From Nakamurella sp. PAMC28650 (GTDB lineage Bacteria > Actinomycetota > Actinomycetes > Mycobacteriales > Nakamurellaceae): a stretch of 64,000 nt of DNA. The stretch covers positions 2,232,001 through 2,296,000 of the forward strand of contig NZ_CP060298.1 of the NCBI RefSeq assembly GCF_014303395.1, given 5' to 3'. Both the position numbers and the translations under genes were made by a program. Shown piece after piece: positions 1 through 64,000 of this stretch. Position 1 is the first letter of the stretch. The number at the start of each line of letters is the position of its first letter. The notes under the pieces are model-generated. The model did not search any database. It saw only the letters and a program-made list of their open reading frames with translations, and was not told the DNA's origin.

Positions 1-165
1 GACAACGTGGACACCTGCGGCCGGGGGAGAGGCCACCACCTGGGCACTGGGATCGCGTCGCTACCCGCGAGAATCGAGAGTCAGGACCATGGTCGAGACG
101 CGGCTCGCAATCGTCCACCCCGCACCTGCTATCGCCACTCGACAGCTGCTGGATGTGATCCAGGC

Positions 166-245
166 GGTGCGCGGTGACGAATGCGGGTGCGCGGTGACGA
201 ATGCGGGTGCGCGGTGGGGGCAGCGGGTGCTCGGTGGCGCGCGGT
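166..245. repeat. 20-bp tandem repeat, four units
   Basis: Units start at 166, 186, 206 and 226. The first two are identical (GGTGCGCGGTGACGAATGCG), the third diverges after position 11 and the fourth is weak. A further GGTGCGCGGTG follows near 257. The same core recurs with the same 20-bp period at 6521-6580. The repeat lies outside any credible gene. Confidence 0.85.
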
Positions 246-302
246 GGAGCCCAGGAGGTGCGCGGTGGCGCTGTGGCGCCAGGACCCCGTGATCGACTCG
301 AT

Positions 303-331
303 TTGAGTCGACCGGCGAAGTGAGGCATACT
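303..331 (+). promoter_or_regulatory. Candidate promoter for the S10 operon
   Basis: TTGAGT (303-308) and CATACT (326-331) are separated by 17 bp, a good match to a housekeeping actinobacterial promoter. It is the best such pair in the leader. Transcription from here would give a leader of about 380 nt before rpsJ. Confidence 0.5.
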
Positions 332-717
332 TGGTAGGTTGCCCTCGTCGGGTCGGCTGCTGTTTGCCGTCGAATCGCCCGGCGAGCACCGCAGGTCCGA
401 CAGAAGTACCACCGGACTACGAAACAGGCAGCCACCAGCAGGGCCAATAGTTTGACCGAACCATGTGCTCCTCACGAGCGCGGCTGTTCCACCATGCACT
501 GGCCGTAGGCATGTGCAGATCGGGCGACACGCCCGACCGCGTGGACCGGTGGACCCGGATAGATGAACAGCGGCGAGCAAGTCTCGCTCGACGAGAGCCG
601 GCCCAGTGCCGGCGAGGCGTCGACAACTGCCCGGCAGGGCATCGGTATCCACCTGCCGAGCAGGAGCAGTACACAGACAGACTGACAGAGCAGCAACAAC
701 CTAGAAGGACGGCAAGC

Positions 718-1023
718 GTGGCGGGACAGAAGATCCGCATCAGGCTCAAGGCCTATGACCATGAGGCGATCGACGCGTCCGCGCGCAAGATCGTCGAGAC
801 GGTGACCAGGACCGGTGCCCGTGTAGTCGGCCCGGTGCCGCTGCCCACCGAGAAGAACGTGTACTGCGTGATCCGCTCGCCGCACAAGTACAAGGACTCG
901 CGCGAGCACTTCGAGATGCGGACGCACAAGCGCCTGATCGACATCCTCGATCCGACCCCGAAGACGGTGGACGCGCTGATGCGCATCGATCTGCCGGCCT
1001 CGGTCGACGTCAACATCCAGTAG
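718..1023 (+). CDS. rpsJ: 30S ribosomal protein S10
   Basis: This 101-residue protein has the standard S10 length and sequence ([15 protein letters not shown] near the start, the [17 protein letters not shown] segment near the end). S10 sits in the head of the 30S subunit and also acts in NusB/NusG antitermination. The GTG at 718 is chosen because AGAAGGA lies 8 nt upstream and the product then begins like other S10 proteins. The frame stays open upstream to 463, but that extension has no S10 similarity. It is the first gene of the S10 operon, followed after 58 bp by rplC. Confidence 0.97.
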
Positions 1024-1081
1024 GGATCTCCTCCGACCCCTTGAGGCTGAAGAGATCTCGAGGAGATGGGTATTTCAAATC

Positions 1082-1759
1082 ATGGCTAACACGATCAAGG
1101 GAATTCTGGGCCACAAGCTCGGGATGACCCAGGTCTTCGACGAGACGAACCGGGTTGTCCCGGTCACCGTCATCGCCGCGGGCCCTGTCGTCGTGACCGC
1201 GGTCCGCACCCCAGAAGCCGATGGCTACTCGGGCGTGCAGCTGGCCTTCGGCGCGATCGACCCCCGCAAGGTGACCAAGCCGGTCACCGGGCACTTCGCG
1301 AAGGCGGGCGTCACGCCACGCCGCCACATCGCTGAACTCCGTACCGAGGACGTCTCCGGTTACGAGCTGGGCCAGGAACTGACCGCTGAGCAGGTCTTCG
1401 AGGCCGGCAATCTCATCGACGTCACCGGTACCTCCAAGGGCAAAGGCACCGCCGGTGTCATGAAGCGCCACGGATTCAAGGGCCTGAGCTCCTCGCACGG
1501 TGTGCACCGCAAGCACCGTGGACCGGGCTCCATCGGTGGCTGCTCCACCCCCGGCCGTGTCTTCAAGGGCATGCGCATGGCGGGCCGGATGGGACACGAG
1601 AAGGTCACCATCCAGAGCCTGACGATCCACGCGATCGATGCGGACAGGGGCCTCATCCTGATCAAGGGCGCCGTTCCCGGTCCCAAGGGTGGCGTCGTCT
1701 TCGTCAAGTCCGCGGTCAAGCACCTCGGCAACGCAGCTGTGAAGGGGGCGTCGAAGTGA
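1082..1759 (+). CDS. rplC: 50S ribosomal protein L3
   Basis: This 225-residue L3 is an early-assembling protein of the large subunit near the peptidyl-transferase centre. The conserved L3 core is clear around residues 140-180 ([20 protein letters not shown], then the [15 protein letters not shown] segment). The N-terminus [15 protein letters not shown] is the family signature. The ATG at 1082 follows a GAGGAG motif. The last bases overlap the GTG start of rplD by 4 nt, which suggests translational coupling. Confidence 0.97.
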
Positions 1760-2565
1760 CGACGACCGTTCAGATCACCAGCCCGGCCGGCGAGAAGGGC
1801 GACTCGATCGTCCTTCCGGATGCGATCTTCGACGTCCAGGCCAACATCGCACTGATGCACCAGGTCGTCGTCGCGCAGCTTGCTGCCGCACGCCAGGGCA
1901 CGCACAGCACGAAGACCCGCGGCGAGGTATCCGGTGGCGGCAAGAAGCCCTACCGCCAGAAGGGCACCGGCCGCGCCCGTCAGGGCTCGACCCGTTCGCC
2001 GCAGTTCGTCGGTGGCGGTATCTCGCACGGCCCCGTGCCGCACAAGTACCTGCAGCGGACCCCCAAGAAGATGAAGGCGGCCGCCCTGCGCGGTGCCCTG
2101 TCCGATCGGGCCCGTGGCGGAAACATCCACGTCCTGTCCTCGCTGGTCGAGGGTGACAAGCCGTCGACCAAGGTGGCAATTTCCGCCCTGGCCCACGTCT
2201 CCACCGCCAAGAACGTCCTCGTGGTCATCGCCCGGGAAGACGTGGCCGGCTGGAAGAGCCTGCGCAACGCGGAGAACGTGCATCTGATCGCCAGCGATCA
2301 GCTGAACACCTACGACGTGCTCAAGAGCGACGATGTCGTCTTCACCGAGCAGTCGTTGAACGATTTCCTGATCTTCGCCAAGGCGCAGGCCGCGGTCATC
2401 GAGACCGAGCTCGAGCTCGCCGTCGAAGAGGCGATCGCCGAGGTGCTGGTGGCGGAAGTCCTCGAGGAAGCGATCGAAGAGGCCGTCGTCGAGGCCGCAC
2501 TGGAAGAGGCCATCGCCGAGGACAACGCGTCCGCGGCCGACCCCACTGAGGAGGAGTCCAAGTGA
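1756..2565 (+). CDS. rplD: 50S ribosomal protein L4 with acidic C-terminal tail
   Basis: L4 binds 23S rRNA and lines the exit tunnel. The tunnel extension is visible as [17 protein letters not shown]. At 269 residues it is longer than the usual 205-225. From about residue 215 a tail of roughly 50 residues is almost entirely Ala, Val, Leu, Glu and Asp, with repeating EEA/EEAI blocks. The tail probably forms an acidic helix or is disordered. The gene starts with GTG inside rplC (4-nt overlap) and overlaps rplW by 4 nt. In gamma-proteobacteria L4 represses the S10 operon; I see no evidence for that here. Confidence 0.96.
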
Positions 2566-2855
2566 TCTCCGATCCGCGCGACATCATCCTCGCGCCGGTT
2601 GTCTCCGAGAAGAGCTACGGCCTGCTCGAGACCGGTCGGTACACCTTCCTGGTGCACCCGGATGCGAACAAGACCCAGGTCAAGATTGCCATCGAGAAGA
2701 TCTTCGATGTCAAGGTGACCTCGGTGAACACGCTCAACCGGCAGGGCAAGCGCAAGCGCACCCGGGCCGGCTTCGGACAGCGCAAAGCAACCAAGCGCGC
2801 GATCGTCACGTTGTCTCCGGACAGCAAGGCGATCGAGATCTTCACCGGCGCCTGA
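2562..2855 (+). CDS. rplW: 50S ribosomal protein L23
   Basis: This 97-residue L23 forms part of the exit-tunnel rim and is the docking site for trigger factor and SRP. The family pattern [11 protein letters not shown] at the N-terminus and the [18 protein letters not shown] loop are clear. It starts with GTG overlapping the rplD stop by 4 nt, so it is probably translationally coupled. The gap to rplB is 21 bp. Confidence 0.97.
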
Positions 2856-2876
2856 GGCGAAGAGGACTAGAGGACA

Positions 2877-3716
2877 ATGGGTATCCGTAAATACAAGCCG
2901 ACCACTCCCGGTCGCCGTGGGGCCTCGGTGGCCGATTTCGCCGAGCTCACCCGCACGACGCCGGAGAAGTCGCTGATCGCTCCGCTCCACTCCAAGGGTG
3001 GCCGGAACGTTCACGGTCGGGTCACCACCCGACACCAGGGTGGCGGGCACAAGCGTGCCTACCGTCTCATCGATTTCCGTCGGGCCGACAAGGACGGCGT
3101 GCCGGCCAAGGTCGCTCACATCGAGTACGACCCCAACCGCACCGCCCGTATCGCCCTGCTGCACTACGCGGACGGCGAGAAGCGCTACATCGTGGCGCCG
3201 AACAAGCTCGCGCAGGGTGACACGGTCGAGACCGGTTCGGGCGCAGACATCAAGCCGGGCAACAACCTCCCGCTGCGCAACATCCCGGTCGGCACGGTCA
3301 TCCACGGCATCGAGCTCCGTCCCGGTGGCGGCGCGAAGATCGCCCGTTCGGCCGGCACCAAGGTGCAGCTCGTCGCGAAGGACGGTCCCTACGCCCAGCT
3401 GCGCATGCCGTCCGGCGAGATCCGCAACGTCGATGCGCGCTGTCGCGCGTCCATCGGCGAGGTGGGCAACGCCGAGCAGGCCAACATCAACTGGGGCAAG
3501 GCCGGCCGGATGCGTTGGAAGGGCAAGCGCCCCTCCGTCCGTGGTGTCGCCATGAACCCGGTCGATCACCCGCATGGTGGTGGCGAGGGCAAGACGTCCG
3601 GTGGACGTCACCCTGTCAACCCGGGCGGTAAGCCCGAGGGCCGTACCCGTCGGCCGAACAAGGCCAGCGACAAGCTGATCGTTCGTCGTCGTCGTAAGGG
3701 CGGCAAGAAGCGATGA
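2877..3716 (+). CDS. rplB: 50S ribosomal protein L2
   Basis: At 279 residues this is a standard-length L2, a core protein near the peptidyl-transferase centre. The diagnostic C-terminal motif [17 protein letters not shown] is present with histidines at residues 231 and 233. The C-terminus is strongly basic. The start ATG lies a short distance after an AGAGGA motif. Neighbouring genes and spacing match the usual S10 operon. Confidence 0.98.
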
Positions 3717-3766
3717 TGCTGCAGGCCAACAACACTCACACCGAGAACTGAGCAGGAGGACAAGAG

Positions 3767-4048
3767 ATGCCACGCAGTCTCAAAAAGGGCCCGTTCATCG
3801 ATGACCACCTGCTCAAGAAGGTGGACGTCGCCAACGACAAGGGCTCCAAGGCCGTCATCAAGACCTGGTCGCGCCGCTCGACGATCATCCCCGACATGCT
3901 CGGGCACACGATCGCCGTGCACGACGGCCGCAAGCACGTCCCGGTGTTCGTCACCGAATCGATGGTCGGTCACAAGCTTGGCGAGTTCGCTCCGACGCGG
4001 ACCTTCAAGGGCCACATCAAGGACGACCGTCGCGCCCGGCGCGGCTGA
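3767..4048 (+). CDS. rpsS: 30S ribosomal protein S19
   Basis: S19 has 93 residues, the usual length, and opens with the diagnostic [18 protein letters not shown]. It lies in the head of the small subunit and contacts S13 and the 50S subunit. An AGGAGG motif lies about 8 nt upstream of the ATG at 3767. The protein ends with a basic [14 protein letters not shown] tail. Confidence 0.97.
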
Positions 4049-4068
4049 GCACGGGACAGGGACATCAA

Positions 4069-4515
4069 ATGGATACAAAGAAAGATTCTGCGGTTCTTGG
4101 GGCTCCGCGCACCCGCGCGCAGCTCAAGCACCTCCGAATGACGCCGATGAAGGCGCGCCGCATCGTCAACCTGATCCGCGGGACGGACGTCGCCGCAGCG
4201 GCTTCCATCCTGAAGTTCTCCCCGCAGGCTGCCGCTGAGCCTGTCGCCAAGCTGCTGGCCTCGGCCATCGCCAACGCCGAGAACAACCAGGGCCTGTCGG
4301 CCGACTCGCTGTTCGTCGACACGATCTATGTCGACGAGGGTCCGACCCTCAAGCGGTTCCAGCCGCGTGCACAGGGTCGCGCCTTCCGGATCCGCAAGCG
4401 CACCTGCCACATCACCATTGAACTGGTGTCGCTCTCGGGTACCCCGAAGACCGGCATCACCGAAGGTCGTCGCGTTTCGCGCGTCAGCCAGAGCGCGAAG
4501 GGAGGGACCCGCTAG
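4069..4515 (+). CDS. rplV: 50S ribosomal protein L22
   Basis: This 148-residue L22 has the conserved [17 protein letters not shown] segment near residue 25 and the tunnel hairpin region [20 protein letters not shown] around residues 95-115. L22 stabilises 23S rRNA and constricts the exit tunnel, where macrolide-resistance mutations occur in the family. Its stop TAG shares one base with the GTG start of rpsC. Confidence 0.97.
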
Positions 4516-5357
4516 TGGGTCAGAAAGTCAACCCGCATGGGTTCCGTCTGGGTATCACCACCGACTGGACCTCGCATTGGTTCGCCGACAAGGCATACGC
4601 CGAGTACGTGGCGGAAGATGTCGCCATCCGCAAGCTCATGTCCAAGGGCATGGAGCGGGCCGGCATCGCCAAGGTCGAGATCGAGCGCACCCGTGACCGG
4701 GTTCGTGTCGACATCCACACCGCACGTCCGGGGATCGTCATCGGCCGTCGTGGTGCGGAGGCCGACCGGATCCGTGGGCAGCTCGAGAAGCTGACCGGCA
4801 AGCAGGTGCAGCTGAACATCCTCGAGGTCCGCAACCCGGAGTCCGACGCGCAGCTGGTCGCCCAGGGTGTCGCCGAGCAGCTCTCGAACCGCGTGTCCTT
4901 CCGTCGTGCGATGCGCAAGTCGATGCAGTCGGCCCAGCGTTCGGGTGCCGTCAAGGGCATCCGGATCCAGTGCTCCGGTCGACTCGGCGGCGCAGAGATG
5001 AGCCGGTCCGAGTTCTACCGCGAGGGTCGCGTTCCGCTGCACACGCTGCGTGCCGACATCGACTACGGCTTCTTCGAGGCCAAGACGACGTTCGGCCGCA
5101 TCGGCGTGAAGGTCTGGATCTACAAGGGCGACAAGACCGGCAGCCTGGCCGAGCAGAAGGCCGCAGAAGCCGCCGCTGCCCAGCGCGGTGCCGGTGGACG
5201 TCCCCCCGCTTCCGCCGATCGCTCCGACCGCCCGGCTCGCCGGCGTTCGGGTGCCAGCGGCACCACCCCGACCTCGACGGACGCCGGCCGCGCAGCTGCC
5301 GACGACGCCCCGGTCGTCGAAGACGCGGCTCCGGCCGCTCCGACTCAGGAGAGCTGA
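4515..5357 (+). CDS. rpsC: 30S ribosomal protein S3 with Ala/Pro-rich tail
   Basis: The KH domain is visible with its GRRG loop ([19 protein letters not shown], about residues 72-90), followed by the typical S3 C-terminal domain ending near [17 protein letters not shown]3 sits at the mRNA entry channel and contributes to mRNA unwinding. The 280 residues include a low-complexity tail of about 65 residues rich in Ala, Pro, Ser and Arg, common in actinobacteria. The GTG start overlaps the rplV stop by 1 nt. Confidence 0.97.
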
Positions 5358-5363
5358 CCTCAC

Positions 5364-5783
5364 ATGCTCATCCCCCGTAGGGTCAAGCACCGGAAGCAGC
5401 ACCGTCCGCATCGGACCGGGCTCGCGACCGGCGGCACGGCCGTCACCTTCGGTGACTACGGCATCCAGGCTCTCGAGCCCGCGTATGTCACCAACCGGCA
5501 GATCGAGTCCGCTCGTATCGCCATCAACCGCCACATCAAGCGTGGTGGCCGGGTCTGGATCAACATCTACCCCGACCGTCCGCTGACCAAGAAGCCGGCC
5601 GAAACCCGCATGGGTTCCGGCAAGGGTTCGCCGGAGTGGTGGGTCGCCAACGTCAAGCCCGGCCGTGTGCTCTTCGAGATGAGCTACCCGACCGAGGCCA
5701 TCGCCCGCGAGGCCCTGCGCCGCGCGATCCACAAGCTGCCGATGAAGTGTCGCATCGTGACCCGTGAAGGAGGGGAATCCTGA
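5364..5783 (+). CDS. rplP: 50S ribosomal protein L16
   Basis: This 139-residue L16 begins [19 protein letters not shown], the family signature, and carries [19 protein letters not shown], the second diagnostic block. L16 is needed for the A-site region of the large subunit. Its stop TGA shares one base with the rpmC ATG. Confidence 0.98.
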
Positions 5784-6028
5784 TGGCCACCGCCACGAAT
5801 GAAATGCGTGAACTCGGTGCCGAGGAATTGGTTGCCCGTCTTCGCGAGTCCAAGGAGGAGCTGTTCAACCTCCGGTTCCAGATGGCCACCGGCCAGATGG
5901 ACAACAATCGCCGGCTGCGCACCGTGCGGCACGACATCGCTCGCATCTACACCGTCATGCGCGAGCGCGAACTCGGTCTGTCCACCGGACCCGACGGTTC
6001 GACGGATACAGAAGAAGGTGCCGCATGA
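5783..6028 (+). CDS. rpmC: 50S ribosomal protein L29
   Basis: An 81-residue L29. The core [20 protein letters not shown] and [20 protein letters not shown] is typical; it forms two antiparallel helices at the exit-tunnel rim beside L23. An acidic C-terminal tail (TDTEEGAA) adds slightly to the usual 65-77 residues. It overlaps rplP by 1 nt and rpsQ by 4 nt. Confidence 0.96.
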
Positions 6029-6318
6029 GCGAGCAAGAAGTAGTTTCCGCGGATGCAGCGGTCTCCGACCGCGGCGAGCGCAAGACCCGTGAGGGACTTG
6101 TGGTCTCCGACAAGATGGAGAAGACGATCGTCGTCGAACTCGAGGACAGGGTGAAGCACCCTCGCTACTCGAAGGTCATCCGCCGCACCACCAAGGTCAA
6201 GGCGCACGACGAGGCCGGGACTGCCGGTGTCGGCGACCGCGTCCTGCTGGCCGAGACCCGCCCGACCTCGGCCACCAAGCGCTGGCGCCTGGTGTCGGTC
6301 GTCGAGAAGGCCAAGTAG
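6025..6318 (+). CDS. rpsQ: 30S ribosomal protein S17
   Basis: This 97-residue S17 contains [20 protein letters not shown] and [22 protein letters not shown], the conserved OB-fold blocks. S17 binds 16S rRNA early in 30S assembly. An N-terminal extension of about 20 residues precedes the core. It is the last gene of the S10 operon here: a GC-rich hairpin (6370-6404) follows and the next ribosomal gene, rplN, is about 2 kb away. Confidence 0.97.
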
Positions 6319-6369
6319 AGCCTCGCTCCACTGCAGGATCGTTGCAGCGCAGGATTTGTGCCATCGCAG

Positions 6370-6404
6370 GACCCCGGCTCCGCATACGTGCGGGGACCGG
6401 GGTC
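6370..6404 (+). terminator. Probable terminator after rpsQ
   Basis: GACCCCGG at the left pairs with CCGGGGTC at the right, and the stem extends inward through CCGCA/TGCGG around a short loop. It is followed only by TTGTG, so the U-tract is weak, as is common in GC-rich actinobacteria. Confidence 0.6.
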
Positions 6405-6520
6405 TTGTGCGTTCCCGACCTTGCTCGCCCGCGTCGGACGCGCCACGAGCCACGGCGCACCTGCGGTGGTGACGGCACACCTGCTGCGGTCACCGCGCAC
6501 CCCCCGGTGCCGACCCTGCC

Positions 6521-6580
6521 GGTGCGCAGTGACCAGACGAGGTGCGCGGTGACCAGATGAGATGCGCCGTGGGAGACGGC
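6521..6580. repeat. 20-bp tandem repeat, three units, same family as 166-245
   Basis: Units start at 6521, 6541 and 6561. The first two share GGTGCGC(A/G)GTGACCAGA and the third is degenerate. Core and period match the array at 166-245. Reversed copies of the core lie just upstream (6455-6505), so the region could fold back on itself. Confidence 0.75.
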
Positions 6581-6648
6581 GGCCCGGGGGTTCGAGCTGG
6601 TGACTTCTGCCCATCGCGTTCCGCAGGATCCTTGCCTACAGTCAGCGC

Positions 6649-7698
6649 ATGTCGAACTTCGTGGGGATGGATGTTGCCGAGGTCAGGGATGTGGCCAAGC
6701 GTTTCGACGCCAACGCCGAACAGCTCGAGGTCATCGTTCAGCGACTCGACCAGTTGGTGAAGCGGGCATCCGGCAGCTGGCATGGTCACGACTCCGCCAC
6801 CTTCGCGCACCTGTGGAGCGGGCAGTACCGGTCGGAGCTGCAGGCGACCCAATCGGCGCTCGCCGAGATGGGTCGGGCGCTGACGCGCAACGCCGACGAG
6901 CAGGATCGGGCCAGCGCCGCAGACCCCGGCAGCGGTGCCGCCGGAATCGGTGTCGGGAATGCGGGTCCGGTGGCGACCACGCCGGACAGCCCGCGGGTTG
7001 CCGGACTCAAACAGGACCTGGCCTACGCGAAGTTGGTCGATGCAGCGGGGTCGGGAAGTACCACCCTCCCGCCGGGGTACGAGAAGGTGTCACCCAATGA
7101 TCTGGAGAAGCTCGGTCTCACCGGCTACAAGACCAGCGGTATCACCGGAATGGACGTATCGGTCTACCGCGACGCCAACGGGCACTACGTGGTGGCCTTT
7201 CCGGGCTCCAGTACCGGCGCATCCAGTGTCAGCGCGTTGTGGGACTCGGGGATGGACTGGGTCGTCAACAACGTTGCTGGAGCCGGTGGCATCAGTCCCC
7301 AGGAGATGCAGGCCGTCGCGATCGCCCAGGCGATCACCTCGCACGTCGGTGCCGACAACGTGACCTTCGCTGGCCACTCCCTGGGCGGGCAGACGGCCGC
7401 GTTGGCCTCAATGGTCTCCGGGAGCCACGCGGTGACTTTCAACGCCGCGTCCATCAGCGCGGTAGTGGCTGACTTCCCTGGGTTGCGCGAGGGAGCCGCC
7501 GGCCTGATCACCAACTACGAGACCAGCAACGACCCGTTGTCCGACGGTGAGACCTACGGGGCGCTGAACCCATCGGTCGGCAGGACCGTCGTGGTGCCCG
7601 GGACCAAGGATTGGTACGACGTGAAGGGCAACCATGGCACCGGGATGATCGAAGCCGGAATCCAGAGCCAGATCGACCAGGCCGAGAAGGCAAAATGA
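6649..7698 (+). CDS. WXG100-like N-terminal domain fused to a lipase-like alpha/beta hydrolase
   Basis: The 349-residue protein has two parts. Residues 1-95 are helical and carry W44-x-G46 in a turn (SGSWHGHD), the layout of WXG100/ESAT-6-like proteins. Residues about 120-349 form a hydrolase with the nucleophile elbow GHSLGG (Ser244). Asp295 (SNDPL) and His329 (GNHG) are the likely triad partners. No signal peptide is seen; if exported, a type VII route is plausible for a WXG-type N-terminus, but that is inference. A TACAGT at 6637-6642 lies 6 nt before the ATG, so the transcript may be leaderless. It interrupts the ribosomal gene cluster. Substrate unknown. Confidence 0.75.
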   Translation: MSNFVGMDVAEVRDVAKRFDANAEQLEVIVQRLDQLVKRASGSWHGHDSATFAHLWSGQYRSELQATQSALAEMGRALTRNADEQDRASAADPGSGAAGIGVGNAGPVATTPDSPRVAGLKQDLAYAKLVDAAGSGSTTLPPGYEKVSPNDLEKLGLTGYKTSGITGMDVSVYRDANGHYVVAFPGSSTGASSVSALWDSGMDWVVNNVAGAGGISPQEMQAVAIAQAITSHVGADNVTFAGHSLGGQTAALASMVSGSHAVTFNAASISAVVADFPGLREGAAGLITNYETSNDPLSDGETYGALNPSVGRTVVVPGTKDWYDVKGNHGTGMIEAGIQSQIDQAEKAK

Positions 7699-7734
7699 GA
7701 AGTCCCGGTGGGCCGCGCGAGGCCGGTCCCTCTG

Positions 7735-7833
7735 GCATGGATCAACTTGGCTCGCATGGATCAACTTGCCGGATTTGGGAGTGGTGGGACAGAAGTCAAC
7801 ACTTTCGTCCATGCCTTCGAAGTTGATCCACGC
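7735..7833. repeat. Palindromic intergenic element, copy A
   Basis: The left arm GCATGGATCAACTT occurs twice (7735 and 7754) and pairs with the right arm AAGTTGATCCACGC (ending 7833). The core around 7775-7815 (TTGGGAGTGG...CAGAAGTCAAC) aligns with the cores of copies C and E. It belongs to the same family as the elements near 9765, 18589, 49397 and 63933. Confidence 0.75.
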
Positions 7834-7942
7834 CGACGGGTGATCCACGCCGGGGGTTGATCCACGCCGACGGGTGATCCACGCCGGGGGTTGATCCACG
7901 CAGCCGGGTGATCCACGCCCGGCGGTGATCCAGGCGGGGAGC
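7824..7942. repeat. 17-bp tandem repeat, seven units
   Basis: Units start at 7824, 7841, 7858, 7875, 7892, 7909 and 7926, each beginning TGATCCA. Units 1 and 3 are identical, and so are units 2 and 4 (TGATCCACGCCGACGGG and TGATCCACGCCGGGGGT), implying a 34-bp higher-order duplication. The repeated sequence is the right arm of element A. There are no spacers, so it is not a CRISPR array. Confidence 0.9.
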
Positions 7943-7957
7943 GCCCGCGGGAGGTGA

Positions 7958-7987
7958 TTGGCTTTGTTCCCGCTGGTCCGGTACTGT
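7958..7987 (+). promoter_or_regulatory. Candidate promoter for the spc operon
   Basis: TTGGCT (7958-7963) and TACTGT (7982-7987) are 18 bp apart. The pair lies just after the 17-bp array and is the best promoter-like sequence before rplN, which is otherwise cut off from the S10 operon promoter by the inserted gene and hairpin. Confidence 0.4.
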
Positions 7988-8302
7988 AAGAACTTGGTGT
8001 GGAGAGGTCTGCAAAGTCCGCTCCGGTCACCTCTGGCTTGGCGAGGTCGGAAATTTCGCCAAGGCTCTGTCATTGCTTCGGGTTCCCACCCTGGGCCGGA
8101 CCACCTGCGGCAATGCGGGCCCCGGCCACCGGCACATGCCACAGGCAAGAGAGAAAAGGCGAGCGATCCAGCTCGTACTTCCTCTTGTCTTTTCGTGTGT
8201 CACGGGTCGGAACCGGCCACGGAGGCAGGACGACAGAACCAGTGAACAAGAGCGGGCAATCCGGGTGACCGGTGCGCGCGCATTGCGAAGGTTGGGATTG
8301 AC

Positions 8303-8671
8303 GTGATTCAGCAGGAGTCCAGGCTCCGCGTCGCCGATAACACCGGCGCCAAGGAAATCCTGTGCATCCGCGTCCTCGGTGGCTCCGGCCGTCGGTACGC
8401 GGGGATCGGCGACATCATCGTCGCCACGGTCAAGGATGCCATTCCCGGTGCCGGTGTGAAGAAGGGTGACGTGGTCAAAGCCGTCATCGTGCGCACCGTC
8501 AAAGAGCGCCGTCGTGCGGACGGTTCCTACATCAAGTTCGACGAGAACGCAGCCGTTCTGCTCAAGGGCGACGGCGACCCGCGTGGCACCCGCATCTTCG
8601 GGCCGGTCGGCCGCGAGCTGCGCGACAAGAAGTACATGAAGATCATCTCGCTGGCACCGGAGGTGCTGTAG
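8303..8671 (+). CDS. rplN: 50S ribosomal protein L14
   Basis: The 122 residues begin [19 protein letters not shown], the diagnostic L14 start, and include the [14 protein letters not shown] block. L14 forms an intersubunit bridge with 16S rRNA. It starts with GTG. It is the first gene of the spc operon and is followed at 2 nt by rplX. Confidence 0.97.
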
Positions 8672-8673
8672 TC

Positions 8674-8994
8674 ATGGGCTTGAAGGTGAAGAAGGGCGAC
8701 ACCGTCCTGGTGATCGCAGGCAAGGACAAGGGCGCCAAGGGCAAGGTCATCCAGTCCTACCCCGAGCGGAACCGCGTGCTGGTCGAAGGCGTGAACCGGA
8801 TCAAGAAGCACACCAAGGTCTCCACCACCCAGCGTGGCGCGAAGTCCGGTGGCATCGTGACCCAGGAAGCGGCCATCCACATCTCCAACGTGATGGTCGT
8901 CGACGGCGACAACAAGCCGACCAAGGTCGGCAAACGAGTGGATGACGAGGGTCGCAACATCCGCGTCGCCCGTCGTTCCGGGAAGGACCTCTGA
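8674..8994 (+). CDS. rplX: 50S ribosomal protein L24
   Basis: A 106-residue protein with the KOW motif near the N-terminus ([20 protein letters not shown]). L24 is an assembly initiator of the large subunit. The C-terminus [17 protein letters not shown] is typical. The TGA stop shares one base with the rplE start. Confidence 0.97.
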
Positions 8995-9572
8995 TGACGA
9001 CCGTAGAAGATTCGCCGACCACCAAGGTCAGCCCCCGGCTGAAGACCCGCTACGCCGCGGAGATCAAGACGGCCATGAATGAGCAGTTCGCCTACGGCAA
9101 CGTCATGCAGATCCCCGGTGTCGTCAAGGTCGTCGTGAACATGGGTGTCGGTGAGGCCGCGCGTGACGCGAAGCTCATCGAAGGCGCGGTTCGCGACCTG
9201 GCGCTGATCACCGGGCAGAAGCCCGAGGTCAAGAAGGCCCGCAAGTCCATCGCCCAGTTCAAGCTGCGCGAAGGCATGCCGATCGGCGCAAAGGTCACCC
9301 TGCGCAACGACCGCATGTGGGAGTTCCTGGACCGTTTGGTGACCATCGCGTTGCCCCGTATCCGCGACTTCCGAGGCTTGTCGCCGAAGCAGTTCGACGG
9401 CAACGGCAACTACACGTTCGGTCTGAACGAGCAGTCGATGTTCCACGAGATCGACATCGACCGGATCGATCGCCCCCGCGGTATGGACATCACTGTCGTC
9501 ACCACGGCCACCACCGATGACGAAGGCCGGGCGCTGCTGAAGCTCCTGGGCTTCCCGTTCAAGGAGATCTGA
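8994..9572 (+). CDS. rplE: 50S ribosomal protein L5
   Basis: This 192-residue L5 binds 5S rRNA and contacts the small-subunit head. The conserved segments are present ([58 protein letters not shown]). A short unstructured N-terminus (about 12 residues) precedes the core. It overlaps rplX by 1 nt; rpsN follows after 2 nt. Confidence 0.97.
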
Positions 9573-9574
9573 CC

Positions 9575-9760
9575 ATGGCGAAGACCGCTCTGATCATGAA
9601 GTCCAAGCGCAAGCCGAAGTTCGCGGTGCGCGGCTACACCCGTTGCAACCGGTGCGGTCGCCCGCACTCGGTCTACAAGAAGTTCGGCCTGTGCCGCATC
9701 TGCCTGCGGGAGATGGCGCACGCCGGCGAGCTGCCGGGCATCACCAAGTCCAGCTGGTAG
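9575..9760 (+). CDS. rpsZ: 30S ribosomal protein S14, zinc-binding type
   Basis: The 61-residue protein is the short C+ form of S14 with a zinc ribbon: CNRC around residues 24-27 and CRIC around residues 40-43. S14 organises the head of the 30S subunit. Many actinobacteria also keep a longer zinc-free paralogue for zinc starvation; it is not in this window. Palindromic element B begins about 5 bp after its stop. Confidence 0.96.
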
Positions 9761-9764
9761 CACC

Positions 9765-9867
9765 CCGCGCGGATCAACTTGGCCCGCGCTCATGAAAGTT
9801 GCCGTGATGGGACTGGAGTGAAGCGAGTCGTCAAGTTGATGAGCGCAATCGATGTTGATCAGCGCGG
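9765..9867. repeat. Palindromic intergenic element, copy B, between rpsZ and rpsH
   Basis: The outer arms are CCGCGCGGATCAACTT (9765-9780) and TGTTGATCAGCGCGG (9853-9867), with two mismatches. Inner arms are GCGCTCATGAAAGTT (9786-9800) and AAGTTGATGAGCGC (9833-9846). The core GATGGGACTGGAGTGA matches the reverse complement of copy D. It occupies most of the 273-bp gap in an otherwise tightly packed operon. Confidence 0.8.
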
Positions 9868-10033
9868 CACCCGCGCCGCAATGCCAGCACCCGCACCACC
9901 CGGCCGGACGCACACGTCTGGTCATCCCACCCGCGTCGCAGCAGACGCGCTACGTCGTCACAGGCCCGGCCCCGCGCATCTTCCCATCGGATGCGCCGGG
10001 GTAGGGAACCAGACGAGAGAGGCACCACCAGAA

Positions 10034-10432
10034 ATGGTTATGACAGACCCGGTCGCGGATTTCCTGACGCGCATCCGCAATGCCAACTCGGCCTACCACG
10101 ACGAGGTGGTGATGCCCTTCTCCAAGCTGAAGGGGAACATCGCCGACATCCTCGTCAAGGAGGGCTACATCGGCTCCTGGACCACCGCCGACGCCACCGT
10201 CGGCAAGTCGCTCGTCGTCACGCTCAAGTACGGCCCGAACCGTGAGCGTTCGATCGCCGGCGTCCGCCGCATCTCCAAGCCCGGGCTGCGCATCTACGCG
10301 CGTTCGACCGAGCTGCCGAAGGTCCTCGGAGGCCTCGGCGTCGCCATCATCTCGACCTCGACCGGTCTGCTGACCGATCGCCAGGCCGCCAAGAAGAAGG
10401 TGGGCGGGGAAGTCCTCGCCTACGTCTGGTAA
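10034..10432 (+). CDS. rpsH: 30S ribosomal protein S8
   Basis: Starting at the ATG at 10034 gives 132 residues, the standard S8 length, beginning [18 protein letters not shown]. The C-terminal block [20 protein letters not shown] is diagnostic. S8 binds the central domain of 16S rRNA. A GAGAGAGG motif lies 12 nt upstream. The frame is open upstream into the repeat element, which I reject as coding. Confidence 0.96.
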
Positions 10433-10445
10433 GGGACGAAACCTC

Positions 10446-10985
10446 ATGTCGCGAATCGGAAGACTGCCGATCCCAGTTCCTGCTGGGGTCGACGTGACGA
10501 TTGACGGTCGCACCGTGACGGTCAAGGGACCCAAGGGCACCCTGTCCCACTCGGTGGTCGAGCCAATCATCATCTCCAAGGAAGAGGACGGCACACTCGC
10601 CGTCACCCGCCCGGACGACCTGCGGGACTCCAAGTCCCGCCACGGTCTGACCCGGACCCTGGTGAACAACATGGTGGTCGGCGTCACCGCCGGCTACTCC
10701 AAGCCGATGGAGATCGTCGGCGTCGGTTACCGCGTGGCCGCCGAGGGCAGGGATCTGGTGTTCGCACTCGGTTACTCCCACCCGGTCCCGGTCAAGGCGC
10801 CGGACGGCATCTCCTTCATCGTCGAATCCCCGATCAGGTTCAAGGTCGAGGGCATCGACAAGCAGTTGGTCGGCGAGGTCGCCGCCAACATCCGCAAGTT
10901 GCGCAAGCCTGACCCGTACAAGGGCAAGGGCGTGCGGTACGCCGGCGAGGTCGTGCGGCGCAAGGTCGGAAAGACGGGTAAGTGA
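10446..10985 (+). CDS. rplF: 50S ribosomal protein L6
   Basis: A 179-residue L6 opening [17 protein letters not shown]. The C-terminal signature [18 protein letters not shown] is present. L6 lies near the GTPase-associated centre. Its TGA overlaps the rplR ATG by 1 nt. Confidence 0.97.
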
Positions 10986-11353
10986 TGGCAGCCAACGTTT
11001 CCCAGAAGCGCGCCGAGGCGCGGACGAGGCGGCACTTCCGTCTGCGCAAGAAGGTCACCGGCACTGCCGTGCGCCCGCGTCTTGTGGTCACCCGCTCTGC
11101 CCGGCACATCGCCGTGCAGATCGTCGACGACACGATCGGCCGGACGCTGGCCGCCGCTTCGACCCTCGAGGCGGACCTGCGGTTCGCCGACGGCGACAAG
11201 AGTGCCAAGGCCAAGAAGGTCGGCGAACTGATCGCCGAGCGCGCCAAGGCGGCCGGGGTTTCGACTGTGGTGTTCGACCGCGGTGGCGACAAGTACCACG
11301 GCCGGATCGCATCTCTGGCCGACGGCGCCCGTGGCGCCGGGCTGGAGTTCTGA
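10985..11353 (+). CDS. rplR: 50S ribosomal protein L18
   Basis: A 122-residue L18 that binds 5S rRNA. The signature region [20 protein letters not shown] and the end [20 protein letters not shown] are typical. The ATG at 10985, sharing a base with the rplF stop, is preferred over the GTG one codon upstream because of the normal coupling arrangement. Confidence 0.96.
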
Positions 11354-11392
11354 CATGAACAACTGTGCATACGTGATCGAGAGGGACATCTG

Positions 11393-12043
11393 ATGCCCGG
11401 ACAAGCTAGGCAGGGCGGCGGCGGTTTCGGCGGCCAGGCCCGTACCGGCGGCGAGGGTGGCGGTGACCGCGGAGGTCGCGGTGGCCGCGATCGCCGCGAT
11501 GGCGGACGCCGCGACGCGCCCGTCGAGAAGAACCCGCTGTTGGAGCGCATCGTCGTCACCAACCGTGTGGCCAAGGTGGTCAAGGGTGGGCGTCGGTTCT
11601 CCTTCACCGCGCTGGTCGTCGTCGGTGACGGCGACGGCACCGTCGGCGTCGGCTACGGCAAGGCCAAGGAAATCCCGGCCGCCATCGCCAAGGGCGTGGA
11701 GGAGGCGAAGAAGAACCAGTTCAAGGTTCCGCGCATCGCCTCCACCATCCCGCACCCGATCCAGGGCGAAGCGGCCGCCGGCGTCGTCCTGCTGCGCCCG
11801 GCCAGTCCTGGTACCGGCGTCATCGCCGGTGGCCCGGTGCGTGCCGTGCTCGAGTGCGCCGGCATCCACGACGTGCTCTCCAAGTCGCTCGGCTCGGACA
11901 ACCCGATCAACATCGTGCACGCGACGATCGCAGCACTGAAGGGCCTCATGCGCCCCGAGGAGATCGCGGCCCGTCGTGGGCTGCCGATCGAGGACGTGGC
12001 CCCGGCCGCGATGCTGCGCGCCCGCGCGGGACAGGGTGTGTGA
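11393..12043 (+). CDS. rpsE: 30S ribosomal protein S5 with Gly/Arg-rich N-terminus
   Basis: The S5 core is clear from about residue 45 ([20 protein letters not shown], then [20 protein letters not shown]). S5 acts in decoding fidelity and mRNA unwinding. The total of 216 residues exceeds the usual ~165-170 because of a Gly/Arg/Asp-rich N-terminal region of about 45 residues, seen in many actinobacterial S5 proteins. A GAGAGGG motif lies upstream of the ATG. Confidence 0.96.
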
Positions 12044-12044
12044 C

Positions 12045-12248
12045 ATGGCCCAGCAGCTCAAGATCACGCAGGTCCGTTCCACCATCGGCAACAAGCCGAA
12101 GGCACGCGAGTCGGTGCGTTCGCTCGGCCTGAAGAAGATCCACCAGGTCGTGACGGTCCCGGACAACCCCGTGAACCGTGGCTACCTCAAGTCGGCCCGT
12201 CATCTCCTGACGGTCGAGTTTGTGAAAGATGGGAATGACGAACAGTGA
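12045..12248 (+). CDS. rpmD: 50S ribosomal protein L30
   Basis: The ATG at 12045 gives 67 residues: [20 protein letters not shown], then [16 protein letters not shown], the standard L30 sequence. L30 is a small peripheral protein of the large subunit. The longer upstream frame is an rpsE shadow. It overlaps rplO by 4 nt. Confidence 0.96.
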
Positions 12249-12688
12249 CGATTAAAGTCCACCACCTCCGCCCCGCTCCGGGTGCGAAGACGGCCAAGAC
12301 CCGCGTCGGCCGTGGTGAAGGTTCCAAGGGCAAGACCGCGGGCCGCGGTACCAAGGGCACCGGCGCTCGCAAGAATGTCCCGGCGTCCTTCGAAGGTGGC
12401 AACCTGCCCCTGCACATGCGTCTGCCGAAGCTCAAGGGCTTCAAGAACCGCTTCCGTGTGGAGTTCCAGGTCGTCAACATCGGTCAGATCGTCACCCTGT
12501 TCCCCGAGGGTGGCGCCATTGGCATCGCCGAACTGGTCGGGGCCGGCGCGGTCCGCGCCAACCAGTTGGTGAAGGTGCTCGGCGACGGCGACATCGCCGG
12601 TGTCAAGCTCGACGTCACCGCGAATGCCTTCTCCGGTGCGGCGAAGGAAAAGATCAGCGCGGCCGGCGGTACCACCACCGCCGTCTGA
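12245..12688 (+). CDS. rplO: 50S ribosomal protein L15
   Basis: The 147-residue L15 has the conserved N-terminal blocks [20 protein letters not shown] and [19 protein letters not shown]. It is a late-assembling large-subunit protein. GTG start, coupled to rpmD by a 4-nt overlap. It ends the spc operon here, as a long hairpin follows before secY. Confidence 0.97.
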
Positions 12689-13093
12689 CGCTCCCGGCGA
12701 GCTGTCGACCAGCACGCCGAAGTGGTGTCGAACCGCCTGGATCCCCCGGGATTCCTGGTCACCCCGTCGGAAGACGGGTCCAGGACCCGGGGGATCTGTG
12801 CGTTACAGTCTCTTCATTGGGGAGCGTGGTCTGCTGCCCCGGCGACCGATGGGTCGGCGGCACTGCTGCCGGGCGTGCTCGGTCGTCGCCGAACTCCTGC
12901 CCTACCTCCCGCATGGGAATCTCCGGGTAGCACAGCAACACCTAGGCTGTGCTGGAACAGCAGCCTTCGTCACCGACTTGCCAGCACCACGTAGCACCTG
13001 ACACAGCTCCATCTGGCTAGACCCAGCGCCGACCAGTCGCTGGGGCTGAGATATCGCCACCGTCCTGCCGGGCCGGTGTCGACAGGAGGACCA
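12689..13093. other. Intergenic region between rplO and secY
   Basis: It contains a strong hairpin (12740-12796) and a small perfect 8-bp inverted repeat, AGCACAGC/GCTGTGCT (12929-12936 and 12946-12953). No credible gene is present. A TAGGCT hexamer at 12943-12948 could be part of a secY promoter, but no good -35 partner is visible. Confidence 0.5.
12740..12796 (+). terminator. Hairpin terminator after rplO
   Basis: GATCCCCCGGG (12740-12750) pairs perfectly with CCCGGGGGATC (12786-12796), and the stem continues inward with TCCTGG/CCAGGA. There is no U-tract. It separates the spc operon from secY. Confidence 0.6.
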
Positions 13094-14425
13094 TTGCTCG
13101 CCGCATTCGTCTCGGCACTGAAGACACCCGACCTGCGGAAGAAGATTCTCTTCACGCTCGCCATGGTCGCGGTGTATCGGCTGGGTGCCACCCTTCCGTC
13201 TCCCGGTGTCGCCTACGCCAAGGTGAACCAGTGCATCGCTGCGGGCGGTGCGGACAATTCGCTCAACACGGTACTGAACCTCTTCTCGGGCGGTGCCCTG
13301 CTGAAGCTCAGCGTGTTCGCGCTGGGCATCATGCCCTACATCACCGCCTCCATCATCGTGCAGCTGCTCACCGTCGTGATCCCGAGGTTCGAGCAGCTCA
13401 AGAAGCAGGGCCAGCCCGGCCAGGCCAAGATGACGCAGTACACCAGGTACCTGACGATCGGCCTCGGTGTCCTCCAGGCCACGGCCTTCATCGCCCTGAC
13501 GATCAACGGCCAGCTGTTCCCGAACTGCGCCAACAGCGGTGACATCATCCCCGACCGCAGCACCCTGACGCTGATCGTCCTGGTCCTGACGATGACGGCC
13601 GGCACCGCCGCCATCATGTGGATGGGCGAGCTGATCACCGATCGCGGTATCGGCAACGGCATGTCGATCCTGATCTTCACCTCGATCGCAGCCCGCATCC
13701 CCAGCGAGGGGCAGCAGATCCTGGCCTCCGGCGGCGGTGTCGTCTTCGGCGTCATCATCGTCATCGGCCTGGCCATTATCGCCGCTGTCGTGTTCATCGA
13801 GCAGGGGCAGCGTCGGCTCCCCGTCCAGTACGCCAAGCGGATGATCGGCCGCAAGATGTACGGCGGCACGTCGACCTATCTGCCGCTCAAGGTGAACCAG
13901 GCCGGCGTCATCCCGGTCATCTTCGCGACCTCGCTGCTGTACATCCCGTCCCTGATCGTGCAGTTGATCGGCGGATCGACCACCAACGGTGTCGTCAACT
14001 ACTCCGGATTCAGCAACTTCCTGAACATCTACGTCGTCGACCAGAGCAACTGGTTCCACAACGTCCTGTACTTCGCGCTGATCATCTTCTTCACCTACTT
14101 CTACGTCGGAATCACCTTCAATCCGACGGAGCGAGCGGACGAGCTCAAGAAGTACGGCGGGTTCATCCCCGGAATCCGGCCGGGACGCCCGACGGCCGAG
14201 TACCTGCAGTTCGTGCTCTCCCGGATCACCCTGCCCGGTTCCCTCTACCTCGGCGTGGTCGCCATCCTGCCGAACCTCTTCCTGTCGCTGACCGGTAGCG
14301 GCAACAACCAGAACTTCCCGTTCGGTGGCACCTCCGTGCTGATCATGGTCGGCGTCGGTCTCGACACCGTGAAGCAGATCGAGACCCAGCTCATGCAGCG
14401 CAACTACGAAGGGTTCCTCCGCTGA
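13094..14425 (+). CDS. secY: Protein translocase subunit SecY
   Basis: SecY is the channel of the Sec translocon in the cytoplasmic membrane. The 443-residue protein has the expected ten hydrophobic segments and the conserved LFSGGALLKLSVFALGIMPY segment and N-terminal SPGV motif. I place the start at TTG 13094 because AGGAGG (13084-13089) precedes it and the product then begins MLAAFVSALKTPDLRKKILF, as in mycobacterial SecY. A GTG at 13076 is possible but would lie upstream of the ribosome-binding site. The stop overlaps adk by 1 nt. Confidence 0.94.
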   Translation: MLAAFVSALKTPDLRKKILFTLAMVAVYRLGATLPSPGVAYAKVNQCIAAGGADNSLNTVLNLFSGGALLKLSVFALGIMPYITASIIVQLLTVVIPRFEQLKKQGQPGQAKMTQYTRYLTIGLGVLQATAFIALTINGQLFPNCANSGDIIPDRSTLTLIVLVLTMTAGTAAIMWMGELITDRGIGNGMSILIFTSIAARIPSEGQQILASGGGVVFGVIIVIGLAIIAAVVFIEQGQRRLPVQYAKRMIGRKMYGGTSTYLPLKVNQAGVIPVIFATSLLYIPSLIVQLIGGSTTNGVVNYSGFSNFLNIYVVDQSNWFHNVLYFALIIFFTYFYVGITFNPTERADELKKYGGFIPGIRPGRPTAEYLQFVLSRITLPGSLYLGVVAILPNLFLSLTGSGNNQNFPFGGTSVLIMVGVGLDTVKQIETQLMQRNYEGFLR

Positions 14426-15000
14426 TGCGTCTGCTCATCGTCGGTCCGCAGGGTGCCGGAAAAGGCACCCAGGCAGCGTTGCTCGCGGAATCGCTCGGAA
14501 TTCCCCACGTCTCCACCGGGGACCTGTTCAGGGCCAACCTGGCGGGCGGCACCGAACTGGGCATGCTGGTCAAGAAGTACGTCGATTCCGGTGAACTGGT
14601 GCCGGACGAGGTCACGCAGGACATGGTGGCCGATCGGGTGTCCCAGCCCGACGCCGAACCCGGGTTCCTGCTGGACGGCTTTCCCCGCAACATCACGCAG
14701 GCCGACTGGCTGACCGCCATGCTGGACGGGCGTCATGCGCCGATCGAGCGGGTGGTCCTGCTGACCGCCCCCGACCAGGTCCTGCTGGACCGGATGCTCT
14801 CGCGCGGGCGGGCGGACGACACCGTCGAGGCGATCACCCGTCGACTGGACATCTACCACCGCGAGACCACGCCGCTGATCGACTACTACGACGGCCGGGT
14901 GGTGCACGTCGACGGTGTCGGCGAGGTCGACGAGGTGCACCGGCGCGTGCTCGAGGCGGTTCGCAGTCCCCTCACCGCTGCCGGTGAACTGCGCGGTTGA
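14425..15000 (+). CDS. adk: Adenylate kinase, short-LID form
   Basis: Catalyses ATP + AMP to 2 ADP in the cytoplasm. The P-loop GPQGAGKGT spans residues 7-15. The AMP-binding block STGDLFRANLAGGTELG and the LDGFPRN motif follow. At 191 residues it lacks the long zinc/LID insertion (short loop at RGRADDTVEAI), as usual in actinobacteria. The secY-adk-map order is conserved in bacteria. Confidence 0.97.
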   Translation: MRLLIVGPQGAGKGTQAALLAESLGIPHVSTGDLFRANLAGGTELGMLVKKYVDSGELVPDEVTQDMVADRVSQPDAEPGFLLDGFPRNITQADWLTAMLDGRHAPIERVVLLTAPDQVLLDRMLSRGRADDTVEAITRRLDIYHRETTPLIDYYDGRVVHVDGVGEVDEVHRRVLEAVRSPLTAAGELRG

Positions 15001-15051
15001 GCGGTGTGGCCCGTCAGGGGTCCGGCGGTGTGAACGGGAGCGGAGTGGGAC

Positions 15052-15903
15052 ATGGCTGATCGCGGTATCCAGTACAAGACGTTGGGCGAGCTGCAGGCGA
15101 TGCGAGCCTCGGCCCTGGTCCTCGTGCGCGCCATCGCAGCCGGCCGGTCGGCGGTCGTACCCGGTGCCACCACCGCCGACGTCGACGCGGCCGTCGCCGC
15201 GGTGATCGCCGACGCGGGCGCGACGAGCAATTTCCTGCACTACGGGGCACATGGGGCCGATCGGGGATTCCCGGCCACCATCTGCGCCTCGGTCAACGAG
15301 GAGGTCGTCCACGGGATCCCGGGTCCACGGGTGCTGCTGGAGGGCGACCTGCTGTCCATCGATGCCGGTTGCATCCTCGACGGCTGGCACTCGGACTCGG
15401 CGATCACGGTGCACGTCGGGGAACCGTCGAACATGGCCGAGGTGGACCTGATCAACGCGACGTCCCTGGCCATGTGGGCCGGTATCGCTGCCGCGAAGCC
15501 CGGTGGGCGGTTGGGTGACGTGTCGTGGGCGATCGAGACCGCCGGCGACAAGTCCGGTGCCCAGGACGGGCGGCGCTACGGGTCGGTCTCCGGGTACGGC
15601 GGGCACGGGATCGGCACGGCGATGCACATGGAGCCGTTCATCCCCAATACGGGCAAGCGCGGGAAGGGCCAGCGTCTGGCGTTCGGCATGGCGCTGGCCA
15701 TCGAGCCGATGCTCACCCTCGGCCGGCCGGCGACCAGGGAACTGGACGACGGCTGGACCGTGGTCACCAAGGACGGTGCCCGGGCGGCCCACTACGAGCA
15801 CTCGGTCGCCATCTGCGAGGACGGGATCAGCGTGCTCACTGCCCTCGACGCGGGCATCGCGGAACTGGCCCCGTTCGGGGTGACGCCCGTCTCGCTGGAC
15901 TGA
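15052..15903 (+). CDS. map: Methionine aminopeptidase, type I
   Basis: Removes the initiator methionine from new proteins. The di-metal ligands can be read in [16 protein letters not shown] (two Asp), [12 protein letters not shown] (His and Glu region) and EHSVAI (Glu). The substrate-side [11 protein letters not shown] motif is present. It is 283 residues, normal for the family. The ATG at 15052 lies 51 bp after adk, in the same apparent operon. Confidence 0.96.
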
Positions 15904-16342
15904 CCCCCGCTCCGGCGCCGGGTTGAGGATGCCGGGTGGCCGTCGCCGGGTTGGCGTCGCCGGGCGGACGGTGCAGGTGGACGTCGCGGCAGGTGGCAGG
16001 CATGCGGCTGCCGGGCTCGACTTTGTCGAGCACGCTCGGACGCGTACAGTGGAGTTTCGGCGTACGTGTCGTGTCGGTTTGCTGTGGCCGCGAATCGTCA
16101 TCGACTCCTCTTGTGCGCTCTCTGATGGTTTTGCAGGGCTGATTCGATACCGGGGTGCCCGTCACCCGGCCAGGGTGTTCTACACCTGGCAGTCGGTACT
16201 GGAGATGCGCTACCCGATCGTCACACCCACGGCTCATGGTCGAGGGGAAAGGCTGTGCCCACCCGTGGGCGCGGTCACGGCACCAGAAGTCGTTTCGACA
16301 GGTGCCGTGCAGCAGGAACAACAGCAACGGATTGCGGAGGAT
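15904..16342. other. Intergenic leader upstream of infA
   Basis: About 440 bp with no convincing gene. The infA frame stays open upstream to 15923, but that extension shows no IF-1 similarity. It contains the candidate infA promoter (16023-16050) and would give a leader of almost 290 nt. Confidence 0.55.
16023..16050 (+). promoter_or_regulatory. Candidate promoter for infA-rpmJ-rpsM operon
   Basis: TTGTCG (16023-16028) and TACAGT (16045-16050) with a 16-bp spacer. Both hexamers fit an actinobacterial housekeeping promoter. It is the best candidate in the gap. Confidence 0.45.
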
Positions 16343-16564
16343 ATGGGCAAGAAGGACGGGGCCATCGAGGTCGAGGGCCGCGTGGTCGAGCCGCTCCCCA
16401 ACGCCATGTTCCGCGTGGAGTTGGAGAACGGGCACCGCGTGCTGGCTCACATCAGCGGGAAGATGCGGCAGCACTACATCCGCATCCTTCCCGAGGACCG
16501 CGTGGTCGTGGAGCTCTCGCCCTATGACCTCACCCGCGGTCGGATCGTGTACCGCTACAAGTAA
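16343..16564 (+). CDS. infA: Translation initiation factor IF-1
   Basis: The 73-residue protein is a single S1/OB fold occupying the A site during initiation. The sequence [20 protein letters not shown] and [19 protein letters not shown] is nearly invariant among actinobacteria. GGAGG lies only 2 nt before the ATG, unusually close spacing, but no other start in the frame gives a normal IF-1. Confidence 0.96.
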
Positions 16565-16761
16565 CCACTGCGTCTACAGGAACCACTGCGTCCACAGGAA
16601 CCGATGCGCCGCAGGCGCGAGTCGGCGCCGACGGGGTGGTTGGCATCAACAGCAGGGTGTGAGGCAGGCAATGGGTCTGCCTCGCGAGCAGCCGGCCCCC
16701 GGGCCGGTCCGCGGGAAGTAGCACCGCCTCCGGGTGGCGCAAGAGAAAGAAGCACAGCCAG

Positions 16762-16875
16762 ATGAAGGTTCAGCCCAGCGTCAAGAAGATCTGCGACAAG
16801 TGCAAGGTGATCCGCCGGCACGGTCGCGTCATGGTCATCTGCGACAACGTGCGTCACAAGCAGCGCCAGGGCTGA
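16762..16875 (+). CDS. rpmJ: 50S ribosomal protein L36, zinc-binding form
   Basis: A 37-residue protein, too short for most gene-calling cut-offs: [20 protein letters not shown] and then [17 protein letters not shown]. The zinc ligands are Cys11, Cys14, Cys27 and His32. L36 is the last small protein joined to the large subunit. The location between infA and rpsM is canonical. Confidence 0.95.
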
Positions 16876-17117
16876 TCCAGGCCCCGGCGCCTGTTCGCGT
16901 TCCGCGGGCAGGTTCCACCGTCCGTCGGACCGACGGGCACCCATCGCGTCACCAGCCGAGTCGTCCTCCGGGACGGAGCGGTACACCCCCGGACTTCAGG
17001 CCGGGGCCCGTGTCGCGGTCGATCGGCCCCTCAACCGGGGGAGTGCGAGACCGCGGCGACACATCGGGACGGGACGCGACCGACACCTGGAGGACCACCG
17101 AAGGAGTACCGCGCCGA

Positions 17118-17492
17118 ATGGCACGACTCATGGGTGTCGATCTTCCCCGCGACAAGCGCATGGAGATCGCACTGACCTACATCTACGGGATCGGCCGCAC
17201 GCGCGCCGCTGCCCTGTTGGTCGCAACCGGCATTAGCCCGGACCTGCGCTCCAAGGACCTGACCGATGACGACGTCCTCGCTCTGCGCGAGCAGATCGAT
17301 GCCGGCTTCAAGGTCGAGGGCGACCTACGCCGTGAGGTGCAGGCCGACATCCGTCGCAAGATGGAAATCGGTTCGTACCAAGGCATTCGTCACCGTCGTC
17401 ACCTGCCGGTGCGTGGTCAGCGCACCAAGACCAACGCACGGACCCGCAAGGGCCCGAAGAAGACCATCGCCGGCAAGAAGAAGGCCAGGTAA
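17118..17492 (+). CDS. rpsM: 30S ribosomal protein S13
   Basis: With the ATG at 17118 the protein has 124 residues, beginning [20 protein letters not shown], and carries the [20 protein letters not shown] block near the C-terminus. S13 forms intersubunit bridges from the 30S head and contacts the P-site tRNA. AAGGAG lies at 17101-17106. The frame is open upstream to 16734 but with no S13 similarity. Confidence 0.96.
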
Positions 17493-17498
17493 TACGCC

Positions 17499-17909
17499 AT
17501 GCCACCGAAGACCCGTCAGGGTGCCGCCGGCGTCAAGAAGATCCGGCGCAAAGAGAAGAAGAACGTCTCGCATGGGCACGCCCACATCAAGAGCACGTTC
17601 AACAACACCATCGTCTCGATCACCGATCCCACCGGGGCCGTGATCTCGTGGGCCTCGGCCGGCCACGTCGGCTTCAAGGGCTCGCGCAAGTCCACCCCGT
17701 TCGCCGCCCAGATGGCGGCCGAGAGTGCCGCCCGCAAGGCCATCGAGCACGGCATGCGCAAGGTCGATGTGTTCGTCAAGGGCCCGGGTTCGGGTCGCGA
17801 GACGGCCATCCGCTCACTGCAGGCCGCCGGCCTCGAGGTCGGCGCGATCTCCGACGTCACCCCCCAGGCCCACAACGGAACCCGGCCGCCCAAGCGGCGT
17901 CGGGTCTGA
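17499..17909 (+). CDS. rpsK: 30S ribosomal protein S11
   Basis: A 136-residue S11 with conserved [20 protein letters not shown] and the end [20 protein letters not shown] followed by PPKRRRV. S11 shapes the platform near the Shine-Dalgarno helix. The spacing to rpsM is 6 bp. Confidence 0.97.
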
Positions 17910-17932
17910 CCCGGGGAAGAGGAAACCAAATC

Positions 17933-18538
17933 ATGGCTCGCTATACCGGTCCTATGACCAAGAAGTCCCGTCGCCTCAAGACCGACCTTGTCGGTGGAGA
18001 CAAGGCGTTCGAGGCCCGTCCCTTCCCTCCAGGGCAGCACGGTCGTGCGCGCACCAAGGAGAAGGAATACCTGACCCAGCTGCAGGAGAAGCAGAAGGCC
18101 CGCTTCACCTATGGCGTCATGGAGAAGCAGTTCTCCCGCTACTACAAGGAAGCGTCGTCCCGTCCGGGCAAGACCGGTGAGACCCTGTTGCAGATCCTCG
18201 AGTCGCGTCTGGACAACGTCGTCTACCGGGCCGGTCTGGCCCGGACCCGCCGCGCGTCGCGCCAGCTGGTGACCCATGGTCACTTCCTGGTCAACGGCAA
18301 GCGCGTCGACGTCCCGTCGTACCGCGTCGAGCAGTACGACATCGTCACCGTTCGCAAGCAGTCCGTGGAGACCTTCCCGATGGAGCTGGCCCGCCAGACC
18401 TTCGGCGACCGTCCGACGCCTGCCTGGCTGCAGGTCGTCCCGAACTCGCTGCAGGTGCTCATCCACCAGCTGCCCGTCCGGGCCCAGATCGACTCGCAGA
18501 TCACCGAGCAGCTGATCGTCGAGTACTACTCGAAGTAG
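17933..18538 (+). CDS. rpsD: 30S ribosomal protein S4
   Basis: The ATG at 17933 gives 201 residues. The S4 RNA-binding fold is visible around residues 90-150 (ESRLDNVVYRAGLARTRRAS, HFLVNGKRVDVPSYRV). S4 starts 30S assembly and acts in fidelity. It lacks the N-terminal zinc cysteines found in some S4 proteins. AAGAGG lies about 10 nt upstream. Element C follows its stop within 51 bp. Confidence 0.96.
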   Translation: MARYTGPMTKKSRRLKTDLVGGDKAFEARPFPPGQHGRARTKEKEYLTQLQEKQKARFTYGVMEKQFSRYYKEASSRPGKTGETLLQILESRLDNVVYRAGLARTRRASRQLVTHGHFLVNGKRVDVPSYRVEQYDIVTVRKQSVETFPMELARQTFGDRPTPAWLQVVPNSLQVLIHQLPVRAQIDSQITEQLIVEYYSK

Positions 18539-18588
18539 GCCGTTCCCTCTCCACCCGCACGACAGCAGCACCGCAGCAGCACCCCGGT

Positions 18589-18689
18589 CGCGCTTATCAA
18601 CTTCGGCCGCGCTCACGAACGTTCCGATTTTGGGACTCACGTGCCAGAAGTCGACGACTTCATGAGCGCCGAGGAAGTTGATAAGCGCG
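18589..18689. repeat. Palindromic intergenic element, copy C, between rpsD and rpoA
   Basis: This is the best-preserved copy. The terminal arms CGCGCTTATCAACTTC (18589-18604) and GAAGTTGATAAGCGCG (18674-18689) are a perfect 16-bp inverted repeat. Inner arms GCGCTCACGAACGT and ACTTCATGAGCGC are imperfect. The core TTTTGGGACTCACGTGCCAG separates them. It aligns over about 80 bp with the reverse complement of copy D and with copy B. Confidence 0.88.
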
Positions 18690-18785
18690 ATGGGGTAGCT
18701 CGACCAGCACCAACGCTCCACCAGCAGGACCCCTGTGTGGCGTCAAATAGCGGTCGCCACCCTTTGCAGTCGAAAGGACCCACCC

Positions 18786-19892
18786 ATGCTGATCTCCCAG
18801 CGCCCGGCCCTCACCGAGGAGCCGGTCTCGGCCAATCGTTCGCGGTTCGTCATCGAGCCGCTCGAACCAGGTTTCGGCTACACCCTGGGCAACTCGCTCC
18901 GGCGCACCCTGCTGTCCAGCATTCCCGGTGCCTCGGTCACGAGCATCCGGGTGGACGGCGTGCTGCACGAATTCACCACCGTTCCCGGAGTCAAGGAAGA
19001 CATCACCGAGCTGATCCTGAACCTCAAGGAACTGGTCGTCTCGAGCGAGGACGACGAGCCCGTCACCATGTACCTGCGCAAGCAGGGCCCCGGCGACGTG
19101 ACCGCCGCCGACATCGCGCCGCCGGCCGGCGTGGAGGTCCACAACCAGGACCTGCACCTGGCCACCCTGACCAAGAAGGGCAAGCTCGAGATCGAGCTCG
19201 TCGTCGAGCGTGGCCGCGGCTACGTCCCGGCCTCGCCCAACAAGGTCGTCGGCGCCGAGATCGGCCGCATCCCGGTCGACTCGATCTACTCGCCCGTCCT
19301 GAAGGTCACCTACCGCGTCGAGGCGACGCGTGTCGAGCAGCGCACCGACTTCGACCGTCTCGTGCTGGACGTCGAGACCAAGCCCTCCATCTCCCCGCGT
19401 GACGCGCTGGCCTCGGCCGGCACCACCCTGGTGGAACTGTTCGGCCTGGCCCGCGAACTGAACGTCGACGCAGAGGGCATCGAGATCGGGCCGTCGCCGG
19501 CCGAGGCCGATCACATCGCCGCGTTCGCCCTGCCGATCGAGGAGATGGACCTGACCGTCCGCTCCTACAACTGCCTCAAGCGCGAAGGCATCCACACGGT
19601 CGGCGAGCTCGTCTCGCGGACCGAGGCCGACCTGCTCGACATCCGCAACTTCGGACAGAAGTCGATCGACGAGGTCAAGATCAAGCTGCACGGCCTCGGC
19701 CTGTCCCTCAAGGACTCGCCGGCCGGTTTCGATCCCGCCGCCGCGGCCCAGGCCTACGGCGACGCCGACTGGAGCGATACCGACGACGACTTCGCGCCCG
19801 CGACGGTCATCCCGGACGAGGGCACCAATTTCGGTGTCCCGGCCGAGACGGCCAACGACGACACGGATTACGCCGAGACCGAGCAGGTCTGA
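18786..19892 (+). CDS. rpoA: DNA-directed RNA polymerase alpha subunit
   Basis: Alpha dimerises to nucleate RNA polymerase; its C-terminal domain contacts UP elements and activators. The N-terminal domain opens with [20 protein letters not shown] and the C-terminal domain has [20 protein letters not shown] and [16 protein letters not shown]. The 368 residues end in an acidic tail. MLISQRPAL at 18786 is the normal start, preceded by GAAAGGA. The 247-bp gap from rpsD, holding element C, is larger than in most relatives. Confidence 0.97.
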
Positions 19893-20062
19893 TCGTTCGA
19901 GCACCACGGTCCGTCCCTCGCACGGGACGGGCGGCGCGCCGGCCCGGCCGGAGCACCACAAACGGATAGGAAAACGTCGGGGTCCGGGAGTTCGCTCCCG
20001 GGCGCCGCCTCACCCGCACATCTGGACACTCCAGGTGACGGACACGATCACAAGGACATGAC

Positions 20063-20680
20063 ATGCCAACTCCCACGAAGGGACCCCGCCTCGGCGGATC
20101 CCCGCAGCACCAGCGTCTGATCCTGCGCAACCTCGCGCAGTCGCTGTTCGAACACGGCAAGATCACCACGACCGAGGCCAAGGCCAAGCGACTGCGGCCG
20201 TTCGCCGAGAAGCTGATCACCCACGCCAAGCGTGGCGATCTGCACGCACGTCGTGAGGCACTGAAGGTCATCCGGGACAAGGCTGTCGTCCACAAGCTGT
20301 TCGCCGAGATCGGGCCGTCGTTCCAGACGCGCGCCGGCGGATACACCCGCATCATCAAGACGGCCCCGCGCAAGGGCGACAATGCGCCGATGGCGATCAT
20401 CGAGCTGGTGACCGAGGAGACCGTGTCCTCCGCCGCCAACCGTGTTGCCCGTCGGGCCGCCTCCACCAGGGCTGCAGCCCCGAAGGCCGACGCCCCCCGG
20501 ACCGACACCACGGCGGCCGATGCCGTCGAGGCCCCGCTGGAGGCTCCGACCGAGATCGAGGAGGCCACGCAGGCCGAGCAGGCGGCCGACGAGGCTCCGG
20601 CAGAAGGCGAGGCCGAGGCCGTGGAGGCCACGGACTCTGCCGTCACGACCGAGCCCGAGGACGCAGCGGACAAGAAGTAG
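20063..20680 (+). CDS. rplQ: 50S ribosomal protein L17 with Ala/Glu-rich tail
   Basis: The L17 core fills residues 1-125 ([52 protein letters not shown]). L17 lies near the exit tunnel. A tail of about 80 residues rich in Ala, Glu and Pro brings the total to 205, typical for actinobacteria though long. A textbook terminator follows. Confidence 0.96.
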
Positions 20681-20714
20681 GACTGCTCCGTCGGGGCGAC
20701 CCGACCAGGCGGTG

Positions 20715-20748
20715 GGCCCGCCCCGGAGAGATCCGGGGTGGGCCTTTT
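20715..20748 (+). terminator. Intrinsic terminator after rplQ
   Basis: GGCCCGCCCCGG pairs with CCGGGGTGGGCC (one G-U pair) around the loop AGAGAT, followed immediately by TTTT. It is the clearest rho-independent terminator in the window and closes the rpoA-rplQ transcript. Confidence 0.85.
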
Positions 20749-20778
20749 CCTGTCCCCGACCGCGGTCCGTGCGTCGGA

Positions 20779-20854
20779 GGCCCATCGGCATTAGGCCCAT
20801 CGGCATTCGGCCGATCGGCATTCGACCAGTGGGCACTCGGCAGAATGGGCACTC
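20779..20854. repeat. 15-bp tandem repeat upstream of truA
   Basis: Units begin at 20779, 20794, 20809, 20824 and 20839. The first two differ only in the last base (GGCCCATCGGCATTA/C). The third carries one more change, and the last two drift to a GGGCACTC ending. The array lies between the rplQ terminator and truA. Confidence 0.8.
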
Positions 20855-20875
20855 GAGCACGGGGGAGGGACCGGC

Positions 20876-21784
20876 ATGACGGACGCGAGCCTCGACGCGG
20901 TGACGGGCGACGATCTCGTCCGGTTGCGTCTGGACATCTCCTACGACGGCACCGACTTCTCCGGCTGGGCCGCCCAGCCCGATCGGCGCACCGTCGCCGG
21001 ATGCCTGACCGACGCGCTGGTGGTGCTGTTCCGTCAGGCCGTCCCGCTCGTGGTCGCCGGCCGGACCGACGCCGGGGTGCACGCCAGCGGGCAGGTGGCC
21101 CACATCGACGTCCCGGGGGCCGGGCTGCGGCATCTTGCTCCCCGTGTGCGGCCGACGGACCCTCCCGGGTCCGACGAACTCTCCGGTGGGCGGACGGGGC
21201 TCCTGCGACGACTGGCCGGACTGCTGCCGACCGACGTCAGGGTGCGCCGGGTCAGCATGGCACCCGATGGATTCGACGCCAGGTTCGCTGCGCTCCGCCG
21301 CCACTACCGATACCGGATCGGGATCGCGGAGTGGGGGGTCGAACCGTTGCAGCGCAGGGACATCTTCTCCCGACGGCGACCGTTGGACGTCGAAGCGATG
21401 TCCGACGCCGCGGCGCGGCTGCTCGGACTGCACGACTTCGCGGCGTTCTGCAAGCCGAGAGAAGGAGCGACGACGATTCGTGAACTGCAGGGACTGACGG
21501 TCCGGCGTGAGGGGGAGGAGGTCGTCATCGACGTGCAGGCCGACGCCTTCTGCCACTCCATGGTGCGGTCGCTGGTGGGATCGCTGATCGCGGTCGGAGA
21601 GCATCAGGTACCGACCGGCCACCCGGCCGTCCAACTCGCGAGCAGGTCGAGATCGACCGGCATCCACATCGCGCCTGCCCTGGGGCTGACGCTCGTCCAG
21701 GTCGACTACCCGCCCGATGCCGAGCTGCTACGGCGGGCCACCGCCACCAGGGCCATCAGGGCTTTGCCTCCGCCGGACTCCTGA
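20876..21784 (+). CDS. truA: tRNA pseudouridine(38-40) synthase
   Basis: TruA converts U38-U40 in the anticodon arm of tRNAs. The catalytic aspartate is in AGRTDAGVHASGQVAH (about residues 61-76). The DISYDGTDFSGWAAQP start and the QADAFCHSMVRSLVG motif are family markers. It is 302 residues, slightly long because of an insertion around residues 85-110. The position after rplQ is conserved in actinobacteria. A GGGAGGGACC motif precedes the ATG. Confidence 0.95.
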   Translation: MTDASLDAVTGDDLVRLRLDISYDGTDFSGWAAQPDRRTVAGCLTDALVVLFRQAVPLVVAGRTDAGVHASGQVAHIDVPGAGLRHLAPRVRPTDPPGSDELSGGRTGLLRRLAGLLPTDVRVRRVSMAPDGFDARFAALRRHYRYRIGIAEWGVEPLQRRDIFSRRRPLDVEAMSDAAARLLGLHDFAAFCKPREGATTIRELQGLTVRREGEEVVIDVQADAFCHSMVRSLVGSLIAVGEHQVPTGHPAVQLASRSRSTGIHIAPALGLTLVQVDYPPDAELLRRATATRAIRALPPPDS

Positions 21785-21946
21785 CGAACGGGCCGCCCCG
21801 GCGCCATCGGAGCGGGTGGCCAGGGAACCGATCGGGCTCCGGCAGGGTCTACTCCGGGCAGAGGGCCGGGCCGGCTCCGGTTACCTTGGATGGAGCAGAG
21901 GTCCGGAATCGGCGGCCTGCTGTGCATCAACGAGGGGGACGAACAG

Positions 21947-23341
21947 ATGTCGAGATCGATCAGGTCCATGCTGTGCGTGACAGCGGCGGCGGTGTTGTTC
22001 GCGGCGGGGTGTGCCCACACGGTGGCCGGTAGTGCGCTTCCGGATGCGGCCGGGCTCGCCGGCACCGGCACCGCACCGGGGTCGCAGCCCGCCGGTCCCG
22101 GCGGGTCGACGCCAGGTGGCTCGCGGGCCGGGACGACTGCTCCGGGGACCAGCGCGACGCAGACTCCTCGACCGCCCACCACCGCCCCCGGCGGCCGGTC
22201 TTCGGGCTCGGGCGCGCCTTCGTCCTCGACCGGTCCGCGCACCTCCGGCCCGCAGACCACCGGCCCGCAGGCCACCGCTGGGACCGGCGCCCCCTATCCG
22301 ACGGCTCCGGGTCAGTACTACAAGAACCCGCGGACGCAGGCCAGCGCGAACCTGCTGGAAGCCCGCCGCATCGCGACCCGCCTCCTGGTGCCCACCCTGA
22401 TCGATCCCCGCTACAACCGGGGGGGCGACCTGTCGACGTTGCCGCTCCGCGGGCCGTCTGCCCTGTCGGTCCTGTTCGCCGCGCCCGTCCCCGCGGTGGC
22501 CCAACGGGCCGGCATGATCACCGGATTCTCGTCGGCCAGGTCGGACGCAGCCGGCAACGGCATGGTGGTGGCCGCCTTCGAGTTCCCCTCTGGGGCGCAG
22601 GCCACTGCGGCGGTGGCACCACTCGCCGCAGCGTCGGCCAACAAGTCCACCGACCGGGGGGCGGCGGTGCTGGCCGGACTACCCGCGGCGGCCGGGTGGT
22701 TCGGCACGGCCGCGGGCGGCAAGTCCTACTTCCAGTCCTTCGTGGCCCAGGGCCGCATGGTGCTGTACGTATATCTCGACGGTTCGTCGACCGACCTGTC
22801 CACACCGGCCCAGCAGGCCGCGCTGGCCGAGAAGGTCCTCGAGAAGCAGATGGTCTACATGCCCCTGCTCCAACCCACCCCTCCCGCCGACCTGATGAAG
22901 CTGCTGGTCGATCCTGATTCCATGCTCGCGCACACGCTTCCGAACAAGGACGGCGATGCCACCGTGCGCGACGGGATCTACACCGCAGCCGCCGACCTCC
23001 ACTTCGACAGCGACCCCGTCGGTACCAAGGCCCTGTTCGGCCAGGTCGGCGTGGACGAGGTCGCCCACGGCCGGGCGACCCTCTACCGGGCCAGGGACGC
23101 CGCCGCTGCACTCGTGCTGCGTGACAGCTTCGTGGCGTCCACCCAGAAGGCGGTGGCCGGGATGCAGCCCTACACGCTGACCTCGAGTGTGCCGTCGGCC
23201 AGGTGCATCCAGCAGGCACTGAACACCACCTACTACTGTGTGGGGACCGCGGGCCGCTACGCCTGGGAGGTCAGCGCGAGCAGCCAGGCGGACATCAATG
23301 CCGCGATGTCGTCGCAGGCTGCGATCCTCAAGGGCTTCTGA
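21947..23341 (+). CDS. Large secreted lipoprotein, possibly DUF7373-like
   Basis: The protein opens with a lipoprotein signal peptide: basic start MSRSIRS, hydrophobic stretch and lipobox LFAAGC, so Cys22 should be lipidated. A linker of about 85 residues rich in Gly, Thr, Ser and Pro follows, then about 350 residues of folded domain (starting ASANLLEARRIATRLLVPTL). The pattern recalls the large lipoproteins (DUF7373) of mycobacteria and Nocardia, but I recognise it only loosely. ATG 21947 is preferred, as GAGGGGG lies just upstream; the frame is open to 21890. Function unknown. Confidence 0.75.
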   Translation: MSRSIRSMLCVTAAAVLFAAGCAHTVAGSALPDAAGLAGTGTAPGSQPAGPGGSTPGGSRAGTTAPGTSATQTPRPPTTAPGGRSSGSGAPSSSTGPRTSGPQTTGPQATAGTGAPYPTAPGQYYKNPRTQASANLLEARRIATRLLVPTLIDPRYNRGGDLSTLPLRGPSALSVLFAAPVPAVAQRAGMITGFSSARSDAAGNGMVVAAFEFPSGAQATAAVAPLAAASANKSTDRGAAVLAGLPAAAGWFGTAAGGKSYFQSFVAQGRMVLYVYLDGSSTDLSTPAQQAALAEKVLEKQMVYMPLLQPTPPADLMKLLVDPDSMLAHTLPNKDGDATVRDGIYTAAADLHFDSDPVGTKALFGQVGVDEVAHGRATLYRARDAAAALVLRDSFVASTQKAVAGMQPYTLTSSVPSARCIQQALNTTYYCVGTAGRYAWEVSASSQADINAAMSSQAAILKGF

Positions 23342-23684
23342 CGTCCGCGATTTTGACCTCACCGCCAAGGCACGGTAACCTTGACTTTCGGTGTGCCACT
23401 GCGCCGTCATGACGGTTTCAGATCTTGAAGCGGTTTCAGATCATGGAGCAAGTGGTCATCAGTTGTGTTGTGCGTCGCCTCACGAACGTGAACCTTTCGG
23501 ACTCCGAACCGGGACTGCTCCCGGGTCTGCCCGCCGGATCATCGCAGCGGGGGATTCCGGCGGTCGGCGCAGCACATCACCCAGGTTTCCCTCGTCAGGG
23601 GGGTACCGCTCGCCGCGGGTGTCATCCCCGCAGCGTGAACATACTGATCAATAGACCGTGATTTCGAGAGACAGAGGCATATCC
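23342..23684. other. Intergenic leader upstream of rplM
   Basis: Apart from the rplM promoter (23353-23381), it holds a 12-bp perfect palindrome CCGTCATGACGG (23404-23415) and an 18-bp direct repeat whose shared part is CGGTTTCAGATC (23413 and 23431). No gene is supported. The leader to rplM would be about 300 nt. Confidence 0.55.
23353..23381 (+). promoter_or_regulatory. Candidate promoter for rplM-rpsI
   Basis: TTGACC (23353-23358) and TAACCT (23376-23381) are separated by exactly 17 bp. This is the strongest housekeeping-type promoter seen in the window. Confidence 0.6.
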
Positions 23685-24128
23685 GTGCGCACGTACAGCC
23701 CCAAGCCCGGCGACGTCACCCACGCCTGGCACGTGATCGACGCGACCGACGTCGTGCTCGGCCGGCTGGCCAGCCAGTCCGCGCAGCTGCTTCGCGGCAA
23801 GCACAAGGCGATCTACGCGCCGCACGTCGACACCGGAGACTTCGTCGTCATCATCAATGCCGAGAAGGTCGCCATCTCCGGCAACAAGCGGGACGGCAAG
23901 TTCCTCTACCGCCACTCCGGCCAGCCGGGCGGCCTGCGCAAGCAGAGCGTCGGCGAGCTGCTCGACACCCGCGCCGATCTGCTGGTCGAGAAGGCCATCA
24001 TCGGGATGCTGCCGCACAACTCGCTGGGCCGTTCGATGGCCCGCAAGCTCAAGGTCTACGTCGGCTCCGACCACCCGCACACCGCGCAGCAGCCCCAGCC
24101 GTTCGACATCATCCAGGTCGCCCAGTAG
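23685..24128 (+). CDS. rplM: 50S ribosomal protein L13
   Basis: With the GTG at 23685 the protein is 147 residues, exactly the family length, and begins [20 protein letters not shown]. The [20 protein letters not shown] signature is near the C-terminus. L13 is an early assembly protein of the large subunit. The frame opens 27 nt further upstream, but the shorter start matches relatives and follows an AGAGG motif. It pairs with rpsI as in most bacteria. Confidence 0.96.
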
Positions 24129-24237
24129 GACATGTCGAAGTTCGGCGGAGCCCTTCGGCCCGCCACCTGAAATCCGCAGCACCTGAAACCCGCAGCACCT
24201 TCACCCGCAGCACGAAGACATTGAGAAGAGCGAGTCA

Positions 24238-24759
<522 letters not shown>

Positions 24760-24769
24760 TCCACCGCGC

Positions 24770-26185
24770 ATGGGCCGGCTCTTCGGAACCGATGGTGTGC
24801 GAGGTCTGGCCAACGCCGATCTGACACCGTCCATTGCGCTTTCGCTGGCGACCTCGGCCGCCCGCGTCCTGATCGACCAGGCTCTGCTCCGGCAGGGTGC
24901 GGTCGGAACGGACCGGGCGGCCGAGTCGTCTCCGGAAGACAGGATCAGCGGGTCGGCGGACCCCGTGCGTCGCTCGGTGGCGGTCGTCGGGCGTGACCCC
25001 CGGGCCAGCGGCGAGATGCTCGAAGCCGCGGTCGCTGCCGGCCTGGCGTCGGCCGGCGTCGACGTGCTCCTGCTCGGGGTGGTGCCGACCCCGGCGGTGG
25101 CGTTCCTGACCGGCGAGCTGGGCGCCGATCTCGGGGTGGTGATCTCCGCCTCGCACAATTCGATGCCCGACAACGGGATCAAGATCTTCGCGGCCGGCGG
25201 CGTCAAGCTCGACGACTCCGTCGAGGACGCGATCGAGACCGACATGCAGGCAGAGCGGACGCTGCCCACCGGTGCGGGCGTGGGGCGCATCACCTCGGCC
25301 GCCTCGTCGATCGACCGGTATCTCGAACACCTGCAGGCCTGCACCCCGCACTCGCTGACGGGCGTCAAGGTCGTGGTCGACTGCGCCAACGGCGCCTCCT
25401 TCGCCACTGCGCCGGAGGCCTATCGACGCGCGGGGGCCGAGGTCGTCGTCATCGCCGGTGATCCGGACGGCCTCAACATCAACGACGGGGTCGGATCCAC
25501 CCACCTCGACCACGTCCGGGCTGCGGTGCTGGAGCACGGAGCAGACCTCGGGATCGCCCATGACGGCGACGCAGACCGGTGTCTGGCCATCGATGCCGCC
25601 GGGAACGACGTCGACGGGGACTCCATCCTTGCCATCCTTGCCGTCGCCCTGGACGTCCGCGGGAAGCTGGCCGCGTCCACCGTGGTCAGCACGGTGATGG
25701 CCAACATCGGTTTCCACCAGGCGATGGCCGAGGCCGGTATCACCGTCGTCACGACGGGCGTCGGTGACCGGTACGTCCTGGAAGAGATGCGCTCCGGCGG
25801 ATTCAGCCTGGGCGGCGAGCAGTCAGGGCACCTGGTGCTGGCCGAGCAGGCCACCACCGGTGACGGGCTGCTCACGGCACTGCATCTGATGGCGGAGATG
25901 GCTTCCACCGGAAAGAGTCTCGCCCAGCTCGCCGCCCGCGTGGTGCGTTTCCCGCAGATCCTGATCAACGTGAAGGTCCGCGACAAGGCAGCGGTCGCCG
26001 CGTCCGGTGCGGTGGCCTCGTCCGTGCTGGAGGCCGAACGGGAACTGGGCGGTCTCGGCCGGATCCTGCTCCGTCCGTCGGGGACGGAACCCCTGGTCCG
26101 GGTGATGGTCGAGGCGGCCACGGCCGACCAGGCCAGGCTCGTCGCCGAACGGGTGGCGACCGTCGTCGCACAGGTGACCGGCTGA
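24770..26185 (+). CDS. glmM: Phosphoglucosamine mutase
   Basis: Interconverts glucosamine-6-phosphate and glucosamine-1-phosphate for UDP-GlcNAc and peptidoglycan synthesis. It has the N-terminal [15 protein letters not shown], the phosphoserine loop [12 protein letters not shown] (Ser128), the metal loop DGDADRC and the sugar-binding GGEQSGH. At 471 residues it is about 20 longer than usual because of an insertion around residues 45-65. The ATG at 24770 starts 10 bp after rpsI. GlmS, the preceding enzyme in the pathway, is encoded at 29044. Confidence 0.95.
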
Positions 26186-26205
26186 CCCAGCCGGCCCGGG
26201 TGCCG

Positions 26206-27033
26206 CTACTCGGCGCGGACCTCGTCGAGGTCCTCGAGAGTGGTGCCCCTGACCTTGCCCTTGAGCTCGTCGGCGAGCTGCTCACCGTCGGTCAGGTGAC
26301 GCAGCAGGAACGCCGTGGCCAGCAGCCGGACCAGGTGCTGGATCCGCTTCTCGTTGCCCGAGCCGGTCAGCGTCGAGCTCCAGTGCGAGCCTTCCGCGAG
26401 CCCGAGATGGCTGGCCCCCTTGACGGTGCGGAGCTGGGCCTCGCCGGCCCACGCCGCGGCGATCGAGCTTCCGTCACCCTCTGCCATGTCATCGTCTGCG
26501 CCGATCAGGTGCAGTCCGGGGACGCGCACCCTGGCTGCGGCCTCGACCGCCGACGGGTGGGTGGCGGCGGCGGTCACCGTCACCACCGCGCCGATGCCCG
26601 ATCGGGCGGCGGCCGCGAGAACCGCTGCGCCGCCACCGATGGAGTGCCCGATGACGCCCAGCTTCTGCGGGTCCACCCGCACCCGGCCGTTGCCGAGCTT
26701 GCCGGTGGCGACCAGGTCGAGCGCCGCGGTCAGGTCCATGGCCATGGCGCCGTGGGAGGGAATCGGACCCCGCTCGGTGTCCGGAGCCACGACGACGAAG
26801 CCCCAGGACGCAAGGAAGCGCATCGTGTCCGAGTAACGCCGGGCCGGTTGCAGCCAGCCGTGCGACAGCGCGACGGCGGGGAGGCCGCGGCCGGAGGTGG
26901 GCGCGAACACCAGGCCCGGCATGCCCGCATCGGCCAGGTTGCCGGCCGCCACCCGGTGCGGGCCGCGGTGGGACAGGTATTCCAAGGACGGATGATCGAT
27001 GCTGATCGACGATTTCTTGCCGAACGGCGGCAT
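26206..27033 (-). CDS. Alpha/beta hydrolase, dienelactone hydrolase or PET-hydrolase-like
   Basis: A 275-residue alpha/beta hydrolase without a signal peptide. The nucleophile elbow is GHSIGGGAA, and a GADDD segment and GASHLG segment supply the likely Asp and His. The SHGWLQPARRYSDTMRFLAS region is the oxyanion-side strand. The start is the ATG at 27033, preceded by GGAGG; the frame is open further upstream but would run through the shared promoter region with the AAA gene. It ends 20 bp from glmM, converging. Substrate unknown. Confidence 0.75.
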   Translation of the reverse strand: MPPFGKKSSISIDHPSLEYLSHRGPHRVAAGNLADAGMPGLVFAPTSGRGLPAVALSHGWLQPARRYSDTMRFLASWGFVVVAPDTERGPIPSHGAMAMDLTAALDLVATGKLGNGRVRVDPQKLGVIGHSIGGGAAVLAAAARSGIGAVVTVTAAATHPSAVEAAARVRVPGLHLIGADDDMAEGDGSSIAAAWAGEAQLRTVKGASHLGLAEGSHWSSTLTGSGNEKRIQHLVRLLATAFLLRHLTDGEQLADELKGKVRGTTLEDLDEVRAE

Positions 27034-27226
27034 CTGGATCCTCCTGGTCGGGTTCTGAGGGCGCTGAGGGCACTGACGGCGCTCACGGCGGGCATCTGGC
27101 ACCCGCGCGGGCGTGTTCTCGTACAGTATTGCTGGCGTCGGCCGGTCGGTGGTGAAGGCGTGGTGGCGGCAGCAGTTCGCGGTACCGGTGCCGACGTCCG
27201 GAACGATCTTCGAGGGGGCACGGACG

Positions 27227-28897
27227 ATGGTTGCGGACCAGGCGGGTGCCGGCTTCGCGGAAACTCTGAGGCGGTTGATCATGGCGCGTTTCCCGCTCCT
27301 GTCGATCGCCACGGCCGAGGAGTCCAGGGTGATCAGCGAGATCGCGTCGGTGGCTGGGGACCGGGCCCAGTTGATCCCGCAGCGTCAGGTCTACCGATGG
27401 TCGACCTCCGACGGGTTCGCCGCGCTCGGACAGGTCGGCAACCCCGAGACCCGGACCCCGATCGCCGCCCTCGCGGCCGCCACCGCGCTGACCACGGCGA
27501 GCGTCGTCGTGATGGTCGACCTCCATCCCTGGCTGGGCACCGGCAGCCAGTTGCCGGACACCCAGGTGGTCAGGGCGCTCAAGGACACCGCCCGGCTGTT
27601 CGCCGACGGCAAGGTGCCCAGGACCCTCGTCCTGGTCTCTCCGACCCCCCGAATTCCGTCGGACCTGGAGGCCCTGGTGACGGTGGTCGACTTCCCGCTC
27701 CCCACCGAGCGTCAGATCCGTGAGCTGCTGGACCGCAAGATCAAGCTCAACACCGAGTCCAAGGTCCTGACGGTGGACCTGGCCGACGACGCCCTCGAGC
27801 GGCTGGCGAAGGCGGCCCTCGGGTTGACGGCGCTGGAGGCGGAGAACGCCTTCGCCAGGGCGATGGTCGACGACAACCACCTCTCCGCAGGCGATGTCGA
27901 GATCGTGCAGCAGGAGAAGGGCCAGATCGTCCGCAAGTCCGGCGTACTGGAGATGATCACCTCCACGGTGAAGCTCAGTGATGTCGGTGGGCTGGGGAAC
28001 CTGAAGACCTGGTTGACCAAGCGGTCCGGATCCTGGCTGGACGAGGCCGCCCTCTACGGTCTCCCGGCACCGAAAGGCGTGCTGGTGACGGGTGTTCCGG
28101 GCTGCGGAAAATCGCTCACGGCGAAGGCGATGGCCAGCGCATGGTCGCTGCCGCTGCTGCGGCTGGACATCGGCCGGGTTTTCGGGGGGCTGGTGGGTGA
28201 GAGCGAGCAGAACATGCGGACCGCCCTTCGTACCGCCGAGGCCGTCGCCCCCTGCGTGATGTGGATCGACGAGATCGAGAAAGGCTTTGCCGCAGGCGCT
28301 TCCGGGACCGGGGACTCGGGGACCTCGGCCCGGGTCTTCGGTACGTTCCTGACCTGGATGCAGGAGAAGACGTCAGCGGTGTTCGTCATGGCGACCGCCA
28401 ACAACATCTCCCTGCTGCCGCCCGAGTTCCTGCGCAAGGGGCGGTTCGACGAGATCTTCTTCATCGACCTGCCCACCACGGTCGAACGGAAGACCATCTT
28501 CGCCCTGCACATCGGGGCGCGGCTGGAGGCGGGGCCTGCGCTCGGGGACCTGCCCGTCGACGACGCACTGCTGGACGGACTGGCCGCGCTCACCGAGGGG
28601 TACTCCGGCGCCGAGATCGAGCAGTCGGTCATCTCGGCCTGCTTCGACGCGTTCGACGGACGTCGCGCCCTTGTCGCAGACGACCTGCAACGCGCCATCA
28701 CCAACACCGTTCCGCTGTCCATCACCCAGGCCGAGCAGATCCAGGCGTTGCGCGCCTGGGCCAACGTCCGCGCCGTGGCCGCGTCCGCCCCGCAGGACAG
28801 GGCCGGCTACCTGACGCCGGGCGAGGATGCCGCCGGGCCCGCCGTCGATCCGGAGGCCACCCGGTCGCGGGGCGGCCGGATCGTGGCCGGGGCCTGA
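27227..28897 (+). CDS. Ycf46-like AAA ATPase
   Basis: The 556-residue protein has an N-terminal region of about 250 residues (a degenerate P-loop-like domain) followed by a complete AAA domain. Walker A is GVPGCGKS (289-296), Walker B WIDEIEK (Asp348, Glu349), then MATANN (sensor 1) and a KGRFDE arginine-finger motif. The layout matches the Ycf46 family of cyanobacteria and plastids, whose exact role is not settled. ATG 27227 follows GAGGGGGC. It diverges from the hydrolase gene, with 193 bp between. Confidence 0.8.
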   Translation: MVADQAGAGFAETLRRLIMARFPLLSIATAEESRVISEIASVAGDRAQLIPQRQVYRWSTSDGFAALGQVGNPETRTPIAALAAATALTTASVVVMVDLHPWLGTGSQLPDTQVVRALKDTARLFADGKVPRTLVLVSPTPRIPSDLEALVTVVDFPLPTERQIRELLDRKIKLNTESKVLTVDLADDALERLAKAALGLTALEAENAFARAMVDDNHLSAGDVEIVQQEKGQIVRKSGVLEMITSTVKLSDVGGLGNLKTWLTKRSGSWLDEAALYGLPAPKGVLVTGVPGCGKSLTAKAMASAWSLPLLRLDIGRVFGGLVGESEQNMRTALRTAEAVAPCVMWIDEIEKGFAAGASGTGDSGTSARVFGTFLTWMQEKTSAVFVMATANNISLLPPEFLRKGRFDEIFFIDLPTTVERKTIFALHIGARLEAGPALGDLPVDDALLDGLAALTEGYSGAEIEQSVISACFDAFDGRRALVADDLQRAITNTVPLSITQAEQIQALRAWANVRAVAASAPQDRAGYLTPGEDAAGPAVDPEATRSRGGRIVAGA

Positions 28898-29030
28898 CCG
28901 GGCGGGCCGATCGGGGGATTCTTGCCCGGTCGAATGACATCGTGGTGCCCCAGCGTGACCACGGGTCGTCCGGTGTGCCACCGATGGCGTGCCGGCTGCG
29001 TCGGACGGCCTCGGCGTCAGGACGAACCGT

Positions 29031-29036
29031 TAGCCT
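29031..29036 (+). promoter_or_regulatory. -10 element for a leaderless glmS transcript
   Basis: TAGCCT ends 7 nt before the ATG of glmS, and no ribosome-binding site lies between. Leaderless transcripts of this geometry are common in actinobacteria. No clear -35 is visible. Confidence 0.4.
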
Positions 29037-29043
29037 GATGACC

Positions 29044-30912
29044 ATGTGCGGAATCGTCGGATACACCGGTCCACGTCAGGCACTGCCGCAGATCCTGGCG
29101 GGCCTCCGGCGTCTTGAGTACCGCGGGTACGACTCCGCCGGGGTGGCCGTCCTGGACAGGGCGGGCGAGCTGCACACCGCCAAGAAGGCCGGTGTCCTGG
29201 CCAACCTCGAGGCCTACATCGACACCGGTGCGGTGGCGCTCGAGGGCACCACCGGCATGGGTCACACGCGCTGGGCCACCCACGGCGGCCCGACCGACCG
29301 CAACGCGCACCCGCACACCGACGCGTCCGGTCGGACGGCCGTCATCCACAACGGCATCATCGAGAACTTTCCGGTGCTGCGGGCCGAGCTCGAGCGGGCC
29401 GGGATCGAGTTGGCCAGCGACACCGACACCGAGGTCGTCGCGCACCTGCTCGGTGCGGCGTACGCGTCCGGCCCCACCGCCGGCGACCTGCCCGCATCGA
29501 TGGCCGCCACCTGCCGCCGGCTGGTGGGCGCGTTCACGCTGGTGGCCACCCACGCCGACGTCCCCGACCTGCTGGTCGCGGCCCGGCGGAACTCACCCCT
29601 GGTGATCGGCGTCGGCGACGGCGAGATGTTCCTGGCCTCGGACGTGGCCGCCTTCATCGAGCACACCAGGGAGGCCGTCGAACTCGGCCAGGACCAGATG
29701 GTGGTGATCACACCGGCCGGCTACGAGGTCACCTCGTTCCGGCCGGGCGAATCGGCCACCACCGACTTCCGGCCCTTCCACGTCGACTGGGACCTGGCCG
29801 CCGCCGAGAAGGGCGGCCACCAGTTCTTCATGGACAAGGAGATCCTGGAACAGCCGGCGGCCGTGGAGGACACCCTGCGGGGGCACTTCGACGGCACCCG
29901 CATCGTGCTGGACGAGCAACGGCTCGGCGAGGACGAACTGCGCACCATCGACAAGGTCTTCGTGGTGGCCTGCGGGTCGTCCTACCACTCCGGGCTGGTG
30001 GCCAAGTACGCGATCGAGCACTGGACGCGGCTCCCCGTCGAGGTGGAACTGGCCAGCGAGTTCCGCTACCGCGACCCGGTGCTGGACCGCGACACGCTGG
30101 TCGTCGCGATCACCCAGTCCGGCGAGACGGCCGACGTGCTGGAGGCGGTCCGGCACGCCCGCCGCCAGCGTGCGCGGGTGCTGGCCGTCTGCAACACCAA
30201 CGGGTCGCAGATCCCCCGCGAGTCCGATGCCGTCGTCTACACGCACGCCGGTCCCGAGGTGGGGGTGGCCTCGACCAAGGGTTTCCTGGCGCAGGTGACG
30301 GCCAATCTTCTCGTCGGACTGGCCCTGGCCCAGGCGCGCGGCACCAAGTACGCCGACGAGGTCGGCCGCGAGTACGACACGCTGCTGGAGATGCCCGACG
30401 CGGTCGCGCAGACGCTCGCGCTGATGGATCCGGTCCGGAGGCTCGGCCGGGAGATCGCCGATTCGAAGGCGGTGCTGTTCCTCGGCCGTCACGTCGGGTT
30501 CCCGATCGCGCTCGAGGGCGCGCTCAAGCTCAAGGAACTCGCCTACATGCACGCAGAGGGGTTTGCCGCCGGTGAGTTGAAGCACGGTCCCATCGCGCTG
30601 ATCGAGGAGGGCCTCCCGGTGGTCGTCATCACGCCGTCGCCCAAGGCGCAGCCCCTGCTGCACAGCAAGTTGCTGTCCAACATCCGGGAGATCCAGGCCC
30701 GCGGGGCCCGCACCATCGTGATCGGCGAGGAGGGTGACGAGACGGTCGCCCCGTTCGCCGACTTCATGCTCGAACTGCCCAGGGTCCCCGCCCTGCTGCA
30801 ACCGTTGGTCGCCACCGTTCCGCTGCAGATCCTGGCCGCCGAGATCGCCAGGACCCGTGGGTACGACATCGACAAGCCGCGCAACCTCGCCAAGTCCGTC
30901 ACGGTCGAATAG
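29044..30912 (+). CDS. glmS: Glutamine-fructose-6-phosphate aminotransferase
   Basis: Makes glucosamine-6-phosphate from fructose-6-phosphate and glutamine. The N-terminal amidotransferase domain begins MCGIVGYTG, with Cys2 as nucleophile after Met removal. Two SIS domains follow from about residue 300 ([21 protein letters not shown]) and the C-terminus ends [13 protein letters not shown] as in all GlmS. At 622 residues the length is normal. The frame is open upstream but the Ntn-type Cys2 fixes the start. It is coupled to acpS (stop and GTG start share one base). Confidence 0.97.
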
Positions 30913-31316
30913 TGATAGCGGACGTGCCGGGCGGTCACGTCGTCATCGGCGTCGGTATCGATGTCGTTGCGGTGGAACGCTTTGCCGAGTCCCTCCGGCG
31001 GACCCCGTCGCTGCGGGCGAGGCTGTTCGCGCCCTCGGAGCTGACGAACGACGCCGGCGCTCCGCGGCGCGCGACGTCGCTGGCCGGCCGGTTCGCGGTC
31101 AAGGAGGCGGTGGCCAAAGCGCTCGGGGTACCGCGGGGGATGGAATGGCATGACTGCACGGTGATCTCGGAGTCCTCGGGACGACCCTTGCTGGTGCCGA
31201 CCGGCACGGTACTGGCGGCGGCGGTCGAGCTCGGTGTCACCGCATGGCGGCTGTCGCTCTCGCACGACGCCGGGATCGCCGCCGCGGTGGTCCTCGCCCT
31301 GGGTCGGCCCGGATGA
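30912..31316 (+). CDS. acpS: Holo-[acyl-carrier-protein] synthase
   Basis: Transfers 4'-phosphopantetheine from CoA to acyl carrier protein. The metal-binding [13 protein letters not shown] and the [12 protein letters not shown] motif are clear, with Asp and Glu ligands. It is 134 residues. The GTG overlaps the glmS stop by 1 nt; a later in-frame start closer to the core is possible. It overlaps nnr by 4 nt. Confidence 0.93.
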
Positions 31317-32728
31317 TTCCCGCCTACTCCGTCGAGCAGATCCGAGCCGCCGAAGCCGTTGCGCTGCAGGATGTCCACGACGATTCGGTCATGCGGCGGG
31401 CCTCCTACGAGATCGCCATGGCGGTGCTGGACCGGGTGCGGCCGGTGGTCGGGGCCACGGTCGTGCTGCTGGTCGGGCCCGGCAACAACGGCGGGGACGC
31501 GCTGTACGCCGGCGCAACGCTTCGTCGTCGTCAGATGGCCGTCACCGCAGTCCTTCTCGACGCAGCCAGGGCGCACGCCGGCGCTCTGGCCGCGCTGCGC
31601 CGCGCCGGTGGGCGGGTCCTCGAGGCGTCCGATCCGTCGCTGGAGGTGGTGCTGGCCGGCGCGGACGTGGTGATCGACGGACTGCTGGGCCTTGCGGGCC
31701 GACCCCCGATGCGGCCGGGCGTCCTGCGTCTGGTCGAGAAAGCGAACGCAGCAAGGGGTCTGAAGGTCGCCGTCGATCTGCCGACCGGCATCGACCCCGA
31801 CTCCGGGCGTGCCGAGGTGGCCTTCCGGGCCGACGTGACGGTGACCTTCGGCGGGCTGAAGACCGCCCTGCTGATCGCCGACGCCTTCGCGGGGGCGGTG
31901 GTCGTCGCCGACCTCGGATTCGAGCCGCTCGGCGCGCAGACGTTCAGCCTGACGGACCTGGACGTCAGGGCGATGCTCCCTGATCCGGGCCGGGCCGGCG
32001 ACAAGTTCAGCGGTGGCGTGCCCGGCATCGTGGCCGGTTCCCGGCAGTACCCAGGGGCGGCGATCCTTTCGGTCGGCGGGGCGGTCAACACCCGGCCCGG
32101 AATGGTCCGCTACGCCGGCCCGCAGGCGCAGGCGGTGGTGAGCCGCTGGCCGGAGGTGGTGGCCGCCGACGAACCGGAGGGGGCCGGCCCGGTGCAGGCC
32201 TGGGTGGCCGGGCCGGGGATGGGTACCGACACCGAATCCGGGGCCAGGCTCCGAGCGGTGATGGAATCCGACGTCCCGGTGCTGGTCGACGCAGACGGCC
32301 TCACCCTGCTGGCCGGGCGCCGCTCGCTGCTGGAGGATCGTCGTGGACGGCCGACCCTGCTGACCCCCCACGACCGCGAGTTCGCCCGCCTGTTCCCCGA
32401 TCTCGACCTCTCGGACCGCCTGGGGTCGGTGCGCGCGGCGGCCGCGGCATCGGGCGCCACCGTCCTGCTGAAGGGACATCGGACGCTGATCGCCGATCCG
32501 GGGGGAAGGGTCGCGGTCAACACCACCGGCTCGTCCTGGCTGGCCACGGCCGGATCCGGCGACGTGCTCTCCGGAATCATCGGCTCGCTGCTGGCCGGCG
32601 GGCTGACCGCCTGGGAGGCAGCAGCCGCGGGTGCGCACCTGCACGGCAGGGCGGGGGAGCGGGCCGCGGCCGACCGGGCGCCGGGGGCGACTGCCCTCTG
32701 GGACCGGATCCGGGTGCCCGGCTTCTGA
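31313..32728 (+). CDS. nnr: Bifunctional NAD(P)H-hydrate epimerase/dehydratase
   Basis: Repairs hydrated NAD(P)H. Residues 1-215 are the YjeF N-terminal epimerase domain ([16 protein letters not shown]). From about 230 a ribokinase-fold dehydratase domain follows ([36 protein letters not shown]). At 471 residues it is the normal fused form. The ATG at 31313 overlaps acpS by 4 nt. Confidence 0.94.
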
Positions 32729-32776
32729 GTCGCCCCGGCTCTCTCCAGTGGCAGCAGGACGTGGTTCCATCGTCAG

Positions 32777-33976
32777 GTGACCACCCAGATCCGCGCCGAG
32801 GCCGTCATCGACCTCGCTGCGATCGAGCACAACGTCCGGTGGCTCCTGCAGGTGGCCAGGAACTCGAACCCGGCCGCCGAGCTGATGGCCGTCGTCAAGG
32901 CCGACGCCTACGGGCACGGGGCGGTGCCGGTCGCCGAGGCCGCGCGGCGGGCGGGAGCCCTCGCTCTCGGCGTGGCCACCCCCGGCGAGGGTCTTGCACT
33001 GGTCGCGGCCGGGTTGGAGGCCACCGCGGACCGGCCGATCGTCGCCTGGCTGTGGGTGCCGGGGCAGGACATCCGACCCGCGATCGCGGCCGGTGTGCAG
33101 TTGGTGGTCTCGTCGCCGCTGCAGCTGGCTGCGGTGCTCGAGGCCGCCGGTCAGGCGCCGGGCGGCCGGGCCGACCTGCACCTCAAGATCGACACCGGGC
33201 TGGGCCGGGGAGGCTCGACCCCGGCTGATTTTCCCGCCCTGGTGAACGATGCGGCCAGGGCGCAGCGACGCGGCCGGATCCGCGTCGTCGGGCTGATGAG
33301 CCACCTCGCGTCCGCGGACCTGCCGGACGACGGGTCGGTGACGGACCAGATCAGCGCGTTCCGGCGGGCCTGCGCCGTCGCCGAAGCCGCCGGGCTGAAC
33401 CCGAGATGGCGTCATCTGGCCAACACCCCCGGCACGTTGGCGTGGCCCGCGGCCACCTTCGACCTCGTCAGGTGCGGCATCGGGATGTACGGGATCAGCC
33501 CGTTCGAGCACGAGGTTCCGGATCTGCTCCCGGCGATGACGCTGCGCGCCGGGGTCGCGCTGGTCAAACGGGTGCCGGCCGATCACGGGGTGTCCTACGG
33601 CCTCACCTACCGCACGACGCAGGAGACCACTCTCGCGCTGGTGCCGATCGGTTACGCGGACGGCATCCCGCGAGCCGCCGGCGCCCGGGGCCAGGTGCTC
33701 CTGGGCGGGACACGGCGCGGCATCGCCGGCCGGATCGCGATGGACCAGTTCGTCGTGGACTGCGGCGAGGATGCCGTGGCGGTGGGGGACGAGGTGATCA
33801 TCTTCGGGCCCGGCACCAGCGGCGAACCCACGGCGACCGAATGGGCCGACGCGGCCGGCACGATCGCCTACGAGATCGTCACCAGAATCTCCGTGCGGGT
33901 TCCGCGGAGGTATGTTGGGCACCCTGCCGACGATCCCGTTCCGATCGGTGGAGGAATGGACGAGGGATCCACGTGA
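32777..33976 (+). CDS. alr: Alanine racemase
   Basis: Pyridoxal-phosphate enzyme making D-alanine for peptidoglycan. The PLP lysine is Lys41 in VVKADAYGHG, and the catalytic tyrosine Tyr274 lies in GVSYGLTYR. The 399 residues include a short extra C-terminal tail. GTG start at 32777. It overlaps the next hydrolase gene by 4 nt. The alr-hydrolase-tsaE order is common in actinobacteria. Confidence 0.95.
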   Translation: MTTQIRAEAVIDLAAIEHNVRWLLQVARNSNPAAELMAVVKADAYGHGAVPVAEAARRAGALALGVATPGEGLALVAAGLEATADRPIVAWLWVPGQDIRPAIAAGVQLVVSSPLQLAAVLEAAGQAPGGRADLHLKIDTGLGRGGSTPADFPALVNDAARAQRRGRIRVVGLMSHLASADLPDDGSVTDQISAFRRACAVAEAAGLNPRWRHLANTPGTLAWPAATFDLVRCGIGMYGISPFEHEVPDLLPAMTLRAGVALVKRVPADHGVSYGLTYRTTQETTLALVPIGYADGIPRAAGARGQVLLGGTRRGIAGRIAMDQFVVDCGEDAVAVGDEVIIFGPGTSGEPTATEWADAAGTIAYEIVTRISVRVPRRYVGHPADDPVPIGGGMDEGST

Positions 33977-35073
33977 GCACCTGGGGCAAGATCATCGGGG
34001 CCGCCTCGATCACCACCGGAGTGATCGGCGCGGCCGCGCTGGGCGGGGTGACCGCGCAGCGACGTGCCGTCCGGAAGTTCCGCGCCCCCTCCGGTGACGA
34101 CGCCCCCGGCTACGACAGCCTGGCCGCGGACCGGACCTACTCGGTGATCGCCGACGACGGCGTCGTGCTCCACGTCGAGGAGGTCGGCCCGGAGAACGCG
34201 CCCCTGACGGTGATCTTCGGCCACGGTTGGACGCTGCGGTCCGGTTCGTGGCACTACCAACGGATCGGATTGGCAGGCAAGGGATTCGGCGCCGGCGGCA
34301 GAGGCCCGTCGGCCCGCCTGGTCTTCTTCGACCAGCGTTCGCACGGCCGATCCACGCGGGCCGGTTCCGATCACGTCGCGATGAGCGACCTGGCCGGCGA
34401 CCTTGCCTCGGTGATCGGCACGGCGGCCCCGGACGGTCCGGTCGTGCTGATCGGCCACTCGATGGGCGGCATGGCGCTGATCACGCTGGCCGGCCTGCGA
34501 CCGCAACTGTTCGCCGACCGGGTGGCCGGAGTCGGGTTGGTGTCGACGTCGGCCGGCGAGGTCAGGAGCCTGCCGGTGTCCCGCGCCCTGCTGTCGACCA
34601 ACAGCCTGCTGCTCAAGATCGCCGGCGGTGCGGCCGCCCGCTACCCGAAACTGATCGAACGCGGCCGCGCCGGCAGTCGCGACGCCGTCTGGCTGCTGAC
34701 CAGGGCGCTCGGGTTCGCGCAGAAGGACGTACCCGGGGAGATGGTGGACTACCTCGACGAGATGATCTCGGCCACCCCGATCGACGTCATCACCGACTTC
34801 CTCCCGGCGCTGATGTCTCTCGAGCAGATGAGCTCGCTGGCGGTGTTCGCCGACCTGCCGGTCGTCGTCATCTGCGGTGATGCGGACCGGCAAACGCCGC
34901 TGTCCCGGTCGAGGGCCATTGCCGAGGCGCTCCCGGACGCCGAACTCGTGGTCATCGCCGGTGCCGGTCACATGGCGATGATGGAGCGCCCGGACATCGT
35001 CAACGAAGCGCTGCGCAGACTGCTGTCCCGGGCCGTGGTGCATGCCAGGTCCATCGCCCGGAAGTCCGGGTGA
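33973..35073 (+). CDS. Alpha/beta hydrolase next to alr
   Basis: A 366-residue hydrolase. Residues 1-25 are a hydrophobic segment (IIGAASITTGVIGAAALGGV), a membrane anchor or uncleaved signal. The triad candidates are Ser in GHSMGGMA, Asp in CGDADRQTP and His in GAGHMAMM. The GTG at 33973 overlaps alr by 4 nt. This gene is a regular companion of alr and tsaE in actinobacteria; substrate unknown. A long upstream open frame through alr is rejected. Confidence 0.85.
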   Translation: MSTWGKIIGAASITTGVIGAAALGGVTAQRRAVRKFRAPSGDDAPGYDSLAADRTYSVIADDGVVLHVEEVGPENAPLTVIFGHGWTLRSGSWHYQRIGLAGKGFGAGGRGPSARLVFFDQRSHGRSTRAGSDHVAMSDLAGDLASVIGTAAPDGPVVLIGHSMGGMALITLAGLRPQLFADRVAGVGLVSTSAGEVRSLPVSRALLSTNSLLLKIAGGAAARYPKLIERGRAGSRDAVWLLTRALGFAQKDVPGEMVDYLDEMISATPIDVITDFLPALMSLEQMSSLAVFADLPVVVICGDADRQTPLSRSRAIAEALPDAELVVIAGAGHMAMMERPDIVNEALRRLLSRAVVHARSIARKSG

Positions 35074-35079
35074 GTCGGC

Positions 35080-35607
35080 GTGCACGCTGAGCCGGACCCC
35101 GCCCCCGCCGCACCCGCCGACCTGACGCTGGAGTTGCCCACCCTGGCGCACACGCTGGCTCTCGGTGCGGCGCTCGGTCGGCGTCTGACCGCCGGGGATC
35201 TGGTCATCCTGTCGGGTTCGCTCGGCGCCGGCAAGACGGCGTTGACCAAGGGCATCGGCGCCGGGATGGGGGTCGCCGGGGTGATCACGTCCCCGACGTT
35301 CGTGCTGGCCAGGGTGCATCCGGCCGCGCCGGGGGGCGTCCCGCTGGTGCACGTGGACGCGTACCGGCTCTCCGGAACCGTCGAACTCGACGATCTGGAT
35401 CTGGACACCGATCTGACCGCGTCGGCGGTGGTCGTCGAGTGGGGGGAGGGCATCGCAGACGGGCTCGCCGACGCGCGCCTGGTGGTCCACCTGGAACGCC
35501 TGCCCGACGACACCAGGGTCGCGACGCTGACCCCGATCGGCGGCGACTGGGCCGAGCGGTCGGCCGGACTCGAGCATCTCCCGGACCCGGGCGTCTCCCG
35601 GATCTGA
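35080..35607 (+). CDS. tsaE: tRNA t6A synthesis ATPase TsaE
   Basis: TsaE works with TsaB and TsaD to make threonylcarbamoyladenosine at tRNA position 37. The Walker A is GSLGAGKT (about residues 46-53), followed by ITSPTFVLARVH and the VDAYRLSG motif. It has 175 residues. The partners are encoded 2-3 kb downstream (tsaB 37486, tsaD 38666). GTG start. Confidence 0.93.
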   Translation: MHAEPDPAPAAPADLTLELPTLAHTLALGAALGRRLTAGDLVILSGSLGAGKTALTKGIGAGMGVAGVITSPTFVLARVHPAAPGGVPLVHVDAYRLSGTVELDDLDLDTDLTASAVVVEWGEGIADGLADARLVVHLERLPDDTRVATLTPIGGDWAERSAGLEHLPDPGVSRI

Positions 35608-35625
35608 ACGCCCCCTCGTCGGGAA

Positions 35626-35826
35626 CTAGCGAATGCGGGTCCTGGCGGTCCGCACGCCGAGCACGAGGATGGCCGCGCCGACGATCGCGATGACGGCGCC
35701 CGCGTAGATCCAGAAGTGGTTGTTCGTCATCGGGCTGCCCTTGACGAGGCCGCTCCCCTGCAGCAGGAACAGCAGTCCGAACACGGTGATCAAGCCACCG
35801 ACGGCCATCAGGAGGGTCCGCTTCAT
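35626..35826 (-). CDS. Small two-helix membrane protein
   Basis: From the ATG at 35826 the protein is 66 residues: a basic start (MKRTLLM) and two hydrophobic segments (about residues 5-22 and 38-58), then a basic end TARTRIR. I do not recognise a family. It lies converging with tsaE, 18 bp from its stop. Strong codon bias consistent with its neighbours supports coding, but the evidence is modest. Confidence 0.55.
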   Translation of the reverse strand: MKRTLLMAVGGLITVFGLLFLLQGSGLVKGSPMTNNHFWIYAGAVIAIVGAAILVLGVRTARTRIR

Positions 35827-35933
35827 CGTTGCTCGATTCGTTGCCGGGGAGGAGACCTCCTCACAGTAACCGAGCGTCCGGCGGGAACCTGGTCCGCGCA
35901 CGATCCGGCCCGAAACCGCCTGCTGTGCAGCAG

Positions 35934-36203
35934 CTACAGGATGACGGACCCAGTGCGGCGGGTGGTCAGCGTGATCGTGGACGGCAGGGTCGAACTCGCA
36001 TTGTTCTCGGCCACGGCGCTGTGCGACGGCGTCAGGGCTGCGGAGGCGGCGGAGGCGGCCGGGACGGCCAGGATCACGGCACCGGCCGCGATGCCGGCCG
36101 TCATGATGCCGCGCAGGCGGCCGATCCGTCGGGGCCGTGTCGCGGCTGCCGTGACGCCGGTGGTGGCATTGAGCAGGTCCTGGGTGATCTCGTAGGCGGT
36201 CAT
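35934..36203 (-). CDS. Small protein with one hydrophobic segment
   Basis: An 89-residue frame, with a central hydrophobic Ala-rich stretch (about residues 34-55) ending in PAASAASA, which resembles a signal-peptide cleavage region. The rest is Thr/Ser/Ala-rich. I recognise no family. The ribosome-binding site is weak. It could be a small exported protein or not a gene. Confidence 0.4.
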   Translation of the reverse strand: MTAYEITQDLLNATTGVTAAATRPRRIGRLRGIMTAGIAAGAVILAVPAASAASAALTPSHSAVAENNASSTLPSTITLTTRRTGSVIL

Positions 36204-36289
36204 GAGTTCACTCTGGGCCCGGCACCCAGGTGGATCCTTTGCTGCTGCTGGATGCTTCCTGTGAGGGCTGGACGGACGTGATGCTCAGC

Positions 36290-37318
36290 TCAGTGACGGG
36301 CCGGGGTGCTGGCCCTGACGACGACCTCACCGGGGACGGTCAGCGCCACCGGTTCCTGGCCGTCGACCTGGTCCAGGGCGAGTTCCAGGGCGCGACGGCC
36401 GATCCGCACCAACGGAAGTCGCACGGTCGTCAGCGGCGGCTGGACGTCGCGCAGGGTGGCGATGTCGTCGAAGCCGGCCAGCGCCATGTCCTGCGGCACC
36501 TGGTGCCCCTGTTCGCGCAGGGCCGCCATCGCGCCGACCGCCATCACGTCGTTCACCGCGAAGACGGCCTGCACCTCGACCTCCCGGTCCAGCAGTTCCG
36601 TCATGGCGACGTAGCCGCCGTCACGGGTCAACTGGGTGGCGATGACGTTCTCGTCCGGCAGTTCGTGTCCGCAGTCGGCCAGGCCCTCCCGGAAGCCGGC
36701 CAGCCGTTCCTCGCTGGTGAGCAGGTATTCGGGGCCGGCCAGCACGGCAAAGGACCGGTAACCCTGGCTCCACAGCACCCGCGCCAGACGTCTGGCCCCA
36801 CCGGCGTTCTCGAGCACCAGGGTATTGACGGGCAACGCCTTCTGGCCGATCGCGGCCACATGCCCGCCGGCGGCGGTGATCCCGGCGACCTCGGCCGCCA
36901 GCCGGTCCTGCAGGTCGCCGTCGGAAAAGCGCGAGCCGGCCAGGATGACGGCCCTGGCCCGCTGCCGTCGCAGCGCCTCGACGTGGCGGATCTCGGTCTC
37001 CTGGTCCCACATCGTCGAGGCGATCGTGACGATCAGGTCGCGTTCGGCGGCCACCGCCATCACTCCGGAGGCGATCGCCGCGGCGAACGGGTCGGCGATG
37101 TCGTGCACGATCAGTCCGACCGTCGTGGTGGTCCCACGGACCATGGCCTGGGCGTTGGCGTTGGGGGAGTAGTCCAGGTCGGACGCGGCCTGCAGCACCT
37201 TGGCCTTGAGATCGGCCCTGACCGTCCGGCCGGCCGCACCCGACAGGGCACGGGACGCGGTCGCCAGCGAGACACCCGCGGCGCGCGCCACGTCGGCGAG
37301 GGTCACCAGTTCGGCCAT
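36290..37318 (-). CDS. LacI-family transcriptional regulator
   Basis: The N-terminal helix-turn-helix is typical (VTLADVARAAGVSLATASRA, about residues 5-24), followed by a hinge and periplasmic-binding-like domain (VRGTTTTVGLIVHDIADPFA). At 342 residues it has the normal length. These proteins repress sugar catabolic genes; no sugar operon lies next to it, so the target is unknown. It diverges from tsaB, with 167 bp between. Start at ATG 37318; an in-frame GTG 33 nt upstream is possible. Confidence 0.9.
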   Translation of the reverse strand: MAELVTLADVARAAGVSLATASRALSGAAGRTVRADLKAKVLQAASDLDYSPNANAQAMVRGTTTTVGLIVHDIADPFAAAIASGVMAVAAERDLIVTIASTMWDQETEIRHVEALRRQRARAVILAGSRFSDGDLQDRLAAEVAGITAAGGHVAAIGQKALPVNTLVLENAGGARRLARVLWSQGYRSFAVLAGPEYLLTSEERLAGFREGLADCGHELPDENVIATQLTRDGGYVAMTELLDREVEVQAVFAVNDVMAVGAMAALREQGHQVPQDMALAGFDDIATLRDVQPPLTTVRLPLVRIGRRALELALDQVDGQEPVALTVPGEVVVRASTPARH

Positions 37319-37473
37319 GGACCTGCGGTCCTCTCCCCGTTGTCGGAGCACTCGCGAGCCTCGTCGGACCGGCCCTGTTCCAGGCGGTGGACAGCACCGG
37401 CACCGTGATCAACCGACCATAGGGCGTACCGACGCCGGCCCGCGCGAAATGGGGGCAACGGCACCCTGCGCCT

Positions 37474-37479
37474 TAGAAT
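37474..37479 (+). promoter_or_regulatory. -10 element for a leaderless tsaB transcript
   Basis: TAGAAT ends 6 nt before the GTG of tsaB and no ribosome-binding site lies between, so the transcript would begin at or near the start codon. No convincing -35 is seen. Confidence 0.45.
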
Positions 37480-37485
37480 CCACGC

Positions 37486-38217
37486 GTGCTGCTGCTCGCC
37501 ATCGATACCTCGACCCCTGCCGTCACCGCGGCGGTGCTGTCGCTGCTCCGTCCGCACGAGCTGGCTCTCGACCCGTCCGCGCGCGCCGAGCCTGTCACCC
37601 TGCTCTCCGAGCACACGGTGACCGATCCCTTCGCGCACGCCGAGAAGTTGATGCCGCTGGTGCAGCAGGCCCTGGCCGAGTCGGGGAAGGCTCTCGCCGA
37701 TCTGGACGCAGTGGTGATCGGCCTCGGGCCGGGTCCGTTCACCGGGCTCCGGGTGGGTGTCGCGACCGCGCAGGCGCTGGGCGACGCGCTCGACATCCCG
37801 GTCCACGGCGTCGGTTCGCACGACGCGATCGCCCGCAGCCAACCGCCGGGACCGTCCGATCACGCTGATTTCCTGGTGGTGACGGATGCGCGCCGACGGG
37901 AGGTCTACCTGTCCGCCTACTCCGCGAGCGGGGCGCGGCTGTTCGGACCGGCGCCGATCACCCCGGTCGCCGCGCCGGCCGCGCTGGCCTCGGCCGGCGT
38001 CACGGCGGGGCGCATGATCGGTCCGGGAACGCAGCTGCTGGCCCCCGTCCTGCCGCTGCCGGTACCGGCGCCGACCGGCCACCTCGGGACCGGTCTGGTG
38101 CTGGCGGCGGCGAGGGCACTGCTCACCGGGGTGGTGCCGGGCCCGCTGGCACCGCTGTACCTCCGGCGCCCCGATGCCACCGCACCCGGACCCCGCAAGT
38201 CGGTGCTGGGGCGGTGA
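37486..38217 (+). CDS. tsaB: tRNA t6A synthesis protein TsaB
   Basis: A 243-residue ASKHA-fold partner of TsaD. The start [18 protein letters not shown] and the [20 protein letters not shown] segment are diagnostic. TsaB scaffolds TsaD and TsaE for t6A formation. It forms an operon with rimI and tsaD through two 4-nt overlaps. Confidence 0.93.
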
Positions 38218-38669
38218 CCGCAGCACCAGGGGCGCAGGCGACCCCCGAACCGATGCGCTGGTGGGACATCGAGCAGGTGGCCGCTCTGGAGATCCTGCTG
38301 TTCCCGACCGATTCGCCCTGGACCCCGGCGATGTTCTGGTCCGAACTCGCCGCCGGGCACCACTACGTGGTCGTTCGCGGGGAGAACGGACTGGTCGAGG
38401 GATATGCGGGTCTGGCCAGGGCTGCGACGGAGGCCGAGGTGCAGACGATCGGGGTGCGGCCGGGAAGTCAGGGCGCCGGCCTGGGGCGCACGTTGTTCAC
38501 CGACCTGCTGGCCGCCGCGGGCGACCGCCGGATCCTGCTCGACGTCCGGACCGACAACATCGCGGCGATCGGTCTGTACGAGTCGTCCGGGTTCACCAGG
38601 ATCGGGTTGCGCCGGCGCTACTACCAGCCCAGCGGGGCCGATGCCTACACGATGGAGAAACGGGCATGA
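38214..38669 (+). CDS. rimI: Ribosomal-protein-alanine N-acetyltransferase-like protein
   Basis: A GNAT-fold acetyltransferase of 151 residues. Motif A is visible as [20 protein letters not shown] (acetyl-CoA binding). RimI acetylates S18 in E. coli; actinobacterial homologues in this tsaB-rimI-tsaD setting acetylate various N-termini. It overlaps both neighbours by 4 nt. Confidence 0.9.
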
Positions 38670-39751
38670 CGACTTCAGAAGCCCCCGGCGTCGTCAGGCT
38701 GGGGCCGGGCGCGGTGATTCTCGGGATCGAGTCCTCCTGCGACGAGACCGGCGCCGGCCTGGTCCGGCTGACCGACGCGGGACCCGAACTGCTCGGCCAG
38801 GAGATCGCCTCCAGCTCCGACCAGCACGCGCGCTTCGGCGGGGTCGTGCCGGAGATCGCCTCCCGGGCCCATCTCGAGGCGATGACCCACACCGTCAGGA
38901 CCGCGTTCGCCCGGAGCGACATCGCACCGGGGCGGGTGGATGCGATCGCCGTGACCAGCGGGCCCGGTCTGGCCGGCGCGCTGCTCGTCGGGGTGGCCGC
39001 AGCCAAGGCCTACGCCGCGGCCTGGGACGTGCCGCTGTTCGGGGTCAACCACCTGGCCGGCCACGTCGCGGCCGACACGCTCGAGCACGGCCCGCTGCCC
39101 CGGCCGACCCTCGCGCTGCTGGTGTCCGGCGGCCACACCCAGTTGCTGCGGATCGACGACCTGGCCGGCCGGATCACCGAGGTCGGCACCACCGTCGACG
39201 ACGCGGCGGGCGAGGCGTACGACAAGGTGGCCCGGCTCCTCGGGCTGGGCTACCCTGGCGGTCCGATCATCGATCAACTGGCGGCGGCAGGTGACCCGGC
39301 CGCGATCCGGTTCCCCCGCGGACTGACCGGCCCGCAGGATGCGCCCTACGACTTCTCGTTCTCCGGGTTGAAGACAGCCGTCGCCCGGTTCGTCGAGAGC
39401 ATCGAGCGGGCCGGCGGTTCGGTGCCGGTCGAGGACGTGTGCGCCTCGTTCCAGGAGGCGGTGGCCGATGTGCTGACGGCCAAGACCGTCAGGGCGGCCA
39501 CCGATCTCGGGATCGGGACCGTCGTCGTCGCCGGCGGGGTCGCGGCGAACGGCCGGTTGCGGGCCCTGGCCCGGGAACGTTGTGCCGCAGCGGGTCTGGC
39601 CCTGCGCATTCCGCGTCCCGGGCTGTGCACCGACAACGGCGCGATGATCGCGGCGGTGGGCGCCCACCTGGTCGCCGCCGGGGCGCGCCCGTCCGGTCCG
39701 TTCCTGACGGGCGACCCGGCGATGCCCGTCGCCCGGGTGCTGGCCGACTGA
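38666..39751 (+). CDS. tsaD: tRNA t6A threonylcarbamoyltransferase TsaD
   Basis: Transfers the threonylcarbamoyl group to A37 of ANN-decoding tRNAs. The N-terminal [14 protein letters not shown], the metal-binding NHLAGH histidines and the LVSGGHTQL phosphate loop are all present. It is 361 residues with a short N-terminal addition. The ATG overlaps rimI by 4 nt; the longer open frame upstream is a shadow. Confidence 0.95.
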
Positions 39752-39820
39752 CCGTGCGCCCGGCGGGGTCGGGGAGCGGCGCATACTGCTTGCCGAACCA
39801 CGAGCCCAGGAGGGGACAAG

Positions 39821-40258
39821 ATGGGTAGCTCAGGCCCCGGGATCTTCGAAAACGATGCGGCACAGGGCTTTCTGGTCTCGCTGCAGGCGGCCCGGCCGAC
39901 CGACGTCGGCGATCTGATCTCCGCTGCACTGCGCAGGGTGGCCCAGGCCGAGCAGCCGCTGGCCATTGCGGACGTGCAGTCGGCGCTGGTGGCGCTGGCC
40001 CTTCTGCTGGCCGAATTCGACGGTGACGTGCTGGTCGGGGCGAACGACCCGACTGCGGTCGCGGCCTGGTTCGTCGACCTGGAGATCGAGCTCACCCCGT
40101 CCCGCCGGCAGCTGGCCGGGGCTGCCCTCAACCGCATCCTGCTGGCCCAGGACAACGAGTGGGCGACCCGGTGGGCCGGGTCGGAGCAGGGGCAGCAGGC
40201 CCGCTCGACGGTCAAGGGTCTGCGGGATCTGCTGGCCGATTCGGCGGTCCAGGAGTAG
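39821..40258 (+). CDS. DUF4259-like protein
   Basis: The 145-residue protein begins with GPGIFENDAAQGFLVSL, resembling the 'W/S-G-x-G-x-F-x-N-D-x-A-x-D-F' start of DUF4259 proteins, and continues as mostly helical sequence. No signal peptide or membrane segment. The function of the family is unknown. The ATG is preceded by AGGAGGGG. It lies between tsaD and groES. Confidence 0.65.
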   Translation: MGSSGPGIFENDAAQGFLVSLQAARPTDVGDLISAALRRVAQAEQPLAIADVQSALVALALLLAEFDGDVLVGANDPTAVAAWFVDLEIELTPSRRQLAGAALNRILLAQDNEWATRWAGSEQGQQARSTVKGLRDLLADSAVQE

Positions 40259-40295
40259 GTCGCCCGGTGGCCCGGAGAATAAACCGACCCCCGGG

Positions 40296-40329
40296 TTGAG
40301 ACCTGGCACTCTCGTGGCTAGAGTGCTAG
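40296..40329 (+). promoter_or_regulatory. groES promoter with CIRCE operator
   Basis: TTGAGA (40296-40301) and TAGAGT (40319-40324) are 17 bp apart. Overlapping them is CTGGCACTC-N9-GAGTGCTAG (40303-40329), one base from the perfect CIRCE inverted repeat. CIRCE is bound by HrcA, so groES-groEL are expected to be repressed by HrcA and induced by heat. hrcA itself is not in the window. Confidence 0.9.
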
Positions 40330-40471
40330 TTGCACGGTGCAGCGACGGCCCGGCTCCCGCGACGACGGGCCTGCCATTGCTCCGTCGGCCGACGTGTACC
40401 TGCGCCGGTCAGCAGTGCTCCCAGGTTCGTCCGCAGACTCTTTTCAGACCCCAGAAGGGGGAGATCACACC

Positions 40472-40768
40472 GTGAGCGTGAAGATCCAGCCGCTCGAGGA
40501 CAAGATCCTCGTCCAGGCCAACGAAGCCGAGACGACGACCGCCTCCGGCATCGTCATCCCCGATACCGCCAAGGAAAAGCCGCAGGAGGGCACCGTCCTC
40601 GCTGTCGGACCGGGCCGTATCGATGACAACGGCAACCGGGTTCCGGTCGATGTCGCCGAAGGTGACGTCGTCATCTACTCCAAGTACGGCGGGACCGAGG
40701 TCAAGTACTCGGGCCAGGAGTACCTGATCCTGTCGGCACGCGACGTGCTCGCCAAGGTCACCAAGTGA
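40472..40768 (+). CDS. groES: Co-chaperonin GroES
   Basis: A 98-residue GroES that caps the GroEL chamber. The mobile loop [20 protein letters not shown] is intact. The GTG at 40472 follows GAAGGGGGAG; a second GTG two codons later is also possible. Preceded by a CIRCE operator. Confidence 0.96.
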
Positions 40769-40788
40769 CCTCTGGTCGCTGATCCATG

Positions 40789-40830
40789 CCTGCGCCCCGG
40801 CTTCCGCTCATCGCGGGGTCGGGGCGTAGG
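40789..40830 (+). terminator. Hairpin between groES and groEL
   Basis: CCTGCGCCCCG (40789-40799) pairs with CGGGGCGTAGG (40820-40830) with one mismatch. There is no U-tract. It may be an attenuator or processing site that sets different groES and groEL levels rather than a full terminator. Confidence 0.45.
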
Positions 40831-40878
40831 TGTTTCACCCGTTCATCCCTGGCAACATTCATCTCCCGCACCATCTGA

Positions 40879-42525
<1,647 letters not shown>

Positions 42526-42985
42526 TCGGTGAACACCGCCACCTCGGGTGGCACGTCGGAACGGTCGGCGACGACGAAGCGGGCAGTGCCGGAAATCTAC
42601 GGCGCTGCCCGCTTTCGTCGCTCCCACTACTTTCAGTCACGTCCCTGCGGAATGTCCGGCTTGCGTCACTCGGATGACCCGGCTACCTGCTCGGACGCGG
42701 CCCTATTGATGACGTTGCGCGGAGCTCGCAGGTCGAGGCGCCATCATTCGGCTCCGTTCGAGACCTTTTTCAACTATTGGAGTGACGCCGTGAATGCGCG
42801 AAGGGGTGACAGGCGGACCCCGCTCGTCTAGCCTTCACCTCATGCCACTGAAGAGTGCAGGGTGCAGGCGTCGGAGTGGGTGTGCCACCACGAGCGCCCT
42901 TCCGACTGTGCCGAACGAGTTGATGAGGTACCCCTGCTCACCCGCGGTCACCGCAGCGATGTCGGTCGGTGATCGTGCGCCGGAG
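42526..42985. other. Intergenic region between groEL1 and whiB3-like gene
   Basis: After the groEL terminator (42572-42620) about 365 bp contain nothing I can assign. Short open frames on the plus strand overlap the whiB-like gene and are rejected. The two flanking genes converge. Confidence 0.5.
42572..42620 (+). terminator. Strong hairpin terminator after groEL1
   Basis: A stem of about 19 bp (GACGAA-GCGGGCAGTGCCG with CGGCGCTGCCCGCTTTCGTC, one bulge and one G-U pair) around a loop of about 8 nt. It lies between convergent genes and could serve both. Confidence 0.7.
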
Positions 42986-43273
42986 TCAGCCGGCCCGGAC
43001 GGACAGATCCAGCAGCTGCTGACGCTCCCCCTCGGAGAGTCCGCCCCAGATTCCGTAGGGTTCGTGTACCTCCAGCGCGTGCGCCCTGCAGGCGATCAGG
43101 GCGGGGCACTCCTGGCAGACGGCCTTCGCAGTGGCTTCGCGCCGACTCCGGGCCGGGCCCCGTTCGCCCTCCGGGTGGAAGAAGAAGGAACTCGCCATCC
43201 CACGGCAGGCAGCATGCAGTTGCCAGTCCCACACGTCGGCATTCGGTCCAGGAAGACGCCTGGTATCGGCCAT
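42986..43273 (-). CDS. whiB3: WhiB-family iron-sulfur regulator, WhiB3-like
   Basis: The 95-residue protein has the four cluster cysteines (AACRG, VCQEC and IACRA) and the WhiB turn GIWGG. The N-terminus LPGPNADVWDWQL is characteristic of WhiB3, and the groEL1-whiB3-sigD neighbourhood is the mycobacterial one. WhiB proteins carry a [4Fe-4S] cluster sensitive to O2 and NO and bind the primary sigma factor. Start at ATG 43273 (GGAGG 11 nt upstream); an ATG 18 nt earlier is possible. Confidence 0.88.
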   Translation of the reverse strand: MADTRRLPGPNADVWDWQLHAACRGMASSFFFHPEGERGPARSRREATAKAVCQECPALIACRAHALEVHEPYGIWGGLSEGERQQLLDLSVRAG

Positions 43274-43873
43274 GGTGCTGTCCACCTCCATCGCTCGCCG
43301 CCGTCGACGAACGCGTTGAAGGCAAGCTCGCGGTCAGGTGCTGGCAGAGGCCGGAACCCAGCACGATCTGGTCGCATCCGCATTGATATCGACGCTGCTG
43401 TGATCATGACCCTAGGCCCTTCGCCCGGGCGCATCAAGAGCCGATCCGGGATCGTCGAAGATCGAATTCACCCCGCCGGAGCGGCTGGAAGCACGGGTCG
43501 CGGCGATCCGGTGCGCCGTGCCGGCGGGCGTATTCCCCCGGTTGGGCGTTCGTCCGTGGTGATGAACGGGTGGACCGGAGGCCCCATCAGAGAATCTGCG
43601 TGCGCTCCGTGGTCACGATTGAGCATCAACGAGCCCTTGTGACGTACTCAGAGCTACGTCTCAGCTACACTCCGTCAAAGTTCATCATCTTTGTGTCATG
43701 GTTTGGCCTCTGAGATCCATTTTGGGGCGAACGGCGGTACTCGAACGGGTGTTACCCGGTCGGGGCTTTGCAAGATGCTGGTTCCAGACATCGATGTTCG
43801 ACCGGGCGACATCCCCGTCCGGTCGACGACCGCCGGCGACGCATCGCCGGCGAACACGCGGAAAGAGGTTGGC
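43274..43873. other. Divergent promoter region between whiB3-like and bldM-like genes
   Basis: About 600 bp. The segment near 43635-43715 is less GC-rich than its surroundings and holds an inverted repeat (43641-43660) and a TACACT hexamer (43666-43671). Open frames here are not convincing. It probably contains the promoters of both divergent regulators. Confidence 0.5.
43641..43660. promoter_or_regulatory. Inverted repeat upstream of bldM-like gene
   Basis: GACGTA and TACGTC are perfect inverted halves with an 8-bp spacer (CTCAGAGC). A partial direct repeat CTCAG(AG)CTAC overlaps it. It lies just before a TACACT -10-like hexamer. It could be an operator; the regulator is unknown. Confidence 0.4.
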
Positions 43874-44470
43874 ATGACCAGCGTCCTGATTTGCGATGAG
43901 CGCCGTAGTGCCCGGGACGGCTTGAACCGGGTGATGGCCTCCGTGCCGTCCGTCCAGTCGATCGACTGCGTCGGTGGTGGCGACGAGCTGCTCGGCCGGT
44001 ACGGCCGGGAGGCGGCCGATGTGGTGCTGATCGGGACCCAGCGGGCATTGACCAGTGGTATCGAGGCGACCCGCCGGCTGCTGGCGATCCACCCCTCTGC
44101 GGTCGTGATCGTCTTCGGCTCACCTGACGACACGGCCTCCATCGCCGCCGCCATCGCGTGTGGCGCCCGTGGATTCCTTCGATGGGACGCGACGCAACCG
44201 GAGATCGTGGCCGCGCTGGCCGACACGCTGACCAGCCCGCGGATTCCTTCGCCGCGCGATGCGGTCGACGGTCAGGCGCAGTTGACCGAGCGTGAGCTGC
44301 AGGTGCTCCGGGGGATGAGCCAGGGGCAGTCGAACGGTGAGATCGGAAAGGAACTGTTCCTGTCCGAGGACACCATCAAGACCCACGCACGCCGGCTCTT
44401 CCGCAAGCTCGGCGCTCGCGACCGGGCGCAGGCCGTGGCAGTGGGCTTCCGCCGCGGACTCGTGGCCTGA
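43874..44470 (+). CDS. bldM: BldM-like atypical response regulator
   Basis: A 198-residue protein with a receiver domain and LuxR-type helix-turn-helix (LTERELQVLRGMSQGQSNGE, then LSEDTIKTHARRLFRKLGAR). The C-terminal half closely matches BldM of Streptomyces, which controls aerial development. The phosphoacceptor strand reads ADVVLIGTQ, so Gly replaces the usual Asp: phosphorylation at the canonical site is not possible. Start at ATG 43874 with AGAGG upstream. No kinase gene adjoins it. Confidence 0.85.
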   Translation: MTSVLICDERRSARDGLNRVMASVPSVQSIDCVGGGDELLGRYGREAADVVLIGTQRALTSGIEATRRLLAIHPSAVVIVFGSPDDTASIAAAIACGARGFLRWDATQPEIVAALADTLTSPRIPSPRDAVDGQAQLTERELQVLRGMSQGQSNGEIGKELFLSEDTIKTHARRLFRKLGARDRAQAVAVGFRRGLVA

Positions 44471-44545
44471 AGAGGGATGTCGCCGGCCGGGCGGCGCAGC
44501 TAGGATCAACTCGTCCTGCCCGCTGTTCGGGGCGGCCCTGTAACG

Positions 44546-44557
44546 GACAGGCCTGTC
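44546..44557. promoter_or_regulatory. 12-bp palindrome upstream of sigD
   Basis: GACAGGCCTGTC is a perfect palindrome ending 6 bp before the sigD start codon. It could bind a dimeric regulator or affect translation; no family is recognised. Confidence 0.3.
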
Positions 44558-44563
44558 ACAACG

Positions 44564-45165
44564 ATGGATCACGTAGAGGATGCACCTGAAGGCGACGGAT
44601 TCGAATCCGTCGTCGACAGCGCTGTCCGCGGGGATCGCGGCGCTCTGGGAATCCTGCTGGCTCGAATCCATCCACTCGTCGTGCGGTACTGCCGTTCACG
44701 GCTGTCCGCCGGTCACAAGTCCCTGTCGACCGCAGACGATGTCGCGCAGGAGGTGTGCATGGCTGTGGTCACAGCTCTGCCCACGTACCGTCGGGACGGC
44801 TGGCCCTTCCTGGCCTTCGTCTACGGCATCGCCGCCCACAAGGTGGTGGACGCCCATCGCGCGGCCGGCCGCTCCAGATCCGTTCCGGTGGCAGACATCC
44901 CGGAAACCGTGAGTACCGATCTCGGGCCGGAGCAGAACGCAGTCGCGACCAGTGTGGCCGACACCATGGCGACCCTGCTGGCCACCCTCCCGGTGAATCA
45001 GCAGGAGATCCTGCGCCTGCGCGTGGCCGTCGGGTTGTCCGCCGACGAGACCGCCGATGCCCTGGGCATGACGGCCGGGGCGGTCCGCGTGGCCCAGCAC
45101 CGCGCGCTGACCAAGTTGCGCACGATGCTCGAACACGACATCGGCCTGCTCGAGCAGGTGGTCTG

Positions 45166-45166
<1 letters not shown>
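44564..45166 (+). CDS. sigD: ECF-type sigma factor, SigD/ShbA-like
   Basis: A 200-residue sigma factor with region 2 (LVVRYCRSRL, TADDVAQEVCMAVVTALPTY) and region 4 (VNQQEILRLRVAVGLSADET, TAGAVRVAQHRALTKLR). Position next to rsdA, guaB and groEL matches SigD of mycobacteria and ShbA of Streptomyces, which drives the principal sigma gene. Which role applies here is unknown. Its TGA shares a base with the rsdA ATG. Confidence 0.88.
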
Positions 45167-48049
<2,883 letters not shown>

Positions 48050-48110
48050 TTTCTCCGTGTCACGGTGTTCCGGTGTTCCCCCGCAGGTGTGGTACCCGAT
48101 GGGTCGTGGA

Positions 48111-48126
48111 GGACCGTCGACGGTCC
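48111..48126. promoter_or_regulatory. 16-bp palindrome between guaB and guaB3
   Basis: GGACCGTCGACGGTCC is a perfect palindrome in the 147-bp gap. It may be an operator for guaB3 or a weak hairpin; nothing links it to a known regulator. Confidence 0.3.
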
Positions 48127-48196
48127 CACATGTGCGCCTCCGTGTCACACCGCAGCCGTCCAGTCCTGAAATCCCTACCTGCATCTGGAGAACAAC

Positions 48197-49324
48197 GTGA
48201 ACGAGACCGTCGAGATCGGCATGGGCCGGACGGCCCGCCGCACCTACGGGCTGGACGACGTCGCCATCGTGCCGTCGCGCCGTACCCGGTCCTCGTCGCA
48301 GGTCTCGACGGCCTGGCAGATCGACGCCTACCGGTTCGAGATCCCGCTGCTCACCGCAGCCTGCGACGCGGTGGTCTCGCCGGCCGTCGCGACGGCGGTC
48401 GGCAAGCTCGGCGGTCTGGGCGTGATCGACGGCGAGGGTCTCTGGGCCCGGCACGCCGATCCGCAGAAGGTGATCGACGGGATCGTGGCGCTGGGTCCCG
48501 ACGCAGACGCCACCGAGGTGCTGGCCGAGCTGCAGGCCGCCTACTCCGTCCCCGTCGACGAGGACCTGCTGGCCGAGGCGATCGGCACCCTGCGCAACGG
48601 CGGGTCGACGGTGGCGATCCGGCTCTCCCCGCAGAACGCCGCCGCGCTCGCCCCGAAGGCGATCGCCGCCGGCATCGAGATGCTGATCATCCAGGGCACC
48701 ATCGTCTCCGCCGAGCACGTCCAGGTCGGTGGCGAGGCGCTCAACCTCAAGTCCTTCATCGCCGACCTGGATGTCCCGGTGATCGTCGGAGGGGCGACCA
48801 ATTATCAGACCGCCACCCACCTGATGCGGACCGGAGCGGCCGGCATCATCATCGGCACCGGCAGCGGTGCCCATGCGACGACCGCCGACGTACTCGGCAT
48901 CGCGGTCCCGATGGCCACCGCCATCGCCGACGCCGCCGCCGCGAGGCGCTCCTATCTCGACGAGACCGGCGGCCGCTACGTGCATGTCATCGCCGCCGGT
49001 GATCTGCACACGAGCGCCGACATCGCCAAGGCGATCGCCTGCGGTGCCGACGCGGTGATGTTGGGCGAGCCGCTGACCGAGGCCGCGGAGGCACCGGCCG
49101 GTGGCTGGTTCTGGCCCACTACGGCCGCCCATCCGGTGCTGCCCCGGGGCTTCGCCGGACCGTGCGGTTTCGCCGACGTGTCCCTGGAGCAGCTCCTGCT
49201 GGGGCCGGCGGTCAGTGCCGACGGCACCAGCAACCTGTTCGGCGCCCTGCGCCGCGCAATGGCCAAGGCCGGCTACTCCGACCTGAAGGAGTTCCAGAAG
49301 GTCGGCCTCACCGTTCGCGGCTGA
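48197..49324 (+). CDS. guaB3: GuaB3-family IMP dehydrogenase-like protein
   Basis: The 375-residue protein keeps the IMPDH/GMPR barrel but lacks CBS domains and is the actinobacterial GuaB3 type (MGRTARRTYGLDDVAIVPSR). The phosphate-binding GAAGIIIGTGSGA is present, while the catalytic Cys loop of true IMPDH is not seen in the same form. Recent work on the family suggests GMP reductase activity. GTG start with GGAG upstream. Confidence 0.88.
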   Translation: MNETVEIGMGRTARRTYGLDDVAIVPSRRTRSSSQVSTAWQIDAYRFEIPLLTAACDAVVSPAVATAVGKLGGLGVIDGEGLWARHADPQKVIDGIVALGPDADATEVLAELQAAYSVPVDEDLLAEAIGTLRNGGSTVAIRLSPQNAAALAPKAIAAGIEMLIIQGTIVSAEHVQVGGEALNLKSFIADLDVPVIVGGATNYQTATHLMRTGAAGIIIGTGSGAHATTADVLGIAVPMATAIADAAAARRSYLDETGGRYVHVIAAGDLHTSADIAKAIACGADAVMLGEPLTEAAEAPAGGWFWPTTAAHPVLPRGFAGPCGFADVSLEQLLLGPAVSADGTSNLFGALRRAMAKAGYSDLKEFQKVGLTVRG

Positions 49325-49396
49325 CCCGCCCGGCCCCGCCCCCGCCCCCCCGGCCCCGCCCCCCCGCCCCGCCCCCCCGCCCCGCCCCCGGCCCGC

Positions 49397-49477
49397 CCCG
49401 CGCTGATCAACTTCCACGGCGCTCATGATCGGGTCCATTTCCGTCACTCCAGTCCCAGAACGGCGACGTTCATGAGC
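49397..49477. repeat. Palindromic intergenic element, copy D (reverse orientation, truncated)
   Basis: The left arm CGCGCTGATCAACTT (49397-49411) and inner arms GGCGCTCATGA and TTCATGAGCGC are present, but the second outer arm is missing. The reverse complement aligns with copies B and C, including GGGACTGGAGTGA. It lies between guaB3 and the ROK kinase. Confidence 0.75.
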
Positions 49478-49516
49478 GCAGCGGCGGCGGAGCGGGTCGA
49501 AGCCGCACCTGGTCGA

Positions 49517-49522
49517 TACGAT
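49517..49522 (+). promoter_or_regulatory. -10 element for a leaderless ROK-kinase transcript
   Basis: TACGAT lies 7 nt before the GTG start, with no ribosome-binding site between. Geometry fits a leaderless transcript. Confidence 0.4.
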
Positions 49523-49529
49523 CTGCTCC

Positions 49530-50450
49530 GTGGATCAGGTCGTGGTGGCGCTGGATGTGGGCGGAACGTCGATCAAGGCGGCGCTGATCGACGAGCAGGG
49601 CGCGGTGCTGATGGCGACCCGGCGGCCGACCGGCGTCGAACTAGGTCCGGCGGCCGTGGTGGCCGGCATCGTCGATCTCGCCGCCGAACTTGCTGCGCAC
49701 ACCGACTTCACCGTCAGGGCGATCGGGCTCTGCGTCCCGGGCACCGTCGACGCGGCCGCCGGGATCGCCCGCTACGCAGCGAATCTCGGCTGGGTCGATG
49801 CCCCGCTCGTCGCGCTGATCCAGGACCGGACCGGGTTGCCCGTCGTGCTCGCCCACGATGTGCGGACCGCCGCGCTGGCCGAGGCCCGTTGCGGCGTGGG
49901 AGGCGGCACCGGAACGATGTTCTTCCTCGCGATCGGGACGGGGATCGCCGGAGGGCTGGCCACCGACGGCGTCGTCGATGACGGTGCCACCGGCCTGGCC
50001 GGCGAGATCGGGCATCTCGTGGTGCGTCCGGGCGGGCCACCGTGCCACTGCGGGAATCACGGGTGCCTCGAGGCCATCGCCTCGGCGTCCCGCATCTCCT
50101 CCCGGTACGCCGCACTGACGGCTGCGTCGCCGGTCTCGGCGCGCGAGATCGCCGATCGTGTGGGCACCGGAGAAACTGCAGCGCAAAAGATCTGGAGCGA
50201 AGCGGTAGATGCTCTCGCTGATGCGCTGGCCGCGGCCACGGTACTGATGGACCCGGGCCGATTCGTCATCGGGGGTGGGTTGTCGCTGGCCGGTCATCTC
50301 CTGACCGATCCACTCGAGATCGCCCTGGCGCAGCGCCTGACCTTCCGTCCGGCGCCGCCGATCTCGCTGAGCGTGCTCGGTGACGAGGCCGGCGTGCTCG
50401 GAGCCGCCCTCCGTGCGTGGGACCACCTCGACACCGCAGGGAAACGATGA
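49530..50450 (+). CDS. ROK-family sugar kinase, probably for N-acetylglucosamine or glucose
   Basis: A 306-residue ROK kinase. ATP-binding ALDVGGTSIKAAL is at the N-terminus, and the zinc-binding CHCGNHGC with the preceding EIGH motif is clear. ROK kinases phosphorylate glucose or amino sugars. The 4-nt overlap with nagA suggests N-acetylglucosamine as substrate, giving the GlcNAc-6-phosphate that NagA uses, but this is inference from context. Confidence 0.87.
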   Translation: MDQVVVALDVGGTSIKAALIDEQGAVLMATRRPTGVELGPAAVVAGIVDLAAELAAHTDFTVRAIGLCVPGTVDAAAGIARYAANLGWVDAPLVALIQDRTGLPVVLAHDVRTAALAEARCGVGGGTGTMFFLAIGTGIAGGLATDGVVDDGATGLAGEIGHLVVRPGGPPCHCGNHGCLEAIASASRISSRYAALTAASPVSAREIADRVGTGETAAQKIWSEAVDALADALAAATVLMDPGRFVIGGGLSLAGHLLTDPLEIALAQRLTFRPAPPISLSVLGDEAGVLGAALRAWDHLDTAGKR

Positions 50451-51601
50451 CCGGCCTGCGCCTGACGGGCGGACGCGTGGTGACGCCTGACGGCGTCCTG
50501 GAATCCGGCACGGTCGTCGTGGACGGTGGCCGCATCGTGTCGGTCGGGGCCGGGCCGGACCAGGGGGGCGGCGATGTCGTCGTCCAGACCTACGATCTGG
50601 CCGGCCTTCTGGTGCTGCCCGGCTTCATCGACCTGCACGTGCACGGCGGCGGGGGAGCGACCTTCGACGAAGGCGCGGCGTCGATCGCGACGGGCCTGGC
50701 CACCCACCGGGCCAACGGCACCACCCGTTCCCTGGTCTCACTGGTGACGGCCCCGGCCGGTCAGATGGCGGCCACCATCGCCGTCGCGGCGGCCTACGCG
50801 GCGACGGATCCGGGCGTGCTCGGGCTGCACCTGGAGGGCCCCTTCCTCTCGGTGGACCGTCGGGGGGTGCACGATCCCGCGTCGCTGTTGATGCCCGATC
50901 CGCTTTTGCTGCAACGCTTTCTCGATGCGGGGGCCGGGTCGGTCAGGGTGGTCACCGTCGCACCCGAGCTCCCCGGCGGCCTCGACCTGGTGCGCCAACT
51001 CGTCGCGGACGGCGTTCATGCTGCGGTCGGCCACTCCGATGCCGGCTACGACGTTGCGCTGCAGGCCTTCCGGGTCGGAGCGGACCTCGTCACGCACGCC
51101 TTCAACGGAATGCGTCCGCTGCACCACCGGGATCCGGCGATCATCGGTGCGGCGATGGACGCCGGGGTGGTGCTGGAGGCGATCAACGACGGCGTGCACC
51201 TACATGACGCGACCGTCCGGTTGCTGCGGTCGATCGCGCCCGGCCGCATCGCGCTGATCACCGACGCCATGGGGGCGACCTGCGCCGCGGACGGCCAGTA
51301 CCGGCTGGGCGCGTTCGACGTGCAGGTGACGGGCGGCGAGGCGCGTCTGGCGAACGGCACCATCGCGGGATCGACCCTGACCATGGGGGCGGCGGTGAAG
51401 CGGGCGGTGCAGCAGGTGGGGATGTCTCTCGTCGAGGCGGCCAGCGCCGCCTCACTGGTGCCGGCCACGTTGTTGGGGGTGGCGGATCGGTTCGGCTCCC
51501 TCCGACCCGGCCGAGCCGCCGACCTGGTCGTCACCGACGCCGATCTGAACATCCGCGCCGTCATGATCTCCGGCGAATGGAACGACGACCGCCGCCCCTG
51601 A
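50447..51601 (+). CDS. nagA: N-acetylglucosamine-6-phosphate deacetylase
   Basis: Removes acetate from GlcNAc-6-phosphate, feeding glucosamine-6-phosphate into glycolysis or cell-wall recycling. The amidohydrolase metal site reads HVHGGGG, LHLEGPF, VGHSDAGY, HAFNGM and ITDAMGA. It is 384 residues. The start ATG overlaps the kinase stop by 4 nt. A perfect palindrome follows 26 bp after the stop. Confidence 0.93.
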   Translation: MTGLRLTGGRVVTPDGVLESGTVVVDGGRIVSVGAGPDQGGGDVVVQTYDLAGLLVLPGFIDLHVHGGGGATFDEGAASIATGLATHRANGTTRSLVSLVTAPAGQMAATIAVAAAYAATDPGVLGLHLEGPFLSVDRRGVHDPASLLMPDPLLLQRFLDAGAGSVRVVTVAPELPGGLDLVRQLVADGVHAAVGHSDAGYDVALQAFRVGADLVTHAFNGMRPLHHRDPAIIGAAMDAGVVLEAINDGVHLHDATVRLLRSIAPGRIALITDAMGATCAADGQYRLGAFDVQVTGGEARLANGTIAGSTLTMGAAVKRAVQQVGMSLVEAASAASLVPATLLGVADRFGSLRPGRAADLVVTDADLNIRAVMISGEWNDDRRP

Positions 51602-51626
51602 CGCCGGGATGCCCGGATACGCGCGG

Positions 51627-51670
51627 ACGTCCTGCACAGTGCGGCCTATAGGCCGCACTGTGCAGGACGT
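51627..51670. repeat. 44-bp perfect palindrome, copy 1
   Basis: Two 22-bp arms meet at the centre CCTATAGG with no loop; the left arm begins ACGTCCTGCACAGTGCGGCC. It lies between the convergent ends of nagA and the anti-sigma-like gene. A second copy at 53475-53516 is identical except for one compensated base pair. It could act as a bidirectional terminator or a repeat-element terminus. Confidence 0.9.
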
Positions 51671-51695
51671 TGCGGGTTGGGGGTGCGGGCCGCTG

Positions 51696-52904
51696 TCAGT
51701 CGATGAAGCGAACTGCTGCCGTCGCGGTGAGCGCCGGCGTCAGGTCGTCGAGCAGTTGCCAGCTTACGCTGCCGGCACCGGCCACCAGTCCGGTGGTTCC
51801 GATCTGCAACTCGAGCGTGACCGTCTGCCCCGGCGCCAGCGAGGCGGGTAGCCCGGCGCAGTTGAGCCGGCCGCTCGATGCCACGACGACCGGCGTCTTC
51901 CAGGGAACCACCTGGGCGCTCTGGACGAACCGGGGGCAGCCGGCCAGTGATACGGAGGTCCGGGTGGGGTTCGTCAGCGTCGCGGTGTAAGCCAGCGGTC
52001 GACCGAGCGCCGCGGTGGCCGGCACCCGCACCGACGCGCTGAGTGATCCCAGGCTCCCAGGTCTGACGACGGTTTCCCATTGGCCGAAGGCAGTGGAGCG
52101 CCACGGGCCGAGGTTTGACGGATCGTGCGGATCCGGGGGGATGGCGACGCCCTCGAGCGAGACCCGTGGGCTGTTCCGGCCATCGCCGATGGGAACTGCC
52201 AGCCAGACGGGCGTCGCCGCCTTGCCCCGGACCGCGGCCCAGGACACGGTTCCGAACGTCAGGTCGCCCGGTTGGACCAGGAGCGTCGCCGGGAAGAAGG
52301 CGGGACCGGCCGGAGACGCGTCGATCGGCAACGGTTCGCCCCTCGCGTCGACCAGGGACCCGACGAAGTAGCCGCGCTGGAGCGCGCAGGCCGACCGACC
52401 GGTCGACCGGAGAACGATGGCGGTCGACAGCCATCCGTCATCGCGCGGAACGGTCCGACTCGAGACGACCTGGAAGTCAGCCCCTTGGCACGAACGGGTC
52501 CCGGCAGATGCACCCAGCGGCGTCGGCGTGGCGACCGTTGCGACCGGGGTCAGCCTCCCGGTCGACCCTGGCACGGCGGAGGTCCAGGTCGCCGTGGTGG
52601 CCGGATCGGTCGTGCGTGCGGGTGTTGAGGTAGCCGGCGTGGTGGACGCCACCGGCCCGGTCGATGCAGCGGGAGGTGGCGCAGTTGCCGGGTCGGTTGC
52701 GTGGTGCCGAGTCACCCAGACACCCCCACCGACGAGCAGGGCAACGGCGGCCGCCGCCGCCACCAGCGGCACCATCCGCCGCGGCCGTGTCGTTCCGCCC
52801 GCGAACCGCAGGGCGTCACAGAGAGGAAGATCGTCCTCCTCCGGATGCTCGGCATTCCACCGCGCCGCGTAGTCCTGGAGACGATCGTCAATGGGTTCGG
52901 TCAT
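51696..52904 (-). CDS. Membrane anti-sigma-like protein with exported DUF4232-type domain
   Basis: The 402-residue protein has a short cytoplasmic part (about 43 residues), one membrane helix (VPLVAAAAAVALLVGGGVWV), a Thr/Pro/Ala-rich linker and about 270 residues outside. The outside part resembles DUF4232-like beta domains and contains cysteines that could form disulfides. The gene follows the sigma factor with a 4-nt overlap, the usual arrangement for an anti-sigma factor. The cytoplasmic part is short and lacks a clear zinc-binding anti-sigma motif, so the role is inferred. Confidence 0.65.
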   Translation of the reverse strand: MTEPIDDRLQDYAARWNAEHPEEDDLPLCDALRFAGGTTRPRRMVPLVAAAAAVALLVGGGVWVTRHHATDPATAPPPAASTGPVASTTPATSTPARTTDPATTATWTSAVPGSTGRLTPVATVATPTPLGASAGTRSCQGADFQVVSSRTVPRDDGWLSTAIVLRSTGRSACALQRGYFVGSLVDARGEPLPIDASPAGPAFFPATLLVQPGDLTFGTVSWAAVRGKAATPVWLAVPIGDGRNSPRVSLEGVAIPPDPHDPSNLGPWRSTAFGQWETVVRPGSLGSLSASVRVPATAALGRPLAYTATLTNPTRTSVSLAGCPRFVQSAQVVPWKTPVVVASSGRLNCAGLPASLAPGQTVTLELQIGTTGLVAGAGSVSWQLLDDLTPALTATAAVRFID

Positions 52905-53413
52905 CGGAACTCTGTTCCCAACTCGTCATGCAGACGTGCCCGGGCCTGGGAGAGCGTGGCCTTCACGGTGCCGACCGAACAAGTCATCGTGGCCGCGACC
53001 TCGGCCACCGGCAGTCCCAGGAAGTAGTAGAGCTCCACGGCAAGTCGTTGTCGTGCAGCCAGGGTGGCAATCGCCCGCTCGAGGTCGATGTCGGCCGGGT
53101 GGTCGGCCAGAGCGGCGTCGTCCAGCGGCGACCTCGTCGGGATGGGCAGGCGACGTCGCTGGAGCTTGCGAGCCTGGTCGGCCACGATGGCCAGCAGCCA
53201 TGACGGAGGAGTGCCTCGCGTCGCGTCGTAGGAGGACCACTTCCGCCAGGCGGCGGCGAGCGATTCCTGGATGACGTCGTCGCGATCTGATGCCCCACTC
53301 ATCCGCAACGCGAGCCGGCGCATCGCCGGCAGATGGGGCGTCACCCACTCGGTGAAGTCGCCGGCGCCGATCGCACGCTTCACCGGCTTCGCCCCCGTCA
53401 GTGTGGTCTCCAC
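52901..53413 (-). CDS. ECF sigma factor
   Basis: A 170-residue sigma factor. Region 2 is at about residues 25-80 (LALRMSGASDRDDVIQESLA), region 4 at about 110-160 (LAARQRLAVELYYFLGLPVA, CSVGTVKATLSQARARLHDE). The start is placed at GTG 53413; the open frame continues upstream through a repeat but without sigma similarity. It is cotranscribed with the membrane protein. Promoter targets unknown. Confidence 0.83.
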   Translation of the reverse strand: METTLTGAKPVKRAIGAGDFTEWVTPHLPAMRRLALRMSGASDRDDVIQESLAAAWRKWSSYDATRGTPPSWLLAIVADQARKLQRRRLPIPTRSPLDDAALADHPADIDLERAIATLAARQRLAVELYYFLGLPVAEVAATMTCSVGTVKATLSQARARLHDELGTEFR

Positions 53414-53474
53414 ACCTTGTCTACCCCGCCCTGATCCGTTTGGTTGAGTGCCTGCTGAGCTCGGGCACCGCGGA

Positions 53475-53516
53475 CGTCCTGCAGAGTGCGGCCTATAGGC
53501 CGCACTCTGCAGGACG
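53475..53516. repeat. 42-bp perfect palindrome, copy 2
   Basis: Two 21-bp arms around the same CCTATAGG centre as copy 1. The only difference inside the arms is G-C instead of C-G at positions 53484 and 53507, so pairing is kept. It lies upstream of the sigma gene and just downstream of the DUF4031 gene. About 15 bp of the left flank is also identical to that of copy 1. Confidence 0.9.
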
Positions 53517-53577
53517 CTGCGGGTGCCGGGCGCTGCGGGTGCCGGGCCTCGCGGGTGCCGGACGCTACGGGTTCCGG
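53514..53577. repeat. 16-bp tandem repeat, four units
   Basis: Units start at 53514, 53530, 53546 and 53562 (consensus ACGCTGCGGGTGCCGG). The array abuts palindrome copy 2 and runs into the 3' end of the DUF4031 gene. Confidence 0.8.
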
Positions 53578-53849
53578 GTACCGGCGCGGCGGTCCCGCTT
53601 CGGGCGTCGAAGACCGGCGGAAGTGATGCGGCGTAGGAGTTCCCGGCTGTCGACGGGCACGGCCCCGGCCGAGACGAGCAGATCGTAGCGTTCTTGCGGA
53701 ACGTCGTAGTGGTCGTGGTCGAAGCCGCGTTCCGGGAGACCCTGCGACGAAGCGAACGAGTGGAGTTCCGCGTAGGACGCGTCACTGACCAGGTGCGCCC
53801 ACAACCGGCCGTGGGCGGGCCAGCGCGGCGGGTCGATCAGGATGGTCAT
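53565..53849 (-). CDS. DUF4031 protein
   Basis: A 94-residue protein opening MTILIDPPRWPAHGRLWAHL, with HSFASSQGLPERGFDHDHYD and VPQERYDLLVSAGA, the pattern of the DUF4031 family. The function is unknown. The gene ends inside the 16-bp tandem array, so its last residues may be derived from the repeat. Confidence 0.8.
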   Translation of the reverse strand: MTILIDPPRWPAHGRLWAHLVSDASYAELHSFASSQGLPERGFDHDHYDVPQERYDLLVSAGAVPVDSRELLRRITSAGLRRPKRDRRAGTRNP

Positions 53850-53953
53850 ACCGACCGATTCTGCCCTGCCCCGCTCGCGCGATCGCTCACCAGCCAGGCC
53901 GGGAAGGTCCGGCCCCGACGCATCGGCCCTCGGTGTGACAGATCCGACAGCTA

Positions 53954-54004
53954 AAACGGATCATTGTGTCCCGTTTCACCGGATAGTTCGTGCTTGAAAC
54001 GGAT
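53954..54004. promoter_or_regulatory. Probable TetR-type operator upstream of the MFS gene
   Basis: AAACGG (53954-53959) and CCGTTT (53971-53976) form an inverted pair with an 11-bp spacer. A third AAACGGAT copy occurs at 53997-54004. The TetR gene downstream of the transporter makes it the likely binder. No certain -10/-35 pair is visible. Confidence 0.55.
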
Positions 54005-54036
54005 TAGCAAGCTCCCTTTTTTGACAGGAGACCCCG

Positions 54037-55531
54037 ATGACCAGCACCCAGATCGACCGTTCGTCTCTGATGAAGACGAGCGAGAACCCGCACCACGACC
54101 GACGTTGGCTGATCCTGGTCGTCCTGGGCATCGCGCAGTTGATGGTGGTGCTCGACGGCACGGTGGTGAACATCGCCCTGCCCTCCGCCCAGCACGCCCT
54201 CGGATTCTCCGACGGCAACCGGCAGTGGATCGTCACCGCGTATTCACTGGCCTTCGGAAGCCTGCTGCTGCTCGGTGGGCGACTCGCAGACCTGTTGGGG
54301 CGCAAACGGATGTTCCTGATCGGACTGGTCGGGTTCGCCCTCGCGTCGGCCGTGGGTGGTGCGGCAGACGGGTTCGGCATGCTGGTCACCGCCCGCGCTG
54401 TGCAGGGAGCATTCGGTGCCATGTTGGCCCCCGCCGCGCTCTCGCTGCTGACCACCACGTTCACCCACCCCAGGGAACGGGCCAAGGCCTTCGGCGTCTA
54501 CGGCGCGATCGCCGGCGGCGGCGCGGCCGTCGGACTGCTGCTCGGCGGGGTGCTGACCGAGTACCTGTCGTGGCGCTGGTGCATGTACATCAACCTGATC
54601 TTCGCTGCTGCGGCCTTCGTCGGCGGCATGGCGTGGTTGCAGAACCAGCGCGCCGAGCACCGTCCGAAGCTCGACATCCCCGGGCATCGGCACGGTGTCA
54701 GCCGGACTGTTCTCCCTGGTCTACGGCTTCTCTCATGCCGAGATCGGCGGCTGGGCCAGTGCCACCACGGTCGGGTTCCTGATCGCCGGGGTCGTGCTGC
54801 TCGGTGCCTTCCTGGCCATCCAGACCCGCAGCCCCCACCCGCTGCTGCCGCTCCGCATCCTGACGGACCGGAATCGCGGTGGTTCCTACCTGGCCATCTT
54901 CGTGGTGGGCATCGGGATGTTCGGTGTCTTCCTCTTCCTCACCTACTACCTGCAGGCCTCGCTGGGGTACAGCGCCGTGCTGACCGGTGTGTCGTTCCTG
55001 CCGATGACGGCCGGCATCATGTTGTCCTCGACCGTCGGCAGCTCCTTCCTGGCCACCAGGGTCGGTCCACGCTGGATCATCGGCTCCGGCATGCTGATCG
55101 CCGCGGTCGGGATGGCGTTGCTCACCGAGATCGGGCTGACGTCCGACTTCGCGCTGCACGTACTCCCGGGCACGGTGGTGATGGGCGTCGGAATCGGTCT
55201 GGTCTTCTCCAGCGCGATGAGCCTGGCCACCGCGGGGGTACACACCGAGGACGCCGGCGTCACCTCCGCGATGGTGAACACCAGCCAGCAGATCGGCGGA
55301 TCCATCGGCACTGCGCTGCTCAACACGCTCGCCGCGAGCGCCGTCACCAGCTATCTCGTCAGCCACGCGGCCGAGGGGAAGGGCGCCGCCGCGACCGCCG
55401 CGCTGCACGGCTACACCACCGCCTTCTGGTGGGCTGCGGGTATCTTCGCCGCAGGAGGGGTGCTCTGCGCCATCATCCTGCGGCCCGAGGTCCCGGTGAT
55501 GGATCCGGACGTCGAGATCGTCCACGTGTAG
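54037..55531 (+). pseudogene. DHA2-type MFS drug-efflux transporter with frameshift
   Basis: The N-terminal part (54037 to about 54682) encodes helices 1-6 with the MFS motifs (IVTAYSLAFGSLLLLGGRLA, LLGRKR). The C-terminal half continues in a different frame from about 54683 (GIGTVSAGLFSLVYGF) to 55531. One extra G in the GGG run at 54682-54684 explains the break; removing it gives a 497-residue protein, normal for 14-helix DHA2 exporters. The gene is either inactive or the base is a sequencing error. It lies upstream of a TetR gene, as drug pumps often do. Confidence 0.8.
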
Positions 55532-55551
55532 ACCTGTGTGGTGGCCGGCAA

Positions 55552-55596
55552 TCCGGTGGTCGGCCGTCCGGTGGTCGGCCGTCCGGTGTGGTCGGC
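55552..55596. repeat. Short 15-bp tandem repeat before the TetR gene
   Basis: TCCGGTGGTCGGCCG occurs at 55552 and 55567, with a degenerate third unit at 55582. It lies between the transporter stop and the TetR ribosome-binding site. Confidence 0.7.
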
Positions 55597-55635
55597 ACGG
55601 TGGCGACAGGCAAGGAAGCCTCGAGAGGAATGGCG

Positions 55636-56346
55636 ATGAACAGCAGCAGCGCGACTGCCGATCAGGCTCCGGCGAGGGCCGTGCGCAAGGACGTCGCGCG
55701 CAACCGCGAGCTGCTGCTGACTGCCGCCGACGAGGTGTTCGCCGAGCGCGGCGCCGACGTCACGCTCGACGAGGTCGCCCGGCAGGCCGGCGTCGGAGTG
55801 GCGACGGCCTATCGCCACTTCGACAGCAAGCAGGCGTTGCTCCGAGCCCTGTTCGAGAACCGGATCGAGCAGGTGACCGAGCACATGCGCCGGGCCGAAC
55901 TGCTCCCGGACCCCCGTCAGGCCCTGGAAACCTTCCTCTACCAGGCCTGCGAACTCCAGGCCAGGGACCGGGGCATGCGCGAGTTGGTGCATGCCAACCA
56001 CGGGATGCCGGGTGCGACCGCCTTCCGGGAGCGCCTGGAGCCCATCGCGAATCGGATCGTCGAACGGGCCAGGGCGGCCGGCGTGCTCCGGCCGGAGTTC
56101 ACCGCCGCCGACATCCCGATCCTGCTCGTCACGATCGGTGGCGTCAGCGACTACGCCGGACCGCTGGCTCCCGACCTCTGGCGTCGTTACCTGGACTTCT
56201 TGATGGACGGCGTGTTCGCCGAGGACATCCCCCGACGCCGCATCACGGTGCCACCGCTCGCACCGGAGCAGATCGACCTGGCGATGGACCGGTGGCACCG
56301 TCCGCGTTCGCGTTCCGCAGGATCGGATACAGTTCTGCCGAGCTGA
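55636..56346 (+). CDS. TetR-family transcriptional regulator
   Basis: The helix-turn-helix is at about residues 40-60 (VTLDEVARQAGVGVATAYRH), followed by a ligand-binding domain; 236 residues in all. ATG 55636 is chosen because AGAGGA lies 6 nt upstream; an ATG 6 nt earlier is too close to it. It most likely represses the adjacent exporter. The same reading frame is open back into the first part of the transporter, which I regard as accidental. Confidence 0.88.
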   Translation: MNSSSATADQAPARAVRKDVARNRELLLTAADEVFAERGADVTLDEVARQAGVGVATAYRHFDSKQALLRALFENRIEQVTEHMRRAELLPDPRQALETFLYQACELQARDRGMRELVHANHGMPGATAFRERLEPIANRIVERARAAGVLRPEFTAADIPILLVTIGGVSDYAGPLAPDLWRRYLDFLMDGVFAEDIPRRRITVPPLAPEQIDLAMDRWHRPRSRSAGSDTVLPS

Positions 56347-56526
56347 CCGACGACGGTGGCTAGGGTTCCGCTCTGGAGGTTCAGAGGCTGGTCCGAGCGC
56401 CACAAGCACTCGCGGTGAGGTTGCCGCGGGCGTCACACCTCCGGGACAAAAGCCCAGGGAGGGACCGGTTCGCACACGCCAGCACCATCCGTGTGCCGAC
56501 ACCGGCCCTACCCGAAAGGCAGCACC

Positions 56527-58119
56527 GTGACAGCGTCCGCGACACCACCGCCGCCCGTCAACGACCTCGAGGCCCATCCCGTGTTGGTGGTGGACTTCGG
56601 TGCCCAGTACGCCCAGTTGATCGCCCGCCGGGTCCGGGAGGCGGCCGTCTACTCCGAGATCGTGCCGTCGTCGATGTCCGCGGCGGACATGCTGGCCAGG
56701 TCACCGGCCGCCATCATCCTGTCGGGCGGCCCGTCGAGCGTCTACGCCGAGAACGCACCGGGGCTGGACGTCGACCTCTTCACTTCTGGGGTCCCGATCT
56801 TCGGGATCTGCTACGGATTCCAGGTGATGGCCACCGCGCTGGGGGGCCGGGTCGACAAGACCGGACGCCGAGAGTACGGCGCCACCCAGCTGACGGTCAC
56901 CGACCCCGGATCGTCACTGCTGCAGGGGCTTCCGGAGACGCTCGGGGTCTGGATGAGCCACGGCGACTCGGTGGCCGTTGCGCCGCCTGGGTTCGCCGTC
57001 ATCGCGTCCACTGCCGACACCCCGATCGCCGCCTTCGAGAACATCGACCGTCGTCTGGCCGGCGTGCAGTACCACCCCGAGGTGCTGCACTCCGAACAGG
57101 GCCAGGAGGTGCTGCGCCGGTTCCTGCACCAGGTGGCCGGCATCTCCCCCGACTGGACCGCCACCGAGATCCTCACCGAACAGGTGGAGCTGATCAGGGC
57201 CAAGGTCGGATCCGACAAGGTCATCTGCGGGCTCTCCGGCGGCGTCGACTCCGCGGTGGCGGCCGCTCTGGTGCACCGGGCCGTCGGTGATCAGTTGACC
57301 TGCGTGTTCGTAGACCACGGACTGCTCCGCAGGGGCGAGCGCGAGCAGGTCGAGAAGGACTACGTCGCAGCCACCGGGATCAAGCTCATCACCATCGATG
57401 CCTCCGAGCGATTCCTCGGCGCGCTGGCCGGCGTCTCGGACCCGGAGACGAAACGCAAGATCATCGGCCGCGAGTTCATCCGGGTGTTCGAGCAGGCCGC
57501 CGCCCAGGTGTCCGCCGAGGAGGGCGGGGTCAAGTACCTGGTGCAGGGCACCCTCTACCCGGACGTCGTGGAGTCCGGCGGCGGCACCGGAACGGCGACG
57601 ATCAAGTCCCATCACAATGTCGGTGGCCTGCCGGATGACCTGATGTTCTCGCTGGTCGAGCCCCTGCGGACGCTGTTCAAGGACGAGGTGCGGCTGCTCG
57701 GACACGAGCTGGGCCTGCCCGCCGCAATCGTCGGTCGGCACCCGTTCCCAGGCCCCGGACTGGGGATCCGGATCATCGGCGAGGTGACCTTCGATCGCCT
57801 GGAGATCCTGCGGGCGGCCGATGCCATCGTCCGCGAGGAGATGACGGCGGCCGGTGTCGACGGCGAGATCTGGCAGTGCCCGGTCGTCCTGTTGGCGGAT
57901 GTCCGCAGCGTCGGCGTCCAGGGTGACGGCCGTACCTACGGTCATCCGATCGTGCTGCGCCCGGTGTCCAGCGAGGACGCGATGACGGCCGACTGGTCAC
58001 GGTTGCCCTACGACCTGCTCGCGAAGATCTCCGGACGGATCACCGGCGAGGTGCCGGAGGTCAACCGGGTGGTGCTGGATGTGACGAGCAAGCCGCCGGG
58101 GACCATCGAGTGGGAATAG
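56527..58119 (+). CDS. guaA: GMP synthase (glutamine-hydrolysing)
   Basis: Converts XMP to GMP. The amidotransferase domain carries Cys95 (FGICYGFQ), His183 and Glu185 (QYHPEV). The ATP pyrophosphatase loop SGGVDS is at residues 237-242, and the C-terminal dimerisation domain ends [12 protein letters not shown]. It is 530 residues, starting at GTG 56527 with AAAGG upstream. It overlaps the following exporter gene by 10 nt. Confidence 0.96.
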
Positions 58120-59357
58120 CCGCCGGCCGCGCTGCGCGAGGGTCCGACGGCCGGGGGAGCATCTGGTTGCTGGTCACTCTGGGCGCACTGTCGGCGTTCG
58201 GCCCCCTGTGCATGGACATGTACCTGCCGTCCCTGCCGGAGTTGTCGGTCTCGTTGTCCTCGACCGCGGGCGCGGCCCAGCTCTCGCTGTCCGCCTGCAT
58301 CGTCGGGCTGGGGGTCGGTCAACTGGTGGTCGGGCCGTTCTCGGACCGGCTCGGCCGCCGCGGGCCGTTGCTCGTCGGGCTGACGCTGTTCATCCTGACG
58401 TCGGCGCTGTGCGCGGTGACGACGTCGATGACGCTGCTGATCGTGTTGCGGCTACTGCAGGGTGCGGCCGGTGCCGCCGGGATCGTTCTGTGCCGGGCCA
58501 TTGTCGCGGACCGGTTTGCGGGAAAGGCCGCTGCCTCGTACTTCTCCACCATCGCGGCGATCAACGGGCTGGCCCCGATCATGGCGCCGGTGTTCGGCGC
58601 CCAGATCCTGCGGGTCGGTACCTGGCGGACGGTGTTCTGGGTGCTGACCGCCGTCGGCGTCGTCCTGGTGGTGCTGACCCTGCTGTTCGTCCGTGAGTCG
58701 CTCCCGCCCGAGAAGCGTTCCTCCGCAGGCATTTCCGGGACCGCCCGGGTCTTCGGGCAATTGTTGGCGGACCGGGCGTTCCTCGGTTACGTCATCGCCG
58801 GGGCGATGGTGTCGGCGGCGATGTTCGGGTACATCTCGGCCTCGCCGTTCCTGCTGCAGGACGGGTTCCACCTCTCGCCCCAGGTGTTCTCGTTCTGCTT
58901 CGCCGCCAACGCCTTCGGCATCGTCGCGATGAGCACGCTGAGCCGATACCTGTTGCTACGTCACAGCTCCGTGGCCCTGCTGAAATGGGGGGTGGGGCAG
59001 TGCCTGTTCGGGACGGCCATGCTCACGACGGTGTTGCTGTCCGGGATGGGGCTGGCCCCGATCCTGGTGTCGCTGTTCGTCATGGTGTCCTCGGCCGGAT
59101 TCGCCCTGCCGCACTCCTCGGTGCTGGCCATGGATCTGCACCGGAACATCGCCGGGGCGGCGTCGGCCCTGTTCGGGGCCTTCCAGTTCGCCCTCGGTGC
59201 GGTGACCTCCCGGCTGGTGGGGTTCGGCGACCGGACCGCCGGAACCGCCCTGGCCTTCACCGCCCTCGGCGCAGCTCTGATCGCGGTCGCCGCGCTGTGG
59301 ATGGCCGTGCGTTCCACCTCCCGGGCCGGTGTCGTCCGGACGAGAGCATCAGCCTGA
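58110..59357 (+). CDS. Bcr/CflA-type MFS exporter
   Basis: A 415-residue protein with 12 hydrophobic segments. The MFS signature [18 protein letters not shown] is in loop 2-3, and [12 protein letters not shown] in the first helix is typical of the Bcr/CflA multidrug family. The GTG start lies inside the end of guaA (10-nt overlap), so the two are probably cotranscribed. Substrate unknown. Confidence 0.87.
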
Positions 59358-59406
59358 CCTGGTAGCGCTCGTCGCACCGTCGGATGCTCGTAGCACCGTC
59401 GGCGCG

Positions 59407-59434
59407 CTCGTCTGACGCTCGAGCGTCATACGAG
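59407..59434. repeat. 28-bp near-perfect palindrome
   Basis: The central 16 bp TGACGCTCGAGCGTCA are perfectly palindromic and the symmetry extends 6 more bp each way with one mismatch. It lies 50 bp after the exporter stop and may be its terminator or an operator-like site. Confidence 0.65.
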
Positions 59435-59498
59435 GTGGTCGGGAGTCATACGAGCCGGCGCTTCAGACCCGTGAGCGCCCAGAGCGCCCGTGCGCGAA

Positions 59499-59538
59499 CG
59501 CAAATGGCCCGGACGCCCTCGTGTCCGGACCATTTGCG
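59499..59538 (-). terminator. Hairpin terminator, probably for the minus-strand RNA
   Basis: CGCAAATGGCCCGGAC and GTCCGGACCATTTGCG pair over 16 bp with one mismatch around an 8-nt loop. Read on the minus strand it lies 22 bp after the CCA-like end of the tRNA-like sequence and is followed by GTT, as expected for a small RNA gene. Confidence 0.55.
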
Positions 59539-59560
59539 AGACTGGATCCCCCAGCCTGGT

Positions 59561-59624
59561 GGTGCCGTCGAAGGGAATCGAACCCTTCGCATCGCCCGTG
59601 CTCGACTGCCGCGCCACAAGGGCG
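59561..59624 (-). other. tRNA-like sequence, incomplete
   Basis: On the minus strand a perfect T-arm is present: AAGGG-TTCGATT-CCCTT, followed by CGACGGC, A and CCA. A D-arm-like GGCGCGGCAGTCGAGC precedes it. The anticodon arm is missing and the 5' end that should pair with CGACGGC is not found at the right distance. It could be a degenerate tRNA, the 3' end of another structured RNA, or a tRNA remnant of integration. Confidence 0.35.
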
Positions 59625-59706
59625 CCGTCTGCCGATGGAAACCACCTACGCATCCAGGGCCGGCGTCCCATCTTAACAGCTGGATGAAGGCCGTCATTCC
59701 CACGGC

Positions 59707-59916
59707 TCAGGGGCGACGACGGCCGGGAAGGGCGGTGGCCAGCAACCCGAGGCCGATCAGCGCGACGACCCCGGCAACGATCCACTTCGCCCCGGCGTCG
59801 AACAACCACCAGGGGTTCCCGGTCAGGCCCACCGATGCCACCACGAGGAAGAACACGGACATCGCCACGCCGATGACGTTCACCCCGCGGCGGGCCGGAG
59901 CAGTGGTGTCAGGCAC
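59707..59916 (-). CDS. Small two-helix membrane protein
   Basis: A 69-residue protein with two hydrophobic segments (about residues 13-30 and 45-63) and a basic end GRRRP. GTG start. It overlaps the end of the PspC/LiaF-like gene by 8 nt, so it is probably coexpressed with it. No family recognised. Confidence 0.65.
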   Translation of the reverse strand: MPDTTAPARRGVNVIGVAMSVFFLVVASVGLTGNPWWLFDAGAKWIVAGVVALIGLGLLATALPGRRRP

Positions 59917-61495
59917 CCGTGATCACCTCCGCCACACCGGCGCTGACCTCGACCGTGACGTTCAACGTGCCGGATTTGTCGGCGCCGGGGCCGCCCGTGT
60001 TGGTGGCTTCCGCCCTGACGCCATCGTCCGGCCGGCCGAGGCAGTCCACGTGGCCGACGTGCGCAGTGCACGTCGCGTTGACGTTCATGCTCTTCGGCAC
60101 GATGACGACGGCGTGGCCGCCGTTGAGATCGACGGTCACCGTCTTGTCGGCGCCCCGGGAAATCCTGATCTTGGACAGGTCCACCGTGAGCTGCCCGGCG
60201 TTGGCCGAGTACTGCGTGCTCTGTGGCAAGGACGTCGGCGTCACCGTGCTCACCCCGTAGCCGTTCGTTCCGCTGATGCCAGTCACGGCCAGGGCCATCG
60301 TGACCAGGGACAGGAAGATTCCTGGCCCGATCAGCGAGTACCCCCGACCCCGCAGGGCGGAGACCAGCAGGCCCAGAGCCAGGACGCCCAGGGCGAGGCC
60401 CGACACCTGGGCCCAGGTCAGGGCCCACCAGCCGGCGAAGACGCCGGTGGTCGTTACTGCGCCGACCAACAGTGTTGCGCCGAGCGCCACCCTTGCGATC
60501 GTTCCGCCGCGTCCGGACACCTCGGTCGACGGCGGGGCGAGCGGCGTCGGTTCGGGGAGATCCCAGGCGAACGGAGCGACCCCCAACGGGTCCCAGGCGG
60601 GCGGGGTGGTGCGCGCGAAGGAGCCGCCGTGCTGGTCGTCGAACGGATCGCGGGCGCTGTCCCGAGCCGGAGCGGGCGTCGACGGCTTCGTCAGGTCGAC
60701 AGCATCGGCCGGTCTGGAGGGCGAGCCCTCGACCCTGGTGGAGGCCACCGGCTCATCCCAGAAAGCCGGTTGCTCGAACGGCGACCTGCCACCGGTGGGG
60801 GCACCCCAACCCTGCCCGCCGGCCCAGGCGCCGCGACCGCGGGGTCCGTATCCGGAAGCACCCCAGCGGGCGGCGCGGCCGGCTCGTCTGGCCTGCTCGC
60901 CGGCGAACCTGGCCTGTTCGGCCCACTGTTGTGCCTGCTCGGTGGCGCGGCGGACCCGCTCGTCCGTGCGCCGGGTCCAGTCGTTCTGATGGTCGATGCC
61001 ACGGTCTGCCGGCCACTGGTAGCCCTGTTTCCAGTCACGGTGACGCAGCCGCCCGCGCTTGCGCATGATTGTCAGGACGATAGCGCCGCCGATGGCCAGG
61101 GGCAGGAACGGCAGACCCCAGGAGAACGTGGAGAAGGTGGCGATGACGGCGACCGCCCCCAGCCCGACGGCCAGCGCGGGTGGAACCGAGGAACGGCCCC
61201 GTCCCAGCAGCGCCTCGGCGGCCGAGACCTCGTCACCGTCGGCCGGCAGCAGCAGCCACCCGAGGACGTACAGCAACCCGCCGAACCCGCCGAAGATCGT
61301 CAGGATGACGAAGGCGACCCGGATCAGGACGGGGTCGACGCCGAAGGCCCGACCGAGACCGCCCGCCACTCCGGCGATCTTGCGGTCGCCGGTCGAACGC
61401 CGCGGCCGCCGGATCCATCGGTCGTTGCGCGAACGAAGGTTGTCGGGCTCCTGGGTGTCGGCCGCGCCGGTGCCGTGATTCCACTGATCGGTCAT
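59909..61495 (-). CDS. PspC-domain membrane protein with LiaF-like C-terminus
   Basis: A 528-residue protein. An N-terminal PspC domain (KIAGVAGGLGRAFGVDPVLI, about residues 38-100) is followed by more membrane segments, a long Arg/Gln/Gly/Pro-rich cytoplasmic region, a second cluster of membrane helices near 330-430 and a C-terminal beta domain like LiaF/DUF2154 cell-wall-stress proteins. LiaF restrains the LiaS kinase; here the kinase gene diverges from it, which suggests a similar pairing. Start ATG 61495. The longer upstream frame runs through the kinase gene and is rejected. Confidence 0.78.
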   Translation of the reverse strand: MTDQWNHGTGAADTQEPDNLRSRNDRWIRRPRRSTGDRKIAGVAGGLGRAFGVDPVLIRVAFVILTIFGGFGGLLYVLGWLLLPADGDEVSAAEALLGRGRSSVPPALAVGLGAVAVIATFSTFSWGLPFLPLAIGGAIVLTIMRKRGRLRHRDWKQGYQWPADRGIDHQNDWTRRTDERVRRATEQAQQWAEQARFAGEQARRAGRAARWGASGYGPRGRGAWAGGQGWGAPTGGRSPFEQPAFWDEPVASTRVEGSPSRPADAVDLTKPSTPAPARDSARDPFDDQHGGSFARTTPPAWDPLGVAPFAWDLPEPTPLAPPSTEVSGRGGTIARVALGATLLVGAVTTTGVFAGWWALTWAQVSGLALGVLALGLLVSALRGRGYSLIGPGIFLSLVTMALAVTGISGTNGYGVSTVTPTSLPQSTQYSANAGQLTVDLSKIRISRGADKTVTVDLNGGHAVVIVPKSMNVNATCTAHVGHVDCLGRPDDGVRAEATNTGGPGADKSGTLNVTVEVSAGVAEVITGA

Positions 61496-61533
61496 GTGGG
61501 CAACTCTGCCGTTGGTGCGGCCGGCGCACCATC

Positions 61534-61603
61534 GGGGATCACCCTGGTTTCCCGCGCTCAGGGTCATCCCCCATACCCGCTGGCGGCCGGACGTGTGACC
61601 CTG
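61534..61603. promoter_or_regulatory. Operator-like inverted repeat between the divergent PspC genes
   Basis: GGGGATCACCCTG (61534-61546) and CAGGGTCATCCCC (61559-61571) form 13-bp arms with one mismatch and a 12-bp spacer. A third half-site TGACCCTG lies at 61596-61603, next to the kinase start. The site is placed to control both genes and could be bound by the adjacent LuxR-type regulator. Confidence 0.6.
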
Positions 61604-61608
61604 AAGTA

Positions 61609-63249
61609 GTGAGCTTCCAGAACCCCGCCCGCCGGCCGGTCCCGGCCACGGGCGCGGCCCACGACGACGGCTCGGCCGAGAGCGGGGGCGTGACCGAGAG
61701 CGGGGGCGTGACCGAGAGCGACCGCGTGACCGGGCCGCCGATGGATCGTGGCCCGTCAGATCTGTCGAGCCCGTCGGGTCCGTCAGACGTGTCAGGTCCG
61801 GGGGACCCGGCAGGCCCGGGGGATCCGGCAGATGTGACAGGTCCGGCGGGTGACGCCGTTCCTGCAGATCGAGCGCAGTCGGTCGCCGAACCCGGCCCGT
61901 GGAGCGCGGGCCGGCGCGCCTTCGAGGACGACGTCGAACTGACTCCGGACGGAATCCCGCGACTGATGCGGCGTCGCGACGGTTCGATCGTCGGCGGGGT
62001 GGCTGCCGGCCTGGCGGACCACCTGCGCGTCCCCGTGTTGGCCGTCCGGATCGCCTTCGCACTGATGGCGGTGTTCGCCGGGGCCGGCGTGCTGGCCTAC
62101 GCGCTGCTGTGGATCTTCGTTCCGCCCCGACCGGAAACCGGGCAGGGGCAACTGTCCGGGCAGGGGACGGTGGAGCGCCGTCAGGCGGTCGGCGTTGCGG
62201 CGCTGGGGGTCGCGCTGATGATCGTCGCCACCGCGCTCGGGCTGGGTCAGGTGCTGGGCTGGGTGCTCGGGCCGCTCGGCCTGGCGGCGCTGGGCGGTGC
62301 GTTCATCTGGCGGGAGGCGGACGAGGCCCGTCGCGCCCGCTGGCGCAAGACGGCTGCCGGCATCGTCGGCCCCAGCCGGGGAACGGTCTGGCGGGTCGCC
62401 GGCGGCGCAGCGCTGGTGATCGGCGGTCTCTCGGTCTTCGCACTGGGCCAGCTCGACTTCACCGCTGTCCGGTCCGCGTTGATCGCCGTGTTGCTGACCC
62501 TCGTCGGGGTCGCTGTCATCACCGTGCCCTGGTGGGTGCGGCTGGTGCGCGATCTCGCCAACGAACGTCAGGGCCGCATGAGGGAGCGCGAGCGGGCCGA
62601 GATCGCCGCGCACCTGCACGATTCAGTGCTGCAGACGCTGAACATGATCAAGAACAAGGCCGAGGATCCGCGCGAGGTGCTCCGGTTGGCCCGGCGTCAG
62701 GAGCGGGAGCTGCGGACCTGGCTGTACGGCCCGGCCGGATATGCCTCTCCGCACGGCGAGAGTGCGCCCCCTGAAGGAACTTTCGCCGTGACCCTGGCCG
62801 AGGCGGCCGGGGACGTCGAGGACACCTACGCGGTGGCCGTGGCGCCCGTCGTGGTCGGTGACACGGTGATGGACCAACACCTGGTTGCCCTGCTGGCCGC
62901 TGCCCGGGAGGCAATGGTCAATGCGGCCAGCCACTCCGGGGCGCCGGAGGTCAGCGTCTACGCCGAGATCGAGAACGGAACGGCCTCCGTCTTCGTCCGG
63001 GATCGGGGCTGCGGGTTCGACGTGTCGGCGATCGGTCCCGACCGGAGGGGTCTGGCCGAGTCGATCCGGGGGAGGATGGAGCGGCACGGTGGCAGGGCCG
63101 TCGTGCGCTCGACACCAGGGGAGGGCACCGAAGTGGAGCTGCAGATGCCGATCGCAGTCAGGTCCGCGCCCGGGCCCGGGTCGGGTGTGTCCGGGTCGGG
63201 TGTGTCGGGGTCGGGCGTGTCCGTGTCGGCCGGGGAGGACTCGGTATGA
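61609..63249 (+). CDS. PspC-domain sensor histidine kinase
   Basis: A 546-residue kinase. The first ~100 residues are low complexity (three ESGGVT-type 6-residue repeats, then Gly/Pro/Asp/Ser). A PspC domain (GSIVGGVAAGLADHLRVPVL) follows near residue 125, then several membrane helices. The HisKA_3 phosphoacceptor is His337 in AAHLHDSVLQTL. The ATPase domain has AAREAMVNAASHSG and RDRGCGFD. The end is a GSGVSGSGVSGSGVSVS repeat. GTG start; coupled to the regulator by a 4-nt overlap. Confidence 0.9.
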   Translation: MSFQNPARRPVPATGAAHDDGSAESGGVTESGGVTESDRVTGPPMDRGPSDLSSPSGPSDVSGPGDPAGPGDPADVTGPAGDAVPADRAQSVAEPGPWSAGRRAFEDDVELTPDGIPRLMRRRDGSIVGGVAAGLADHLRVPVLAVRIAFALMAVFAGAGVLAYALLWIFVPPRPETGQGQLSGQGTVERRQAVGVAALGVALMIVATALGLGQVLGWVLGPLGLAALGGAFIWREADEARRARWRKTAAGIVGPSRGTVWRVAGGAALVIGGLSVFALGQLDFTAVRSALIAVLLTLVGVAVITVPWWVRLVRDLANERQGRMRERERAEIAAHLHDSVLQTLNMIKNKAEDPREVLRLARRQERELRTWLYGPAGYASPHGESAPPEGTFAVTLAEAAGDVEDTYAVAVAPVVVGDTVMDQHLVALLAAAREAMVNAASHSGAPEVSVYAEIENGTASVFVRDRGCGFDVSAIGPDRRGLAESIRGRMERHGGRAVVRSTPGEGTEVELQMPIAVRSAPGPGSGVSGSGVSGSGVSVSAGEDSV

Positions 63250-63905
63250 CGGGCCCCGTCACGGTGTTCCTCGTCGATGACCACGAACTCTTCCGGACCG
63301 GGGTGAAGGCCGAACTCGGTGGTCTGGGCGACGACCGGATCCGGGTGGTGGGCGAGGCCGGGTCGGTGGGCGAGGCTGTCGTGCGGATCACCTCGGATCC
63401 GCCGGACGTGGTCCTGCTGGACGTGCACATGCCCGACGGCGGTGGGCGGGCCGTGCTCGAACAGGTCCATCGCAAGCTGCCGCAGGTCGTGTTCCTGGCG
63501 CTGTCCGTCTCCGATGCCGCCGAGGATGTGATCAACGTGATCAGGGCCGGCGCCCGCGGCTACGTCACCAAGACGATCTCCGGTCGGGACCTGGCCGACG
63601 CCGTGGTCCGGGTCGCGGGCGGGGATGCGGTCTTCTCGCCGCGACTGGCCGGGTTCGTGCTGGACGCGTTCTCCGACCGTCCGGGGGGGGCGCCGGTCTC
63701 CGATCCCGAACTGGACATGCTCTCGCCGCGCGAGCGGGAGGTGCTCAAGTTGTTGGCCCGTGGCTACGCCTACAAGGAGATCGCGTCGCAGTTGTTCATC
63801 TCGGTGAAGACCGTGGAGACCCACGTCTCGGCCGTCCTCCGCAAGACGCAGAAGTCCAACCGCTACGAACTGAGCCGCTGGGCCACCGACCGTCGTCTGG
63901 TCTGA
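63246..63905 (+). CDS. LuxR-family response regulator
   Basis: A 219-residue regulator with a complete receiver: VDDHELFR acid pocket, Asp59 in VVLLDVHMPD and the lysine in YVTKT. The C-terminal LuxR helix-turn-helix reads LSPREREVLKLLARGYAYKE then SVKTVETHVSAVLRKT. It is coupled to the PspC kinase and is its evident partner. The likely response is envelope stress, from the PspC/LiaF context. Confidence 0.92.
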   Translation: MTGPVTVFLVDDHELFRTGVKAELGGLGDDRIRVVGEAGSVGEAVVRITSDPPDVVLLDVHMPDGGGRAVLEQVHRKLPQVVFLALSVSDAAEDVINVIRAGARGYVTKTISGRDLADAVVRVAGGDAVFSPRLAGFVLDAFSDRPGGAPVSDPELDMLSPREREVLKLLARGYAYKEIASQLFISVKTVETHVSAVLRKTQKSNRYELSRWATDRRLV

Positions 63906-63932
63906 CGACCGCTGCGCGGATCGGCCGGCCCG

Positions 63933-64000
63933 GCGCGGATCAATGAGCCGGCGAGTGGGTCGGAAGTCCACGAGTTCGCCCACGCGGTCTGCCGGTGAGG
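63933..64000. repeat. Palindromic intergenic element, copy E (cut by window end)
   Basis: It begins with GCGCGGATCAA like copy B and has a core GAGTGGGTCGGAAGTCCACGA that aligns with copy A (GAGTGG...CAGAAGTCAACA). The right arm is not visible because the window ends. It follows the response regulator stop by 27 bp. Confidence 0.55.

Follow-up and report, generated by a model that had tools for sequence, protein, structure and literature searches.

Two palindromes around a sigma factor operon in Nakamurella sp. PAMC28650 belong to a dispersed palindromic repeat family located at gene ends

Introduction

In the window, the 64,000-nucleotide stretch of the Nakamurella sp. PAMC28650 genome (contig NZ_CP060298.1) analyzed here, an operon for an ECF-type sigma factor is bracketed by two near-identical palindromes, P1 and P2, which raises the question of whether these elements have anything to do with the genes that they enclose. 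A sequence-only reading of the same DNA had suggested for this arrangement a mobile cassette or recombination target, or else a paired terminator system. Here, we address this question with the repeats of the whole genome, the corresponding loci of related genomes and the predicted folding of the element.

Results

Direct reading confirmed that P1 and P2 are perfect palindromes at the positions previously proposed (Table 1), and that a single pair is changed inside the arms (C51637/G51660 in P1, G53484/C53507 in P2); the outermost pair is also unlike. P1 is situated between the convergent ends of the nagA and membrane-protein genes, 25 nt from each stop codon, and P2 lies, on the minus strand, 48 nt past the stop codon of the DUF4031 gene and 61 nt ahead of the sigma start codon. 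As had been claimed, the interval between both palindromes holds the sigma factor and membrane-protein genes, which overlap by 4 nt, and nothing else. The product of the second gene is a putative anti-sigma or signalling partner of the sigma factor; a Pfam profile search with this 402-aa protein gave no match.

Table 1. Features at the palindrome-flanked locus (window coordinates).
Feature	Position	Strand	Basis
nagA-like amidohydrolase gene, 3' end toward P1	50447..51601	+	Amidohydro_1 1.6e-25; homologues within the genus
P1, family copy, perfect 44-bp palindrome (ACGTCCTGCACAGTGCGGCCTATAGGCCGCACTGTGCAGGACGT)	51627..51670	.	Read directly from sequence
Membrane-protein gene, 402 aa	51696..52904	-	One transmembrane-like stretch in the translation, judged by eye
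ECF-type sigma factor gene, between P1 and P2, outside the repeat itself	52901..53413	-	Sigma70_r2 1.5e-11, Sigma70_r4_2 1.6e-14
P2, family copy, perfect 42-bp palindrome (CGTCCTGCAGAGTGCGGCCTATAGGCCGCACTCTGCAGGACG)	53475..53516	.	Read directly from sequence
Degenerate tandem repeat of GGACGCTGCGGGTGCCGG	53512..53585	.	Begins at the end of the P2 right arm
DUF4031 gene, 3' end toward P2	53565..53849	-	PF13223 7.8e-34

The 20-nt core shared by P1 and P2 has no third occurrence in the window, even when 3 mismatches are allowed (expected from shuffles, 0.01), and within the 5,629,850-bp assembly (one contig) the exact core is confined to this pair. While the core itself is unique, the element nevertheless recurs: P1 and P2 belong to a set of about 47 dispersed copies, located in the 5.63-Mb genome by pattern and covariance model. 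The link between palindromes and sigma operon postulated by the sequence-only reading is therefore unsupported on that reading's own terms. When variation was allowed, 10 near copies were found in the genome, and a pattern of outer arms plus spacer gave 56 matches compared to 9 for the reversed control. The covariance model, seeded with 19 copies, finds about 47 loci, a count from which a weak match at L062:19204 (24 bits) was left out. In an independent model scan of 864 kb, scores dropped sharply beneath the family copies, which indicates that half-decayed copies are rare.

Family members share a geometry of 40 nt, nearly always exact and often lying within a few additional paired bases. Their consensus, GTCCTGCA-N-AGTG-NNNN-C-NATN-G-NNNN-CACT-N-TGCAGGAC, combines outer arms (GTCCTGC/GCAGGAC) that are invariant in all full-length copies with covarying inner arms and a centre that is usually NATN, and the two ends of the element are symmetric. 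The outer arms were a requirement of the pattern search; the independent scan of 864 kb with the model found no copies devoid of them. Like the outer seven stem pairs, pair 13 was free of any change. Across 40 distinct copies, 92.5% of the stem cells are paired, both-sided changes were observed at 9 of the 18 stem pairs (71 such cells, compared to 33 in shuffles) and the covariation score was 0.241, versus 0.101 in shuffles; 19 of the 44 full-length copies are perfect palindromes. These paired changes uphold the earlier idea that the dyad is maintained, but the change between P1 and P2 need not be local: at the pair concerned, 15 distinct copies have A-T, 8 have C-G and 7 have G-C, and the P1/P2 difference is therefore ordinary family variation. 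With regard to stem mismatches, G-U and A-C were about equally frequent (12 vs 13 overall; 5 vs 5 on the transcribed strand of tandem sites), so that no RNA signature of one strand was visible, and selection on one transcribed strand alone was unsupported.

Tandem repeats starting from the arm end adjoin 17 of the 47 copies, whereas among 697 other gene ends 93 have tandem repeats (p = 1.4e-4), which suggests replication trouble at the family hairpins. Several of these degenerate repeats open with GGACG or GTCC, the letters at the arm end of the palindrome itself.

A home-made gene caller, the basis of all gene contexts given here, placed 17 of the 47 copies in convergent, 22 in tandem and 3 in divergent gaps; the other 5 fell inside called genes, of which some are doubtful. 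The convergent-to-divergent ratio of 17:3 contrasted with 63:119 across all gaps (p = 1.6e-5). At tandem sites, copies were located at a median of 20.5 nt after the upstream stop codon and 66.5 nt before the next start codon, and were nearer to the upstream stop in 17 of the 20 informative cases (p = 0.003). Related families in four other genomes (G054, G044, G017 and G013) showed 23 convergent, 18 tandem and 1 divergent location, with 2 copies inside genes.

In RNA of either strand, the family hairpin has a predicted energy of about -48 to -52 kcal/mol; the values for the two strands of P1 were -50.1 and -47.6 kcal/mol, with z about -8 to -9. Regarding the canonical features of intrinsic terminators, a G+C-rich hairpin past the stop codon is present, but a U-tract is absent, with a mean of 2.0 T per 10 nt after the hairpin compared to an intergenic background of 1.7. 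Mycobacterial RNA polymerase reportedly requires a U-tract. The gene-end positions fit a terminator-like role, as had been envisaged, but the lack of a U-tract leaves the stronger statement, that the element is nothing more than a common terminator, unproven. In 864 kb, sampled mostly around copies, 28 of 75 strong hairpins were family copies and the remaining intergenic ones were mostly unique sequences, from which it follows that the family fills the niche of gene-end hairpins. No Rfam match at the gathering threshold was obtained within the window. Another repeated palindrome, CTCGTNTGACGCTC.GAGCGTCATACGAG, was observed at 59407-59435 of the window and again at genome position 1,415,777, and a second dispersed hairpin, with TTCGGTGCCCGTACTC-GGCACCGAA in common, has at least 2 copies, at genome positions 738,468 and 1,425,582 (L059, L061).

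In the nearest relative, G001, whose NagA is about 80-83% identical, nagA faces the DUF4031 gene across 69 bp, with neither sigma unit nor palindrome, and the sigma unit is therefore lineage-specific. In G007 and G016, nagA is also next to the DUF4031 gene, the sigma unit and both palindromes being absent at the site. The unit was hence absent from three genomes, but the state that the sequence-only reading had proposed to look for, an empty site that retains one palindrome, was seen in none of them. Further along this stretch, the MFS and TetR genes between the DUF4031 gene and guaA (window 53870-56500) are likewise missing in G001, where the DUF4031 gene is directly followed by guaA; two lineage-specific insertions therefore adjoin here. 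The MFS transporter gene (window 54037-55531) is broken by a frame change near 54690, its first part covering MFS_1 positions 2-183 and its second part, in another frame, positions 146-347, and is either a pseudogene or the product of a sequencing error.

When palindrome-bearing intervals were compared to G001, the element was missing in 16 of 17. The single orthologous copy, at 187,921 in G000 and 1,198,058 in G001, shows a paired change at position 9. In 5 pairs of loci far apart in the genome the copies are identical; free assortment of stem pairs would give 0.27. Taken together with the occupancy in G001, these identical distant copies indicate that copies have spread in this lineage and that some of them are old. 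P2 differs by 1 mismatch from a copy at genome position 5,568,404, 3.3 Mb away, and by 2 from P1. As P2 is nearer to that distant copy, and as about 2% of copy pairs are as close as P1 and P2, a local duplication was dropped as the origin of the pair. Three copies within 5.5 kb were noted at genome positions 5,565,983-5,571,412 (L086).

The exact core was found neither in 60 relatives nor in GTDB contigs, and a 24-base degenerate pattern was equally unsuccessful; the wider family is visible only by covariance model or looser pattern. With a spacer of 14-40 nt allowed, matches to the outer motif numbered 36 in G000, 15 in G010, 13 in G003 and 11 in G013 within the genus, several members of which had none. 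Counts of the motif also exceeded background in G017 and G044 (genus g2, family f2), and nearly all remaining sampled genomes showed 0-2 matches, as in the control. In G054 (family f3), more than 20 copies were found by model, with the outer arm CGTCCGGC and an inner part, AAAGTGGTCG, that resembles that of the present genome; related families thus occur at gene ends in two further families of the order. The G010 and G003 copies combine the shared outer motif with another internal design. At four loci of these two genomes (L031, L032, L043, L044), the arm GGGAGTCCTGCAGAG is constant and the middle is often non-palindromic.

RAYT-type transposases (PF01797) numbered 0 in G000, G001, G003, G010, G013, G017, G044 and G054, with matches in control genomes, and mobilisation by RAYT was rejected on the basis of their absence from all 8 carrier genomes. 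P1 with its flanks had no match in plasmid and phage records, and therefore shows no sign of travel on them. A literature search found no paper describing this palindromic repeat.

Discussion

The palindrome family is a new relative of the known bacterial palindromic repeats and not an operon-specific device. We consider it probable that P1 and P2 are copies of a REP-like dispersed palindrome that acts as a two-way hairpin at transcript 3' ends, with copies that spread in the lineage and pairing that is kept; in the best-supported reading, the family has no functional relation to the sigma operon, which happens to lie between two of its copies. A copy would be transcribed at the 3' end of the adjoining gene or genes and would then fold into a highly stable hairpin. 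Since an inverted repeat acts in the same way on both strands, one copy could serve two convergent genes. Most likely, the hairpin would set the transcript 3' end, as an aid to pausing or termination, as a block to 3' exonucleases, or as both. P1 would thereby close nagA on the plus strand and the sigma operon on the minus strand, and P2 would close the DUF4031 gene and shield the sigma promoter from read-through. Copies have spread within the lineage by a putative copying process, and perfect pairing may be maintained via hairpin selection, template-switch correction during replication, or both; replication template switching, alone or together with selection, is a good candidate for what keeps the palindromes perfect. 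Against this explanation count the absolute invariance of the 7-bp outer arms, which exceeds the needs of a structural hairpin, the absence of a U-tract, the lack of a G-U excess and the reliance on a home-made gene caller.

Several of these features would also be expected of a selfish or mobile DNA palindrome devoid of RNA function, copied by a putative enzyme into permissive sites, with gene 3' ends as harmless locations and the outer arms as recognition site. We regard this alternative as unlikely: the identical copies at distant loci, the lineage-specific occupancy with respect to G001, the invariant outer arms, the tandem repeats at arm ends and the missing G-U bias are in line with it, but none of the 8 carrier genomes encodes a PF01797 RAYT, longer shared flanks are absent, and the copy common to G000 and G001 was kept with its paired change. 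A further reading, in which a sequence-specific gene-end punctuation system operates in this actinobacterial order, appears distinctly unlikely; here, a dedicated putative factor would read the invariant outer arms (GTCCTGC/GCAGGAC, or CGTCCGGC in G054) and would make 3' ends in both directions, copy the element to new gene ends, or do both, the inner arms being each lineage's own. Recognition of GTCCTGC...GCAGGAC by a DNA-binding protein, chromosome-organising or other, would explain the invariance of the outer arms, and the recurrence of the GTCCTGCA motif at a length near 40 nt in G013, G010, G003 and genus g2, which belongs to another family. It seems highly improbable, however, given that the location at gene ends and the scarcity in divergent gaps are indicative of transcription, that a simple operator with two half-sites has no need of an inner arm that is variable yet paired, and that G054 has a different outer arm.

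That the sigma unit arrived together with P1 and P2, via recombination between or at the palindromes, we judge very unlikely. The unit and both palindromes are indeed missing at the site in G001 (the 69-bp gap), G007 and G016, and a second bracketed block of three genes (5,565,983-5,568,404) stands in place of a 56-bp gap in G001. Neighbouring copies are less than 3 kb apart 6 times, compared to 1.1 expected, but for 35 of the 47 copies the nearest other copy is more than 3 kb away, P1 and P2 are not each other's closest copies, and similarity among other neighbouring copies does not exceed the average. Gene-content differences from G001 were found in 8 of 17 palindrome intervals and in 17 of 156 others (p = 6e-4), the sampling being centred on copies; the excess was weaker in convergent gaps alone (5 of 7 vs 4 of 19, p = 0.03), which tolerate insertions anyway. 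This excess fits cassettes, but is also compatible with gene ends that tolerate insertions of both kinds. Neither a recombinase nor a one-palindrome scar, nor sister brackets, were found. For the recombination target or cassette of the sequence-only reading, no positive evidence emerged beyond this association, and the locus advises caution, as matching palindromes that flank an operon may tell nothing about that operon.

Among known systems, the attC sites of integrons also have conserved outer segments and variable inner arms, are located at gene 3' ends and form hairpins. The family shares these four traits, but the GTTRRRY/RYYYAAC cores of attC are not visible in its consensus and its copies are scattered singly, not arrayed. 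Like bidirectional intrinsic terminators, it places a G+C-rich hairpin just past stop codons and in common to convergent genes; it differs from them in having no U-tract on either strand and in its fixed sequence and length, terminators of different genes being normally unrelated. Compensatory stem changes are known in terminators of Bacillus cereus (PMC5381666), and replication template switching can replace the two sides of a stem in a single step (PMC8794818). Such template-switch or quasipalindrome correction (PMC8794818, PMC7202029) accounts for block-wise paired changes by a single event without G-U intermediates; it is, however, a mutational mechanism and not an element, and leaves the invariance of the outer arms and the dispersal unaccounted for. 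With constant outer and covarying inner arms, the 40 distinct copies provide natural data for weighing RNA-level selection against template-switch correction.

The closest comparison is with REPs of the GTAG and CGTC superfamilies, which are dispersed, species-specific elements of about 40 bp with subfamilies that carry complementary stem changes, and which lie past the ends of coding regions, in gaps between convergent or tandem genes (Di Nocera et al. 2013, PMC3733652). G-T pairs are often reported in their stems, CGTC REPs lack a dedicated transposase, and Actinobacteria are unmentioned in the main text of that work (PMC3733652). The present family, 42 of whose roughly 47 copies lie outside called genes, resembles REPs as a short, dispersed palindrome with complementary stem changes and gene-end placement. 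In contrast to REPs, it shows no G-U excess, its copies number about 47, and its carriers lack the RAYT that accompanies GTAG-tagged REPs. It also has no unpaired end tag; CGTC is instead part of the stem, paired to GACG in 18 of the 19 seed copies (the remaining copy has U-G at the first pair), and the ends are equivalent. As the defining tag is missing, we keep the family out of both superfamilies. Fully paired, untagged repeats at gene ends, in genomes devoid of RAYT, would thus widen the notion of REP and carry it to this actinobacterial order.
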